Source: Prochlorococcus sp. AG-347-M23 (GTDB lineage: Bacteria; Cyanobacteriota; Cyanobacteriia; PCC-6307; Cyanobiaceae). From it: 64,000 nt of DNA. Each line of letters begins with the position of its first letter. Position 1 is the stretch's first letter. The notes beneath the pieces were generated by a model. The model made no database searches and had not been told where the DNA came from. It worked only from the letters and a program-made list of their open reading frames with translations. Positions 1-64,000 of the stretch are shown piece after piece. The stretch lies in NCBI GenBank assembly GCA_003278855.1, contig QCCU01000005.1:36453-100452 (forward strand), read 5' to 3'. Position numbers and translations under genes: made by a program.

Positions 1-1
1 C

Positions 2-1219
2 AATAACAATAATCAAAACCCAATTTGGAAAAATTTTGCAATTTTATATCGAACCAGAGCTCAGTCAAGAGTATTAGAAGAGTCTCTCGTAAGGTGGCGC
101 ATTCCTTATACAATTTTTGGAGGATTGCGTTTTTATGATAGAAGAGAAATTAAAGATGCAATAGCATATTTAAAAGTTCTGGTTAATTCTTCAGATAACG
201 TTAGTCTTTTACGAATTATAAATGTTCCTAGAAGAGGGATTGGTAAGACTACTATTCAAAAACTTAATGAACTATCTAATAGGTTAAATATGCCATTGTG
301 GGAGGTTCTTAATGATAAGCAAAGTCTTGAAGAAACAATAGGCCGATCATCAAAAGGAATTAATAAATTTACTGAAGTTATGAATGATCTACTTTGTTAT
401 CTTGAAAATTCAGGACCTGCTCAACTACTACAACTAATCTTAGAAAAAAGTGGTTATTTAAGTGACTTGCTCTCTAGTGGGACTGAAGAATCTGAAGATA
501 GAAGAAATAACTTGCAAGAACTAATTAATGCAGCTACTCAATATGAAGAAGAAACAGAAAGTGGAGATGTAGAAGGATTTCTTTCTACAGCAGCCTTAAC
601 AACTGATAATGATACGAAGAAAAATAATCCCAACTCTGTAACTCTCATGACTCTGCATAATAGTAAAGGTTTAGAATTTCAAAATGTTTTTATCACTGGG
701 CTAGAACAAGGTCTCTTCCCTAGCCATAGATCAATAGATACTCCCTCACTTCTTGAAGAGGAAAGGAGATTATGCTACGTAGGTATCACTAGAGCTAAAG
801 AAAGAGTTTTCTTAAGTCATGCCAGAGAAAGAAGATTATGGGGTGGAATGCGTGAAGCAACAATTCCTTCAATATTTCTTTCAGAAATACCTGAAGATTT
901 AATAGATGGCGAATTACCACAAACTGGTGGTGCTTCAATTAGAAGAGATTGGCATCTTGATCGTTTAACTAGAGTTGATCGAAACAATCCAAATGAATTT
1001 GTTAACAAACCAATAAATGCAGTAAGGAAATTATATTCAGGACCCAGTAAAGGGAAAAGCTGGATAGTTGGAGATAAGCTAATTCACTCAAAGTTTGGGA
1101 AAGGTGAAATCATACATATTTTTGGGAGTGGGGAAAAAATATCTTTAGCAGTAAAATTTGGTGATAAAGGAAGTAAAATTCTTGATCCCAGATTAGCTCC
1201 AATTCGTTATGTAAGTTAA
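2..1219 (+). CDS. pcrA: UvrD/PcrA-type ATP-dependent DNA helicase, C-terminal part (5' truncated by window)
   Basis: Open frame runs from the window edge (NNNNQNPIWKNFAILYRTRAQSRVLEE...); helicase motifs AILYRTRAQSR, VTLMTLHNSKGLEF, EEERRLCYVGITRAKERVFL. Confidence 0.93.
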   Translation, partial: NNNNQNPIWKNFAILYRTRAQSRVLEESLVRWRIPYTIFGGLRFYDRREIKDAIAYLKVLVNSSDNVSLLRIINVPRRGIGKTTIQKLNELSNRLNMPLWEVLNDKQSLEETIGRSSKGINKFTEVMNDLLCYLENSGPAQLLQLILEKSGYLSDLLSSGTEESEDRRNNLQELINAATQYEEETESGDVEGFLSTAALTTDNDTKKNNPNSVTLMTLHNSKGLEFQNVFITGLEQGLFPSHRSIDTPSLLEEERRLCYVGITRAKERVFLSHARERRLWGGMREATIPSIFLSEIPEDLIDGELPQTGGASIRRDWHLDRLTRVDRNNPNEFVNKPINAVRKLYSGPSKGKSWIVGDKLIHSKFGKGEIIHIFGSGEKISLAVKFGDKGSKILDPRLAPIRYVS

Positions 1220-1224
1220 AACTC

Positions 1225-2472
1225 ATGAACGATATCTCTGATTACATCCAAGGGGAATTAATCAAAACTCCATTTAATCTATATAACCTAATTGCTAAAT
1301 ACATAGAATCTAATAACAATACTAAAGTGGCTTTTGTAGGCGGTTATTTAAGAGATTTATTAATTAGTAAATTCCATAAAAAATCGTTTTTTAAACCTGT
1401 TGATATTGATCTTGTTATTGAAGGATCCTCTATTTCTCTTGCAAAATTTATAAAAAAAAATATTGTAAATGTAGATTTATGTTTAATCAAGGAATTTAAT
1501 TTATACAACACTGTAGAAATAAATATAAATGACTGTAAAATTGATATTGCTTCTGCAAGAAAAGAAATCTATTCTGCTCCAGGATTAAATCCCATAATAA
1601 ATAAAAGTACTATTGAGGATGATCTTAAGAGGAGAGATTTTACCATAAATTCAATAGCCTTCGAGGTCTCGACAAGGAAAATCTATGATCTTTATGGAGG
1701 AATTTCTGATATTAAAAGTAAAAGATTGAACTTACTTCACAGTAATAGTATTTCAGATGATCCAAGCAGATTAATTAGATGTGCAAAATATGCTTCAAGG
1801 TTAGATTTTAATATTTCAAATAATTCCCTTAAACAATCTCAAGAAACAGTTAGACAATGGCCATGGAAAAGTTCAGAAACTCATCAGAAAATGATTTATC
1901 CTCCTGCACTAGGCATACGAATAAGGATGGAACTAGCTGAAATATGCAAACACGATAATTTGACTAATGTAATTTCGATAATTCATAAATGGGAAATTAT
2001 CTCAATCTTAAATGAAAATATTAAAGTCGATAAAAGGTTTTTAAGAGGACTAAATTGGATTAAGAAGTTAAATGGAAATCATATGCTTTACTTATTAAAA
2101 GATTCAGAAAATTTAGAAAAAGCATGTCAAAGATTTTTGGTAAATAATAGTGAGATAAAAATATTAGAAGATTATTTAAATATCAAAAAGATATTAAATA
2201 CAAACCAAAAAAATTTCAATCATTTTTCTCCAGCAAGTTGGACAGAATTTATTGAGGACAGAAACCTTAATGATGAGACAGTCAAATTATTAATTTGTGA
2301 TGGAGGACCACACTGGCGCAACTTGTTTAAGTGGTTATTTATTTACAAATTCATAAAATCAAAAAAAGATGGAGAAACTTTAAAAAAAGAAGGATGGGAG
2401 CCAGGTAAGGGGATGGGAAAGGAAATCAAAAGACTAAGATATTTAGAAATTGACAAATTAAATAGAAATTAA
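1225..2472 (+). CDS. tRNA nucleotidyltransferase / poly(A) polymerase family (CCA-adding)
   Basis: FVGGYLRDLL and PVDIDLVIEG nucleotidyltransferase motif; RRDFTINSIAF and DPSRLIRCAKYASRL motifs. Confidence 0.9.
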   Translation: MNDISDYIQGELIKTPFNLYNLIAKYIESNNNTKVAFVGGYLRDLLISKFHKKSFFKPVDIDLVIEGSSISLAKFIKKNIVNVDLCLIKEFNLYNTVEININDCKIDIASARKEIYSAPGLNPIINKSTIEDDLKRRDFTINSIAFEVSTRKIYDLYGGISDIKSKRLNLLHSNSISDDPSRLIRCAKYASRLDFNISNNSLKQSQETVRQWPWKSSETHQKMIYPPALGIRIRMELAEICKHDNLTNVISIIHKWEIISILNENIKVDKRFLRGLNWIKKLNGNHMLYLLKDSENLEKACQRFLVNNSEIKILEDYLNIKKILNTNQKNFNHFSPASWTEFIEDRNLNDETVKLLICDGGPHWRNLFKWLFIYKFIKSKKDGETLKKEGWEPGKGMGKEIKRLRYLEIDKLNRN

Positions 2473-4644
2473 TTACATTTTTACAACCTCTCCAACCTTG
2501 TACCATTTATCCTTTAGAACATTTTCATATTTACGATTGCAACTAATCAACAAGGGTCCACATGTTTGTGGATCTAATAGTAATGATACTCTCTCGTTAA
2601 AAGTCTCTTGATCTAATGAATTTTCGTTTAAAAAATTAATTATTCTTTTTTCCTTGTTTACTTTATAAATTTTGTCAAAAATTTCTTTATTAGATTCAAA
2701 GAAAGTACTTCTAACATCTTTTCTTATTAAATCAAATACTCTAGGATAAGCTTTAAATGCAAATAAATCTAATAAAACTTTTAGTGGCTCAAGATTATTG
2801 CTTTGCCTATATAAATTAGATGATTCAACCATTTCTTTAAGATGTCCAATAAATCCATATCCAGTAATGTCAGTCGCAGCATTGACTAATGATTCTTTAA
2901 ATTGATTTTGAAAAAGATAAATTTCATCAATCAAATATTGCTGACTCTTTACTAAATTATTAATTACTTCAGAAGAACTACCTAGCATATTAATATTTTG
3001 CATTTGACCGGCAAAGTAAATCCCAACGCCCAGAGGTCTAGACATCATGAGAATATCTCCAATATTCATTCCAGATTTAAGCCATGGTTTTGATCCATTT
3101 CTTAAAATACCTTGAACTGTTAAAGAAATATCTATTCCTAATGAATAAGGTTTATTAACTAAACTTCTTGCCTCGAAAGTATGGCCTCCAAGTAATTCGC
3201 CTCCATGATCCTCAACTGTTGATTTAATACCTTGAAGTGATTGAGAAAATAGGTAACTCTGAAATTCCCTTTCAACTTTTGGTAATGAAATTAAAGCCTG
3301 CGCGGATGAAAGTTTTGCTCCACATGCCCATAAATCTGAGCAAGCATGCAAAGTAGTAATTTTTGCATTAAGCCAAGGATCACTTACCAAAGCAGGAAAT
3401 CCATCTACACTTTGCAAGATAAGATCTTGACCATTTTGATATATCTCAACTGAATCTTCAGGTGATGAGGCGAAAGAATTTAAATTAGAATTTATTAATG
3501 ATTTATTTAAAACAAACTGAGGAATTTTAGCTGCACATCCTCTGCAATCATTCAATGAAATATTTTTTTCACTACTTTTCATAATTAGCCTTTTTGATCT
3601 GAACTTTTTAATAAAATTGAGGTCAATTTTATGCTTTAAAATCCAAAAAATAAAAGAAGGGCCGAAAACAAAATTGCGATAAATAGCAAAAGCCTTTGGA
3701 TGATGGCTTGGGAATATATTTACTATTTGCAATCCGATCTTTTGAGGAAACCACTTTTTTAATGATCTCCCTTCTAAGTCTTTTTTTAAATTTTGGACTA
3801 ATGTATTTACAACTTTTACTGCAAAAACTCCCGATGCTGGTCTTTTTGCTGAACCTACAACTGCGCAATCACCGACAGCAAAGATTCCAGAGAAATTTTT
3901 TATCTGCAAATTCTGATTTGTAATTATTCTGCCATAAGAGTCCGAATCTAATAATTTTTTTTGTGCCCAAAACGGAGATGTATTTCCAGTACATAAAAGA
4001 ATCTTGCCATAATCAAAATTAAGTTTTTCAACTAAATCAATATTGGAATTCCGTAAACTTTTTAGAATTTTATTATTAATTTTTCTTGAATCACATAATA
4101 GTTTTAAAGGTCTATCTCCCCATCTTTTTCTCAAAGCATAAGATACTTCAATTGCAGCAAGGCCACTCCCAACAATTACAAATGGAAGTTCATTAACTGA
4201 ATCAAAAATGTCCTCTTTAAGTATTGAGTCATAAGCACTTAAAAAAGGTTTAATTGAAAAAGCATTTCGATTTTTAACTAGTGATTCAAATTCTTTTGGA
4301 ATTATTGTTTGACTTCCATAATTAAGCAACAACTTAGAATAATTAATTGAAGGTCTATTACTTAAAACAATTTTCTTTAAATTGAAATCAATATCCTTTA
4401 CTTCTTCTTCTATAAAAGATACTTTTGCATTTTTTGCTAAAGATTTTATATCAATTAAACTCTCTTCTAAAGTGATTGATTTTGAAATCACCGATGGGAA
4501 TGTAGCCGAATAAACCAAATGAGAATCTCTAGATATAATTGAAACAGGAATCTCTGGCATTAATTTCCGAAACATTAACCATTTCTTCAATAAAGAAACA
4601 TTTGAGTGTCCCCCTCCAATTAGTACCAGATGATTAAAAGTCAT
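2473..4644 (-). CDS. selD: Fusion: N-terminal FAD/NAD(P) (NDH-2-like) oxidoreductase + C-terminal selenide, water dikinase (SelD)
   Basis: N-term LVLIGGGHSNVSLLKKW and FAVGDCAVV motifs; C-term DCRGCAAKIP, HACSDLWACGAKLSSAQALISLP, GGHTFEARS, DITGYGFIGHLKEM, LLDPQTCGPLLIS. Confidence 0.9.
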   Translation of the reverse strand: MTFNHLVLIGGGHSNVSLLKKWLMFRKLMPEIPVSIISRDSHLVYSATFPSVISKSITLEESLIDIKSLAKNAKVSFIEEEVKDIDFNLKKIVLSNRPSINYSKLLLNYGSQTIIPKEFESLVKNRNAFSIKPFLSAYDSILKEDIFDSVNELPFVIVGSGLAAIEVSYALRKRWGDRPLKLLCDSRKINNKILKSLRNSNIDLVEKLNFDYGKILLCTGNTSPFWAQKKLLDSDSYGRIITNQNLQIKNFSGIFAVGDCAVVGSAKRPASGVFAVKVVNTLVQNLKKDLEGRSLKKWFPQKIGLQIVNIFPSHHPKAFAIYRNFVFGPSFIFWILKHKIDLNFIKKFRSKRLIMKSSEKNISLNDCRGCAAKIPQFVLNKSLINSNLNSFASSPEDSVEIYQNGQDLILQSVDGFPALVSDPWLNAKITTLHACSDLWACGAKLSSAQALISLPKVEREFQSYLFSQSLQGIKSTVEDHGGELLGGHTFEARSLVNKPYSLGIDISLTVQGILRNGSKPWLKSGMNIGDILMMSRPLGVGIYFAGQMQNINMLGSSSEVINNLVKSQQYLIDEIYLFQNQFKESLVNAATDITGYGFIGHLKEMVESSNLYRQSNNLEPLKVLLDLFAFKAYPRVFDLIRKDVRSTFFESNKEIFDKIYKVNKEKRIINFLNENSLDQETFNERVSLLLDPQTCGPLLISCNRKYENVLKDKWYKVGEVVKM

Positions 4645-4654
4645 TTACATCACT

Positions 4655-5548
4655 ATGAATAAAGAACATTTATTACCAATTGAAAAATCAAAATTAGGAG
4701 TGATTGGTGGAAGTGGATTTTATTCAATGGATCAAATAGATTACTTAAGAGAAATAGAAATCAATACTCCCTATGGTAAACCTTCTGATTCAATAAAGGT
4801 ATATAATCTTGGAAACCTAGAGATAGCATTCATTCCTAGACATGGCAGAACACATAGTTTAAATCCTTCTGAAATCCCTTACAAAGCTAATATTTGGGCG
4901 CTAAGGTCAATAGGAGTAAGATGGATTATTGCTCCATCAGCAGTGGGTTCATTACAAGAACAGATAAGGCCACTTGATATAGTGGTTCCAGATCAATTTA
5001 TAGACCGGACAAAAAATAGACCTGCAACCTTTTTTAATGAGGGAGCTGTTGCTCACGTAACTATGGGAGATCCCTTCTGCACAAATTTATCACGTATATT
5101 AAGTGAAATCGGAGAAAAAAATATTCCTGGAGGTAGACAATTGCATAGAGGGGGTACCTATCTAGCAATGGAAGGTCCCGCTTTCTCAACTAGAGCAGAA
5201 TCTAATTTATATAGGAGTTGGGGATGTTCAGTAATTGGAATGACGAACCACACAGAAGCAAGATTAGCTAAAGAAGCTGAAATAGCTTACGCATCCTTAT
5301 CTATGGTTACTGATTATGATTGCTGGCATCAAACTCATCAAGAAGTTTCTGTAGAGATGGTTTTGGATAATCTTAGATCAAATACTGAAGTGGCTAATAA
5401 AATAATATTTGAAGTAGCTAAATTAATTGAAGAAGAAAGACCAAAAAGTAAGTCTCATTTTTCATTAAAAGATGGATTGATAACTCAAAAAGAAAATATC
5501 CCAAGCTCCACAAAAGCGAAACTAAGGATATTTACTGATTCTTATTAG
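4655..5548 (+). CDS. mtnP: S-methyl-5'-thioadenosine phosphorylase
   Basis: GVIGGSGFYSMD, IAFIPRHGRTHSLNPSEIPYKAN, EGPAFSTRAES, VIGMTNHTEARLAKEAEIAYASLSMVTDYDCW. Confidence 0.93.
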   Translation: MNKEHLLPIEKSKLGVIGGSGFYSMDQIDYLREIEINTPYGKPSDSIKVYNLGNLEIAFIPRHGRTHSLNPSEIPYKANIWALRSIGVRWIIAPSAVGSLQEQIRPLDIVVPDQFIDRTKNRPATFFNEGAVAHVTMGDPFCTNLSRILSEIGEKNIPGGRQLHRGGTYLAMEGPAFSTRAESNLYRSWGCSVIGMTNHTEARLAKEAEIAYASLSMVTDYDCWHQTHQEVSVEMVLDNLRSNTEVANKIIFEVAKLIEEERPKSKSHFSLKDGLITQKENIPSSTKAKLRIFTDSY

Positions 5549-5591
5549 GCTTATTTGATATAAGTGATTATCAGGTCAAGGTTAGGATTTG

Positions 5592-5789
5592 TTAGCCTCC
5601 ACCTCCAACACCTTGGTATGAACCATAGAAGAATATTCCTAAAACGAAGATAACTGCGATTCCACCTGCTGTAGCAACAAGCCATAGAGGAAGGGTTCCT
5701 TCAGTCCATCTTCTTTCCCATGCAACTGCTGGTCTACCGTCGGGAAGTCTATCTGGAATTCTTCCATCAGGTCCTTTTAATTTACTCAT
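5592..5789 (-). CDS. psbJ: Photosystem II protein J
   Basis: [65 protein letters not shown]; last gene of psbEFLJ. Confidence 0.97.
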
Positions 5790-5798
5790 AGTTTTAAT

Positions 5799-5918
5799 TT
5801 AATTGAAAAAGTAACTGGAAAATAAAATTCCCAATACAAAGACTGATAGTAAGCCTAAATAAAGGCTTGTACGATTAAGTTCAACTGGAACTTTATTAGG
5901 ATTTTCGTTTACTTGCAT
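5799..5918 (-). CDS. psbL: Photosystem II protein L (39 aa; supplied ORF over-extended at 5' end)
   Basis: [39 protein letters not shown] from ATG at 5918. Confidence 0.97.
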
Positions 5919-5929
5919 GATTTTTAAAT

Positions 5930-6076
5930 TTATCGGGCTACGAATTGCATAGCAGCAATGGAACCTAAAAAGAATACTGATGGAATAGCTAAAGCGTGAA
6001 CTGCTAGCCAACGAACAGTAAATATAGGATAAACGCGGACTTCCGCAGCCTGCATTGGAGCTTGAGAATTAGACAT
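5930..6076 (-). CDS. psbF: Cytochrome b559 beta subunit (48 aa; absent from ORF track)
   Basis: Hand translation: [48 protein letters not shown]; lies between psbE and psbL. Confidence 0.97.
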
Positions 6077-6078
6077 AG

Positions 6079-6327
6079 TTATTTTGTTCTTAAATCAAGT
6101 TGAGACTTCGCTTCAAATCTTTGAGTTACAACAGGAGCTTTTGCTTCAGATGCCTGAAAGTAACTATCAGGACGAGGAGTACCGAAAGCGTCGTAAGCCA
6201 AACCTGTGTATACGAATAAGAAGCCTGCTATAAAGATAGCTGGTAATGTTACTGCATGAATAATCCAGTACCTAATACTGGTGATTATTTCAAAGAATGG
6301 GCGTTCACCCGTTGAACCTGCGGCCAT
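6079..6327 (-). CDS. psbE: Cytochrome b559 alpha subunit
   Basis: [57 protein letters not shown]. Confidence 0.97.
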
Positions 6328-6465
6328 AATCACAAATGTTTACCATATGATCTTACAGTGTAAAATCATAAGTTCGCGAAGAATTTAACAGCTTGGTTAC
6401 AGACAGTTGTTAAATTAATCCAAAATTAATATTTTTTTTATTATTTTTTTTAAGTTATTACAGAT

Positions 6466-7479
6466 TTAGCCATTCCATTTAAGAATGTAACCACGCTCGC
6501 CAAGTATGAATCCTTTTTGATTATCTAAAGACTCCTTATCAAGAAAAACTATTTTTATATAGTTAGTAGGCAATGCAGAAGCAAGAGGATCTGAATTCCA
6601 AGTTTCACCTTGATCTTTACTTACTATTAAAGTGCCATTACCACCGCCAGCCCATATATCACCATTTGGATCCCATCCCATATCTAAATAATTGTAACCA
6701 TTAAGAATAGGGATAATAGGCTTTGACCAACTTTCTAGATTATTAGAATCTTCATTAAATCTAATTTCCGCACCTCTTGAAAGCATCCATAAACTTCCTT
6801 CTGGATTGAAACCAATGCTTTGCACTCTCTTACTACTTGCTCTTTGGTGAGCAATCCAAGTATTACTATCACTATCAAGAGTAGAGAAGAAATTTCCAAG
6901 ACTGCTTACGCTCACATAATCACCGCTAGATGTTCTTCTTAAATCTCTTATACCTCCCTGTTCCGAAGGATCTGATACTTTTGCTTCCCATGTTTCACCG
7001 CTATTGGAAGTTTCATAAATAGCTGCTGAGGTTGTTGCCAATTGAGCAACTCCTTCATCAATAGTGGTAACTAAGAAAGGTTGGCCTGGTAACTTCCCAA
7101 GTGAAAGCCTAGTCCAATTTTTACCTTCATCTAAAGTATGCATTACAAGAGAGGGTTGCCCTATTAACCAACCTTCAGAACCCTTAAAATCAATATCGAG
7201 AAGGCGAAAGTTCTCTTCAGCAGAAATATCTAATGATCTTTTTTCCCATGTTTCACCACCATCAGTAGATTCCATAATCAATCTGTTTGAGCCTACTAAA
7301 AACCCATGATTATCATCTATAAAATCAACATCTAAAGCATTAGCCTGATCTTCAAACTGAATTGTTTTCCAAGGGCTGCTTTCATTCATCTTGACGCCTG
7401 TAGATGAACAACTGCTTAAAACAAAACAGAGAACTACAGATAAAAGGAGATTAGGAATACTGGTAAAAAAATTTTTCAT
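6466..7479 (-). CDS. ycf48: Photosystem II assembly/stability factor Ycf48 (HCF136)
   Basis: Lipoprotein-like signal with LSSCSS; repeated [20 protein letters not shown] propeller motifs; located between rubA and psbE as in cyanobacteria. Confidence 0.95.
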
Positions 7480-7488
7480 TTAATTATT

Positions 7489-7917
7489 TTAATGCAAAGA
7501 GTACAAAGAAAGGAACATAGCAGCAGCAAACGCCAAACCTCCAAAAATCAATATATTTTTTTGTCCAGGAGGTAAACTATTAAATCCAAATCCATAAACT
7601 AAATTCTCTTCAAATCCACTAGGTTTTGCTCTAGATCCAATATCCTTATAAAAATTTTTACCGGCTCGACAAACAGGGCAAGCAAAAGTATTCCCGTCCA
7701 ACTCTGAAAAAGGCGTATTTTTAGGTATGTTTAATTTTTTATTTCCTTCAGACGGATCATAAATGTATCCACAACTTCTACATTCGAATCTATTTTGTTC
7801 TAAATTAATAGTAGGTTGTTCAACATTTACTCCTGTGGAGTTTTCAGAAAGATCTTCTTTCTGAGAGTCTTCAACTATTTTGTTTTCCTCAGAGGCTGGT
7901 TGAATGTTTTCACTCAC
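7489..7917 (-). CDS. rubA: Membrane-anchored rubredoxin
   Basis: FECRSCGYIYDPSEG...FACPVCRAGKNFYKDIG (two CxxC) plus C-terminal TM; upstream of ycf48. Confidence 0.95.
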   Translation of the reverse strand: MSENIQPASEENKIVEDSQKEDLSENSTGVNVEQPTINLEQNRFECRSCGYIYDPSEGNKKLNIPKNTPFSELDGNTFACPVCRAGKNFYKDIGSRAKPSGFEENLVYGFGFNSLPPGQKNILIFGGLAFAAAMFLSLYSLH

Positions 7918-7994
7918 GGTTTATTATTGTTCTTTAAGAACTTTAAAAGATTTTGCTTAATTAAGCGACTTTTATTCAAAATTAATTTTTTAAG

Positions 7995-8357
7995 ATGTTT
8001 TTATTAACTGGCTATGAATACTTTTTAGGTTTTCTTCTAATTGCCGCAGCTGTTCCAGTATTAGCTCTAGTTACTAATCTCATCGTTGCACCAAAAGGCA
8101 GAACAGGGGAAAGAAAACTTACATATGAATCTGGAATGGAGCCTATTGGGGGAGCATGGATTCAATTTAATATACGTTATTACATGTTTGCCTTGGTTTT
8201 CGTTATATTTGATGTTGAGACAGTATTCCTTTATCCTTGGGCTGTTGCCTTCAATAGATTAGGCTTATTAGCTTTTATTGAGGCTTTAATCTTCATAGCA
8301 ATACTTGTTATTGCCCTTGCATACGCATGGAGAAAAGGTGCTTTAGAATGGAGTTAA
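7995..8357 (+). CDS. ndhC: NAD(P)H-quinone oxidoreductase subunit 3
   Basis: [44 protein letters not shown]; followed by ndhK and ndhJ. Confidence 0.97.
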
Positions 8358-8361
8358 AAAA

Positions 8362-9096
8362 TTGAATCCACAATTATCCCCAAAAGCAATAAGAGAAATT
8401 CGAGAAGGGACTTGCAACCCTCTTGGGGCTCCCCAAGTTACTACAGATTTAAGCGAAAACATTATATTGACAAGCTTAGACGATCTTCATAATTGGGCCA
8501 GACTAAGCAGTCTATGGCCTCTCTTGTACGGAACAGCTTGTTGTTTTATAGAATTTGCTGCCTTAATTGGATCAAGATTTGATTTTGATAGATTTGGATT
8601 AGTACCTAGAAGCTCACCACGGCAAGCAGATCTAATAATAGTTGCAGGGACAGTAACAATGAAGATGGCACCCGCGCTTGTAAGACTTTATGAACAAATG
8701 CCTGAACCAAAATATGTGATCGCCATGGGTGCTTGCACAATCACAGGCGGAATGTTCAGCGCAGATTCTACAACTGCTGTAAGAGGAGTTGATAAGTTGA
8801 TACCAGTTGATTTATACCTTCCAGGATGTCCACCAAGACCAGAAGCAATTTTTGATGCTGTTATTAAATTAAGAAAAAAAGTTGGTAATGAATCAATTTT
8901 AGAGCGCACAAAAACAGAGCAAACTCACAGATACATAACATCTGATCATGAAATGAATCTCGTTTTCTCTGAAAATACTGGTGAATATCTAAACAAAACT
9001 TCAGCTAACGTAATAACCCCCTCCAAAAAAGAAAAAATAACCGAATTACCTGAAAATACCGAAAAAACTGAAATTATTAATACTGTAGAAGATTGA
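8362..9096 (+). CDS. ndhK: NAD(P)H-quinone oxidoreductase subunit K (TTG start)
   Basis: [67 protein letters not shown]. Confidence 0.97.
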
Positions 9097-9626
9097 TGGA
9101 AAAAGACGGTACAGCCACATCCTCAGATACTTCAATAGAAAAAGAAGGGTTTATAAGCCAATCTTTGTCTAAAGATGGAATTCCAAATCAATCTTTATCT
9201 GATGATCACATAGGAATTGAAAACATTTCTGTGGAACCTAGCAAATTATATGAAGCAGTATCTGCCTTAAAAAGTTACGGTTTTAATTATCTCCAATGTC
9301 AAGGAGGATATGATGAGGGACCAGGAAAAAATCTCGTCAGTTTCTACCATTTTATAACTGTTGATGATATACAAAAAATTGAAAAAATTAAAGAAGTCAG
9401 ATTAAAAGTTTTCCTAAAAAGAGATTCTGATTTATCAATCCCTAGTTTGTATAAAATTTTTAAAGGAAGTGATTGGCAAGAAAGAGAAACTTTTGATATG
9501 TATGGAATAAATTTTATTGATCATCCAAATCCCAAAAGACTATTAATGCCTGAAGATTGGAGAGGATGGCCATTAAGGAAAGATTATATTCAGCCAGATT
9601 TCTACGAACTTCAAGATGCTTATTAA
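9093..9626 (+). CDS. ndhJ: NAD(P)H-quinone oxidoreductase subunit J
   Basis: [50 protein letters not shown]; overlaps the ndhK stop. Confidence 0.96.
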
Positions 9627-11008
9627 TTTAATTTTTTTAATTTTCGGTATATAAACATAACTGCTCTTGCAAGTCTCCTTGGATCATGTCTAAGAGTTGG
9701 AGTTATTCTTCTTGAATATAATGGTGCTTGCAAAACATAATAACCTTCAGATAATAATTTTTCTTTATTACATTGGACAGGCTCTGCCCCTCTACTTTCG
9801 TAATAGTCTACTAATGGAGATTTTTCGAATTGAGTCTGAGATAATATTGAGTTAAAAATTCTAGTATTAACTCCAAAATTTGATAATTGTTTTTCTATTG
9901 CTTTGATATGTTGATAGACATCGAGTCCATCTGTTTCTCCAGGCTGAGTCATCAAATTACTTATATAAATTTTAGGAGCATTACTTTGCAATAAGGCATC
10001 TACTATCTCTGGTACTAAAAGATTAGGCAATAAAGAAGTGTATAGACTACCTGGGCCGAGAACAATTAAATCAGCTTCTTTTATAGATTCAAGAGCACTT
10101 GGTAGAGCTGATGGATTTTCTGGTAAGTAACCAATTCTCGAAATTAATTTTTTTGATTTACTGATCTTGCTTTCACCATAAATTTTTTCACCATCTTCTA
10201 ATTCGGCCCACAACATAACATCAATATTTGTTGCAGGTAAAACTTGACCTTGTACGGCCAAAACCTTACTAGAGGCTTGAACTGCTTTTTCTAAACTGCC
10301 TGTAATTGTTGTTAAAGCTGACAAGAATAGATTTCCAAAACTATGACCTTCCAGACCACTTCCCCCTGAAAATCTGTACTGAAATAATCTTGTTAAAGTA
10401 GGTTCTTCGTTTGATAAGGCTGCCAAACAATTTCTAATATCTCCTGGAGGTTGTACACCTAATTGTTTTCTGAGAATTCCACTACTTCCACCATCATCAG
10501 ACACAGTTACGATTGCTGTAATATTGCTACTGTAATTTTTTAAGCCTTTCAGTAAAGTCGATAATCCTGTACCGCCCCCAATTGCAACAATATTTGGACC
10601 TCTATTTAATTTACTTTTAACTCTTAATGCATCAACTAAATATGTATCTTTTTCTGGAACAAGCGCTTTTTGAATAGAATTAATACTTCTATTTTGTCCA
10701 ATCCCGATTAATATAAGTCCAATAAAAAAAATCAATGGTCCCATTAATGAAACAGGCAAAATACGTGTTAAACCTGTCATTACCCCAAAAAAGATTTCAA
10801 TAAGCCAATAGAGCGGTCTTAAATTTGTCCAAATTACCAAGCCTAATAATGTAGTCAAAAATCCTATCGCCGATGTAAGCATCCATCTTTTTATTACCAG
10901 TCCTGGCAAAAGCCAACTCAAAATTCTTAAGATTTTGTTTAACAAGACAAAATTAGTCTTTTTAAAGTTTTTATAGTACCTTTTTACCCTTTTTTTACGC
11001 TTATTCAT
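9623..11008 (-). CDS. YvcK/CofD-like protein (gluconeogenesis-factor family) with N-terminal membrane segments
   Basis: [65 protein letters not shown]. Confidence 0.9.
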
Positions 11009-11139
11009 TAAAAAAACCTCTTAAATTATTTTTCTCAAATTTCTAGACTATATAAAATCATTATAAATCAAATTCATACATCCTTTTTTTATTTCTAAAA
11101 ATAGGCAAAATAAAATATATAGATGTTTTTATATAAGTT

Positions 11140-11925
11140 TTGAAAAAATCAAAGCATGCAGTTGAAACAAAAAACCTCTCAATAAGCTGGGGGGAAGTTA
11201 ATGTGCTTAATCAAATAAATTTTGAACTTAATGATGGAGAGAAATTAGCTATTGTTGGCCCCTCAGGTTCTGGTAAATCAACAATATTAAAAATATTAGC
11301 AGGACTCATTTTACCTACCAAAGGAGAATTAAGAATATTTGGTGAGAAGCAAACATATTTGAGATTAGATCAAAATAATCCTCCTGATGTAAGACTAGTT
11401 TTTCAGAACCCGGCTTTATTAGGATCTTTAACTATTGAAGAAAATGTAGGTTTTCTCCTTAAGAGAAATAAAAACCTATCTCAAAATTTAATTCATGAAA
11501 TAGTATGTGAATGCTTAGCTGAGGTAGGATTATTTAATGTTGAGAATAAACTTCCAAATGAATTAAGCGGGGGTATGCAAAAAAGAGTTAGTTTTGCTAG
11601 AGCATTAATCACTGATCAAACTCTCAATGCAAAGTCTAAACCTTTATTACTTTTTGATGAACCAACTGCCGGCCTTGATCCAATTGCCTCATCAAGAATT
11701 GAAGATTTAATTAATAAGACAAATGATAAAGCTAGCGGATCATCTATTGTGGTTAGCCATGTTCTTAGTACTATAGAAAGGACTTCAGATAAAGTTTTAA
11801 TGCTTTATGGAGGCAAATTCAGATGGGCCGGCTCGATTGATGAATTTAAAAAGAGTAAAGATCCCTATGTATTTCAATTTAGGAATGGGAAACTTGATGG
11901 TCCAATGCAACCAAAAGACATTTAG
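11140..11925 (+). CDS. ABC transporter ATP-binding protein, MlaF-like (TTG start)
   Basis: Walker A GPSGSGKST, signature LSGGMQKRVSFARAL, Walker B LLLFDEPTAGLDP; adjacent to an MCE protein. Confidence 0.9.
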   Translation: MKKSKHAVETKNLSISWGEVNVLNQINFELNDGEKLAIVGPSGSGKSTILKILAGLILPTKGELRIFGEKQTYLRLDQNNPPDVRLVFQNPALLGSLTIEENVGFLLKRNKNLSQNLIHEIVCECLAEVGLFNVENKLPNELSGGMQKRVSFARALITDQTLNAKSKPLLLFDEPTAGLDPIASSRIEDLINKTNDKASGSSIVVSHVLSTIERTSDKVLMLYGGKFRWAGSIDEFKKSKDPYVFQFRNGKLDGPMQPKDI

Positions 11926-11930
11926 AAATT

Positions 11931-12776
11931 ATGCGTAGAAGCTTACGAGATTCAATAGTTGGGTTTTCCTTATTAGGAGGAATTTTAATATTCACATTTT
12001 TTTCTTTTTGGATAAGAGGAGTGAGATTATCTTCGAAAAATTGGTACCTCTTTGCTGAATTCAATAACGCAAGCGGTTTATCAAAAAAATCTCCAGTTAC
12101 TTACAGAGGAATCTTAGTTGGGTCAATAGAAGATATCTTGTTCACGAATGAATCAATCAAAGCAAAAATAGTTTTAAATAATCCTGAAATTATTCTCCCA
12201 AGGCCAGCATTTGCAAGGGTAGTAACAAATTCTTTCCTTGGAGGAGATGTACAAGTTGCGTTAGAAACTAGTGACAAGTCAATTCCTAAAAACATTGCAA
12301 AGCCTATATCCGAAAAATGCGATACCAAATTAATTATTTGTCAGGGAGACACTATCACAGGTAAACAACTATCAAGTCTCTCAAATATAACTACTAGAAT
12401 AAGTCAACTTTTAAAAGACACAAATCAAGAAAACTTAATTGAAAACATCGTTAATTCAATTGACCAATTTGATAGAACACAAGAAAATCTTGATGAATTA
12501 ATTTATTTATCGAAACAAGAACTACAAAGAGTTGAACCTCTAATAAAAGAAATTACAATTGCTGCTAATCATTTAAATAGCATTTTGTCTACCATTGATG
12601 ATAAAGAAACCCTTAATGACATTAAATTGACAATTACTGCTGCTAGCTCCATCTCAACCAAAATAGATGATATGACCGATGATTTTGAAAAATTAACACA
12701 AGATAAAGAATTAACTAAATCTATAAGGGATTTAACGATTGGGCTTTCAAAATTCCTTAACGAAATTTATCCATAA
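11931..12776 (+). CDS. MCE/MlaD family lipid-transport substrate-binding protein
   Basis: N-terminal TM followed by an MCE domain (LFAEFNNASGLSKKSPVTYRGILVGSIEDI) and coiled-coil tail. Confidence 0.88.
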   Translation: MRRSLRDSIVGFSLLGGILIFTFFSFWIRGVRLSSKNWYLFAEFNNASGLSKKSPVTYRGILVGSIEDILFTNESIKAKIVLNNPEIILPRPAFARVVTNSFLGGDVQVALETSDKSIPKNIAKPISEKCDTKLIICQGDTITGKQLSSLSNITTRISQLLKDTNQENLIENIVNSIDQFDRTQENLDELIYLSKQELQRVEPLIKEITIAANHLNSILSTIDDKETLNDIKLTITAASSISTKIDDMTDDFEKLTQDKELTKSIRDLTIGLSKFLNEIYP

Positions 12777-12783
12777 AAAATAT

Positions 12784-14967
12784 TTAGAATTCATTGATAG
12801 CATTTAAAGCCATAGCCGCGATTGCTTTATCTGTAGCTTTTGGCAATTGAACGTATTTCCCTTGAGCAGCCTCTGCTAACTCTTTACCAAATCCACTTGC
12901 TATAAATTTTCTCTCTGTATCAATTACTAAGAGTTTTATCCCGAGCATGGGATATTTTGCAGCGATATCTAGAACCTCCTGTTTTAAATTGACATTTTCA
13001 TTTTCATTATCTTTTCCCTCAACCTCATTTTGTCCTAAAGATAATCCTAATGGAACATTTCCTCTTCCATCGGTAATTCCAACAACAATAACTTGACCTA
13101 TATCTCCAGTAGAAAGAGCATTTTTTGCGACTTTTGCTGATTGCGTTAGTCCATGAGCCAAAGGCGATCCACCTCCGCAAGGCATTGTTTCTAATCTTCT
13201 TTTCGCTGCAGTTATTGATCTAGTTGGAGGCAGAAGAACTTCTGCCTGATTACCTCTAAAGGGAATTAGAGCAACTTCATCTCTGTTCTCATATGCCTCG
13301 GTCAAAAGTCTAATAACTGCACCTTTAGCACTTTGCATTCTATTAAGAGCCATAGACCCACTAGCATCAACAAGAAAAATGACTAAAGCACCTGCCTTTT
13401 TTTGAAGAAGCTTAGCCCTAAAATCATTTTCTTCTATGATTATTGATTTATTAGGATTCCTTAATCTTCTTGATTTTTGATAAGGAGCAGCAGCTCGAAG
13501 GGTAGCGTCTACAGCAATTCTTTTTACTTTACCTCTTGGAATAATAGGTTTTACATATCTTCCTCTACTATCACTAAATATGACTGATCTACTCCCGCTA
13601 TTCCCTGCTTTAGCTTTAGCTGATGAAAAAAGCAATAAATCAGGATCAACCATACATGCCTCGGGATCTAATATGAATTCTTCAGGTATTTCGGGAGTAG
13701 ATTCATCTTCTCCATCAGAATTATCTTCTTCTTGTTCTTGATCTTGCTCATTATCATTTTCACTAGTCTCAGGTTCAGAATCTTCATTGTTTGATTGAGG
13801 TGGGGGTGGGGGACTCTGATCCTCTGGAGGAGGTGGTTGAATATCATCATCTTCTGGAGGTATTTGCATTGCTCGTGGAAGAATAACTAACCTTACTGCG
13901 ACTTTTAGATCTTCAGAATTTACATTCTCATCGCCTCGAAGTGCTGCATTAGCCTTTGCTACTTTTACTGCAAATAATTCTGACCTATGTCCTTCTACTC
14001 CACCTCTGAGAGCTTCATTCACTAAATAGGTTATTTGCTCTTTTGTTATCTTGACATCCTTTAACCATTGCCTTGCCAAAATTAATTGAGTGGATAAATT
14101 ATCAGATTCTTCCGACCATTTTTCTGAAAATTTAATATTATTTTCTGCGTGTGATAAAACAGATTTTGTAATCTCAACTCTTTGAGCATTATCAATAGAT
14201 TGATCTGCGGAAAGAACAATAGCAAAACGATCTAAAACATGATCTCTTAAAGTACCTTCTTCAGGATTATACGTTGCAATTAAAAGTGACTTACAAGGAT
14301 GAGAAAGGCTTAAACCATCTCTCTCAATATTATTTTTCTCTCTTCCTGTCGCTTCAAGAATTAAATTTACAATGCCATCATCCAGTAAATTTATATCATC
14401 TACATAAAGAACACCTCTATGAGCCTCTGCTAAAATTCCAGGTTGAAAAACTTGTTCCCCCGTACTTAATGATGCAGCGACGTCAATTGATCCAACAAGC
14501 CTGTCTTCAGTTATGCCAATGGGAACTTGAATAAATGGAGCCTCTCTTACTTTTTTCGGAATTTCTTCAATTTGATTCAAATAATCATTTCCAATTACCT
14601 CCTCCAACAATTTGTTAGTACTAATATCCCATTCCTCTGGTTTATCTGGATCTAGGTTCCTACCAATAGGTCTTAATAAAGTTTGACTATTACTAATAGC
14701 TTGCTTTTCCATTATTGATTCATTATCTAATACCTCTATAGGAGGGAGTAATGTATGCAAGCCCCTAGCTAATACTGACTTACCGGTACCTCTTCCGCCA
14801 GCGATAATCACTCCTCCTAAACTGGGATCAACTGCTGCCAAAAGCAAAGATAACTTCAATAAACTATGACCTGTAATTGCCGCCAAAGGGAAAGCTCTAA
14901 AAGAATCCTTTGACTTCATTAAATCTTTTATTTCTTCTTTTTCTTTTAACTCGTGGTTCAAAATCAC
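12784..14967 (-). CDS. chlD: Magnesium chelatase subunit D
   Basis: AAA+ domain ([20 protein letters not shown]), proline/acidic linker, VWA domain ([22 protein letters not shown]). Confidence 0.96.
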
Positions 14968-15003
14968 TTTAAAAATGCCTGATATAGAATTTATCCAATA
15001 ACT

Positions 15004-15582
15004 TTGTTTTTTGTAGTGGAATTATCAAATCTTAATATCAAAAATGGACTATGTATATCCCTCGGAGCAAATATTGATAGTAAATTCGGAACCCCTCTTG
15101 AGTCACTATTAATTTGCAAACCAAAAATAGAGGAAATAATCAATGAGTGGGGAGATAGTTCCATCGAAAAAAAAGAAGAGAAGAAAAAATTTCATGCAAA
15201 CTTTTTTTGGTCTTCAATTTATGAAACATTACCTCATGGTGTTGAAAATAAGCAGCCAAATTATTTAAATACTCTTTTACTTATAAAAAGTAATTCTTTC
15301 CCAAAACCATCAAATAAACACGCGAAATTACTTTTAAAAGAGCTAAAAAAGTTAGAGAGATTTTTCGGACGAGAAGAGACGCCAAAGGGTAAGAAATGGC
15401 TATCAAGATGTCTCGATTTAGATATTCTTTGGTGGGAAGATTTTCATACTTTTGACGAGGAATTAACATTACCTCACCCTAGATTCATGAATCGGAATTT
15501 CGTTATTACACCACTATCTGAAATTTTAAGTAGAAGCCAAAAAATCATAAAGTTTGATGACCCAAAATGGTCTATTAAATGA
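15004..15582 (+). CDS. folK: 2-amino-4-hydroxy-6-hydroxymethyldihydropteridine pyrophosphokinase
   Basis: [58 protein letters not shown]. Confidence 0.9.
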
Positions 15583-15629
15583 TTTACAAAACCAAAAAAT
15601 AACTGTTAGGCTGTTTTTATTTAAAAATT

Positions 15630-16193
15630 ATGGGCAACAAAAACCTTATAAAAAAATCCATTTTTAAAGAAAAAATATCTGAGTTAAAGTCAAAAAAATT
15701 TAGTTTCGAAATAAATAGAATTGAGCTTCCAAATGGACATGAAGGTGAATATGGATACATTAAGCATCCTGGGGCAGCATTAGCCGTACCTATTACAAAA
15801 GACAATAAAGTTATTATTCTTCGGCAATATAGATTTGCTGTTTCAAGGTATTTATTAGAATTTCCAGCAGGTACATTAGAAATAGGTGAAACACCTATTA
15901 ATTCAATTAAAAGAGAAATACAAGAAGAAACCGGATTCAGTGCAAACAAATGGGATGAACTAGGAACTCTTGTCCCTGCTCCTGGTTATGCAGATGAAGA
16001 AATTTATTTATTTTTAGCGCGTGATTTGAGCAAACTTAATTCCGAGGTTAAAGGAGATTTAGATGAAGATATAGAAGTGTTAATTTTAGATCTGAATGAA
16101 CTAGATAATCTTATTTCTAGTGGGGATGAGATTCTTGACGCAAAAACTGTGACAGCTTGGTTCAGAGCCAAACAATTTTTAGATAAATTATGA
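15630..16193 (+). CDS. NUDIX hydrolase (ADP-ribose pyrophosphatase-like)
   Basis: Nudix box GEPTPINSIKREIQEETGF-like (GETPINSIKREIQEETGFSANKWDELG), preceded by EFPAGTLEIGE. Confidence 0.9.
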   Translation: MGNKNLIKKSIFKEKISELKSKKFSFEINRIELPNGHEGEYGYIKHPGAALAVPITKDNKVIILRQYRFAVSRYLLEFPAGTLEIGETPINSIKREIQEETGFSANKWDELGTLVPAPGYADEEIYLFLARDLSKLNSEVKGDLDEDIEVLILDLNELDNLISSGDEILDAKTVTAWFRAKQFLDKL

Positions 16194-17626
16194 ATAAACC
16201 TAGAATACTTTTTTGGCATAGAAAGGATTTAAGAATATTTGACAATCAAGCTTTAATCAAAGCATTTTCATTATCAAATGCTATTACTTCAACTTACATA
16301 TTTGATAAAAATTATCCACTCGATTTCAATGCAAGTTCAAAAGCTTGGTTTCTAGGAAATTCGCTTCAAGAATTAGGAAATAATTGGAAAAAAATGGGTA
16401 GTAGATTAATCATGGAAGAAGGAGATCCGGTATTAATAATTCCTCAATTAGCAAAGAAAATAGATGCTAAATTTGTTTTTTGGAATAGATCAATTGAACC
16501 TTATGAGATTAATCGCGATTTAAAAATAAAAAAAAATTTAGAAGAACAAAATATTCAAGTTATTGAAACATGGGATCACTTATTAGTAGAACCTTTAAAA
16601 ATATTTTCCGGAAATAATAAACCTTATTCTGTTTATGGCCCTTTTTATAAAAACCTTAAATCAAAAATGAATTTATTAGGTCCATATGACCAGGATAAAG
16701 TTGTTTTCCAGTTTAAAGATATAGATAATAAACTCAAAGAAAATAAGACAATAAATTCATCTGATTCGGTTCTAGAGAAATTTATCATAAATATCAAATT
16801 TCCTGGTTCGAATATTTGTCCATGTCGACCTGGAGAGAATGCTGCAGAAACATTATTAGAAAACTTCATTAACGAGAAAAAAATATATTCTTATAATTCT
16901 GCACGAGATTTTCCTTCTCATAATGGAACATCTTTTCTAAGTGCTTCTCTCAGATTCGGCACCATTAGCATTAGAAAAATTTGGAACTCCACATTAAATT
17001 TAAATTCAGATTTTGCTAATCAAGGAAATTATCTATCGATTGAAACTTGGCAAAAAGAACTTGTTTGGCGTGAATTTTATCAACATTGCTTATTTCATTT
17101 CCCTGAGCTAGAAAAAGGTCCATATAGAAAAAAATGGGATCACTTTCCATGGCAAAACAATAATGAATGGTTTCAGCATTGGAGCAACGGAGAGACCGGA
17201 GTACCTATAGTTGATGCTGCAATGCGTCAACTAAATAGTACTGGCTGGATGCATAACAGATGTAGGATGATAGTTGCTTCATTTCTGGTAAAAGATCTTA
17301 TATGCAATTGGCAAATGGGCGAGAAAAAATTTATGGAGACTTTGGTTGATGGAGACTTAGCTGCAAATAATGGGGGATGGCAGTGGAGCGCCAGTAGCGG
17401 CATGGATCCAAAACCACTTAGAATTTTTAACCCATATACCCAAGCAAAAAAATTTGATCCTATTTGCGAATATATAAAATATTGGATTCCTGAATTATCT
17501 AAAGTGTCAAATTCAGAATTATTAAATGGAGAGATATCTAATTTAGAAAAAAATAATTATTCAAGACCTATTGTCAATCACAACATGCAACAAAGATTAT
17601 TTAAATCACTTTATGCTGAAATTTGA
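16190..17626 (+). CDS. phrB: Deoxyribodipyrimidine photolyase
   Basis: ILFWHRKDLRIFDNQAL; WQKELVWREFYQHCLFHFP; GETGVPIVDAAMRQLNSTGWMHNRCRMIVASFLVKDL; DGDLAANNGGWQWSASSGMDPKPLRIFNP. Confidence 0.95.
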   Translation: MNKPRILFWHRKDLRIFDNQALIKAFSLSNAITSTYIFDKNYPLDFNASSKAWFLGNSLQELGNNWKKMGSRLIMEEGDPVLIIPQLAKKIDAKFVFWNRSIEPYEINRDLKIKKNLEEQNIQVIETWDHLLVEPLKIFSGNNKPYSVYGPFYKNLKSKMNLLGPYDQDKVVFQFKDIDNKLKENKTINSSDSVLEKFIINIKFPGSNICPCRPGENAAETLLENFINEKKIYSYNSARDFPSHNGTSFLSASLRFGTISIRKIWNSTLNLNSDFANQGNYLSIETWQKELVWREFYQHCLFHFPELEKGPYRKKWDHFPWQNNNEWFQHWSNGETGVPIVDAAMRQLNSTGWMHNRCRMIVASFLVKDLICNWQMGEKKFMETLVDGDLAANNGGWQWSASSGMDPKPLRIFNPYTQAKKFDPICEYIKYWIPELSKVSNSELLNGEISNLEKNNYSRPIVNHNMQQRLFKSLYAEI

Positions 17627-18816
17627 ATTTCTTCTATACAATTCTTTAAAACTTTATTTAAATTTTCTGCTACATAAACTTGCTCTTCATAAGAAATTTC
17701 AGGAAACATTGGAAGACTAATAACTTCTGTACAAATTCTCTCTGTATTAATGAGTTTTGTTCTAGAAAAATTTTTATTTTTGTAAGCTATTTGTGCGTGT
17801 ATTGGAATTGGATAATAAATAATTGAATTAATACCTTTTTCAAAAAGTTGTTGTTTCACCAAATTCCTTAAGGAATAGTATTTTTTGCAATCAGTATCAA
17901 ATAAATTTGAAAAATCTTCATTTAAAAAATATTTATCGTTTCTTAATTTGATTACAAATTGATTCCAAGAATGGGAAATTGAATCAGAGCTAATTTTTGG
18001 AAAACTAATAAATGGATTTTTTTCTAATAAATCAAGGTAATTATTAGCAATTTTTTGGCGATTATTAATCCACTTAGAAATATATTTAATTTTAATGTTT
18101 AATATGGCAGCTTGAATAGTATCAAGTCTGCTGTTATATCCAATTTGGGTATGATGATATCTTATTGGGCTGCCATGAACAGCCAGTTCCCTAATTTTTT
18201 TGGCAATCTTCTTATCTGAAGTTGTTACTGCTCCACCATCTCCAGCAGCTCCTAAATTTTTAGTAGGGAAAAAGCTAAAACAGCCAATATCACCGATACT
18301 ACCAACTTTGGAAGTTTCCCACATTGTGCATGTTGCCTGAGCACAATCTTCGATTACTTTTAAGTCATATTTCTTGGCCAATGATTTTATTAAGGTCATA
18401 TTCACTGCATTACCAAATAGATGAACTGGCATAATTGCCTTGGTATTTGAATTTATTTCTTGTTCTATTAATTCAGTATTAATGAGATAAGTATCTGGAT
18501 CTATATCTACCAAAACAGGATTAGCACCAACTGCACTAATAGCCTCTGCAGTTGCAAAAAAGCTAAAAGATGAGGTAATAACTTCATCACCCACACCAAT
18601 ATCTAATGCGCGCAAAGCTAATACTAAAGCATCAGTTCCACTATTACATCCAATAGTATTTTCAACACCAATCAGATTTGAAAAACTCTCCTCAAATTTG
18701 GCAATTTCTTGTCCTCCAATATACTGGCCCCCTTTTAAAACTTTAGAAACCTCACTCTCAATTTCAGAGCCAATTTCTTGGAACTGCCTATCTAAAGTAA
18801 ATGGAGGTATCTGCAT
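17611..18816 (-). CDS. DegT/DnrJ/EryC1/StrS family PLP-dependent sugar aminotransferase
   Basis: GCNSGTDALVLALRALDIGVGDEVITSSFSFFATAEAI, VIEDCAQATC, IGCFSFFPTKNLGAAGDGGAVTTSD. Confidence 0.93.
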   Translation of the reverse strand: MQIPPFTLDRQFQEIGSEIESEVSKVLKGGQYIGGQEIAKFEESFSNLIGVENTIGCNSGTDALVLALRALDIGVGDEVITSSFSFFATAEAISAVGANPVLVDIDPDTYLINTELIEQEINSNTKAIMPVHLFGNAVNMTLIKSLAKKYDLKVIEDCAQATCTMWETSKVGSIGDIGCFSFFPTKNLGAAGDGGAVTTSDKKIAKKIRELAVHGSPIRYHHTQIGYNSRLDTIQAAILNIKIKYISKWINNRQKIANNYLDLLEKNPFISFPKISSDSISHSWNQFVIKLRNDKYFLNEDFSNLFDTDCKKYYSLRNLVKQQLFEKGINSIIYYPIPIHAQIAYKNKNFSRTKLINTERICTEVISLPMFPEISYEEQVYVAENLNKVLKNCIEEIQISA

Positions 18817-18869
18817 AGTAAATATATTAACCCTAAACTATATTTCTATGGGTAAAAAAAATTTTTAAT

Positions 18870-19469
18870 TCATTTAAACCAACTTGGTTCTTTACCAGGA
18901 GTCCATTTTATATTGCAACCTAAAGAAGGCATCTGATTTGAAGGATAAGAATTATCTTGATTCAAATCTTTTACAGCAGAGCGCAAATCCTTTCCAGATA
19001 GAGGGATATTATTACCTGGTCTACTATCATCTAATTGGCCATGATAATACAATAAAAAATCACCATCTCCTTCATTTGAAAAAAGATAAAAATCTGGGGT
19101 GCAAGCCGCTTTTAATTTTTTAGCAAAATTTTGATTTTCATCATATAGATAAGGAAAACTCCATCCCTGTGTTTGCGCTTGTAATCTCAAATTTTTAGGA
19201 GAATCTGAAGGATGAGTGACAATATCATTACTAGAAATTGCAACTGTTTGAACAGTATTTTGAATTTCTTTACTTAAGGTGAAAATTTGATTCTCAATAT
19301 ATTTAACAAATGGGCAATGGGCACAAATAAACATTAAAAGTAAATGCCGATTATCTAGATTATGAAAATTAAAATATTGATGATTTGGAGAATTAGCATT
19401 TAACATTTCGAAATTCGGTAATTGAAAACCTAATTCCAAAACCATAGAATTTGTTCTTACCATGTTCAA
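18870..19469 (-). CDS. Thioredoxin-fold / AhpC-TSA-like protein
   Basis: CAHCPFVKYIENQI motif and SLGCNIKWTPGKEPSWFK C-terminus typical of the family. Confidence 0.8.
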   Translation of the reverse strand: MNMVRTNSMVLELGFQLPNFEMLNANSPNHQYFNFHNLDNRHLLLMFICAHCPFVKYIENQIFTLSKEIQNTVQTVAISSNDIVTHPSDSPKNLRLQAQTQGWSFPYLYDENQNFAKKLKAACTPDFYLFSNEGDGDFLLYYHGQLDDSRPGNNIPLSGKDLRSAVKDLNQDNSYPSNQMPSLGCNIKWTPGKEPSWFK

Positions 19470-19568
19470 GTTAAAAATTCTTTGATATTTGAAAATTATT
19501 GTATATTTTGCAGTAATCCGTAAAGATAGGTACTTTTATATAGGAGAATAATAGAAATAATAAACAAA

Positions 19569-20351
19569 ATGCTTCTAAATCTAACTGGCAAAAAAATTCT
19601 TGTTACGGGAATTGCCAACAATCGTTCAATAGCATGGGGTATCGCTCAACAACTTTCAAAAGCTGGCGCAGAACTTGGAATCACATATTTGCCTGATGAT
19701 AAGGGAAGATTCGAGTCTAAAGTTAGAGAACTAACTGAACCTTTAAATCCATCGTTATTTTTGCCTCTTGATGTTCAAAATCCAGCTCAAATTGAAGAAA
19801 TCTTTAAAAATATAAAAGACAATTGGGGGCAAATTGACGGATTAGTTCACTGCCTAGCATTTGCAGGACGAGATGAATTGATTGGAGATTATAGTGCTAC
19901 CACTTCAGAGGGTTTTGATAGGGCTCTTAATATAAGTGCGTATTCGTTAGCACCTTTATGTAAAGCAGCAAAACCACTTTTTAGTGATGGTGCTGGAGTT
20001 GTCTCATTAACTTATTTAGGTTCAGAAAGGGCGATTCCTAACTATAACGTGATGGGAGTTGCAAAAGCAGCTTTAGAAGCTTCAGTAAGATATCTTTCTG
20101 CAGAACTTGGTCCAGAAAAACAAGTCAGAGTTAACGCAATAAGTGCTGGGCCTATAAGAACACTTGCTAGTTCTGCTATAGGTGGCATTTTAGATATGAT
20201 TCACAATGTTGAAGAAAAGGCTCCTTTACGCAGAACAGTCACTCAAACAGAAGTAGGTAATACAGCTGCTTTTTTATTAAGTGATCTCTCTAGCGGCATT
20301 TCAGGCCAAACAATTTATGTTGATGCGGGTTACTGCATTAATGGAATGTAA
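19569..20351 (+). CDS. fabI: Enoyl-[acyl-carrier-protein] reductase (NADH)
   Basis: GKKILVTGIANNRSIAWGIAQQLSKAGAELGITY; YNVMGVAKAALEASVRYLSAELG. Confidence 0.96.
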   Translation: MLLNLTGKKILVTGIANNRSIAWGIAQQLSKAGAELGITYLPDDKGRFESKVRELTEPLNPSLFLPLDVQNPAQIEEIFKNIKDNWGQIDGLVHCLAFAGRDELIGDYSATTSEGFDRALNISAYSLAPLCKAAKPLFSDGAGVVSLTYLGSERAIPNYNVMGVAKAALEASVRYLSAELGPEKQVRVNAISAGPIRTLASSAIGGILDMIHNVEEKAPLRRTVTQTEVGNTAAFLLSDLSSGISGQTIYVDAGYCINGM

Positions 20352-20371
20352 ACTAAGTTTTTTGCATAAAA

Positions 20372-20977
20372 ATGTCATCTCTAAGGCAATCTGAAATAAA
20401 AAGAAAAACGAATGAAACAGATATTTCTGTATTTATAAACTTAGATGGAAATGGAATTTCTGAGATTGATACCGGGATACCATTCTTAGATCATATGCTT
20501 CATCAAATATCCAGTCATGGTTTATTCGATTTAAAAATAAAAGCAATTGGAGATACCTATATTGATGATCATCATACAAATGAAGATGTAGGAATCGCAT
20601 TAGGCAAAGCATTTTCAAAAGCCTTGGGAGAAAGAAAAGGAATAAGCAGATTTGGACATTTCTTTGCCCCATTAGATGAAGCATTAGTTCAAGTCACTTT
20701 AGACTGCTCTGGAAGACCGCATCTATCTTATAATCTTCAATTAAAAGCCCCTAGAATAGGAAATTATGATACTGAACTAGTAAGAGAGTTTTTTATTGCC
20801 TTTGTAAATAACAGCGGTATTACTCTGCATATTAACCAAATACGAGGAAGTAATTCACATCACATAGTAGAGGCGTGCTTTAAAGCTTTTTCAAGAGCAA
20901 TGAGAATGGCTACCGAGATAGATCCAAGAAGATCTGATTCAATTCCAAGCAGTAAAGGAATGTTAGAAAAACAATAA
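20372..20977 (+). CDS. hisB: Imidazoleglycerol-phosphate dehydratase
   Basis: [53 protein letters not shown]. Confidence 0.97.
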
Positions 20978-21010
20978 AATAGGAATTTTTTTGAATCAGC
21001 CACAATTCTG

Positions 21011-22534
21011 TTGATTTTTGGCGAAGATAGACAAAGTTATTATTTTGTTGTGACTAATTTACAAGATAAAAAAATTGATAAATTCAATATTTTTAAAAAA
21101 GAAGATTGGTCAAGTGCTTATCAAAATGTAGAAAAGGAGCTAACTAAAGAGCCTCTAAAAATTAGTAAAGGTAATAATATTAAAAATTTAAATGGAACAC
21201 TATTAAGAAATGGACCAGGAATATTAGAGAGAGGTGGGCAATGGGTTCATCATCCATTTGATGGTGATGGGATGATAACATCCATAAAATTCGAAAATGG
21301 TCAGCCATTCTTAACAAATAGATTTGTTAAAACCAAAGGCTTTTTGGAAGAAGAAAAAATAGATAAATTTATTTATAGAGGTGTTTTTGGAACACAAAAA
21401 AATGGAGGAATTTTAAATAATGCATTAGATCTAAAATTCAAGAATATCGCTAATACACATGTCGTTAAATTAGGAGATGAAATTCTCGCATTATGGGAAG
21501 CAGCCGGTCCACATGCAATGGATCCTGATAGTCTTGAAACTATTGGTTTAACAACATTAAAAGGGGTACTCAAGCCTAACGAAGCATTTAGTGCTCATCC
21601 CAAAACAGATCTAAACTCAAATGCATCTTCAGAACTTTTAGTAACTTTTGGAGTACAAACCGGGCCCAAAAGTACCATTAGATTAATGGAATTTGATAAT
21701 GCTGGTACAAATTCTGGAGAGCTCATTTTTGATAGAAAAGATACCTTTAATGGCTTTGCATTCCTTCATGATTTCGCAATTACAACTAATTGGGCAATAT
21801 TTTTACAGAATGCTATTGATTTCAATCCTCTTCCATTTGTAATGGGTCAAAGAGGAGCAGCACAATGCCTAAAGTCAAACCCAAATAAAAAGGCAAAGTT
21901 TTTCATTATCCCCAGAGAAAGTGGATTATTTAGAGGACAGCCTCCTTTAACAATAGATGCTCCAGAAGGATTCGTTTTTCATCATGTAAACGCATTTGAA
22001 AAAGATTCCAAAATCGTATTAGATAGTATTTTTTATGATGATTTCCCATCAGTTGGCCCAGACGAGAATTTTAGGGATATTGACTTTGATAAATATCCAG
22101 AAGGAAAACTTAAAAGATCAATTATCGATCTAAAGACAAAAACTTGTGAACTTGAAACTTTCAATGAACAATGTTGTGAATTTGCTGTTGTTAATCCTAA
22201 AAACTTAGGATTAAAAGCAACTTATAGTTGGATGGCAAGCACATCTCAAAAGCTGGGAAACGCTCCACTTCAAGCAATAAAAAAAATAAATTTAACTTCT
22301 AAGGAAGAGATTTTTTGGTCAGCAGGTCCAAGTGGATTTGTTAGTGAACCAATTATGGTTCCATCAGAAAACTCTTCAAAAGAAGATGAGGGATTTTTAT
22401 TTATACTTCTATGGAACGGAGAAAGAAGAGGAAGCGATTTAGTGATATTAGACGCAAAAGACTTAAAAGAATTAGCTGTTTATGAATTACCCATTTCAAT
22501 TCCTCATGGCCTTCATGGATCTTGGGTTAATTGA
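21011..22534 (+). CDS. Carotenoid cleavage oxygenase (RPE65 family); start uncertain, may be slightly downstream
   Basis: LRNGPGILERGGQWVHHPFDGDGMI, AFLHDFAITTNWAIFLQ, FVFHHVNAFE, PHGLHGSWV: conserved His ligands of the family. Confidence 0.92.
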   Translation: MIFGEDRQSYYFVVTNLQDKKIDKFNIFKKEDWSSAYQNVEKELTKEPLKISKGNNIKNLNGTLLRNGPGILERGGQWVHHPFDGDGMITSIKFENGQPFLTNRFVKTKGFLEEEKIDKFIYRGVFGTQKNGGILNNALDLKFKNIANTHVVKLGDEILALWEAAGPHAMDPDSLETIGLTTLKGVLKPNEAFSAHPKTDLNSNASSELLVTFGVQTGPKSTIRLMEFDNAGTNSGELIFDRKDTFNGFAFLHDFAITTNWAIFLQNAIDFNPLPFVMGQRGAAQCLKSNPNKKAKFFIIPRESGLFRGQPPLTIDAPEGFVFHHVNAFEKDSKIVLDSIFYDDFPSVGPDENFRDIDFDKYPEGKLKRSIIDLKTKTCELETFNEQCCEFAVVNPKNLGLKATYSWMASTSQKLGNAPLQAIKKINLTSKEEIFWSAGPSGFVSEPIMVPSENSSKEDEGFLFILLWNGERRGSDLVILDAKDLKELAVYELPISIPHGLHGSWVN

Positions 22535-22536
22535 AT

Positions 22537-23112
22537 TTAAGAAAAAATTTCAATTAAATCTGGAATAATTTTTTTTAATGCTTTACCTCTATGACTACAA
22601 GAGTCTTTAATATCATTATTCATTTCTGCGAAAGTTAATCTGGTAGAACTCTCCTCAAAAATTGGGTCATACCCAAAACCACTTATTCCTCTTGGGTTTA
22701 AAATAATTTTGCCATGACATTTGGCCTCAGATTCAATAATCACTTCACCATTTGGGGAACAAACACAAATATTAGCAATAAAGAAAGCACTTCTATTTTG
22801 CACTCCATCAAGTTCTCTTAAAACTCGTTCAATTCTCTTCTGATCATTTTCTGCATATCTAGATGAGTAAATGCCAGGCTTACCACCTAGTGCTTCAATA
22901 CAAATTCCTGAATCATCTGCTATTGAAAAATTATTTGTTTTTCTCGAAACTTCACTCGCTTTTTTAATTGCATTATCTCTAAATGTCAGTCCATCCTCTT
23001 CAACTTCTAATGATTCTGGCTGGAGTAACAATTTACAATTAACTCCAGCAAGCAATTTCTTATATTCTTCAATTTTACCTTTATTCTTACTCGCTAAAAA
23101 TAAATTTTTCAT
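22537..23112 (-). CDS. rdgB: dITP/XTP pyrophosphatase (Ham1/RdgB); start taken at internal Met
   Basis: MKNLFLASKNKGKIEEYKKLL, SIADDSGICIEALGGKPGIYSSRYA, GFGYDPIFE. Confidence 0.93.
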   Translation of the reverse strand: MKNLFLASKNKGKIEEYKKLLAGVNCKLLLQPESLEVEEDGLTFRDNAIKKASEVSRKTNNFSIADDSGICIEALGGKPGIYSSRYAENDQKRIERVLRELDGVQNRSAFFIANICVCSPNGEVIIESEAKCHGKIILNPRGISGFGYDPIFEESSTRLTFAEMNNDIKDSCSHRGKALKKIIPDLIEIFS

Positions 23113-23114
23113 CC

Positions 23115-24569
23115 TTATTTTCCCGCCAAATTTATAAATTCTTGGCCCCACTCTAATACCTCAATTAGATAAGATTCTTTTGGTGCTTCACAATATAACC
23201 TTAAAAGAGGTTCCGTTCCTGAAAACCTAAAAAGAAGCCAAAAATTTTTATCAATTCTCAACTTTATTCCATCGATCTTTGAGATACTTTTTAACTTGTG
23301 ATTATTAATATTCTCAGGAATATTATCTATGATAAATTCTTTTACGTTATTTTTTTCTGACTGATTTGGAAATTTAATATCAATTCTTTTATAAAAACTT
23401 GGCCCAAAATCTTCTTGAATTTCATCTAAGGTTTCATATAAATATTGAGATTTTTCAGCAATTCCATTTAATAAAACCATCGCTGCATATAGAGCATCTC
23501 TTTCAGGCATAAAGTCACCAAAACCAACTCCCCCAGATTCCTCTCCTCCAATAAATATTTTTTCTTTAATCATTTTTTCAGCAATATATTTAAAGCCAAC
23601 TGGAAGTTCAAAAACATCTCTATTTTGACTCTCTGATATATTTTTAATAATATCTGAACCACTAACGGTCTTTAAAACTGGATAAGAATTATTTTTAATT
23701 TCGCCCAAATAGCTAATAAAGTATGGGAGTAAATCTTGAGTACTAGAGTATCTTCCTTTTTCATCAATTGCCGCAATTCTATCACCATCCCCATCAAATA
23801 TAATTCCTAAAGTTTTCACTTCATTTGTTGAATTTTTAATTAGTGTTTGTTTTAGATCATCTGCATAATTCAAAAGAGGTTCAGGAGGTTTTCCTCCAAA
23901 AAAAGGATCTGCATCTTTCCTGATTTCTGAAATCACTTCTAAATCATTAGAAGCAAAAATCTCAGACATACAATTTGCAGCTGAACCATGCATGGAATCT
24001 ACAAAAATTCTCAATTTCATTTTTTTTAATCTCTTGGAAATATGGTCAATATCAAAAAGGGATTTAATTCTATCTAAATGAAATTTCTTAATATCAACCA
24101 ATTGATTAATACCATCTATTTTTTCAATTGAATTTCCAAGCATTAATCTTTTTTCAACTTCACTTGTAAAGGATTCGTCAACAGAACATCCATTAAAACT
24201 CTTTATTTTCAAACCTAGCCAATTATATGGATTATGACTTGCTGTAATTACTAACGCTCCAAGACAACCGACTTCTTTAGCATAGAAACTACAAGAGGGT
24301 GTTGTAACAAAGCCATCAGATAAGATGGGTTCGAAACCACATCCTCTTACAAAAGGCACTATTTGCTTGGCAAATTCACAAGCCATAAATCTGCGATCAT
24401 ATCCAATAATAATTTTCTTTGAATTAACTTCTTTATAGTATTGATAATGCAACTCCTGACATGCAGCGACAACAACTCTTGAAAGATTGGACAGGTTAAA
24501 GTCAAAACCAATAATTCCTCTCCAACCATCAGTTCCAAATTTTATCTTGTCTAAGATATCAGCTTTCAA
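23115..24569 (-). CDS. Phosphoglucomutase/phosphomannomutase family protein
   Basis: KFGTDGWRGIIG, VITASHNPYNWLGLKIK, IFDGDGDRIAAID, FRFSGTEPLLRLYCEA. Confidence 0.93.
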   Translation of the reverse strand: MKADILDKIKFGTDGWRGIIGFDFNLSNLSRVVVAACQELHYQYYKEVNSKKIIIGYDRRFMACEFAKQIVPFVRGCGFEPILSDGFVTTPSCSFYAKEVGCLGALVITASHNPYNWLGLKIKSFNGCSVDESFTSEVEKRLMLGNSIEKIDGINQLVDIKKFHLDRIKSLFDIDHISKRLKKMKLRIFVDSMHGSAANCMSEIFASNDLEVISEIRKDADPFFGGKPPEPLLNYADDLKQTLIKNSTNEVKTLGIIFDGDGDRIAAIDEKGRYSSTQDLLPYFISYLGEIKNNSYPVLKTVSGSDIIKNISESQNRDVFELPVGFKYIAEKMIKEKIFIGGEESGGVGFGDFMPERDALYAAMVLLNGIAEKSQYLYETLDEIQEDFGPSFYKRIDIKFPNQSEKNNVKEFIIDNIPENINNHKLKSISKIDGIKLRIDKNFWLLFRFSGTEPLLRLYCEAPKESYLIEVLEWGQEFINLAGK

Positions 24570-24649
24570 ATTTAAAATTTCCTTGATTTCTTTTAATTAT
24601 CTATACTAATTTAAATGAGTAAATTTTAAAACCGCCCTTAAACAATAAT

Positions 24650-26068
24650 TTGAATTCTCTTCATTTAAAAAGTTTTATAAGATGCAAAAGAAAAGCATGG
24701 CTCGATTTTAAGGGTGAAAAATCTTATGAAGTTTGGTCTCCCCACAAAGCTATAGATAAAATTAAGCAGTTTCAAATTTTCTCTAAATTTTGTAATGGTG
24801 AAATATATACAGGATTAAAAGCCTGTGAAAATGGTTATCAAGGGGTAATTGGATTAAAAATCAAAGGGAATCTTTTCCAAAATATAAACGCAGAGATACG
24901 TCCACAATTACTTGTAAAGACTACAGGTAAAAGTAAATGGGGACAATATAAATATTTACCTGCTGTTTATAAGTTAGGCTACAAAACAACAAAAGAACAT
25001 TTATTCGACTTAGCTTTTAGTTCTATTCTATTAGAAACTTTTCAAGAATCTAAAATTGAGAAAGGATTAGTAATTTCAACTTTTGATAAAAAAGTTAAGG
25101 TTGAAGAAATTTATTTAAATAAAAAATTAAGAAAAAAAGTTTTAAATGTTTTATTAAATTTGGATGAATGCTTGGAGGGATCCATACCAGACATAACTCA
25201 AGATAGAAAAAAATGTACTATTTGTTCCTGGCAAAAATTTTGTAACAAAGAAGCAAAAATAAATGGATATCTAACAGATATAGATGGAATAGGTTCCAAA
25301 ACCGCCTCATTACTCAAAGCGAAAGGAATAACTAATACCCAAACATTAGCTGCGTATAACGAGAAACAACTTGGAGAGAAATTATCTAAATCGAACGATA
25401 AAAAGTATGAAAAAGCGTCCGTATTTGTAAAGCAAGCACAAGCATATATCTCTGGAGAAGCATATTTAATTTCTAATAAAAATAATACGGAAGATTTATT
25501 AGAAAAAATATGTTCGGGATTTTATATATTAGATATTGAGTCAAATCCGGATGAAAGGCATGATTTTTTATATGGATTTTTAAAAGTAAAAAATTTGGCC
25601 ATAAAAAAAGAAAATCTTATTTATGAACCAATCTTAAATCTTAAAAATAATAAAGGAAAATCTTACAGGCAAATTATTGAAATACTTTTTTCACACAAGG
25701 AATGGCCAGTTTTGCATTACGGAGAAACTGAAAAAATATCATTAATTAATATTGCTAAAGAACTAAATTTTAGTTTTGAAGAAATTGATTCACTTGCCTC
25801 AAGATTTATTGACTTACATACCTTAATTAGAAAGTCTTGGATATTACCACTAAAAAACTATAGCTTGAAAACTGTTTCTAATTGGCTTGGATTCGAATGG
25901 ATGCAGAAAAATGTAAGTGGCTCGAAAGCACTTTATTGGTGGATTCAATATCAAATTAAAGAAAACGAAATATTTTTAAAAAAAATTATCCAATATAACA
26001 AAGATGATTGTTTGGCTACTCTAAAAATTGCAGAATATTTAATCAAAGATCAATTAAAGAAAAATTGA
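24650..26068 (+). CDS. RecB/Cas4-like (TM0106-type) nuclease with HhH and C-terminal RNase H-like exonuclease domain (TTG start)
   Basis: N-terminal FIRCKRKAWLD, C-x2-C-x5-C (CTICSWQKFC), HhH-like LTDIDGIGSKTASLLKAKGI, DEDD-type motifs YILDIES and YNKDDCLATL. Confidence 0.8.
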   Translation: MNSLHLKSFIRCKRKAWLDFKGEKSYEVWSPHKAIDKIKQFQIFSKFCNGEIYTGLKACENGYQGVIGLKIKGNLFQNINAEIRPQLLVKTTGKSKWGQYKYLPAVYKLGYKTTKEHLFDLAFSSILLETFQESKIEKGLVISTFDKKVKVEEIYLNKKLRKKVLNVLLNLDECLEGSIPDITQDRKKCTICSWQKFCNKEAKINGYLTDIDGIGSKTASLLKAKGITNTQTLAAYNEKQLGEKLSKSNDKKYEKASVFVKQAQAYISGEAYLISNKNNTEDLLEKICSGFYILDIESNPDERHDFLYGFLKVKNLAIKKENLIYEPILNLKNNKGKSYRQIIEILFSHKEWPVLHYGETEKISLINIAKELNFSFEEIDSLASRFIDLHTLIRKSWILPLKNYSLKTVSNWLGFEWMQKNVSGSKALYWWIQYQIKENEIFLKKIIQYNKDDCLATLKIAEYLIKDQLKKN

Positions 26069-26890
26069 TCCTACAGATTTATTGATAATAATTTTTCCAA
26101 AAATTTCAGAAAAAAAATAACTTCCTTCCTCTAAATATTTTCTTTTTATCATTGCTAAACCTTTTATTTGAGAATCTGATTTAAAAAAACTAGTGATTTT
26201 GCCTACAGAAATATGCTTGGCGGAATTTATATATAAATTTTTATCTGCAAAGTCTAAATTCAAATTAGATTCTAATGATTTCCAAGTTCTTATTTCCTGT
26301 TTTAAAGAAGAAACATTTTTTATTTTTGACATTGTTTCTTGCCCTAAATAACAACCTTTATTAAAATTTATAAGATCTTTTAATCCCAATTCAAGAGGAT
26401 TATTTTTTCCGTTTATTTCCATTTCTAAAGAAGGTATGGCCTGATTAATCTTCCAAAGTTTTAAATCATTGGAATTTAGTAAATTTAATTTATTTTTATA
26501 TATTTCAAATTCTTGATCTTCTTTTTTGAAGAAAATAGGCTCAAAAGTTCTCCATGAACTAGCTTCATCAATTTGCTGAATTCTATTTATCAAGTAAGAT
26601 TCACTTATAAGTACATCGTCTGCTGGAAAAATAATTTGATTAAAGTAATCAGTTATTTCATGAGTGTTACCCGCCAAAATAATAACTTCTAAGTTTCTTT
26701 CTAAAAAATTAATTTCAATTAATGACCTTAAAACTCCATTTGGAGTTAACCAACAAGTTTTGATAACTTTATTTTCTGAATTTAGGATATTACCAGTTGT
26801 TATTCCATTCAAAAATGTTCTGGCATCTTTTCCAGTAATAGAAAAACAATCAAATTTTTCAAGCCAAAACTTTTTTGTTGTATCTTGCAT
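26054..26890 (-). CDS. Folate-binding YgfZ/GcvT-like protein
   Basis: DARTFLNGITTGNI, DLINFNKGCYLGQETMSKIKNVSSLKQEIR (KGCYxGQE motif). Confidence 0.88.
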   Translation of the reverse strand: MQDTTKKFWLEKFDCFSITGKDARTFLNGITTGNILNSENKVIKTCWLTPNGVLRSLIEINFLERNLEVIILAGNTHEITDYFNQIIFPADDVLISESYLINRIQQIDEASSWRTFEPIFFKKEDQEFEIYKNKLNLLNSNDLKLWKINQAIPSLEMEINGKNNPLELGLKDLINFNKGCYLGQETMSKIKNVSSLKQEIRTWKSLESNLNLDFADKNLYINSAKHISVGKITSFFKSDSQIKGLAMIKRKYLEEGSYFFSEIFGKIIINKSVGSIFL

Positions 26891-26900
26891 TTTGAAATAA

Positions 26901-27461
26901 TTATAAAAAGTCTTTTATTGTAAAAAGACTCTTTAATTTAACATTTTCATCTTTAAGGGCTTCTAATCCCCCTTCTTGCCTATCGACTATAGACAAAACT
27001 TCCTCAACAAGATAATTATTTTCGCGCAACTTTTTTATTGCTTTTATTACTGAACCAGCTGTTGTTACTACATCCTCCAAAACAGTTACCAAAGTTCCTT
27101 CCTCTAATGTAGGTCCCTCTATTCCAGCTTTGGTTCCGTATTGTTTTATTTCTTTCCGAATTATTAAACCATTAAGTCCTAAGCCTTGCGAAGCTGCTTT
27201 GACGATTAATCCGCTTACAAGAGGATCTGCACCTAAAGTCAAGCCTGCCACAGTTTTTGACCTTGAGTCCTTTAACTCTAAAAATAATTCACTTATTAAA
27301 TTTAAGCCTTGGCCATTTAATGATACCGGTTTACAATTCAAGTAATGACTGCTTTTTTTTCCTGAAGATAAAGTGAAGTTTCCTTTCTTGTAAGATTTTT
27401 CAATTAACTGGGTTAATAATTTTGTCTTATTTACGTCATACTTTTCAGAGAAATTTCCCAT
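26901..27461 (-). CDS. pyrE: Orotate phosphoribosyltransferase
   Basis: [54 protein letters not shown]. Confidence 0.95.
26904..26930 (-). terminator. Candidate intrinsic terminator overlapping the pyrE 3' end
   Basis: Minus strand AGTCTTTT-TACAAT-AAAAGACT followed by TTTTT; the stem covers the last pyrE codons. Confidence 0.5.
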
Positions 27462-27602
27462 TTGTAAAAGTTAAATTTATATTTACAGATTAGAAGAAAA
27501 AAAAGAAATCTCACAAAAACTTCCTAATGAGGTGTTTTTTGAAATATTATTTTTATATTGTATATTGAAATTCAATGTAATTAAAATTACATAAATTCCC
27601 TT

Positions 27603-27675
27603 GGGGGTGTAGCAATCTGGTGAATGCACCAAACTCATAATTTGGCTAAGGCGAGTTCGATCCTCGCCACCCCCA
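27603..27675 (+). tRNA. tRNA with CAT anticodon, probably elongator tRNA-Met
   Basis: Acceptor GGGGGTG/CACCCCC; anticodon stem-loop CCAAA-CTCATAA-TTTGG; T arm GCGAG-TTCGATC-CTCGC. The stem lacks the initiator-type G:C triplet. Confidence 0.9.
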
Positions 27676-27693
27676 TTATTTATTTGTCATTGA

Positions 27694-28962
27694 ATGAAAA
27701 TAACTCTACTTTTATTTCTTTTATTTCTACCAGCTTTTTTCGCAGCGAGTGAACTCTCTTTTTTATTAATAAGGCCAAGTAAAGTTTTACGGTTAATAGA
27801 AGAAAAAAAGAAAGGAGCATTTTCAATTTTAAAAATCCAAAAACGTTTTAGATCTTCACTAATTGCTTCTCAATTTGGAGTAACAATTTCATTAATTGCA
27901 ATTGGATGGCTTAGCAATAACCTTGCTAAGGATTATTGGAAAAGCAATATTTTATCAAATAGATTTTATGATCTTCTATTGTTTTTATTTGTTGTTTTAG
28001 TTGTTACTCTCGTTTCTGGACTAATCCCTAAAGCTTTAGTAATTAACAATCCAGAATCTGCTGCATTAAGGCTTACAACAATATTTGATGCCGTGAGAAA
28101 AGCCATGAATCCTATAGTGAAAACAATAGAATTCTTTGCTAGCGCCTGTTTAGGATTGTTCAATTTAAATAACAAATGGGATTCTTTAAACTCGGGTTTA
28201 TCAGCTGGAGAATTAGAAACTCTTATAGAAACAGATAACGTAACAGGTTTAAAACCAGATGAAAAGAATATTCTTGAAGGAGTTTTTGCTTTAAAAGATA
28301 CTCAGGTTAGAGAAGTGATGATTCCAAGATCTGAAATGGTAACTTTGCCAAAAAATATAACCTTTTCAGAACTTATGAAACAAGTAGATAAAACTCGACA
28401 TGCTCGCTTCTTTGTGATTGGTGAGTCTTTAGATGATGTATTAGGTGTATTAGATTTGCGTTATCTAGCTAAGCCAATATCAAAAGGTGAAATGGAAGCC
28501 GATACATTATTAGAGCCATTCCTTTTACCAGTAACAAAAATCATAGAAACATGTTCACTAGCAGAAATATTTCCAATAGTAAGAGACTACAATCCTTTCT
28601 TACTAGTAGTTGATGAACACGGTGGAACAGAAGGACTTATAACTGCAGCTGATCTAAATGGTGAAATAGTTGGGGAGGAAATGCTCAATAATAGAATTTA
28701 TTCAGACATGAGAATGTTAGATAATTTCTCTAAAAAATGGTCAATAGCTGGAAAATCAGAAATTGTTGAAATCAATAAAAAGATAGGATGTTCAATTCCA
28801 GAAGGGACTGATTATCATACTCTTGCTGGATTTATGTTAGAAAAATTTCAAATGGTTCCAAAAATTGGCGACGTTTTAGATTTTAATAATATTAAATTTG
28901 AAGTTATTTCTATGTCAGGGCCAAAAATTGATCGTGTTAAAATAATTCTTCCCAAAAGCTAA
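27694..28962 (+). CDS. CNNM/CorC-type membrane protein with CBS domain pair (hemolysin-like)
   Basis: DUF21-like TM region, VREVMIPRSEMVTLPKN, LLVVDEHGGTEGLITAADLNGEIVGE. Confidence 0.9.
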   Translation: MKITLLLFLLFLPAFFAASELSFLLIRPSKVLRLIEEKKKGAFSILKIQKRFRSSLIASQFGVTISLIAIGWLSNNLAKDYWKSNILSNRFYDLLLFLFVVLVVTLVSGLIPKALVINNPESAALRLTTIFDAVRKAMNPIVKTIEFFASACLGLFNLNNKWDSLNSGLSAGELETLIETDNVTGLKPDEKNILEGVFALKDTQVREVMIPRSEMVTLPKNITFSELMKQVDKTRHARFFVIGESLDDVLGVLDLRYLAKPISKGEMEADTLLEPFLLPVTKIIETCSLAEIFPIVRDYNPFLLVVDEHGGTEGLITAADLNGEIVGEEMLNNRIYSDMRMLDNFSKKWSIAGKSEIVEINKKIGCSIPEGTDYHTLAGFMLEKFQMVPKIGDVLDFNNIKFEVISMSGPKIDRVKIILPKS

Positions 28963-29012
28963 ATGTGACTCCCCATAGAGGATAATGATAATTAATATAT
29001 GGATTTGAAATT

Positions 29013-30017
29013 ATGCAACCAACCTCATCACCAGTAAAGGTTGGAGTCATAGGTATAGGAAATATGGGCTGGCATCATGCTCGAGTACTCAGTTTACTCA
29101 AAGATGCAAATCTCATTGGAGTAGCAGATCCAAATGAGGAGAGAGGTAAATTAGCTATTGAACAATTTCAATGTGAATGGTTCAAAGATTATAAGGACCT
29201 AATTCCAAAAGTTGATGCTATCTGTATCGCTGTACCTACACTACTTCATCATAAAGTAGGACTAGATTGTCTCAAGGGAGGTGCTAACGTTCTCATTGAA
29301 AAACCAATTGCAGCTAACGAGTTGGAAGCAAAATCTTTAATAGAGGCTGCTAATGCAAATAACTGTCTATTACAAGTTGGGCATATTGAAAGATTTAATC
29401 CTGCTTTTAGAGAATTAAATAAAATAGTAAATAATGAAGAAATTGTTGTTTTAGAAGCAAGGAGGCATAGTCCTCATGCAGACAGAGCAAATGATGTATC
29501 TGTAGTAATGGATTTAATGATTCATGACATTGATCTTATTTTGGAGCTTGTAAACTCAAAAATACAAAAATTAGCAGCAGTTGGAGGAAGAAATAGCGAA
29601 GGATTAATAGATTATGTCAATGCTACTTTAGTTTTTAAAAATAATGTTATTGCAAGCCTAACTGCAAGCAAAATGAGTCATAAAAAAATTAGAAATTTAA
29701 GTGCTCACTGCCAAAAAGGTCTAGTAGAGACTGATTTCTTAAATCACTCTTTACAAATCCATCGAAAGTCTCATGAATCATACACAGCAGAGCATGGAGA
29801 ATTAGTTTATAGAAATGATGGATATGTCGAAGAAGTTAGCACAACCTCCATTGAACCTCTTTATGCAGAATTGGAGCATTTTCTTAAATGCGTGCAGGGT
29901 AAAGAAATTCCTGAGGTAGATGGTGAGCAAGCCTCAAGAGCATTAAAAATTGCTGATTTTATAGAAAGTGCTGTAGATAATTCTGGAGATGCGATTTTAC
30001 TTGAAAATCCCTTCTAA
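29013..30017 (+). CDS. Gfo/Idh/MocA family oxidoreductase
   Basis: KVGVIGIGNMGWHHARVLS, NVLIEKPIAA, QVGHIERFNPAFREL. Confidence 0.92.
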   Translation: MQPTSSPVKVGVIGIGNMGWHHARVLSLLKDANLIGVADPNEERGKLAIEQFQCEWFKDYKDLIPKVDAICIAVPTLLHHKVGLDCLKGGANVLIEKPIAANELEAKSLIEAANANNCLLQVGHIERFNPAFRELNKIVNNEEIVVLEARRHSPHADRANDVSVVMDLMIHDIDLILELVNSKIQKLAAVGGRNSEGLIDYVNATLVFKNNVIASLTASKMSHKKIRNLSAHCQKGLVETDFLNHSLQIHRKSHESYTAEHGELVYRNDGYVEEVSTTSIEPLYAELEHFLKCVQGKEIPEVDGEQASRALKIADFIESAVDNSGDAILLENPF

Positions 30018-30043
30018 TAGTAACAATCTAAACTAAAAGAATT

Positions 30044-30184
30044 TTATTTAAATCCAACTGCAGCTTGCCAAACAAACACTAATAAAAAGAAAAATAAAGG
30101 AATCAGTGGAAGAACATCAACAGTTGGAGCAAAGGCCTTATAAGCCTCGGGCAATTCAGCGAATGTATTAAATAGAATGAGCAC
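30044..30184 (-). CDS. psbK: Photosystem II protein K (46 aa, GTG start; absent from ORF track)
   Basis: Hand translation: (V)[45 protein letters not shown]; just downstream of tgt. Confidence 0.96.
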
Positions 30185-30217
30185 CTTTTTGATAATTTAA
30201 TTAATTATGATAAGACG

Positions 30218-31336
30218 TTACCATGTATGGTGAGCAATAGAGGATGTTTTCCAAGGAGCGAAATCATTTGTAAAACAATTATCTCTAATTGCAGTAGAAA
30301 TTGCATTGGTGAATCTTATTAAGTGAGCAATATTATGCAAACTTATGAGAGTTAGGCCTAATATTTCGTCATTTCTAATTAGATGATGCAAATATGCTCG
30401 AGAATAGGATTTACAGGTTTCGCATCTACAAGTTTTGTCAATCGGAGAAAAGTCATTTTTAAATCGAGCATTTCGCAAATTCAATCTTTCGTCATTAAAA
30501 AATGCAGTCCCATGTCTTCCGAGTCTTGTAGGCAAAACACAGTCAAATATATCGAATCCATTAGCAACAGCTAGAGAAATTTCTTTTAAAGAGCCAATTC
30601 CCATTAAATATCTTGGTTTATTTATTGGTAAGAATTTCGGGACGTAATTAATTACACTATGAATTTCTTCGACTGCCTCGCCAACACTTACACCTCCCAC
30701 TGCTATTCCAGGCAGGTCAAAAGAACTTGTATATTTTGCGCTATATTCTCTCAATCTCGGATACTTTCCACCTTGAACTATACCAAATAATGCTTGATTG
30801 GATTTCTGATGAGTCTCAACACATTTTTGCAACCATGAATGAGTTCTTTGTAATGATTCCTCAATATCATTTTCGTTAGCTGTATGTGGAGGACAATGAT
30901 CAAAAGCCATCGCGACATCCGATCCAAGATCCATTTGAATCTGTATTACTTTTTCAGGTGATAAAAAAACATGACTACCATCTCTTGGATTTTTAAATTC
31001 CACACCTTTGTCAGAAATATTATTTAATTTGGCCAAACTAAAAACTTGATAACCGCCTGAATCAGTAAGAATAGGCTTAGGCCAATTCATGAACTTATGT
31101 ATTCCGCCAGATTCTTTAACTAGTTTTTCTCCAGGTTGTAAATGAAGATGAAAGGTATTTGAGAGAATCATTTCTGATCCTGTAGAGGTTAACTGCTTAG
31201 ATGAAATTCCTTTAACCGTTGCCAAAGTACCCACAGGCATAAATTTTGGGGTGTTTACCTGACCATTTGATGTATGAAATATACCAGTTCTTGCCGCTGT
31301 ATTACTGCAATTCGATGTAATTTCAAATTCAAACAC
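30218..31336 (-). CDS. tgt: Queuine tRNA-ribosyltransferase
   Basis: [80 protein letters not shown]. Confidence 0.96.
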
Positions 31337-31435
31337 GATAATTTATAAAATTTTTTAATCCTTTTTCATTAATCTACCCTATTATTTAGTATTGAATCTA
31401 TTTTTTATCTCATCAAAAAATATTTAATAAAAAAT

Positions 31436-32176
31436 TTGGCAGGATCTTGGATTTTCTATACGACATTTCCAAAGATACCTTTAATTAATCCCGAATTTAA
31501 GAATATTGCACAATTTGCCCCGCCTTTAGGATTTTTGATTGGAACAATACAGAGTTATATCTTTCTTTTTTTCATAACAAACTCATGGTCAATTTATGCA
31601 TCTGCATTAATTTGTTTAGCTTCAGGATATTTAATTACTGGTGGGCTACACATTGATGGTTTAATGGATACTTTCGATGGTATTTTTGCGGGTAAAAAGA
31701 AACGTCTAAAAGCCATGAAAGACAGTAAAGTTGGATCCTTTGGCGTTCAAGCTTTAGTTTTTATAACTTTAATTCAAATTGCTTGCATACTGAAAATTCA
31801 AAACCTAATAATTTTTGCATTACCTATATGCTTATTTTGGGGTAGATTTTCAAATTTATTTTTTATAGAAAAATTTAAATATATGAGTTACAAGAAAAAA
31901 TCTATAAGTCACAAAAAGTTTTGGAATGGTTTTAAGAAAGAATCTTTGATCTCCATTTTTTTTCTCTTAATTTTCATTGCATATCAATTTATTTCAATTA
32001 CATCCCAAGCAATATTAATTAAATTTCTAATTCTTATTTTGATTGGTATTTTTCTAAGCTATTCTATCCCAAACATACTAGGTAATAAAATTGGAGGCTT
32101 CAACGGAGATACCTGCGGTGCAAGTGTTGTACTCGTTGAAACTGCAATGATGTTCATGCATGCAATTCTTTTATAG
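31436..32176 (+). CDS. cobS: Adenosylcobinamide-GDP ribazoletransferase (TTG start; true start uncertain)
   Basis: YLITGGLHIDGLMDTFDGIFAGKKKRLKAMKDSKVGSFG, GGFNGDTCGASVVLVE. Confidence 0.92.
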   Translation: MAGSWIFYTTFPKIPLINPEFKNIAQFAPPLGFLIGTIQSYIFLFFITNSWSIYASALICLASGYLITGGLHIDGLMDTFDGIFAGKKKRLKAMKDSKVGSFGVQALVFITLIQIACILKIQNLIIFALPICLFWGRFSNLFFIEKFKYMSYKKKSISHKKFWNGFKKESLISIFFLLIFIAYQFISITSQAILIKFLILILIGIFLSYSIPNILGNKIGGFNGDTCGASVVLVETAMMFMHAILL

Positions 32177-33290
32177 GTAGTTCTAAATAGAAAATATTTT
32201 TCTTCTTAAGATTTTTTGATTTCTCAGTATTATCAATCGAGTTTTTTTCCAGCAAACTCAAATCTCCCCCAATTTGTTTCGCTAATTTCCTCGCCAAAAA
32301 AAGTCCCACACCAGTGCCATCCTTCTTTTTAGCGGCAGATCCTCTAAAACCTTTTTCAAAGATTTTCTCGTTTTCATTTTTGGTTATTTTTTTACCATCA
32401 TCAAATATACAAAGTCCATTACTCGTAATTACTAATCCAATTTCAGCATCTTTTTGGGCATATTTAAAAGCATTTTCTAATAAATTGGCCACAATTTCAG
32501 CAATTACAGCATATTTTGCCTTTAAAGGCGAAATAGTCCAATCTGGCCAAAGACAAGGTTCAGTCCAATCTCTATTCTCCAAGTCTGCATTAGCTTTACC
32601 TCTTTCTAATATTGGCCTCAATAAACTTTGAACAGTTATTACCTTTTTATTATCTAAATTTGGTGGTAATAATAATCTTTCCTCTCCAATTTCCAGAGGA
32701 AGTTGAATAGGTGAATTTAGTTGCGCAAAAGAATCCATATATTGATTAATTTGTTTTTGCTCTATTATCATTCGTTCGACTATTTCAATAGAATCATCAT
32801 CTGAACCAAGTCGTTTTATCAGTAATTTTGCATATGTCCTAATAGCGGCCAATGGATTCCTTAATTGATGGATTATGACATTGACCTGATTTTTTAAATA
32901 ATTGATTTCTTCATTTTTATTTTGACGTTCTAATTCGATAGAGACGCATTTAGCTAAAGATATCGAAAGCGCTTTTAATCTAGAATCAAGAGATACTGGC
33001 CAATTTCCCCCTTTCAAATCAGTTTCTACCCTAAGGACACCAAGTAGAATATCGTTTTCTTGAAGCGGGTACCATCTTCTGTTAGGCGATGAAACCTTTA
33101 GAGAAGGATCATCTTCTATTGATGTAAGTAGCCTATCAATTTGTGGCCATTGACCAATCATTTCAAAGGATGCTTTAGTTCCTTGCTTAGCTGAAGCAAG
33201 ATACATTACCAAATTAGTCACGCCCATTGAACAACCAAAACTTTCTAGCTGTTTACTAATTAATTCTTCAAATTTTTTTGAAAGATTCAT
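32154..33290 (-). CDS. Sensor histidine kinase, Hik2 / chloroplast sensor kinase-like
   Basis: H-box VIHQLRNPLAAIRTYAKLLIKRL, N-box NLLENAFKYA, G-box GTGVGLFLARKLAKQIGGDLSL; GAF-like N-terminus. Confidence 0.85.
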   Translation of the reverse strand: MNLSKKFEELISKQLESFGCSMGVTNLVMYLASAKQGTKASFEMIGQWPQIDRLLTSIEDDPSLKVSSPNRRWYPLQENDILLGVLRVETDLKGGNWPVSLDSRLKALSISLAKCVSIELERQNKNEEINYLKNQVNVIIHQLRNPLAAIRTYAKLLIKRLGSDDDSIEIVERMIIEQKQINQYMDSFAQLNSPIQLPLEIGEERLLLPPNLDNKKVITVQSLLRPILERGKANADLENRDWTEPCLWPDWTISPLKAKYAVIAEIVANLLENAFKYAQKDAEIGLVITSNGLCIFDDGKKITKNENEKIFEKGFRGSAAKKKDGTGVGLFLARKLAKQIGGDLSLLEKNSIDNTEKSKNLKKKNIFYLELPIKELHA

Positions 33291-33370
33291 AACTAATGAA
33301 ATTTTGAGAAATTAAAAAAAAAACTTGAAAAGGGGCTTGTAAAATATGAAAAAAGTATTAAGATATATAA

Positions 33371-33512
33371 AGAGGTCTGACTTTAGCCAGCCTTAAATAT
33401 GAATATTTAATCATATTTTAAGCTACATCAGGGGTTGATGGGTCCTCTATGTAATTTGAAGTGAATTTAAAATCACATATATAAGATTAGTAAAAAAAAA
33501 TAAGACTAATCT
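33371..33512 (+). ncRNA. Candidate structured RNA leader (or sRNA) upstream of the DUF3155-type gene
   Basis: Nested complementary segments: AGAGG(33371)/CCTCT(33444), CTGA(33377)/TCAG(33428), TAG(33384)/CTA(33423), CTTAAATATGA(33392)/TCATATTTTAAG(33411). Second stem AGATTAGT(33484)/ACTAATCT(33505). Confidence 0.5.
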
Positions 33513-33539
33513 CAATAATAATTTCAGGAGTACCAATCA

Positions 33540-33908
33540 ATGTCAAAAAAAAGAAAAAGAATCAGCAGAAGAAGATTGGCTGGCCAAAGAGTAATGGCAC
33601 ATGTACCTATTTATCATATCGAAACAGGCAAACATAAACCAGTTACAGCAGCAAGAAGATTCATAGCTGAAAATGGTCTCTCTGCGCCTTCAGTTTTCAA
33701 CGTCAGAAGAAATGAACACACTACCGATAGATTTTTTTGGGGTGAAAAAGGGTTATTCAGCGCCCAATATGCTGAAGAAAATCATTTTCTATTTCCATCA
33801 CTAAAAGTTGTAGTTGAAGGAATTGGTGAAGAAAAAATATTTGAGGGTCTAGAACTTACTGCAGATGATTGGGAAGAGATTGAAGAATATGAATATGCTT
33901 TTGTTTAA
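33540..33908 (+). CDS. DUF3155-type conserved cyanobacterial protein with very basic N-terminus
   Basis: MSKKRKRISRRRLAGQRVMAHVPIYHIETGKHKPVTAARRFI...; strong Shine-Dalgarno CAGGAG upstream. Family name from memory. Confidence 0.8.
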   Translation: MSKKRKRISRRRLAGQRVMAHVPIYHIETGKHKPVTAARRFIAENGLSAPSVFNVRRNEHTTDRFFWGEKGLFSAQYAEENHFLFPSLKVVVEGIGEEKIFEGLELTADDWEEIEEYEYAFV

Positions 33909-34522
33909 AAAATATTACTTATATTTGAACTTATAAAATTAATTAAATTTGAATCAATTTGATGAAATCCATCAAATTCTAATAATTCACAAAATTTAGA
34001 AGACTTACTCTTTACCTTTTCATAAATACTTCTAGAAGCATCAATAGGTACAACGTCATCAAATAAACCATGACTAATAATCAATGGCGAGAATTTTTCT
34101 CCGGGGTACCAGTTGGGGTGAGGATAACCACTACAAGCAACAATTAATCCAAAATTTAGCTTAAATCCTGCATCAATTGCCATTGCCGCCCCCTGAGAGA
34201 AACCCAACAAAATTGTTTTTCTTAATGGAATCTGATCAGTATCAAATTTTTTTAATGTAACTAAAAGTTTATTTACTTCAACCTCAGCTCCATTCCAATC
34301 ATGTGGGTATAATCCATACCACTGTCTTCCCTGACCGCTTGGGTGTAATCCAGGAGCCCTCAAAGAAATCACCTCAAAATCAAGATTTATTTTTTCAGTC
34401 ATCTCCTTTCCAAAGGTCAAAAGGTCATCTGAATCAGCTCCCCAACCATGCATCAAAATAATTCGGTGAGTTGCAGTTTGAGAGCTAATCGAGACAAATT
34501 CATGATTGATAGCATATTTCAT
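33905..34522 (-). CDS. Phospholipase/carboxylesterase-like alpha/beta hydrolase
   Basis: RIILMHGWGADSDDL, LLGFSQGAAMAIDAG (GxSxG), SHGLFDDVVPID. Confidence 0.88.
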   Translation of the reverse strand: MKYAINHEFVSISSQTATHRIILMHGWGADSDDLLTFGKEMTEKINLDFEVISLRAPGLHPSGQGRQWYGLYPHDWNGAEVEVNKLLVTLKKFDTDQIPLRKTILLGFSQGAAMAIDAGFKLNFGLIVACSGYPHPNWYPGEKFSPLIISHGLFDDVVPIDASRSIYEKVKSKSSKFCELLEFDGFHQIDSNLINFISSNISNIF

Positions 34523-34555
34523 GTTTATATTCTTAAGTAAGTAAACTTTCCCATA

Positions 34556-36109
34556 ATGTCTCCATTAGCTTTAGTTAGTGTCTCTGATAAAAAAAATATA
34601 ATCCCATTTTGTAGGGAATTGGTAGAGCAATTTAATTATAAAATTCTATCAAGTGGAGGAACTGCCAAACATCTTATGGAGGCAAAAATTCCAGTTATTA
34701 AAGTTGCTGATTTTACAAATTCTCCAGAAATTCTTGGAGGAAGAGTTAAAACTTTACATCCGAAAATACACGGGGGGATATTAGCTAAAAGAACTGATGA
34801 GGGTCATAAAAAAGATATAGAAGCTAACAATCTTGAGTTAATTGACTTAGTAGTTGTAAATTTATATCCTTTTAAAAAAACTATAGATCAGGGAGCTAAA
34901 TGGGAAGATGCTATTGAAAATATCGATATCGGAGGGCCATCTATGATTCGTTCTGCAGCAAAAAATCACAAAGATGTTTCCGTTTTAGTAGATCCTAGTC
35001 AGTATCAAAATTTTCTTGAAGAAAGTAAAAAAGGTGAATTAAAAGACTCATATAAAGCAAAATTAGCCCTTGAAGCTTTTCAACACACAGCAGACTATGA
35101 TACTGCAATATCTAATTGGATAAGCAAAGAAAAAGATTTACAATCTTCAAAATATATTGAATCTTATCCACTAATCAAAACCTTAAGATATGGGGAGAAT
35201 CCACATCAAAAAGCTTTCTGGTATGGTTTAAGTAACATTGGATGGAACTCAGCAGAACAATTACAAGGAAAAGACTTAAGTTATAACAATCTATTAGATC
35301 TAGAGGCGGCACTTTCAACAGTTTTAGAATTTGGCTACAAAGAAAAAGATGAACTTACAACCGACATGTTTGCCTCTGTTATTTTAAAACACAATAATCC
35401 TTGTGGTGCCTCTATAAGTAATTCAGCTTCCAAAGCATTTTTGAATGCTTTGGAATGCGACTCTGTTAGTGCATTTGGAGGGATAGTTGCTTTTAATTCA
35501 AACGTTGATTGTGAGACTGCAATGCAACTAAAAGATATTTTCTTAGAGTGTGTCGTCGCTCCATCTTTTGAAGAGGAAGCTTTAGAAATTTTAAAAGTTA
35601 AAAAGAATTTAAGAATTTTAAAGTTTTCAAAAGATCAACTTCCAAAAAAGAATCAAAATTCTACTAAATCAATAATGGGGGGATTACTAGTTCAAGATAC
35701 TGACGATAGTGAAGAAAAAACTGAAAATTGGATTTCAGTAACTAATAAAAATCCGAGTAATCAAATTAACCTAGATCTAAATTTTGCATGGAAAATTTGT
35801 AAACACGTAAAATCCAATGCCATTGTCATTGCAAAAGACCAAAAAACTATTGGCATTGGAGCTGGACAAATGAATAGAGTTGGAGCAGCAAAAATTGCAT
35901 TTAAAGCAGCTGGAAGGTTATGTTCTGATGCTGTCTTGGCCAGCGATGGTTTTTTCCCATTTGCAGATACTGTAGAACTAGCAAATGAACATGGAATAAA
36001 AGCTATTATTCAACCCGGAGGAAGTCTAAGAGACCAAGAAAGTATTGATATGTGTAATTCAAAAGGAATCTCAATGGTATTTACCCAAAAAAGACACTTT
36101 TTACATTAA
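34556..36109 (+). CDS. purH: Bifunctional AICAR formyltransferase/IMP cyclohydrolase
   Basis: LSSGGTAKHL, GGRVKTLHPKIHGGILA, DIGGPSMIRSAAKN, LRYGENPHQKA, KHNNPCGAS. Confidence 0.97.
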   Translation: MSPLALVSVSDKKNIIPFCRELVEQFNYKILSSGGTAKHLMEAKIPVIKVADFTNSPEILGGRVKTLHPKIHGGILAKRTDEGHKKDIEANNLELIDLVVVNLYPFKKTIDQGAKWEDAIENIDIGGPSMIRSAAKNHKDVSVLVDPSQYQNFLEESKKGELKDSYKAKLALEAFQHTADYDTAISNWISKEKDLQSSKYIESYPLIKTLRYGENPHQKAFWYGLSNIGWNSAEQLQGKDLSYNNLLDLEAALSTVLEFGYKEKDELTTDMFASVILKHNNPCGASISNSASKAFLNALECDSVSAFGGIVAFNSNVDCETAMQLKDIFLECVVAPSFEEEALEILKVKKNLRILKFSKDQLPKKNQNSTKSIMGGLLVQDTDDSEEKTENWISVTNKNPSNQINLDLNFAWKICKHVKSNAIVIAKDQKTIGIGAGQMNRVGAAKIAFKAAGRLCSDAVLASDGFFPFADTVELANEHGIKAIIQPGGSLRDQESIDMCNSKGISMVFTQKRHFLH

Positions 36110-36110
36110 A

Positions 36111-36671
36111 TTATGTTGATTTTGGATAATATGTAATCTTGTTAGTTTTTCTGAATAAAGATAGCCTACCTGGACCTGCACATAGAAAGTAGAGAGAAAT
36201 AGCCCCGTAAATGAAAGACAATTCGAAAGCATAATTATGACCTTCAACCACTGCCAGAGGAAAACCTTCCAATCCAGTATCTAGGAGATGAAAATAAACA
36301 GCAAATGCCATTGTGGAAAATAAACCAAGAGAAGAAAGTCTCGCAAAAATTCCCAGAGCCAATCCTACTGGGCATACTAATTGAGTAATTGCTGCTCCAA
36401 AAGTCCAAATAACAGGGTCACCTGGCAAAAATGGGAAGTACTTACCAACTACAAACTCAGCAAAACCCTGCGGATCCTGAAGTTTCTCTAGGCCATGATG
36501 AATCATCAAAGCACAAAAACCTATCCTTAACACAAAAATCGATAGTTCTCCAAGGATATTCACTTCAGATCCTGAGGATGAATTAGCAACTACAACTTCA
36601 ACCTTTTGAGGCGCTTTAGTTCTATTCATACTTGCAGTTTGAACCTGATTAGTTTGTGCTTTGTCTTCCAT
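36111..36671 (-). CDS. DoxX family membrane protein
   Basis: VLRIGFCALMIHHGLEKLQDPQGFAEFVV and four predicted TM helices. Confidence 0.82.
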   Translation of the reverse strand: MEDKAQTNQVQTASMNRTKAPQKVEVVVANSSSGSEVNILGELSIFVLRIGFCALMIHHGLEKLQDPQGFAEFVVGKYFPFLPGDPVIWTFGAAITQLVCPVGLALGIFARLSSLGLFSTMAFAVYFHLLDTGLEGFPLAVVEGHNYAFELSFIYGAISLYFLCAGPGRLSLFRKTNKITYYPKST

Positions 36672-36774
36672 ACTTCATAAATTTTTTAATATTCTAGTTA
36701 ATAAAGTAGATCTTTTGGAATTATCTGACTAATAAATTAAAAAAACTAAGCAAATATATAACTGATTAACCAAT

Positions 36775-37971
36775 TCAGGAAGCAATATCAATTAACTTTT
36801 CAATAACATCTGCAACAACCTTATCAGGAGTGGATGCACCTGAGGTAATTCCAACATTAATTTTTCCACTAGGTAGAAAATTATTTTTAAGTTCTAATTC
36901 TGATCCAAGTGGTTTATGAAATATTGAGTTTTCTTTAACTGATATCCTCTCTGGTGTATCAATATGAAAAGAAGAAATATTTTTATTAATTGCTATTTCT
37001 TGTAGATGAGTAGTATTGGAAGAATTGAAGCCACCAATAACTACTAAAATATCAAGGTCTTCATCCACCAAAGAGAACATTGCATCTTGCCTTTCTTCAG
37101 TTGCATCACAAATAGTATTAAAAGCTAAAAAGTGACTATTTAAGTTTTCTGGTCCAAATTTTTTTAACATCGTTCTTTCAAAAACCTTTCCAATTTCCTC
37201 AGTCTCGCTCTTAAGCATAGTTGTCTGATTTGCAACTCCCACTCTATCTAAATCTTTATCAGGATCAAATCCATTAGAACAAGCTTTAGCAAATTTATTC
37301 ATAAATTCATTTCTATTGCCTCTCCCTAAAATATATTCAGAAACGTAGTTCGCTTCTTCTAGATCAAGTACAACTAAATATTTACCTGCGAATGAACTTG
37401 TAGCGAGAGTCTCTTCATGTTTAAATTTTCCGTGAATAATAGATGTGAAAACATGTTTTTTATGTTTTTCAACTGTATGCCAAACTTTAGAGACCCATGG
37501 ACAAGTTGTATCAATGATATGACAACCTTTCTCATGCAAAAGTTTCATTTCTTGAACAGTAGCTCCGAAAGCAGGGAGTATAACAACATCCCCATTAGAA
37601 ACTAAAGAAAAATCTTTAATTCCATTTTTAGCTGAGATGAATTTTACATTCATTTTTCTTAAATGATCATTAACCGAGGGATTATGAATTATTTCGTTTG
37701 TTATCCAAATATTCTCATTTGGGTAATGTCTTCTAGTTTCATAAGCCATTGCAACAGCTCTTTCAACTCCCCAACAGAAACCGAAGGCTTGGGCCAACTT
37801 GATATTTAGTCTGCCTTTAGTGTAAGTAAAATCATTATCTCTAATAGAACTTATCAAATCACTTTGGTAAGCTTCTTCTAACGCTTGAGCTCTTTTTGTT
37901 GGAGAATCGAAACCCCTTCTATTGTATCTATCAGAATGATGAAGGGATCTTCTAAAAGCTTGAGTATCCAT
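36775..37971 (-). CDS. ispH: 4-hydroxy-3-methylbut-2-enyl diphosphate reductase
   Basis: [58 protein letters not shown]. Confidence 0.96.
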
Positions 37972-38005
37972 TTTCTTATATTACAACGTTTTAAATAATT
38001 TTTCG

Positions 38006-38040
38006 CAAAAAAAAAGAAACCTGACATAAGTCAGGTTTCT
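38006..38040 (-). terminator. Rho-independent terminator downstream of amt
   Basis: Minus strand AGAAACCTGAC-TTAT-GTCAGGTTTCT (11-bp perfect stem) followed by a T run. Confidence 0.92.
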
Positions 38041-38060
38041 TAAATCAATTTTAAGTTAGA

Positions 38061-39521
38061 TTATTTAGCAGATGCAAAGTCTGGATATGCTTCCATTCCA
38101 TGCTCTCCTATATCTAAGCCTTGAGTCTCTTCCTCTTCAGATACTCGGATTCCACCGAATAATCCTCCAATTACAGACCAGGCAATCCAGCAAGTAACTA
38201 GTGTCCAAATAGCATAAGCTGCGGCACCAAGAGCTTGAACTAAAAGAAGGGTAATACCTCCACCATTGAACAATCCCATACCTGCTCCATCACCTTGTAC
38301 AGCTGTACCCCAAAGACCGATAACTACAGTACCCCATACGCCACAAACTCCGTGAACAGAGAATGCACCTACAGGATCATCGATCTCAGCGGCATCAAGT
38401 GCTGCAACAGAAAATACAACTATAATTCCCCCTACTAGTCCTGCGAACCAGGCTCCAGCGAGAGTCATATCACCACAACCAGCAGTGATACTAACCAAAC
38501 CAGCAAGGATTCCGTTAATTATCATTGTAAGATCAGGCTTACCAGAAGTTAATGTTGAAACAATAGTTGCACCAATAGCACCAGCTGCTGCTGCCAAAGT
38601 AGTTGTTACAGCAACATATGGAACCCATTGATCCATAGCAAGTTGAGAACCGGGGTTAAAACCATACCAACCTATCCATAGAACTAATGCACCTAAAGTA
38701 GCTATAGCCATGTTGTGTCCTGGCATAGCCTGTGGTTTCCCATCAGAGTATTTGCCAATTCTTGGTCCAAGAAGCATAGCTCCTACAAGACCCGCCCATG
38801 CTCCAACTGAGTGAACAATTGAAGAACCAGCAAAGTCTACAAAACCTAAAGAATCAAGCCAACCACCATTCCATTTCCAGCTACCAGCAATTGGATATAT
38901 AAATGCAGTTAATACGACAGCAAAAACAACAAATTCTCCAAATTTAACTCTTTCAGCAACAAGACCGGATACGATAGTTGCCGCAGTTCCTGCGAATGCA
39001 GACTGGAACAAGAAATCAACTGTTGGGACTAATCCAGCATCAGTTACCATATCTGCAGTAACTGTTGGATCAAAAAATAAGCCTCCAAAATAAAGCCATC
39101 CGTCAGCAACACTACCTCCGTACATTAATGAATAGCCGATAAACCAATAAGAGGTTACAGCCAAAGCAAATACGAACAGGTTTTTAGCAAGGATGTTTAC
39201 CGCGTTCTTAGAACGACACATACCTGCCTCAACCATAGCGAAACCAGCGTTCATAAAGATCACTAAAATAGTAGCGATCAAAAGCCATAAATTGTTAGCA
39301 AGAAAAGCTGCATTCAACTCAGGTAAATCAGCTGCGTGAGCTGAAAGATTAAAAATACCTAAACCAAACAAAGCTAAAGGAACAGTCGCAAGCCACAACA
39401 TTGAGCGGTTTGAACTAAATCCTCGAATACTCCTCAAAAGGAGCATAGGTCCATTAACAAGACTTGCATCTTGAAGTTTGGACCTAGAGCGCCTTTGAGG
39501 CGTTTGCAAAGCAGTGGTCAT
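38061..39521 (-). CDS. amt: Ammonium transporter
   Basis: AMT/Rh motifs: FMNAGFAMVEAGMCRSKNAVNILAKN, DFAGSSIVHSVGAWAGLVGAMLLGPRIGKY, DDPVGAFSVHGVCGVWGTVVIGLWG. Confidence 0.97.
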   Translation of the reverse strand: MTTALQTPQRRSRSKLQDASLVNGPMLLLRSIRGFSSNRSMLWLATVPLALFGLGIFNLSAHAADLPELNAAFLANNLWLLIATILVIFMNAGFAMVEAGMCRSKNAVNILAKNLFVFALAVTSYWFIGYSLMYGGSVADGWLYFGGLFFDPTVTADMVTDAGLVPTVDFLFQSAFAGTAATIVSGLVAERVKFGEFVVFAVVLTAFIYPIAGSWKWNGGWLDSLGFVDFAGSSIVHSVGAWAGLVGAMLLGPRIGKYSDGKPQAMPGHNMAIATLGALVLWIGWYGFNPGSQLAMDQWVPYVAVTTTLAAAAGAIGATIVSTLTSGKPDLTMIINGILAGLVSITAGCGDMTLAGAWFAGLVGGIIVVFSVAALDAAEIDDPVGAFSVHGVCGVWGTVVIGLWGTAVQGDGAGMGLFNGGGITLLLVQALGAAAYAIWTLVTCWIAWSVIGGLFGGIRVSEEEETQGLDIGEHGMEAYPDFASAK

Positions 39522-39604
39522 AAAAAAAAATTAGATCTGCAAAAAAACAGTTTGTGCTGTTTCCTTTCATATTTAATTTTGCTCAAAAAACTTATTAGTG
39601 TCTA

Positions 39605-39618
39605 GTAGTCGTTGTTAC
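39605..39618 (-). promoter_or_regulatory. Predicted NtcA binding site upstream of amt
   Basis: GTA-gtcgttgt-TAC exact match to GTAN8TAC, about 84 bp upstream of the amt start codon. Confidence 0.7.
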
Positions 39619-39701
39619 CAATTTTATAGTTGCACCCTAAAACTATATCTGTTAAATTTAAAAATTTTTTTTTTAGAAGTTTCAAATTATCAAGATTTTA
39701 T

Positions 39702-40442
39702 TTATTTCAAAGGTTTAATTCCTCTCCATGATACGTGGTCTTTATGAAATTCAAAGGAACAAGGAATCGTTATCATTCCTGCAGATAAAGATTCTCTAAA
39801 AAGATTGCCGTATAAGGGATCTGCCTCATCTCCAGGAGCAAAAAAACAAGCGTCTTTTCTTGTAATGCAAAGTACTAATACACTTTTACTTGCAGGAATT
39901 AATTCCTTTAATTCTATGAGGTGTTTTTGGCCTCTTTTCGTTACTGTATCAGGGAATAGAGCAACATTTTCTTTAATCCAAGTCGTATTTTTAACCTCTA
40001 TGTAAATGTTACGTTTATCAGGATTTGAAGATTTTGGAGTTAAAAAAAAGTCGATTCTGCTTTTTTTTTCTTTTCCATAAGGAACTTCAGATTTAATTGT
40101 CTCTATTTCTCCTATTATCTCATCAAGCAAATTTTTCTCAATAACCTTTTTAATTAACTTGTTTGCAAATAAAGTATTAATACCTACCCAAACCTCCTCA
40201 TTTTTTGCATTAAAAACACATATCTGTTCCCAAGTAAAAGGTAATTTTCTTTTTAGAGAAGTGGAAACACTTATTCTTACTTTTGCTCCCTCACTCAAAA
40301 GTCCCTTCATTGGGCCAGTGTTAGCACAATGCGCAGTTACTACCTCTCCACTCTCTAATTCAATATCTGCAAGAAACCTTTTATACCTCTTAATTAAAAC
40401 CCCTTCAATTAATGGATCAAAATCAATTAACCGATCATTCAT
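39702..40442 (-). CDS. sfsA: Sugar fermentation stimulation protein homolog
   Basis: [50 protein letters not shown]. Confidence 0.94.
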
Positions 40443-40473
40443 AAATATGTCGTTAGTTAGAAATCAAATATAA

Positions 40474-42096
40474 TTGAAACTTAAACTTATTGAAAAATTT
40501 AAACGATTCCAAATGGATTCATTTTTAAAAAATAATGTTTTCTCAATTTCGTTTGGTACTAGTTTAAGTAAATTAGCTGGATGTATAAGACAAATATTTA
40601 TAGCTGCTGCTTTTGGGGTTGGTGTAACGTACGACGCGTTTAATTATGCATATATAATTCCTGGTTTTTTGCTAATAATCATTGGGGGTATTAATGGTCC
40701 CTTGCATAACGCAGTCGTTGCAGTTTTAACTCCGCTTAACAAAAAAAATGGAGGCATTGTTTTAACTCAAGTAAGCATAAAACTTTCAATATTATTAATA
40801 GTTTTAGCCATATTGATTTACTCGAATTCCAGTTTATTAATTGATTTATTGGCCCCGAATTTAAGTTACGAAGCAAAATCTATTGCCACTTACCAATTAC
40901 AAATACTTACACCTTGCATCCCTTTATCCGGCTTCATAGGTTTAAGCTTTGGCGCCTTAAACTCCCAAAGAAAATTCTTTTTATCAAGTATAAGTCCTGC
41001 AATAACTAGCGTAACTATTATTTTTTTTATTTTATTTGGTTGGATTTTCAACCAAGAAAATACATCTTCCAATATCTTTACTTACGCGGGATTACTGGCA
41101 TTTGCAACTTTGACAGGAACTTTAATTCAGTTTGTTGTTCAAATTTGGGAAATAAATAAAATTGGCCTCTTGAGATTAGAGTCAACCTTCAATTTATTTA
41201 AAGATGAAGAGAGGAGAATTTTCAAACTAATTATTCCAGCATCTATCTCATCAGGTTTAAGTCAAATTAATGTTTTTATCGATATGTTTTTTGCTTCAAG
41301 TTTTCAAGGCGCAGCATCTGGACTAGCTTACGGAAACTTTCTTATACAGGCCCCCTTAGGCATATTATCTAACTCCTTGATTCTGCCATTACTTCCAAAA
41401 TTTTCCAAACTAAGAAGTGATAAAGACAAAAGAGGTCTCCAAAAAAAATTGATATCTGGGGTAGAGTACTGTTTCTTGACAGCTATTTTTTTAACCGGAT
41501 TTTTCATAACATTCAATAATCAAATCGTACAATTAGTTTTTCAAAGAGGATCATTTGATTATTCAGCAACTTTAAAAGTAAAAAATATATTAATTGCTTA
41601 TGCAGTTGGCATACCCTTTTATCTCTATAAAGATTTATTAGTAAGAACTTACTATTCAATAGAAAAAACAAACTTCCCTTTTAAGTCTTCATTTGCAGGG
41701 ATAATATTTAATATTTTTTTTGATTGGTTTTTAATTGGTGCCCCAATTAAGAATTTTGGGAATCTATCTCCATATAATTTTGGAGTTGTGGGAATAATTT
41801 TATCTTCAGTAATAGTCAACCTTATAGTTTGTATTTTGCTTTCTTTTAATCTGCGAAATGAAGATATCCATTTACCTAACTTGGATTTATTGAGGAAAAT
41901 TAGCCTCATGTCATTAGCAGCATTTATAGACAGCACACTTTGTTTTACTATTCTCCAAACAACGAATAACTTCAATTCAAATCTCGCAGAATTTTTGTTA
42001 TTAATTTTTGGAACTCTAACTTTTTTTGTGATTTATTTTTTACTTACAAAATGCTTGAAAGTAAATAAATTTAAAGTTTCAAAAAAAGAGATTTAG
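40474..42096 (+). CDS. murJ: Lipid II flippase MurJ/MviN (TTG start)
   Basis: FGTSLSKLAGCIRQIFIAAAFGVGVTYDAFNYAYIIPGFL; ~14 TM; LVRTYYSIEKTNFPFKSS. Confidence 0.93.
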   Translation: MKLKLIEKFKRFQMDSFLKNNVFSISFGTSLSKLAGCIRQIFIAAAFGVGVTYDAFNYAYIIPGFLLIIIGGINGPLHNAVVAVLTPLNKKNGGIVLTQVSIKLSILLIVLAILIYSNSSLLIDLLAPNLSYEAKSIATYQLQILTPCIPLSGFIGLSFGALNSQRKFFLSSISPAITSVTIIFFILFGWIFNQENTSSNIFTYAGLLAFATLTGTLIQFVVQIWEINKIGLLRLESTFNLFKDEERRIFKLIIPASISSGLSQINVFIDMFFASSFQGAASGLAYGNFLIQAPLGILSNSLILPLLPKFSKLRSDKDKRGLQKKLISGVEYCFLTAIFLTGFFITFNNQIVQLVFQRGSFDYSATLKVKNILIAYAVGIPFYLYKDLLVRTYYSIEKTNFPFKSSFAGIIFNIFFDWFLIGAPIKNFGNLSPYNFGVVGIILSSVIVNLIVCILLSFNLRNEDIHLPNLDLLRKISLMSLAAFIDSTLCFTILQTTNNFNSNLAEFLLLIFGTLTFFVIYFLLTKCLKVNKFKVSKKEI

Positions 42097-42099
42097 TTT

Positions 42100-42384
42100 T
42101 TAAAAAAAACTTTCCAAAATCTCTTCTAATTCTAGAATTTGTGAGTTAGTGATTAAATTAATTAGTGGAATACTATTAACACCATCTCCTACTTTTACAT
42201 TTATTGCTTTCAGACTTAATTTTGCAGCCTCTAATGAGCCTTGATCCTTATTGCTGATACATTCAATAGCAAGATGCCTAGCTAGGCCAGCGTCTCCAAG
42301 ATACAAATTCCACTTTTCTATTTTTATAAAAACCTTTTCGGAAATAACATTTTCTAGATCACTTATACTTATCTGAGATTCCAT
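42100..42384 (-). CDS. Conserved cyanobacterial small protein (DUF3181-like)
   Basis: ORF of 94 aa: LENVISEKVFIKIEKWNLYLGDAGLARHLAIECISN; family assignment from memory. Confidence 0.65.
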   Translation of the reverse strand: MESQISISDLENVISEKVFIKIEKWNLYLGDAGLARHLAIECISNKDQGSLEAAKLSLKAINVKVGDGVNSIPLINLITNSQILELEEILESFF

Positions 42385-42398
42385 AAATAGAAATTAAT

Positions 42399-42650
42399 TT
42401 AAGTAGATTTTTTTGAAGTATCTTTAGGTTTTTTTATAATAACGAAAAGTAAATGGGAGACCAAAAGAACTGACCAGACAATTGCAAAATTATTAAAATA
42501 GCTGATTTCATATTTAATCTCTTTTAAAAGCCACGTGCCACTTACGATCGCAGTAAATATCATGCAGTGAATAACAAAATTTACTATTCGAGAAAAATGT
42601 TTATAGATAGGATCTTCTAAATCGCCATTTCCGTACCACTTTATAGGCAT
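42399..42650 (-). CDS. Small two-TM hypothetical membrane protein
   Basis: 83-aa ORF with two hydrophobic segments; gap-filling between murJ/DUF3181 and tRNA-Arg. Confidence 0.65.
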   Translation of the reverse strand: MPIKWYGNGDLEDPIYKHFSRIVNFVIHCMIFTAIVSGTWLLKEIKYEISYFNNFAIVWSVLLVSHLLFVIIKKPKDTSKKST

Positions 42651-42736
42651 ATTTATAATTAGATTGTTAATAATAGATATTTTACCCGAAATCTAGTTGA
42701 CTAAGAGACCCTGAAACAGAGATATTACATAATTAT

Positions 42737-42810
42737 GCGCCTGTAGCTCAGTGGATTAGAGCACCTGACTACGGATCAGGGTGTCGGGAGTTCGAATCTC
42801 TCCAGGCGCG
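42737..42810 (+). tRNA. tRNA-Arg (ACG)
   Basis: Cloverleaf: GCGCCTG/CAGGCGC acceptor, CCTGA-CTACGGA-TCAGG anticodon arm, TTCGAAT T loop. Confidence 0.96.
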
Positions 42811-42887
42811 TCTAAAATTCTGAAATATTCTTTTTATATTTTTCTAAAAAATATCGTCTATATTATAGGTATTACTTATCAAATTCA

Positions 42888-44159
42888 ATGAATATCCTTC
42901 AAAATCTTAAAGAAAGTGATCCAGTAATATCAAATTTTATTAACTCTGAAAAAAATAGGCAGGAAACTCATCTTGAGTTAATAGCAAGCGAAAATTTCGC
43001 ATCAATTGCTGTTATGCAGGCTCAAGGTTCCGTTCTTACAAATAAATACGCTGAGGGATTACCCCAAAAAAGATATTACGGGGGATGTGAATTTGTTGAT
43101 GAAATCGAAGAATTAGCTATTCAGAGAGCGAAAAAATTATTTAATGCAAATTGGGCTAATGTTCAACCCCATAGTGGAGCGCAGGCAAATGCTGCTGTTT
43201 TCCTAAGTCTACTGAAACCTGGCGACACAATCATGGGAATGGATTTATCTCATGGTGGACACCTAACTCATGGGTCTCCAGTAAATATGAGTGGTAAATG
43301 GTTCAATGCAGTTCACTATGGTGTAAATAAAGAAACTAGTGAATTAAATTTTGATGAAATAAGAGAGATAGCACTTGAAACAAAACCAAAATTAATCATA
43401 TGTGGATATTCTGCTTATCCAAGAACAATCGATTTTGAGTCATTTAGAAATATTGCAGATGAAGTTGGTGCATTCTTAATGGCTGATATTGCACACATCG
43501 CCGGTCTTGTAGCAAGTAAACTTCACCCAAATCCAATACCATATTGTGATGTAGTAACCACAACTACTCATAAAACATTAAGAGGGCCTAGAGGGGGACT
43601 AATCTTGTGTAAAGATGCAGAATTTGGAAAGAAATTTGATAAATCTGTTTTCCCTGGAACTCAGGGTGGGCCCCTCGAACATATAATTGCAGCTAAAGCA
43701 GTTGCATTTGGAGAAGCCTTGCAGCCAGATTTCATTAATTATTCCCGACAAGTAATAAAAAATGCAAAAGTTCTAGCTTCAACTTTAATAAATAGAGGTA
43801 TCAATATCGTCAGTGGAGGCACTGATAACCATATTGTTTTACTAGATTTAAGAAGTATCAATATGACTGGTAAGATTGCTGACTTACTTGTAAGTGAAGT
43901 GAATATCACTGCAAATAAAAATACTGTTCCATTTGACCCTGAATCACCTTTTGTAACCAGCGGACTAAGGTTGGGAACTGCTGCTTTAACTACTAGAGGC
44001 TTTAATGAGGATGCTTTTGCTGAAGTTGGCGAAATCATTGCTGATAGATTACTTAACCCAGACGATTCACTGATTGAAAGTCAATGTAAAGAAAGAGTAT
44101 TAACCTTATGTAATCGTTTTCCTCTTTATGAAGGGAAACTTGAAGCATCAATTAAATGA
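42888..44159 (+). CDS. glyA: Serine hydroxymethyltransferase
   Basis: [59 protein letters not shown]. Confidence 0.98.
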
Positions 44160-45430
44160 GTCCTAACTCCAAGGGAGTTGAAATTCTTTCTATTGGAACA
44201 GAACTACTCTTAGGAAATATTATCAATACAAATGCTCAATGGATTTCTGAACAGTTATCTCAATTAGGCTTAAATCACTTTAGGCAATCAACTGTCGGTG
44301 ATAATTGTGATCGAATTATAAAAGTAATTCAAGAAATATCGAAAAGAAGTAATCTTCTAATTACAACTGGTGGCTTGGGACCCACCCCAGATGACTTAAC
44401 TACTGAAGCAATTGCCAAATCTTTTAATGTATCTCTTTTTGAAAGAGCGCTCTTATGGGATGAAATTAAACAAAAACTTTCAAACTCAAAGATTAAGGAC
44501 GATTCCTCTAGCTTGAGGAAACAATGTTTCTTCCCAGAAAATGCTCAAATTATTAATAACCCTAGAGGCACTGCCCCAGGAATGATTTGGGAACCAGTAA
44601 AAGATTTTACTATCCTTACTTTCCCAGGAGTTCCCAGTGAAATGAAAACTATGTGGGAAGAGACGGCGTATGATTTCATTAAAACCAAATTCTCAGATAA
44701 TTATTCTTTTTTTTCAAATACTCTTAAATTTGCGGGTATTGGAGAATCAAGCGTTGCTGAAAAAATTAATGATCTATTAAATCTTAAAAACCCTACCGTT
44801 GCTCCATATGCAAACTTAGGAGAGGTTAAACTCAGAATCACCGCGCGAGCTAAGAACGACCTAGAAGCAAAAAATATAATTAAACCTATTAAAGAAAAAT
44901 TAAAAAAAGATTTTTCAAAATTTATTTTTGGAGAGGATAACGATACTCTTCCTGGCATTTTAATAAAAGAATTAACCAAGAGGAAAGAAACTATTGTTTT
45001 TGCTGAATCCTGCACCGGAGGCCTTCTATCTTCATCACTAACCTCAATATCAGGCTCATCTCAAGTTTTTCAAGGTAGTATTGTTTCCTATAGTAATAAA
45101 CTAAAAAATTCATTATTAAATATTTCTCAAGAAAAGCTTACAAAACATGGAGCTGTTTCTGAAGAAGTTTGTGAGGCCATGGCAATTAATGTAAAAGAGA
45201 AATTAGGAGCAGATTGGGCAATAGCAATTAGTGGAATAGCTGGTCCTAACGGAGGGAGTCAAGATAAACCGGTTGGACTTGTCTATATTTCAATTTCAGG
45301 ACCGAATAATCATATAACTAATATAAAAAAACTATTTAACTCAACACAAAATCGAATAGAAATTCAAAGACTAAGTGTAAATGTGTGTTTGAACAGCCTC
45401 CGATTAATCCTATTATCGAATAGTAAGTAA
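44156..45430 (+). CDS. cinA: CinA/competence-damage inducible protein
   Basis: [75 protein letters not shown]. Confidence 0.95.
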
Positions 45431-45443
45431 CTATTTTTACAAA

Positions 45444-46850
45444 TTGAGTCAAGATACCCTATTTGATAAAGTTTGGGATTTACATAAGGTTTCAAGTCTT
45501 CCTGGAGGATCTGATCAAATATTTATTGGTCTTCACCTTATCCATGAAGTGACGAGTCCTCAAGCATTTGGTGCTTTAAAGGACAAAAAATTAAAAGTAA
45601 AATTCCCTGATAGAACTGTTGCTACTGTTGATCATATTGTGCCAACAGATAATCAGAGCAGGCCATTCAAAGATAATCTCGCTGAACAGATGATTGAAAC
45701 ACTTGAGAAGAATTGCTTAGAACATAAAATAAGATTTTTTAATATTGGCAGTGGTAATCAAGGAATAGTTCATGTAGTAGCACCGGAATTAGGCCTAACT
45801 CAGCCAGGAATGACAATCGCTTGCGGAGATTCTCATACTTCAACTCATGGAGCTTTTGGGTCAATTGCTTTTGGCATAGGTACCAGTCAAGTAAGAGATG
45901 TTCTTGCGACGCAAACCTTAGCAATGAACAAATTGAAAGTGAGGCAGATTTGGTGTGACAATAAATTATCAAAGGGTGTTTATGCTAAGGATTTAGTCCT
46001 TCATATAATTAATAAACTTGGTGTAAAGGCAGGAGTAGGTTTTGCATATGAATTCGCAGGACCTGCGATAAATGAATTATCAATGGAAGAAAGGATGACA
46101 ATATGCAATATGTCTATTGAAGGAGGAGCAAGATGCGGCTACATCAACCCTGATGAAAAGACCTTTAGTTACATTAAAAATAAATTATATGCTCCAAAAA
46201 ATGAGCATTGGGATAGAGCGCTCAGATGGTGGGAATCATTAAAAAGCGATGAAAATTCAATTTATGATGACGTCATTAAATTAGATGCTTCTAAGGTAGA
46301 ACCAACCGTAACCTGGGGGATTACTCCCGGCCAAAGTATAAGCATTAATCAACAAATCCCTCTTTTAGATAACTTATCCCCAAATGATAAATTAGTTGCA
46401 GAAGAGGCTTATGAATATATGAGTTTCAAGCCTGGACAATTAATAAAAGATACTCCTGTAGATGTTTGTTTCATAGGTAGTTGCACAAATGGAAGAATAA
46501 GTGACTTAAGAGTTGCAGCTAAAGTATTAAAAGGCAAAAAAGTATCCAAGAATGTCAAAGCATTTGCAGTTCCAGGTTCAGAACAAGTAGCCACTGAAGC
46601 AAAACAAGAAGGTCTTGATCAGATATTTAAAGATTCTGGATTTCAATGGAGAGAGCCTGGCTGCTCAATGTGTTTAGCAATGAATTCAGATAAGCTAATA
46701 GGTAATCAAGTTAGTGCTAGTTCTAGTAATAGAAATTTCAAGGGTCGCCAAGGATCTCCCAGTGGAAGAACACTGCTCATGAGTCCGGCAATGGTGGCTG
46801 CTGCTGCAATTAATGGCAAAGTCAGTGACGTTAGAGAATTTATCAACTGA
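45444..46850 (+). CDS. leuC: 3-isopropylmalate dehydratase large subunit
   Basis: [65 protein letters not shown]. Confidence 0.97.
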
Positions 46851-47473
46851 TGAAATCAGAGTTTACCCCGCCAATTGGAAAAATTTCAAATATTAACGGG
46901 CAATGTATCTCATTGATTGGAAATGACATTGATACAGATCGAATAATTCCAGCGCGTTTTTTGAAGTGCGTTAACTTTAATTCATTGGGTGAATCTGTTT
47001 TTGAAGATGATAGAAAAACTTTAAAAGGAAGGCATCCTTTTGATCTTGAGGAAAACAAAAATTCCTCGATACTAATTGTTAATAGCAATTTTGGATGTGG
47101 TTCCAGCAGAGAACATGCCCCCCAAGCGCTCATGAGATGGGGTATAAAAGCAATTATAGGGGAAAGTTTCGCCGATATTTTTTACAGTAACTGTATTGCA
47201 ATCGGAATTCCCTGTTTTACGCTACCTAAAAAATCCATAGAAGAAATACAAAACTATTGCGATAATCAATTTTTATTTTTAGAAATTGATCTGAAAAAAT
47301 CCTTCGCAAAATCAAAAGATTTAAATTTAAATCTTGAGATAAAGGAAAGCTCAAGAAAAATGTTTTTATCAGGAGAATGGGATGCTACTTCAACACTACT
47401 TGACAATGAAAATCTAATAGAAAATAAATTTAACCAATTACCTTATATAAAATTTAACTCTCATTACTCTTAG
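46850..47473 (+). CDS. leuD: 3-isopropylmalate dehydratase small subunit
   Basis: IGNDIDTDRIIPARFLK, NFGCGSSREHAPQALMRWGIKAII, ADIFYSNCIAIGI. Confidence 0.97.
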   Translation: MKSEFTPPIGKISNINGQCISLIGNDIDTDRIIPARFLKCVNFNSLGESVFEDDRKTLKGRHPFDLEENKNSSILIVNSNFGCGSSREHAPQALMRWGIKAIIGESFADIFYSNCIAIGIPCFTLPKKSIEEIQNYCDNQFLFLEIDLKKSFAKSKDLNLNLEIKESSRKMFLSGEWDATSTLLDNENLIENKFNQLPYIKFNSHYS

Positions 47474-49462
47474 CTATCTAAATCCAAATAACTTGAAAGA
47501 GATTCCCCCTGCTTGATTATGAGGTTGATAAAAAATACCAAATTCATAGGATCTTTTTTTCCAATTTAAAGAAATTTTAGAATCTATAAATTCACCATAG
47601 TCATCTGAATCGTCTGTTAAGTTTAAAGTCCCAACACTTTTGAGAATAACTGGTCCAAATAGTTGCTGATCAAACGCAAATTTTAGGGTGAATTTATCAT
47701 AATTTTGATCAAACTTAAAAACACTTTCACCACCATTAAATTTATAGAAAGGTAAAAGACTTATCCGAGTATAGTCAAAAGTTTTATTTTTAAAATTACC
47801 CATTATATATTCTGGGCCAGCACCTAAACCTAAATATTCTTGATGATCCCCATTTTCATAGAGAGAATAAGATAATTCTAATTTTGTGTTAAGGCTTAAG
47901 CCTTTAGTAATTGGTTCAGGAACATACTTGTAGGAAATATCAATAGATTTTTTTTCAGGATTAAAAATTCTAATTGGGAATTTCTGATCAAGAGAATAAA
48001 ACAAATTGCCTTTTATATTAGTTACCAGATTTTTACTATTTAAAGCCTCTGCTGTTAAATTAGCGAAACCAAAAGATAAAACTTCTTTCTTTTTAATATC
48101 ATCAACAATCCAATTATTTTCTTTTTGCAATTTTGAACCATAACCTGAGTAAATTTCTGCTTCACCCAAGGAACCATTCCAGACCCTCTCTCTATAGATT
48201 CCATAAAAACTTTTTTCCCATTTTGAATCTAATAAATCAATTTCTTTACTCAATTCAGTTTTAAATCTAAATGCATCTGAAAATTTATCAAAGTCAAGAG
48301 TATTTAAATTCTTGTCTATTCTTAAATCCCAGGTGTTTATTTTGCCTTTTATTATGGATTTTAGAGCAAAGTAATCTGCAAAACTTGTATTCCTCTTAAC
48401 CTTCCTTGAAGTTATTGATTCGTCCTTATTAACAAAACTTTTTGTATATCCTTTAAGTGAGCGTTGAATTAAGAATTGCGGCTCTAAATCGAGAATAAAA
48501 TTATTAAATATCTCTATAGAGTTAAATTTCCTGCCAATAAAATAGCCATCTTTATCTAAATTTTCATATCCTAGATTCCATCTATTATCAATTTGAGAAT
48601 TATTAAAGTTAAAAGCTCTATCACCTAACCAAAAAGGAATGGATAATTTCTCATCAATAATTAGATAATTTAGTGAGGACTTAAATCTTAATTTTTCATC
48701 TCGAGGATAAACCTCTAATGAATTAATTGCTAATTTTACTTGCTTTGATTCTAGTAAATCATTACTAAATAAAGCCTTCTTACTTTTCCACTTTTCTCCA
48801 TCTATAGTCATCTTATCTGTGTAAAACAGCCAATTCTCAACCTTATTAGGGGTATATAAAACTTCCTTTTTGTTTATTTCAAGTAAACTTTCTATCTTAT
48901 TAATATCTGGCAAGCTGAAATTTGAGGATAAGTCATCCAATAAAGTATTGGTATTAATAGATCCCTTAACATCTAATAAATATCCTTTTTCGCTTAGAAA
49001 ACTGTACTCTAGTTGTGAAAATTTGAAGAATTGACCCCCTAATTCCAAAGATATATTTCCTTTAGCACTAATTTTTTTATTTAACTTATCGTAAATTACA
49101 GTATCTGCTTTAAGGAGTTTGCCTCTATAAGAAACGTTTACATTTCCCTCTGCATAAATAACATCATTTATTTCAGACTGTTTATCAGATTGGATTATTA
49201 ACTCTTGTTGCTTTTCAGCTTTAGCTACTAAAAATAAATCAAGATCTTTCTGTAATAAATTCAAATAGGAATTATTGTCATCTGAAATATTTGAAGAACT
49301 TTGTAGAAACTCTTCACTATGATTATTTGTTCGAATTAAATTTACATTTTGAGAATTGGTATTTTCTTTAATTTTTTTTAAATCAGCTGATTTTGATGGC
49401 TGTAGTAAATTAATAAAAAGAAAAGAGAAAAATATTACTTTTTTTGAAATTCCAGAAAACAA
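47474..49462 (-). CDS. DUF3769/LptD-like outer-membrane beta-barrel protein
   Basis: Signal peptide; OstA/LptA-like segment (VIYAEGNVNVSYRGKLLKADTVIYDKLNKKISAKGN); long beta-rich region ending in aromatic-terminated SFKLFGFR. Confidence 0.75.
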   Translation of the reverse strand: MFSGISKKVIFFSFLFINLLQPSKSADLKKIKENTNSQNVNLIRTNNHSEEFLQSSSNISDDNNSYLNLLQKDLDLFLVAKAEKQQELIIQSDKQSEINDVIYAEGNVNVSYRGKLLKADTVIYDKLNKKISAKGNISLELGGQFFKFSQLEYSFLSEKGYLLDVKGSINTNTLLDDLSSNFSLPDINKIESLLEINKKEVLYTPNKVENWLFYTDKMTIDGEKWKSKKALFSNDLLESKQVKLAINSLEVYPRDEKLRFKSSLNYLIIDEKLSIPFWLGDRAFNFNNSQIDNRWNLGYENLDKDGYFIGRKFNSIEIFNNFILDLEPQFLIQRSLKGYTKSFVNKDESITSRKVKRNTSFADYFALKSIIKGKINTWDLRIDKNLNTLDFDKFSDAFRFKTELSKEIDLLDSKWEKSFYGIYRERVWNGSLGEAEIYSGYGSKLQKENNWIVDDIKKKEVLSFGFANLTAEALNSKNLVTNIKGNLFYSLDQKFPIRIFNPEKKSIDISYKYVPEPITKGLSLNTKLELSYSLYENGDHQEYLGLGAGPEYIMGNFKNKTFDYTRISLLPFYKFNGGESVFKFDQNYDKFTLKFAFDQQLFGPVILKSVGTLNLTDDSDDYGEFIDSKISLNWKKRSYEFGIFYQPHNQAGGISFKLFGFR

Positions 49463-49483
49463 TTTGAAAATTTAATAAAAAGA

Positions 49484-49612
49484 TTAATCTTGGGGACTTT
49501 CTAGGTCTTTTCTGTTTGGCGTTCTTGTTGGGTCACTTGCTAAAAATCCGAAAAGAAATATTCCAACGAAGAAAAAGACGATTGTGTAAACAGAAATTTT
49601 TAAAGCGAGCAT
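49484..49612 (-). CDS. psbI: Photosystem II protein I (42 aa; absent from ORF track)
   Basis: Hand translation: [42 protein letters not shown]. Confidence 0.96.
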
Positions 49613-49721
49613 GGAATTACTAGTGCTGACAGATTTATATCCTATTAAATTTATAATTAAACTATGGTTAATTGTTTACTTTTTGTATTTTTGGTAAATT
49701 TTGAAATACTTTCAGGACTAA

Positions 49722-49874
49722 TTAATCATCATGATCATCCCAGGGATCAGTAAGCTTTGCGGCTTTAGGTCCAAAGGCAGTCCAAAGACCAAAGCCGGTC
49801 AAAGCTAAAAGTAAAGCGAGAATTGTTACAGCTATAGAAACTGCAGGATCTGGAGCTGATGATAAAGTTTGCAT
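49722..49874 (-). CDS. psbN: PsbN protein (50 aa; absent from ORF track)
   Basis: Hand translation: MQTLSSAPDPAVSIAVTILALLLALTGFGLWTAFGPKAAKLTDPWDDHDD*; divergent from psbH. Confidence 0.95.
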   Translation of the reverse strand: MQTLSSAPDPAVSIAVTILALLLALTGFGLWTAFGPKAAKLTDPWDDHDD

Positions 49875-49954
49875 CAATTTTGCTAAGTTTGTAAACAATT
49901 TATGTATGAGTTCTTATACAATAACGAAATAATATTCGATTTTGTGAATTTAAC

Positions 49955-50155
49955 ATGGGTCAAAAAACAGCATTAGGAAGTCTTTTAAAAGCAATTGGCA
50001 ATTCAGGTCAAGGAAAAGTTGTACCTGGCTGGGGAGCAGTTCCTGTTATGACAGTAATTGGTCTACTACTTTTGGTTTTCTTAGTTATTCTTCTACAAAT
50101 TTATAACCAGTCCCTACTACTGCAAGGCTTCTCAGTAGATTGGAACGGAAACTAA
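49955..50155 (+). CDS. psbH: Photosystem II phosphoprotein H
   Basis: [66 protein letters not shown]. Confidence 0.97.
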
Positions 50156-50176
50156 AATTTCAAAAATTTTCTCAAA

Positions 50177-50218
50177 AAGTTATTTGGTTAATGTGAAATT
50201 GCCAAATAACTTTTTTTT
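50177..50218 (+). terminator. Rho-independent terminator downstream of psbH
   Basis: AAAGTTATTTGG...CCAAATAACTTT inverted repeat followed by a T run. Confidence 0.85.
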
Positions 50219-50296
50219 AAATTTTTGTTTTTATTAATTAGTTATAGTTTGTATATATTCATAATTCTCAAACAAAAAGAGATTTAGAAATAAACA

Positions 50297-50899
50297 ATGA
50301 AAGAAATATTTTTAATTGGATTAGGTAATCCTGGTAAAAAATACTCAAAAAGTAGACATAACATAGGTTTTTTAATGCTCGAACATCTCTCGAAAAAATA
50401 TAATTCAAATTTTTTACTAAAAGATAAGCTTAAAAGTTCCTGCTCAGAATTTCAAATCAATGATTCTACTTTCAGATTATTCTTACCGAATACGTTTATG
50501 AATAACAGTGGTGATGCTGTCCGAGCAATAGTTGATTGGTACAAGATCGATTTAGATCAGGTTTTCATAATACTCGATGATAAAGATCTTCCCCTTGGAA
50601 AAATAAGATTTAGAAGAAAAGGAAGCTCAGGAGGACATAACGGGCTTAAAAGCATTATTGAACAATTGCAGACACAAAACTTTAAGAGAATAAGAATTGG
50701 TATTGGGTCACCTCCTCTAATAAAAGGAAAAAATAATTTCAATACCATTTCACATGTATTAGGGAATATTTCTCTAGAAGAAAAATCAATATTAGATAAA
50801 GTGTACAAAAGAGTAATTGAATCTCTTGAACAACTAAATACTAAAAAAGAAGAATATATAATTAACGAATTAAATTCTTTTGACAAAGACCAACCTTAA
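50297..50899 (+). CDS. pth: Peptidyl-tRNA hydrolase
   Basis: LIGLGNPGKKYSKSRHNIGFLMLE, PNTFMNNSGDAV, DDKDLPLGKIRFRRKGSSGGHNGLKSI, RIRIGIG. Confidence 0.97.
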   Translation: MKEIFLIGLGNPGKKYSKSRHNIGFLMLEHLSKKYNSNFLLKDKLKSSCSEFQINDSTFRLFLPNTFMNNSGDAVRAIVDWYKIDLDQVFIILDDKDLPLGKIRFRRKGSSGGHNGLKSIIEQLQTQNFKRIRIGIGSPPLIKGKNNFNTISHVLGNISLEEKSILDKVYKRVIESLEQLNTKKEEYIINELNSFDKDQP

Positions 50900-50902
50900 G
50901 AA

Positions 50903-51160
50903 ATGAGTTCAAAACCTGAAACTATTGCAAATGTAAGTGTTAAAGAATATTGCTTCTCAAAAAAGCAAATTCAGGGGGTTGTGGAAGCTAGTCAATTTAA
51001 ATGGACTTTTACATACTCCTTCAATAAAGGTCTATTAAAGGTAAAACCACCTTTAGGAAGAGCATTAATTGAGAATGCCCTATTGAAATTTTTAATGAAA
51101 AAAGATTATGAATTAGAAACAGGGAATGAGTATAAGTTCACTATTTCAGCCAAGTTTTAA
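50903..51160 (+). CDS. Conserved cyanobacterial protein (DUF3146-like)
   Basis: 85-aa ORF: ANVSVKEYCFSKKQIQGVVEASQFKWTFTYSFNKGLLKVKPPLGRALIENAL; family name from memory. Confidence 0.65.
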   Translation: MSSKPETIANVSVKEYCFSKKQIQGVVEASQFKWTFTYSFNKGLLKVKPPLGRALIENALLKFLMKKDYELETGNEYKFTISAKF

Positions 51161-51578
51161 AATCAAGATTTTGATTCAAAGTAAACTTCATTTTGCAATA
51201 ATCCTCTAAAATTATCAAAGCTGATATTGCATCAAGGTTTTTATTAAGAATAAAAACCTCCCTTGGAATTAAAAACTTGAGACCACGGATTGGAAACAGT
51301 TCGAAATATCTTGCTTTAGCCCTTAAAGTAGTATTCTTTTCCTCAAAAGTTATTATCTCTTTTTTAAAAAAATATAATTTTTCTCTAATCTCTTTATTGG
51401 TGGTCCCATTGCCAATAATAATTTGTGATATATCCTCAGAAGTAATTAAATTTCTGACATAGTTCCCAAGTAATCCACTTTTAAGGATTATTGCTTTATA
51501 AACTTTTTTTTCGTTTATTTCAGCTAATACTAAGCCACATTTACTTTTTCCTGGATCAATAGTTATTACTCTGGACAT
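51141..51578 (-). CDS. RNase H-fold (RuvC/YqgF-like) resolvase-family protein
   Basis: N-terminal ITIDPGKSKCGLVLAE (D-x-G-x-x-K-x-G) motif. Confidence 0.65.
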   Translation of the reverse strand: MSRVITIDPGKSKCGLVLAEINEKKVYKAIILKSGLLGNYVRNLITSEDISQIIIGNGTTNKEIREKLYFFKKEIITFEEKNTTLRAKARYFELFPIRGLKFLIPREVFILNKNLDAISALIILEDYCKMKFTLNQNLDFKTWLK

Positions 51579-52544
51579 TTAAGCTGCAATCTTTAAAATA
51601 TTAATCTCAACGACTATAGGTTCTACAGTTTTACTATCTCTTAAAGATACTACTTCCAACTTAAATTTAATATTTTGATTTTCTCTAAGAAAGTCTCTAA
51701 TTTTTTTTACAAAATTTCCACTTGTATTAATTTCATTAACTTGTGATCCTTTTGACTTAACTTCATCTCTTGTTTCTCTAAGCAATGATTTAATCTTTAG
51801 ATTTATTGATTTACTATTTAAATCAGTTGCCCCAAAAATAGAACTTGTAATAACATCACCTTTTTTGACTATAAATTTATTCTCTAATAAATCTGGAGAT
51901 ACAAAAACATAATTATCTCCTTTTAAAACATTTGTTGCTGATTTAATTAATAAAACCCAGTTTCCACCGCTCGCAGCTATTGTCTCAATTTTTTTAATAT
52001 CACTGGGTCTCCACAAAAGAATATTTTTTGCTTGTTTATTGTTGGGGATAACAATTTTCCTAACAAATTTATCAGCTTCATTGAAGATTTTTGTTAAGTC
52101 AAGTTTTATATTTGAGCTGGAATCAACCTCAGCAATAAATAAAGTTTGTCCTCTTTTAATAACAATATTTCCTCTCCTAAATTCTTTAATATTTGTTTTT
52201 AATTGATTTAACTCTTTTTCTTTTTGAATAATTTTACCTTCAAGTTCCTTTCGCTCTTCCTGTAAAGGGATTAAAGCCTTTTTACTTTCGTCTAAAGTTT
52301 TTTGCAAAAAAGGTATATCTACAAAAAGCCTTTGTCTAAATTCTTCACTGACTAGAATCAATAACCCTATTGATATTGAACTAATAAACCCGCCAGTAAT
52401 AATAGTTATTATAGTTGCTGTTTTTTTCGGCCTTAACTTTAAGATACTAAATCTAGCTTTGCCAATCTTTGTTCCGAGAATATCCCCAAATGGTGCAATT
52501 AATCCCCCTAGTAATATTAAAAAAACAATTAAAATCCAAGCCAC
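51579..52544 (-). CDS. DUF3084 family membrane/coiled-coil protein
   Basis: N-terminal LGGLIAPFGDILGTKIGKARFSILKLRPKKTAT; coiled coil EERKELEGKIIQKEKELNQLKTN. Confidence 0.78.
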   Translation of the reverse strand: MAWILIVFLILLGGLIAPFGDILGTKIGKARFSILKLRPKKTATIITIITGGFISSISIGLLILVSEEFRQRLFVDIPFLQKTLDESKKALIPLQEERKELEGKIIQKEKELNQLKTNIKEFRRGNIVIKRGQTLFIAEVDSSSNIKLDLTKIFNEADKFVRKIVIPNNKQAKNILLWRPSDIKKIETIAASGGNWVLLIKSATNVLKGDNYVFVSPDLLENKFIVKKGDVITSSIFGATDLNSKSINLKIKSLLRETRDEVKSKGSQVNEINTSGNFVKKIRDFLRENQNIKFKLEVVSLRDSKTVEPIVVEINILKIAA

Positions 52545-52583
52545 ACTTTTGCATATACTCAGTACATCATAATTTATGATGAA

Positions 52584-53318
52584 TCAATTAAATCTTTTTG
52601 CAAGAGCAATTGGATCAAACACTGTTATCTTTTTTCTTTCAATATTAAGAAGTCCTGAATCCTTTAAATCTCCTAATAATCTTGTAATGGTTACTCTTGT
52701 AGAACCAATAGCTTCAGCAATTGCCTGATGTGAAAGCCTTAAATCTATCGTAATACCTTTTTCACCTGCAACTCCAAAGTCTCTACAAAGGACCATTAAA
52801 AAACTTACTAAACGAGAAGACATATCTCTATGTGTAAGAGTTTCTATCATGGTTTCAGTTTGCAAGATCCTACTTGAAAGCCCCTGTAAAAGTAACAATC
52901 CTACTGATGCATCTTCCTCTATAGCTCTTAAAACAGAATTTGCAGGAGCTGTTATCATTTCAACTCTTGTGAATGCTATGGCATGGTAAAAACGATCGGA
53001 TCTATGGCCTGTTAGAAGAGATAAAACGCCAAAGAGACTATTCTCTCTTAAAAGAGCAACAGTTATTTCTTCACCTGATTCATACACTCTTGACAATCTT
53101 ACTGCTCCTCTTCTTATAAGATAAACCCTTTCAGCAGGATCTCCAGGGAAGAATATTGTTTTAGATCTCTCAACCATTTCTGTGCTTGCACCATCTAGAC
53201 CTTTAATAACTTCCATTAAAGTTCTATTAATTGGAAAACGTTCTCCAACAGAGTTAATTTTACTTTGTCCGGAATGTTGCGAACTAAAGCGGTTGAATCC
53301 TCGTGAAGCAGGTATCAT
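52584..53318 (-). CDS. ntcA: Global nitrogen regulator NtcA (CRP family)
   Basis: [77 protein letters not shown]. Confidence 0.97.
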
Positions 53319-53366
53319 AAATATCTTGACTATTAAAAAATTTAAGGAGACACCCTAAAATATCTT

Positions 53367-53380
53367 GTATCAACAGTAAC
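53367..53380 (-). promoter_or_regulatory. Near-consensus NtcA box in the ntcA promoter
   Basis: Minus strand GTT-ACTGTTGA-TAC (one mismatch to GTAN8TAC), then 22 nt, then TAAATT (TAN3T-type -10). Confidence 0.6.
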
Positions 53381-53517
53381 AATTTTCAATTCTTATCAGT
53401 TTATCAGCAAGCTTTTTTCAGTAAGTTTCAAATTGCTTAACCCTTTTTTAAGTAAAATTACACTATATGCAGCGTCAATAGATTCTAATTATACTGCATG
53501 TAGAAAGATTCTAAATA

Positions 53518-54099
53518 ATGGTACTTAGTTCATCTCATATCTATTCCAAAGGTAATCTTGATATTGTAAAAACAAATACTGCTAACAAAAATAACGTAAA
53601 AAAATTCTCACAAAATGGACAAATCCAAATCTATAAATCTTCTTATAGAGGTAGCTACACATCTATCATTAGAGACTCTCTAAGAAATGCTGCCCTTGGC
53701 AAGAAAGTGTTACTAATACAATTTATGAAAGGAGGGGTCAAGCAAGGAGTTGATAATGCAGTAAAGCTATGCGGTAATTTAACCTGGGTAAGATCATCAA
53801 ATTCCTTTGACCAATATAATTCTGAAGAAATTGAAAATAATAAAAATTTTAAAAAATCTATCCATGAATCTACTATTGAATTATGGAACTTTTGTAAAAG
53901 AGAACTACATTCTGGAGAAAACGACCAAATCATACTCGATGAAATTTTTTCAGCTATTGACATGAAAATTATCGAGAAAGATGATTTGATTTCAACACTT
54001 GAAAACCGATTTATATCAGGAGATGTAATCCTTACTGGTACAGATATACCTAAAGATTTATTATTAATGGCTAATCAAATTACGGAACTTCGCTCATAA
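53518..54099 (+). CDS. CobO/BtuR-like P-loop family protein with degenerate Walker A
   Basis: GKKVLLIQFMKGGVKQG, IILDEIFSAIDMKII, VILTGTDIPKDLLLMANQITEL resemble CobO; the canonical GxGKGKTT is replaced by YRGSYTSI. Confidence 0.8.
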   Translation: MVLSSSHIYSKGNLDIVKTNTANKNNVKKFSQNGQIQIYKSSYRGSYTSIIRDSLRNAALGKKVLLIQFMKGGVKQGVDNAVKLCGNLTWVRSSNSFDQYNSEEIENNKNFKKSIHESTIELWNFCKRELHSGENDQIILDEIFSAIDMKIIEKDDLISTLENRFISGDVILTGTDIPKDLLLMANQITELRS

Positions 54100-54103
54100 A
54101 ACA

Positions 54104-54697
54104 ATGCTAAAAAATGATCTTTGGATAAATCAAAAAGCTTCGGAAGGCATGATAAAACCCTTTCAATCAAATTTGGTTAGACATCTTGAGCCTGACAATC
54201 AACAAAAGCCAGTCTTGAGTTACGGATGTTCGTCTTATGGCTATGATTTAAGACTTTCATCAAAAGAATTCCTAATCTTCAGACATATCCCTGGGACTGT
54301 GATGAACCCTAAAAAGTTTAATCCCAATAATTTAGAGAAAACTGTTCTTCACCATGATAAAGATGGAGACTTTTTCATTCTTCCTGCTCACTCCTATGGT
54401 TTAGGAGTTGCTTTAGAAAAGATGAAAGTACCAGAAAATATAACTGTAATCTGTATAGGCAAAAGTACTTACGCACGACTTGGAATTATTGTTAATACAA
54501 CTCCCGCAGAGGCAGGATGGGAAGGTCATCTAACTTTAGAGTTTAGTAATAGTTCAGGTGCTGATTGCAGAATTTATGCTGAAGAGGGTATTTGCCAACT
54601 ACTCTTTTTTGAAGGTGATCCATGCTCTACAACCTATGAAGATAGAAGAGGTAAATATCAAAACCAACCAGAAAAAGTAACTCTTGCAAAGATCTAA
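54104..54697 (+). CDS. dcd: dCTP deaminase
   Basis: LSYGCSSYGYDLRLS, VICIGKSTYARLGIIVNTTPAEAGWEGHLTLEFSNSS, GICQLLFFEGDP. Confidence 0.96.
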   Translation: MLKNDLWINQKASEGMIKPFQSNLVRHLEPDNQQKPVLSYGCSSYGYDLRLSSKEFLIFRHIPGTVMNPKKFNPNNLEKTVLHHDKDGDFFILPAHSYGLGVALEKMKVPENITVICIGKSTYARLGIIVNTTPAEAGWEGHLTLEFSNSSGADCRIYAEEGICQLLFFEGDPCSTTYEDRRGKYQNQPEKVTLAKI

Positions 54698-54698
54698 A

Positions 54699-55331
54699 AT
54701 GAGTAAAGTTGAACTAATTTCGCTAACTCCTGAAGCAGAAAAAACAATGGCTTATATTGCAAGAGTAAGTAATCCAAAAAATCAGGAAAATGAAGACTAT
54801 TCGAAATTATTGAGTTATTGCATTAAAAATGAACATTGGAGTGTTTTTGAACAGTCATTTATGACCTTGCAAATAGAGACCAACAGAGGAATCGCTGCCC
54901 AAATTTTAAGACATAGATCATTTACTTTCCAGGAATTTTCACAGAGATATGCAGACAGTTCTCAATTGGGTAATATTCCTTTACCAGAGCTAAGGCGTCA
55001 AGATTTTAAAAACAGGCAAAATTCAATTCCTGATCTTCCTGATGATTTAAAAAAAAGATTCAATGAAAAAATTGGTTTACATTTTAAGGCTGCTTCAGAA
55101 CTATATGAAGATTTACTTGCTGAAGGCGTAGCCAAGGAATGTGCGAGATTTGTTTTACCATTAGCAACTCCAACAAGAATCTATATGTCTGGATCATGCA
55201 GATCTTGGATCCATTACATTCATTTAAGATCAGCTCACGGCACACAAAAAGAACATAAGTCTATCGCCCAAAATTGCAAGTATATTTTTAAAAAAAGTTT
55301 TCCGATTGTTTCAAAATCTTTAGAATGGTAA
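54699..55331 (+). CDS. thyX: FAD-dependent thymidylate synthase
   Basis: RHRSFTFQEFSQRYAD (ThyX RHRxxSxxxxSxRY-type motif), LPLATPTRIYMSGSCRSWIHYI. Confidence 0.96.
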   Translation: MSKVELISLTPEAEKTMAYIARVSNPKNQENEDYSKLLSYCIKNEHWSVFEQSFMTLQIETNRGIAAQILRHRSFTFQEFSQRYADSSQLGNIPLPELRRQDFKNRQNSIPDLPDDLKKRFNEKIGLHFKAASELYEDLLAEGVAKECARFVLPLATPTRIYMSGSCRSWIHYIHLRSAHGTQKEHKSIAQNCKYIFKKSFPIVSKSLEW

Positions 55332-55334
55332 AAA

Positions 55335-55925
55335 TTATCCATGACTACGAGGACTAACCTCATTATTTTTATTTTTTTGAATTGTTGAAAATTCAGCATT
55401 AATAATTTCCTCATAAGGTTCCTCTTCTTTTTCTAAATTATTAATAGATTTTCTCATTTTTATTTCATCTTGTTTACCAATAAAAGTGGATATTAGATTA
55501 CCCTCCTTATCAAAAAGATTAACTTGAGGAATCCCGTTTACAGCAAACTCCTTGATATAACTACCCCATTTTTGATTATCAACATTTAAAAAAACAAAAT
55601 TAATATCTTTTTCGTATTCATCTTTAAAAGCAGAAACTTGTGGAGCCATTTCTTTGCAAACTTCACACCATTCAGCATAAAATTCCAGAAATGTAGGCTT
55701 ATTATTTGTGAAAGCTATTTCAGGGTCAACAGATAAATCTCCAAAACTCTTTAGAAGATAAGTTGATTTAAAAGAAAAATTTCTAAACAAAAACAATGAC
55801 AGGACAAAAATAGATATAATCAAAAAAATTATTGTTTTAAAATTTGTCTTTAAAATTTGCTCTTTGCTCTCAGATTGCACTATTGATAAATTACTAACTA
55901 AAAATATTTTAAATAAGTTAAACAA
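55335..55925 (-). CDS. Membrane-anchored thioredoxin-like protein (TxlA/HCF164-like)
   Basis: N-terminal TM; FLEFYAEWCEVCKEMAPQVSAF; VNGIPQVNLFDKEGNLISTFIGKQ. Confidence 0.88.
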   Translation of the reverse strand: MFNLFKIFLVSNLSIVQSESKEQILKTNFKTIIFLIISIFVLSLFLFRNFSFKSTYLLKSFGDLSVDPEIAFTNNKPTFLEFYAEWCEVCKEMAPQVSAFKDEYEKDINFVFLNVDNQKWGSYIKEFAVNGIPQVNLFDKEGNLISTFIGKQDEIKMRKSINNLEKEEEPYEEIINAEFSTIQKNKNNEVSPRSHG

Positions 55926-56017
55926 ATAAAGAGAATTTAAATTTATAAGCTTTTAATCAACTGATAAAATAATAACTAAATAATTAATAAAATTTATTTG
56001 ATTCCTGAAATCTAATT

Positions 56018-57370
56018 ATGCAATCAATCTTTGGAACGGATGGAATAAGAGGAAGATTTAATGAAGAGATAAACTATTCACTAGCCTATAAGGTAGGATT
56101 TGCCCTAGGTTCTAGCTTAGAAAATAAAAGTCCAATAATAATTGGAAGAGATACAAGAATTAGTGGAGATGTTCTGCTTCAGGCAATAACACAAGGTATA
56201 AAAGATAGTGGCAAGAAATTTATAAATCTAGGAATCTGCCCTACCCCAGCTATACCTTTTTTAATCAAACAAGAGAACCTAAGTAGTGGAATCATGATAT
56301 CTGCAAGTCATAATCCGCCAGAATATAATGGCATAAAAATTTTTGATCACAATGGTCAAAAAATTACCAAAAATTTTGAAAATAAAATTCAAAAATTAAT
56401 TGAAGAGTCAAAACACAATATCTCAGTTCCAAGAAATGTGATCCCCCGAAATACAAATAAAGATCTTATCGATATCTATATCAAAAGCCTAATCCAAACA
56501 TTGGGTGGAGAAAATCTAAACGGTTTGAAAATAATATTAGATACATGCCATGGATCAGCAGCAACCTGTGCAAAAAAAATTTTTCATTCTCTTGGTGCTG
56601 ATGTAAGAGTTATCAATAACTCCAAAAATGGTTTGAAAATTAATATGAATTGTGGTTCTACGTACCTCGAACCATTAAAAAAAGCATTAAGAGAGAGTCC
56701 TGCAGATATGGGTTTTAGCTTCGATGGTGACGCCGATAGAGTAATTGGAATAGATTCCAAAGGCAATGTATTAGATGGAGATCACATTCTTTTTCTTTGG
56801 GGCAGAGAACTTATGGAACAAAAAATTCTCACAAATAATTTACTAATATCAACGAAAATGGCAAACTTAGGTTTTGAAAAGGCCTGGAAAAAAATTGGAG
56901 GAATTTTATATAGAACTAATGTAGGAGATAAATATGTGCATGACGCAATTAAGGAAAAAGGAGCAGTTTTAGGAGGTGAGCAGTCAGGTCATATACTTTC
57001 AAAAATTAATAACTTTTCTGGAGATGGAATATTGACTGCACTACAAATTTCAAAATTTTGTAAAAAGAAAAATATTAATTTAAATGATTGGCTAAAAAGT
57101 AGTTTCGAACCTTATCCTCAAAAACTAACCAATATCAATCTTGATTTTAATATTAATAAATTAAATCCAGAAACCAAAATCTTGATTGATCAATCTATAG
57201 AGTTTTTTCAGAAAATATATTCGGATAATTGTAGAGTTTATATAAGGCCTAGCGGCACAGAACCGGTTATGAGAGTTCTTGTTGAGGCCAAAAATCATAA
57301 AAAAGTTGATTCTTTATCACGCGAAATAACAAACAAACTCTTTTTAGAAATTGATAAAATAATAAATTAA
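56018..57370 (+). CDS. glmM: Phosphoglucosamine mutase
   Basis: [60 protein letters not shown]-like ([16 protein letters not shown]). Confidence 0.96.
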
Positions 57371-57377
57371 CGGTGTA

Positions 57378-58007
57378 TTAAATTTTTATATAAATCCTCT
57401 CAAAAATATCAAATTGGTTAACAATCGCATATTTTTCCCGATTAGTTTTAACTTTATTTGGATTGAAACTTTCGGAATAATTAAAATCTCTTTTATCTAT
57501 TGTTTTAAAATAAAAATTACTTGATATGGTGTAATCCATATAATCGAATAATTCCTTTACATCCGTTTTTATAAAAATTAAGGTCCCTTTTTGCAATGAA
57601 TTTGAGAGAATCTCAATAAATTCTGGCTGAATTACACGCCTTTTATAATGTCTCTTTTTAAACCATGGATCAGGAAAATTAAAAGAAAGACTTTTTAGAT
57701 GTTGGATAATAAATTTACTTTGGACATTATTCAAAATATTATTAGCATTACCAAAAATAAAATATAGATTTTTGATTTCTCTTTCAAGCACTTTTAATTT
57801 TGCATTTTTGACTAATTTCTCGCGGATTTCAATGCCTAAATAATTCCAACTGGTATTAACTAAAGCCAAATCAAATAGATACTCACCAGCAGCACACCCT
57901 ATATCCAAATGAAGATTCGATTTAGAATCATCAAACATTTCTCTCAAAGAAGGTATTCTCTCAATTTGATTAAAATTACTACTGAGGGGATTAACATGCT
58001 GTCTCAT
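57378..58007 (-). CDS. trmB: tRNA (guanine-N7-)-methyltransferase
   Basis: [57 protein letters not shown]. Confidence 0.95.
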
Positions 58008-58129
58008 ACAATTATTAATATATTTCTAGGCAATAATATAAAGATGCATAATATTCATAACTATGACAATAGTAAGTCCAAAAGTAACAGTTTGATGTTT
58101 AATTATTATGTGTTTAAAAAGAAAAAGTT

Positions 58130-58753
58130 TTGAACGTTTTTAATCAACTATCTATTTGGCTATCCTTTCAACTTTCAATAATTTTCCTAATTGGTATTCC
58201 TGTTACTCTATCCTTCTGGTCAATTAAAAAAAGAAATAAAGCAGTTATTAAACTTTTATCAATTTATTGGAAAATATCCCTTTTATTTTTTATAAGTCTT
58301 CTCCTTTTAATAGGAAAGTATAATTATGCTCTTGTGATAACAAATATTTCAACATTATTAATGACAGTTTCAGTTTGGTTTTGGAACGATATTAATGATG
58401 AATTAAGAGAATATGATTTTTCTTACTTCCTTACCACAACGACAAAAATATGGAGATGGGCGATAACTTTTATATCTCTCAATTTCTTTATTCAGAGTTT
58501 ACAAAACTTCAACTGCTTTTCTTTTATTAATTCGGATGCGTGTGAAATATGGCTTCAGCCTTCTTCAAATTTATATATTTTTATAAAAAATTTATTTAAT
58601 TTTTTCTTTGGAGCTAACTTTACCCAGCCAATATCAAAATTCTTAGGATTATTTTCATTACTAATCTATATTTTAGGCCTTATTCAATGGTCAATAATCA
58701 AATTGCCTAAGAATGGAAGAAACTCATGCTTCTCAGAAAATGGCAAAAATTGA
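58130..58753 (+). CDS. Conserved cyanobacterial membrane protein (DUF3177-like)
   Basis: Five to six hydrophobic segments; 207 aa; family name from memory. Confidence 0.65.
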   Translation: MNVFNQLSIWLSFQLSIIFLIGIPVTLSFWSIKKRNKAVIKLLSIYWKISLLFFISLLLLIGKYNYALVITNISTLLMTVSVWFWNDINDELREYDFSYFLTTTTKIWRWAITFISLNFFIQSLQNFNCFSFINSDACEIWLQPSSNLYIFIKNLFNFFFGANFTQPISKFLGLFSLLIYILGLIQWSIIKLPKNGRNSCFSENGKN

Positions 58754-59048
58754 TTTAATAAATAGTCTTGAAAAAATAAGTTCCGAGATACCTGATAGGA
58801 TACTTAAATTAGAGGGAATCATTTTAAAAGAAAATCAAAAAGAACAATTAGAAATACTTATTTTCAGAGGTTACAGTAGCTCAACGACTCATCCAGTTGA
58901 AATAGATTCAGAAAAAAAAGTAATCTCACTGACTTATATAATTAGAAACTTTAAACTTTATAAAGCACCGTTAACAGCAACCGAAGAAAATTTTATAAGA
59001 GAACATCAAAACTCATCTTTCTTTTTGAATCAAAAAAACTGGATTTAA
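58740..59048 (+). CDS. Hypothetical conserved protein (start at MAKIDL; ORF track start 58713)
   Basis: [54 protein letters not shown]. Confidence 0.65.
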
Positions 59049-61951
59049 ATAAATTCAAAATTAATAATATTTGAACATCTTTTGCATAATTTTGTATTTT
59101 GGATTCCACTAAAAGTTTCTTTTTGATAATGCCAACATCTATCACATTTTTGACCTTGAGCTTTATTTATTTGAATTTTACCAAGTGGATTGTTATCAAT
59201 AATCAGAGAATTCTCCTCCAAATCGGATACAACTTGGAAGTTTGATACTATAAGCCAATCCCTAAATAAATCTACATCTTGATTGCCAAATTCTTTTAGC
59301 CAAGTAAGTGAATCTTTTAAAGCTTTATCTTCAGGCAAATAATTAACTTCAGTTTCCAAGGCTGCTCCAATTATTTGTTTGTTCCTACATCCTTCTATAG
59401 CCTTATTAATTTCAACTCTCAAATTTCTTAAGTTTGCAATGTGCTCATTAAGTATTTGATTTTTCCATGACTGCGAAAATATTGGCCATCCTCTTTGAAA
59501 GACTGATTTTTCTTTAGTTGAATATGGAATATTTTGCCAAATATCTTCAGCCATATGACAAAGCACTGGAGAAATAAGTACTGCTAAATTTTCAACCACT
59601 TTTGACATGACAAACTGACAAGATCTTCTCCTAAATTGTGATTTAGAACTTACATATAACCTATCCTTCGCAATATCCAAATAAAAACTTGATAGATCTA
59701 CAACGCAGAAACTTTGCAAAATTTGGAAAAATTTTGAAAATTCATAATTTTCATAAGCGTTTGATATTTGATCTGTAACCTCAACTAATCTGCCTAACAT
59801 CCATTGATCTAAGAAAGGCAATTGATCAATTTCAAAACTATCAATTTTAGGATCATAATCATGAATATTACCTAGAAGATATCTTGCAGTATTACGTACT
59901 TTTCTGTAAACGTCTGAAAGTTGCTTGAGTATATTTGAACCAATTGGAACATCTACTGAATAATCTACAGAGCTAACCCATAGCCTTAAAACATCAGCAC
60001 CATAAGCAGGTTCAGTTTTTTTATTATTACCTCCATTTATAATTATATTTGGATCAACAACATTTCCTAAAGATTTGCTCATTTTTCTTCCGTTTTCATC
60101 AAGTGCAAAACCATGAGTTAAAACTTTCTTATATGGAGGTTGATTATTGACTGCAACAGACGTTAGTAAAGAAGATTGGAACCATCCTCGATGTTGATCT
60201 GAGCCCTCTAAATAAAGATCTGCTGGATACTTTAATTCACTTCTTAGTTCACATACTGCGGCCCAGCTAGATCCTGAATCGAACCAAACATCCATTGTAT
60301 CTGTTCCTTTTTTCCATAGATCCGATTCTTTTGCATAATTTTCTGGCAAAAGATTCTTAACATCCCAATCCCACCAAATATCTGCTCCATGTTCACTAAA
60401 AAGTTTTTGAATATAATTAATTGTCTCTTTGTTAAGGAGTATTTCGTTACCATTTTTTTTATAAAAAACTGGAATAGGTACTCCCCATGACCTTTGTCTA
60501 GAAATGCACCAATCTCCTCTACCAACAACCATAGAATAAATTCTTTTCTTTCCAGTCTTTGGCATCCATTCAACATCTTCGATTGCCTTTAATGCAGATG
60601 ATCTAAAGCCATTGACAGATGCAAACCATTGTTCTGTTGCTCTAAAAATAGTTGGTTTTTTGGTTCTCCAATCATACGGATATCTATGCTTATAATTTTC
60701 TTGTAATAGAAGCGTGTTATTTGCTTTTAAATGTTCAATAATTAGATCATTAGCATCTTTCAGAACATTTGATCCTTTGAATTGACCAGAATATTCATTT
60801 AAGTTACCTTTTTCATCAACTACACACGTTATTGGTAAATCAAATTTTTGACCTACATTAAAATCATCCATACCATGACCAGGCGCGGTATGAACAATTC
60901 CAGTCCCTGATTCTGTTGTAATATAATCTCCTCCAATTACAATTCTGCAATTTTTATCCTTAGAGGGATGTTGATATTCAATATTTTCCAATTTAGAGCC
61001 TTTAACCTCTAGAAGCACCTTGAAATCTTTATTAAATTTCTTACTTAATTTAGAAGATAAATCCTTAGCAAAAAGGTAAATTCGTTTCTCTTCATCGATA
61101 GCAAATACATACTTTATTTTTGGATTTACTGCAACTGCTTCATTTGCAGGTATGGTCCAAGGAGTAGTGGTCCAAATAGTTATGAAAGAATTATTTTGAA
61201 AAAAATCTTTTTTGAAATTAAGATTTTCTTGGATGAAATTTAATAGAATTTCCTCAGATATTTTAGTGATTTTTAATGATACATAAATACTCTTTGAATA
61301 ATGTTCATCAGGGTATTCTAATTCTGCTTCTGCAAGTGCAGTCCTTGAACTTGGACTCCAATGTACAGGTTTAAGGCCTCTGTATATGTAGCTATTTAAA
61401 AACATTTTCCCAAATACTCCAATCTGAGAAGATTCATAACTTTTCTTAAGAGTTAAGTAAGGGTTGTTCCAATCTCCCCATATCCCCCACCTTTTGAAAC
61501 CCTCCTTTTGATTATTAATTTGGATATGGGCATACTCTGTAGCTTTTTTTCTTAAATTTAGAGTGTCAAGATTCTTTCTTTCATCAGATTTTAAATTCTG
61601 AAGAACTTTTAATTCAATAGGTAATCCATGACAGTCCCAGCCAGGTACGAAATGAACTTTAAAGCCTCTTAAAGTTTTGTACTTGTTGATTATGTCTTTT
61701 AAAACTTTATTAAGGGCATGACCCATATGAAGAGCTCCGTTTGCATAAGGAGGGCCATCATGTAATGTAAATATTTCGCCTGAATTACTTGAACCTAATT
61801 GAAAATCAATATCATTGTCAGCCCAAAAATTTTGAATCTCAGGTTCTCTTACAACTGAGTTAGCACGCATTGAGAAGTCAGTTTTGAGTAAATTTAAAGT
61901 CTCTTTATAAGAAAAGTCTGATTTTTGTTCTTTGCTATTTTGAGATTTCAT
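59045..61951 (-). CDS. ileS: Isoleucyl-tRNA synthetase
   Basis: [24 protein letters not shown] (HIGH-type), [17 protein letters not shown] (KMSKS), C-terminal zinc CDRCWHYQ...CKRCSNII. Confidence 0.98.
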
Positions 61952-62072
61952 ACGACGATATAAGAAATATTGGTGATCAAAAGAATTATTTAAATAAATC
62001 TAATTCATTATATTCTTTCTTAATTGAACTGTAGTTTTTTGGGGATTTTTCAAATAACCAATTTAATTGATT

Positions 62073-62522
62073 TCAGACTTTTATATTATCATTTTTATCA
62101 TTTCTTACCCACTTTTTTTGGGTTGTATTTTTATTATTATTCCCAAAATTAAAAAAATTTGAAGGTTTAGTGAAATCACTAAATACCAAATTGATAGATT
62201 CTAATATTTTCAAAAAGTTATTTTTAAACTCCAAAAAGGTAGTTAATTTTTTCTTTTCGTTATCTGTCAATTGGCACCATCTAGATAAAAAAAGCTCTAC
62301 TAGATAAAAAATAACTAATACTGTTAAAAAAGGGAAAATTACTAAAAATGATTCATCTATTGTTTTATTTTTAATTATTAATATAAAACCTATTAATAAA
62401 TTTAAAAAAGCTCTCATTAAGTCTTTTGGTTTTCCGAGCTCAAGATAAATTATCGGTACAGTTAGAAAAATGATCCCAACTAAAATATAAAAAGTTCCCA
62501 AGTAAAATATCAAACTGTTCAT
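62073..62522 (-). CDS. Hypothetical membrane protein
   Basis: 149-aa ORF, three to four hydrophobic helices followed by a polar Asn-rich tail. Confidence 0.6.
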   Translation of the reverse strand: MNSLIFYLGTFYILVGIIFLTVPIIYLELGKPKDLMRAFLNLLIGFILIIKNKTIDESFLVIFPFLTVLVIFYLVELFLSRWCQLTDNEKKKLTTFLEFKNNFLKILESINLVFSDFTKPSNFFNFGNNNKNTTQKKWVRNDKNDNIKV

Positions 62523-62593
62523 TAAATTAACAATTTTATTTAAGTATAAGAGTTGATAAAGATAAGCAAACTATCTATCAGAATTTCCTTAAG

Positions 62594-62675
62594 TGCGGTC
62601 GGGGAGACTTGAACTCCCACACCCGAAGATACGAGTACCTAAAACTCGCGCGTCTACCAATTCCGCCACGACCGC
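62594..62675 (-). tRNA. tRNA-Leu (TAG)
   Basis: Minus strand GCGGTCGTGGCGGAATTGGTAGACGCGCGAGTTTTAGGTACTCGTATCTTCGGGTGTGGGAGTTCAAGTCTCCCCGACCGCA; class II long variable arm; CGAGT-TTTAGGT-ACTCG anticodon arm. Confidence 0.96.
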
Positions 62676-62843
62676 TTAAATAAAATAATAATTGAAAGAG
62701 GTTTATTTTAAAAATTTTTTTTCTTAAGATGATTAATTTGACACATTAAAATTAAATTAAAAATCTCTTAAAAAAATTTTTTATGTTTGATCATGCAATC
62801 ATCTTTAAATATTAGTTATATTGTTTAAAGAATAATAGAAACG

Positions 62844-63863
62844 ATTTCAAACTTAACTAGTAAAAATACAACGAAAAATTCTAATCCTCCAAAAACATTT
62901 AATTGGCAAAAAGAGATTAAAAATTACGTAGATCCGCCAAGTTTTTGGAATCCAACATTAGGTTTGTTTTTTGGCGGTTACTTTCTTGCTTTTCTTAGCA
63001 TATGGCAATGGTATAGAGGTGTTTGGCCTTTACCTTTACTTGTGGCCACTGCGTTTTTAGCTTTACATATTGAAGGTACTGTCATTCATGATGCCTGTCA
63101 TAAAGCTGCTCATCCAGTGCCTTGGATAAATCAAGCAATGGGCCATGGCTCAGCTATTTTATTAGGATTTAGCTTCCCAGTTTTTACGAGGGTTCATTTA
63201 CAACATCATATTCACGTAAATCACCCCAAAAATGATCCAGATCATATTGTCAGTACTTTTGGTCCAATTTGGCTAATTGCTCCAAGATTTTTTTATCATG
63301 AGTTGTTTTTCTTTCAAAGAAAACTCTGGCGAAGATATGAATTACTACAATGGGGAATTGAAAGATCTATATTCATAACAATTATCTTGGCAGGTTTGAA
63401 ATTTGACTTTATGAATTTAATTTATAATTTATGGTTCGGCCCAGCTTTAATGGTAGGGGTCACTTTAGGAATATTTTTTGATTATTTACCCCATAGACCA
63501 TTTCGATCAAGAAATAAATGGATAAATTCTCGAGTTTATCCAAGCAAATTTATGAATTTATTAATAATGGGACAAAATTACCATCTCATTCATCATCTTT
63601 GGCCTTCGATTCCTTGGTTTGAATACAAAATAGCTTATGAAAAAACTAAGCCTTTATTGGATAAAAAAGGCTCCCCTCAAAGGGTTGGGATATTTGAAAG
63701 TAAAGAAGACATTTTTAACTTTATTTATGATCTATTAATAGGTGTAAGGAGTCATAGCAAAAAGAGGGGGAAAATAAGAAAAATCATAAATTTATATCCA
63801 GGCTTTAAAATAAAAAAATTATTATTAAAGATAGTCAACAAAACATTTATTGGAAGCAACTAA
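62844..63863 (+). CDS. crtR: Beta-carotene hydroxylase; ORF track starts at TTG 62964 but conserved frame extends upstream
   Basis: HDACHKAAHP, HLQHHIHVNHPKNDPDH, NYHLIHHLWPSIPWFEY His boxes; upstream in-frame NWQKEIKNYVDPPSFWNPTLGLFFGGY. Confidence 0.9.
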   Translation: MSNLTSKNTTKNSNPPKTFNWQKEIKNYVDPPSFWNPTLGLFFGGYFLAFLSIWQWYRGVWPLPLLVATAFLALHIEGTVIHDACHKAAHPVPWINQAMGHGSAILLGFSFPVFTRVHLQHHIHVNHPKNDPDHIVSTFGPIWLIAPRFFYHELFFFQRKLWRRYELLQWGIERSIFITIILAGLKFDFMNLIYNLWFGPALMVGVTLGIFFDYLPHRPFRSRNKWINSRVYPSKFMNLLIMGQNYHLIHHLWPSIPWFEYKIAYEKTKPLLDKKGSPQRVGIFESKEDIFNFIYDLLIGVRSHSKKRGKIRKIINLYPGFKIKKLLLKIVNKTFIGSN

Positions 63864-63868
63864 CTTAC

Positions 63869-64000
63869 TCATTCGTTAATAATTTTTGGTACTTTAAAAT
63901 ATTTATCTTCTCTCGATGGACCTAATTCTAAAATTTCTTCATTGCAATCCGAATTTTTCTTTTCGTCTTTTCTAAATACATTTACAACTTCTATAGCTCT
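63869..64000 (-). CDS. gatC: Asp/Glu-tRNA amidotransferase subunit C, C-terminal part (truncated by window)
   Basis: Hand translation: RAIEVVNVFRKDEKKNSDCNEEILELGPSREDKYFKVPKIINE*. Confidence 0.88.
   Translation of the reverse strand, partial: RAIEVVNVFRKDEKKNSDCNEEILELGPSREDKYFKVPKIINE

Follow-up and report, generated by a model that had tools for sequence, protein, structure and literature searches.

The intergenic gap in front of the DUF3155 gene in a high-light-type Prochlorococcus genome (249 nt, positions 33291-33539 of the 64,000-nt stretch analysed here, hereafter the window) carries a conserved structured RNA that recurs upstream of the same gene in other Cyanobiaceae. This leader RNA is a Cyanobiaceae family that is ordinary in kind but new as a family, without a match in Rfam. 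Four of its properties were computed directly, namely its conservation, the covariation of its closing stem P1, its linkage to DUF3155 and its single copy in nearly every matched genome.

The DUF3155 gap and the distribution of its leader

The gap is bounded on one side by the ATG (33290) of a divergently encoded sensor histidine kinase (32154..33290, minus strand; Pfam domains HisKA and HATPase_c; context only) and on the other by the ATG (33540) of DUF3155 (33540..33908, plus strand; 122 aa; PF11352, Pfam E 4e-45), downstream of which lie esterase-like and purH-like genes. Folding of the gap outperformed dinucleotide shuffles (z -2.8; 1/200 shuffles equally good), and every complementary string named in the preliminary description of this DNA was found, confirming that the structured gap it had pointed out is real.

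Comparison of leaders from about 150 family genomes revealed a conserved promoter-like element on the plus strand (33337..33364), composed of TTGTAA (33337-33342), a 16-nt spacer and TAAGAT (33359-33364). The TAAGAT falls inside a conserved 16-mer, AAAAAAGTATTAAGAT (33349-33364), and AAAAAGTATTAAGAT was found exactly in 48 of the 80 distinct non-high-light family leaders that have a match. Among the non-high-light members of the family, mean pairwise identity was 0.92 for the promoter-like element, 0.75 for the core and 0.43 for the third codon positions of DUF3155. The core, AAAGCTACAGCAGAGGTAGATG, lies ~80 nt past the promoter-like element in non-high-light Cyanobiaceae, with a median of 216 nt from its start to the DUF3155 ATG. 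In the high-light genus, column conservation reached 0.98 in the promoter-like element, 0.987 in hairpin P3 (described below) and 0.97 from the Shine-Dalgarno sequence to the start codon, and was lowest (0.83) in the stretch of the gap that precedes the promoter-like element.

The gap may thus be read as a promoter followed by a structured 5' leader (~170 nt) of the DUF3155 mRNA with a predicted transcription start, as part of a best explanation whose chances, taken whole, we put at about even. From the promoter-like element, the start is predicted ~7 nt past TAAGAT, at about 33371, which would give a leader spanning 33371..33539 on the plus strand; no plus-strand terminator-like site was found in 33250-33620, and so none precedes the DUF3155 ATG. 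Positions 33291 to about 33369 are probably not transcribed together with the leader, because they lie upstream of, or within, the conserved promoter-like element. We discounted a short ORF that opens with ATGAAAAAAGTATTAAG, since its start precedes the inferred transcript and lacks conservation. Separately, we observed that the Cyanobiaceae-wide conservation of the 16-mer at 33349-33364 reaches well past a -10 box and that this 16-mer is genome-unique, with a single copy at <=1 mismatch; it may represent a site for a regulator or a special sigma factor.

A covariance model of a three-way-junction RNA, with 91 positions and 26 pairs and termed R1, was trained on leaders from low-light Prochlorococcus, marine Synechococcus and relatives; its 22 non-high-light sequences excluded both the window sequence and its genus. 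R1 nevertheless matched the window at 33382..33475 on the plus strand (29.6 bits, E 1.1e-3), the sole significant site in this 1.5-Mb genome, and it recovered leaders outside the training set, including the top scorer (96 bits). Matches turned up in 152 of the 300 Cyanobiaceae genomes, with few exceptions one per genome, and in none of 131 other cyanobacterial genomes; no phage carrying the leader was found. All R1 placements that were compared by eye with DUF3155 coordinates lay directly upstream of the gene on the same strand, a comparison restricted to genomes with listed DUF3155 coordinates and leaving aside the second matches in genomes G015 and G463. The second match in each of these two genomes is weak (e.g. 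G463:C2:25829-25912, E 0.003). DUF3155 itself was present in 88/101 genus, 141/151 family and 146/146 Cyanobacteriia genomes sampled, and in all genomes at least 90% complete. Searches against Rfam 15 at the gathering threshold returned only three tRNAs for the window, the leader alone at E<=10 gave chance-level matches only, and 20 relatives gave zero matches. The earlier proposal of a new RNA leader preceding the gene of a basic DUF3155 protein is thereby upheld, the element being conserved and matching no Rfam family.

An ancestral three-way junction and its high-light version

As modeled from the non-high-light leaders, the ancestral leader RNA is a three-way junction of stems P1, P2 and P3. 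The 11-bp closing stem P1 is formed by GTCGACTCAGC with GCTGAGTTGAT and P2 by GGTTGCAC with GTGCTACC, these being accompanied by the junction linker AAAGCTAC; P3 comprises CAGAGG, the loop TAGATGNGT and CCYCTG, and across Cyanobiaceae the counterpart of the window's P3 reads CTACAGCAGAGG-TAGATGNGT-CCYCTG; P3 and the linker hardly change. In 70 distinct leaders, 76% of cells held standard pairs, compared with 35-44% when the partners were slid by 1-3 columns, and 171 two-sided changes were counted. The alignment used for these covariation figures had been fitted to the model, which works in their favour, and alignments A3 and A4 are biased towards the structure for that reason. Since shuffles ignore relatedness, the null was made tree-aware: a FastTree tree guided 60 simulated alignments, in which the substitutions observed were redistributed. 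An all-pairs version of this test on 49 sequences yielded no single pair below E 0.05, and a helix-level test was therefore applied. Here, covariation among relatives, proposed in the preliminary description as a check of the structure, proved strong for P1, whose covariation sum of 216 far exceeded the simulated maximum of 112, whereas the sums for P2 (70) and P3 (56) stayed within the null because both stems hardly vary.

When all 64 leaders were aligned with plain MAFFT, RNAalifold recovered hardly any structure, owing to the unequal lengths of high-light leaders and the rest; core anchoring and the covariance model took the place of this alignment. A pairing of CGACC with GGTCG, between the extreme 5' end and a P1 strand, was dropped on inspection by eye, as the 5' sequence is constant and its partner changes. 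In a contig of Prochlorococcus sp. MIT 0701 (L111), the DUF3155 leader holds two tandem copies of the P2-linker-P3 unit, GAGGTTGCAC...CACCAAAGC(C/T)ACAGCAGAGGT.

In high-light strains, the window included, P2 and P3 are kept and P1 is not recognisable. The high-light leader could accordingly be described as the ancestral junction reduced to P2 and P3 with extra hairpins added, a reading that belongs to the same evenly balanced explanation. On the plus strand of the window, the first of its hairpins is a 5' hairpin, AGG(T)CTG/CAGCCT (33373..33393), which across the 81 high-light leaders showed 95.5% of cells paired, 67/81 intact copies and five two-sided cells. The P2 hairpin that follows, AAATATGA/TCATATTT (33395..33418; 97.8% of cells paired), equals the P2 of the relatives. 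P3, written as TACAT(C)AGGGG-TTGATGGGT-CCTCTATGTA (33424..33453, with strands at 33424-33434 and 33444-33453), is the most conserved element of the leader, with 99.6% of cells paired and 77/81 copies intact. The last, a 3' hairpin formed by AGATTAGT (33484-33491) and ACTAATCT (33505-33512), is restricted to the high-light genus; there, 99.7% of its cells are paired, four cells are two-sided and 79/81 copies are intact. This hairpin had already been recognised in the preliminary description.

The remainder of the fold first described fared differently. It had nested AGAGG (33371-33375) with CCTCT (33444-33448), CTGA (33377-33380) with TCAG (33428-33431) and TAG (33384-33386) with CTA (33423-33425) around an inner AT-rich pairing of CTTAAATATGA (33392-33402) with TCATATTTTAAG (33411-33422). 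These strings were found as stated, but the nested fold is not the conserved one, since the competing P3, which uses CCTCT and TCAG, is better kept among the 81 high-light leaders. There, the outer pairs were intact in 70/81, 71/81 and 58/81 leaders, respectively, with no two-sided changes in any of the three, and a divergent high-light clade (L098-L101) has lost AGAGG and kept P3. The inner AT-rich stem corresponds to P2 and survives (intact in 69/81), while the outer nested pairs are not borne out.

Proposed control at the ribosome-binding site

The Shine-Dalgarno sequence noted earlier was located as AGGAG at 33526-33530, and the segment from it to the start codon (33526..33542, plus strand) is predicted to pair with the loop and 3' strand of P3. 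The predicted pairs join GGAG (33527-33530) to 33445-33448, ACC (33532-33534) to 33441-33443 and ATCAA (33536-33540) to 33435-33439; they appeared in 97/100 high-light folds, with a duplex energy of -12.7 kcal/mol. As controls, 128 of 2000 dinucleotide-shuffled sites (6%) paired equally strongly, and among the 52 window genes whose ribosome sites were scored against the same P3, that of DUF3155 ranked fourth, three scoring better. The pairing is thus marginal and no more than suggestive in high-light strains. Across the wider family, native combinations (-7.9 kcal/mol) were no stronger than swapped ones (-8.3 kcal/mol), and the pairing is therefore not general there. A local CTCC...GGAG hairpin over the Shine-Dalgarno sequence, within the last 50 nt before the ATG, occurred in 26/82 family leaders, compared with 0.14 expected from shuffles, and local pairing of the Shine-Dalgarno sequence was predicted in 46 of the 66 family leaders in which it is recognisable. 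The ribosome-binding site is hence predicted to be hidden by a local hairpin in many relatives and, more tentatively, by P3 sequences in high-light strains.

Pairing of P3 with the ribosome-binding site excludes the P3 hairpin, and the two states, P3 formed or P3 on the ribosome-binding site, could constitute a simple on/off switch. We propose that the cis-acting leader controls the start of DUF3155 translation: the ribosome-binding site would be folded away in the leader, and an effector that binds the conserved P2/P3 region would alter its exposure. The most likely effector would be the DUF3155 protein itself, in negative feedback. We infer the regulation, its effector and its direction, and hold this reading to be about equally apt to prove right or wrong. 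Autogenous control, which had also been suggested in the preliminary description, is plausible on sequence grounds, and DUF3155 is the first-guess effector because of the one-gene linkage, its basic N-terminus and its class-wide conservation. The protein is small and basic, with the N-terminus SKKRKRISRRR, and its AlphaFold model is good (pLDDT 85). No fold relatives of the model, known RNA-binding proteins included, were found in the PDB at E<=0.001 and no sequence relatives were found there; as a consequence, it is the composition of the basic N-terminus that makes RNA binding by DUF3155 plausible. We found no functional literature on DUF3155 or the neighbouring PMM02xx locus tags. As an observation on the protein itself, a confident model that has neither a fold nor a sequence relative in the PDB marks DUF3155 as a possible new fold.

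Other explanations of the conserved leader were weighed against this translational control. A metabolite or ion riboswitch would use the junction, with its near-invariant unpaired AAAGCTAC and TAGATGNGT, as a binding pocket, and its ligand would expose or hide the ribosome-binding site. Strong conservation of linker and loop next to a closing stem that covaries is indeed typical of aptamers, but the element is known only before one functionally uncharacterised gene of one family, high-light strains keep the element despite losing P1, and no known riboswitch matched; we consider a riboswitch unlikely. A small RNA can be imagined as well, made from a promoter of its own or processed out of the mRNA, that would use the conserved P3 loop to act on other mRNAs. 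The strong promoter-like element would suit such a molecule, as would the loop of P3 with its 3' strand (GGGTCCTC), which resembles an anti-Shine-Dalgarno seed. It is nonetheless decidedly improbable, and the independent sRNA that the preliminary description had kept as its alternative is disfavoured, given that no plus-strand terminator-like site of its own was detected, that the linkage to DUF3155 is fixed in all placements compared, that the element is absent from the published MED4 Yfr8-Yfr21 list, and that a 2005 screen, which probably covered this gap, yielded no confirmed ncRNA.

It is similarly improbable that the structure merely stabilises or processes the mRNA (e.g. as a guard against RNase E) with no translational regulation. 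Hairpins near the 5' end are frequent stabilisers, which speaks for this explanation; the sequence conservation of loop and linker, however, exceeds what stability alone would need, and hairpins over the Shine-Dalgarno sequence are enriched. Least probable of all, we regard conservation at the DNA level, in which a promoter and binding sites common to the kinase and DUF3155 would be maintained and the folds would be incidental, as a remote prospect. The gap serves two divergent genes and, P3 apart, no stretch is better conserved than the promoter-like element, in keeping with such an origin, yet the compensatory changes in P1 lie far beyond the tree-aware null and P3 comes after the promoter-like element.

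Relation to described RNAs and to leaders outside the family

For strain MED4, Axmann et al. 2005 (PMC1242208, Table 1) listed cluster 217, an RNA element predicted in the interval that separates a two-component sensor histidine kinase from a conserved hypothetical protein, with a 153-nt alignment and a Z of -4.28 on one strand; it is marked '-' in the experimental column, the legend of which defines only '+' and 'NT' (PMC1242208). Judged by its neighbours and length, the DUF3155 gap is probably the counterpart of cluster 217, since the two gaps beside the SasA-like kinase in this genome are shorter (125 and 106 nt); this comparison of kinase gaps stops short of the region upstream of the NblS-like kinase. 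The cluster 217 report flagged a single strain, without the structure, homologues or DUF3155 linkage described here for the leader (PMC1242208).

The leader resembles the Yfr1-Yfr21 RNAs of MED4 in being a Prochlorococcus RNA of the kind found by comparison or microarray, but none of these is listed for the DUF3155 gap; none of Yfr8-Yfr21 was placed between the kinase and DUF3155 (PMC2518516). Yfr103 is likewise a structured RNA, of about 300 nt, from marine Synechococcus and low-light Prochlorococcus (PMC5069720). It has seven paralogues in CC9605 and was described as a free ncRNA (PMC5069720), whereas the present leader is normally single-copy rather than multi-copy, is tied to DUF3155 and occurs also in high-light strains. 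In design, the leader also resembles the autogenous leader RNAs of ribosomal proteins, which share a structured 5' leader before the gene of a small, basic, universal protein, a hidden ribosome-binding site (here predicted) and lineage-specific structures for one gene; in contrast to those cases, DUF3155 does not belong to the known ribosomal proteins and its leader has no Rfam match.

To our knowledge, few cis-regulatory RNAs are known in Prochlorococcus. That this leader is kept with DUF3155 across the ocean's most abundant phototrophs despite genome streamlining would point to tight control of DUF3155 dose. The leader is defined well enough for an RNA-family proposal and offers a direct handle on what DUF3155 binds.

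A broader and rather doubtful extension is a new family of RNA switches in which DUF3155 would bind its own leader, and in which the Cyanobiaceae junction and an unrelated UGUAR/YUACA hairpin with a TTG start would serve the same feedback; if true, DUF3155 would represent a new class of RNA-binding regulator. The second structure derives from DUF3155 leaders outside the Cyanobiaceae (L150-L166 and L170-L183), where a TATACT-like -10 is followed by a CGACGGTTTTGTARC...YTACA hairpin. The TGTAR...YTACA hairpin was present, with G-C and A-T variants, at 13/30 non-Cyanobiaceae loci (0.16 expected), placed 45-76 nt before DUF3155. At 27 of these 30 loci, DUF3155 begins with a TTG start codon, and this combination with a different short hairpin also suggests translational control.
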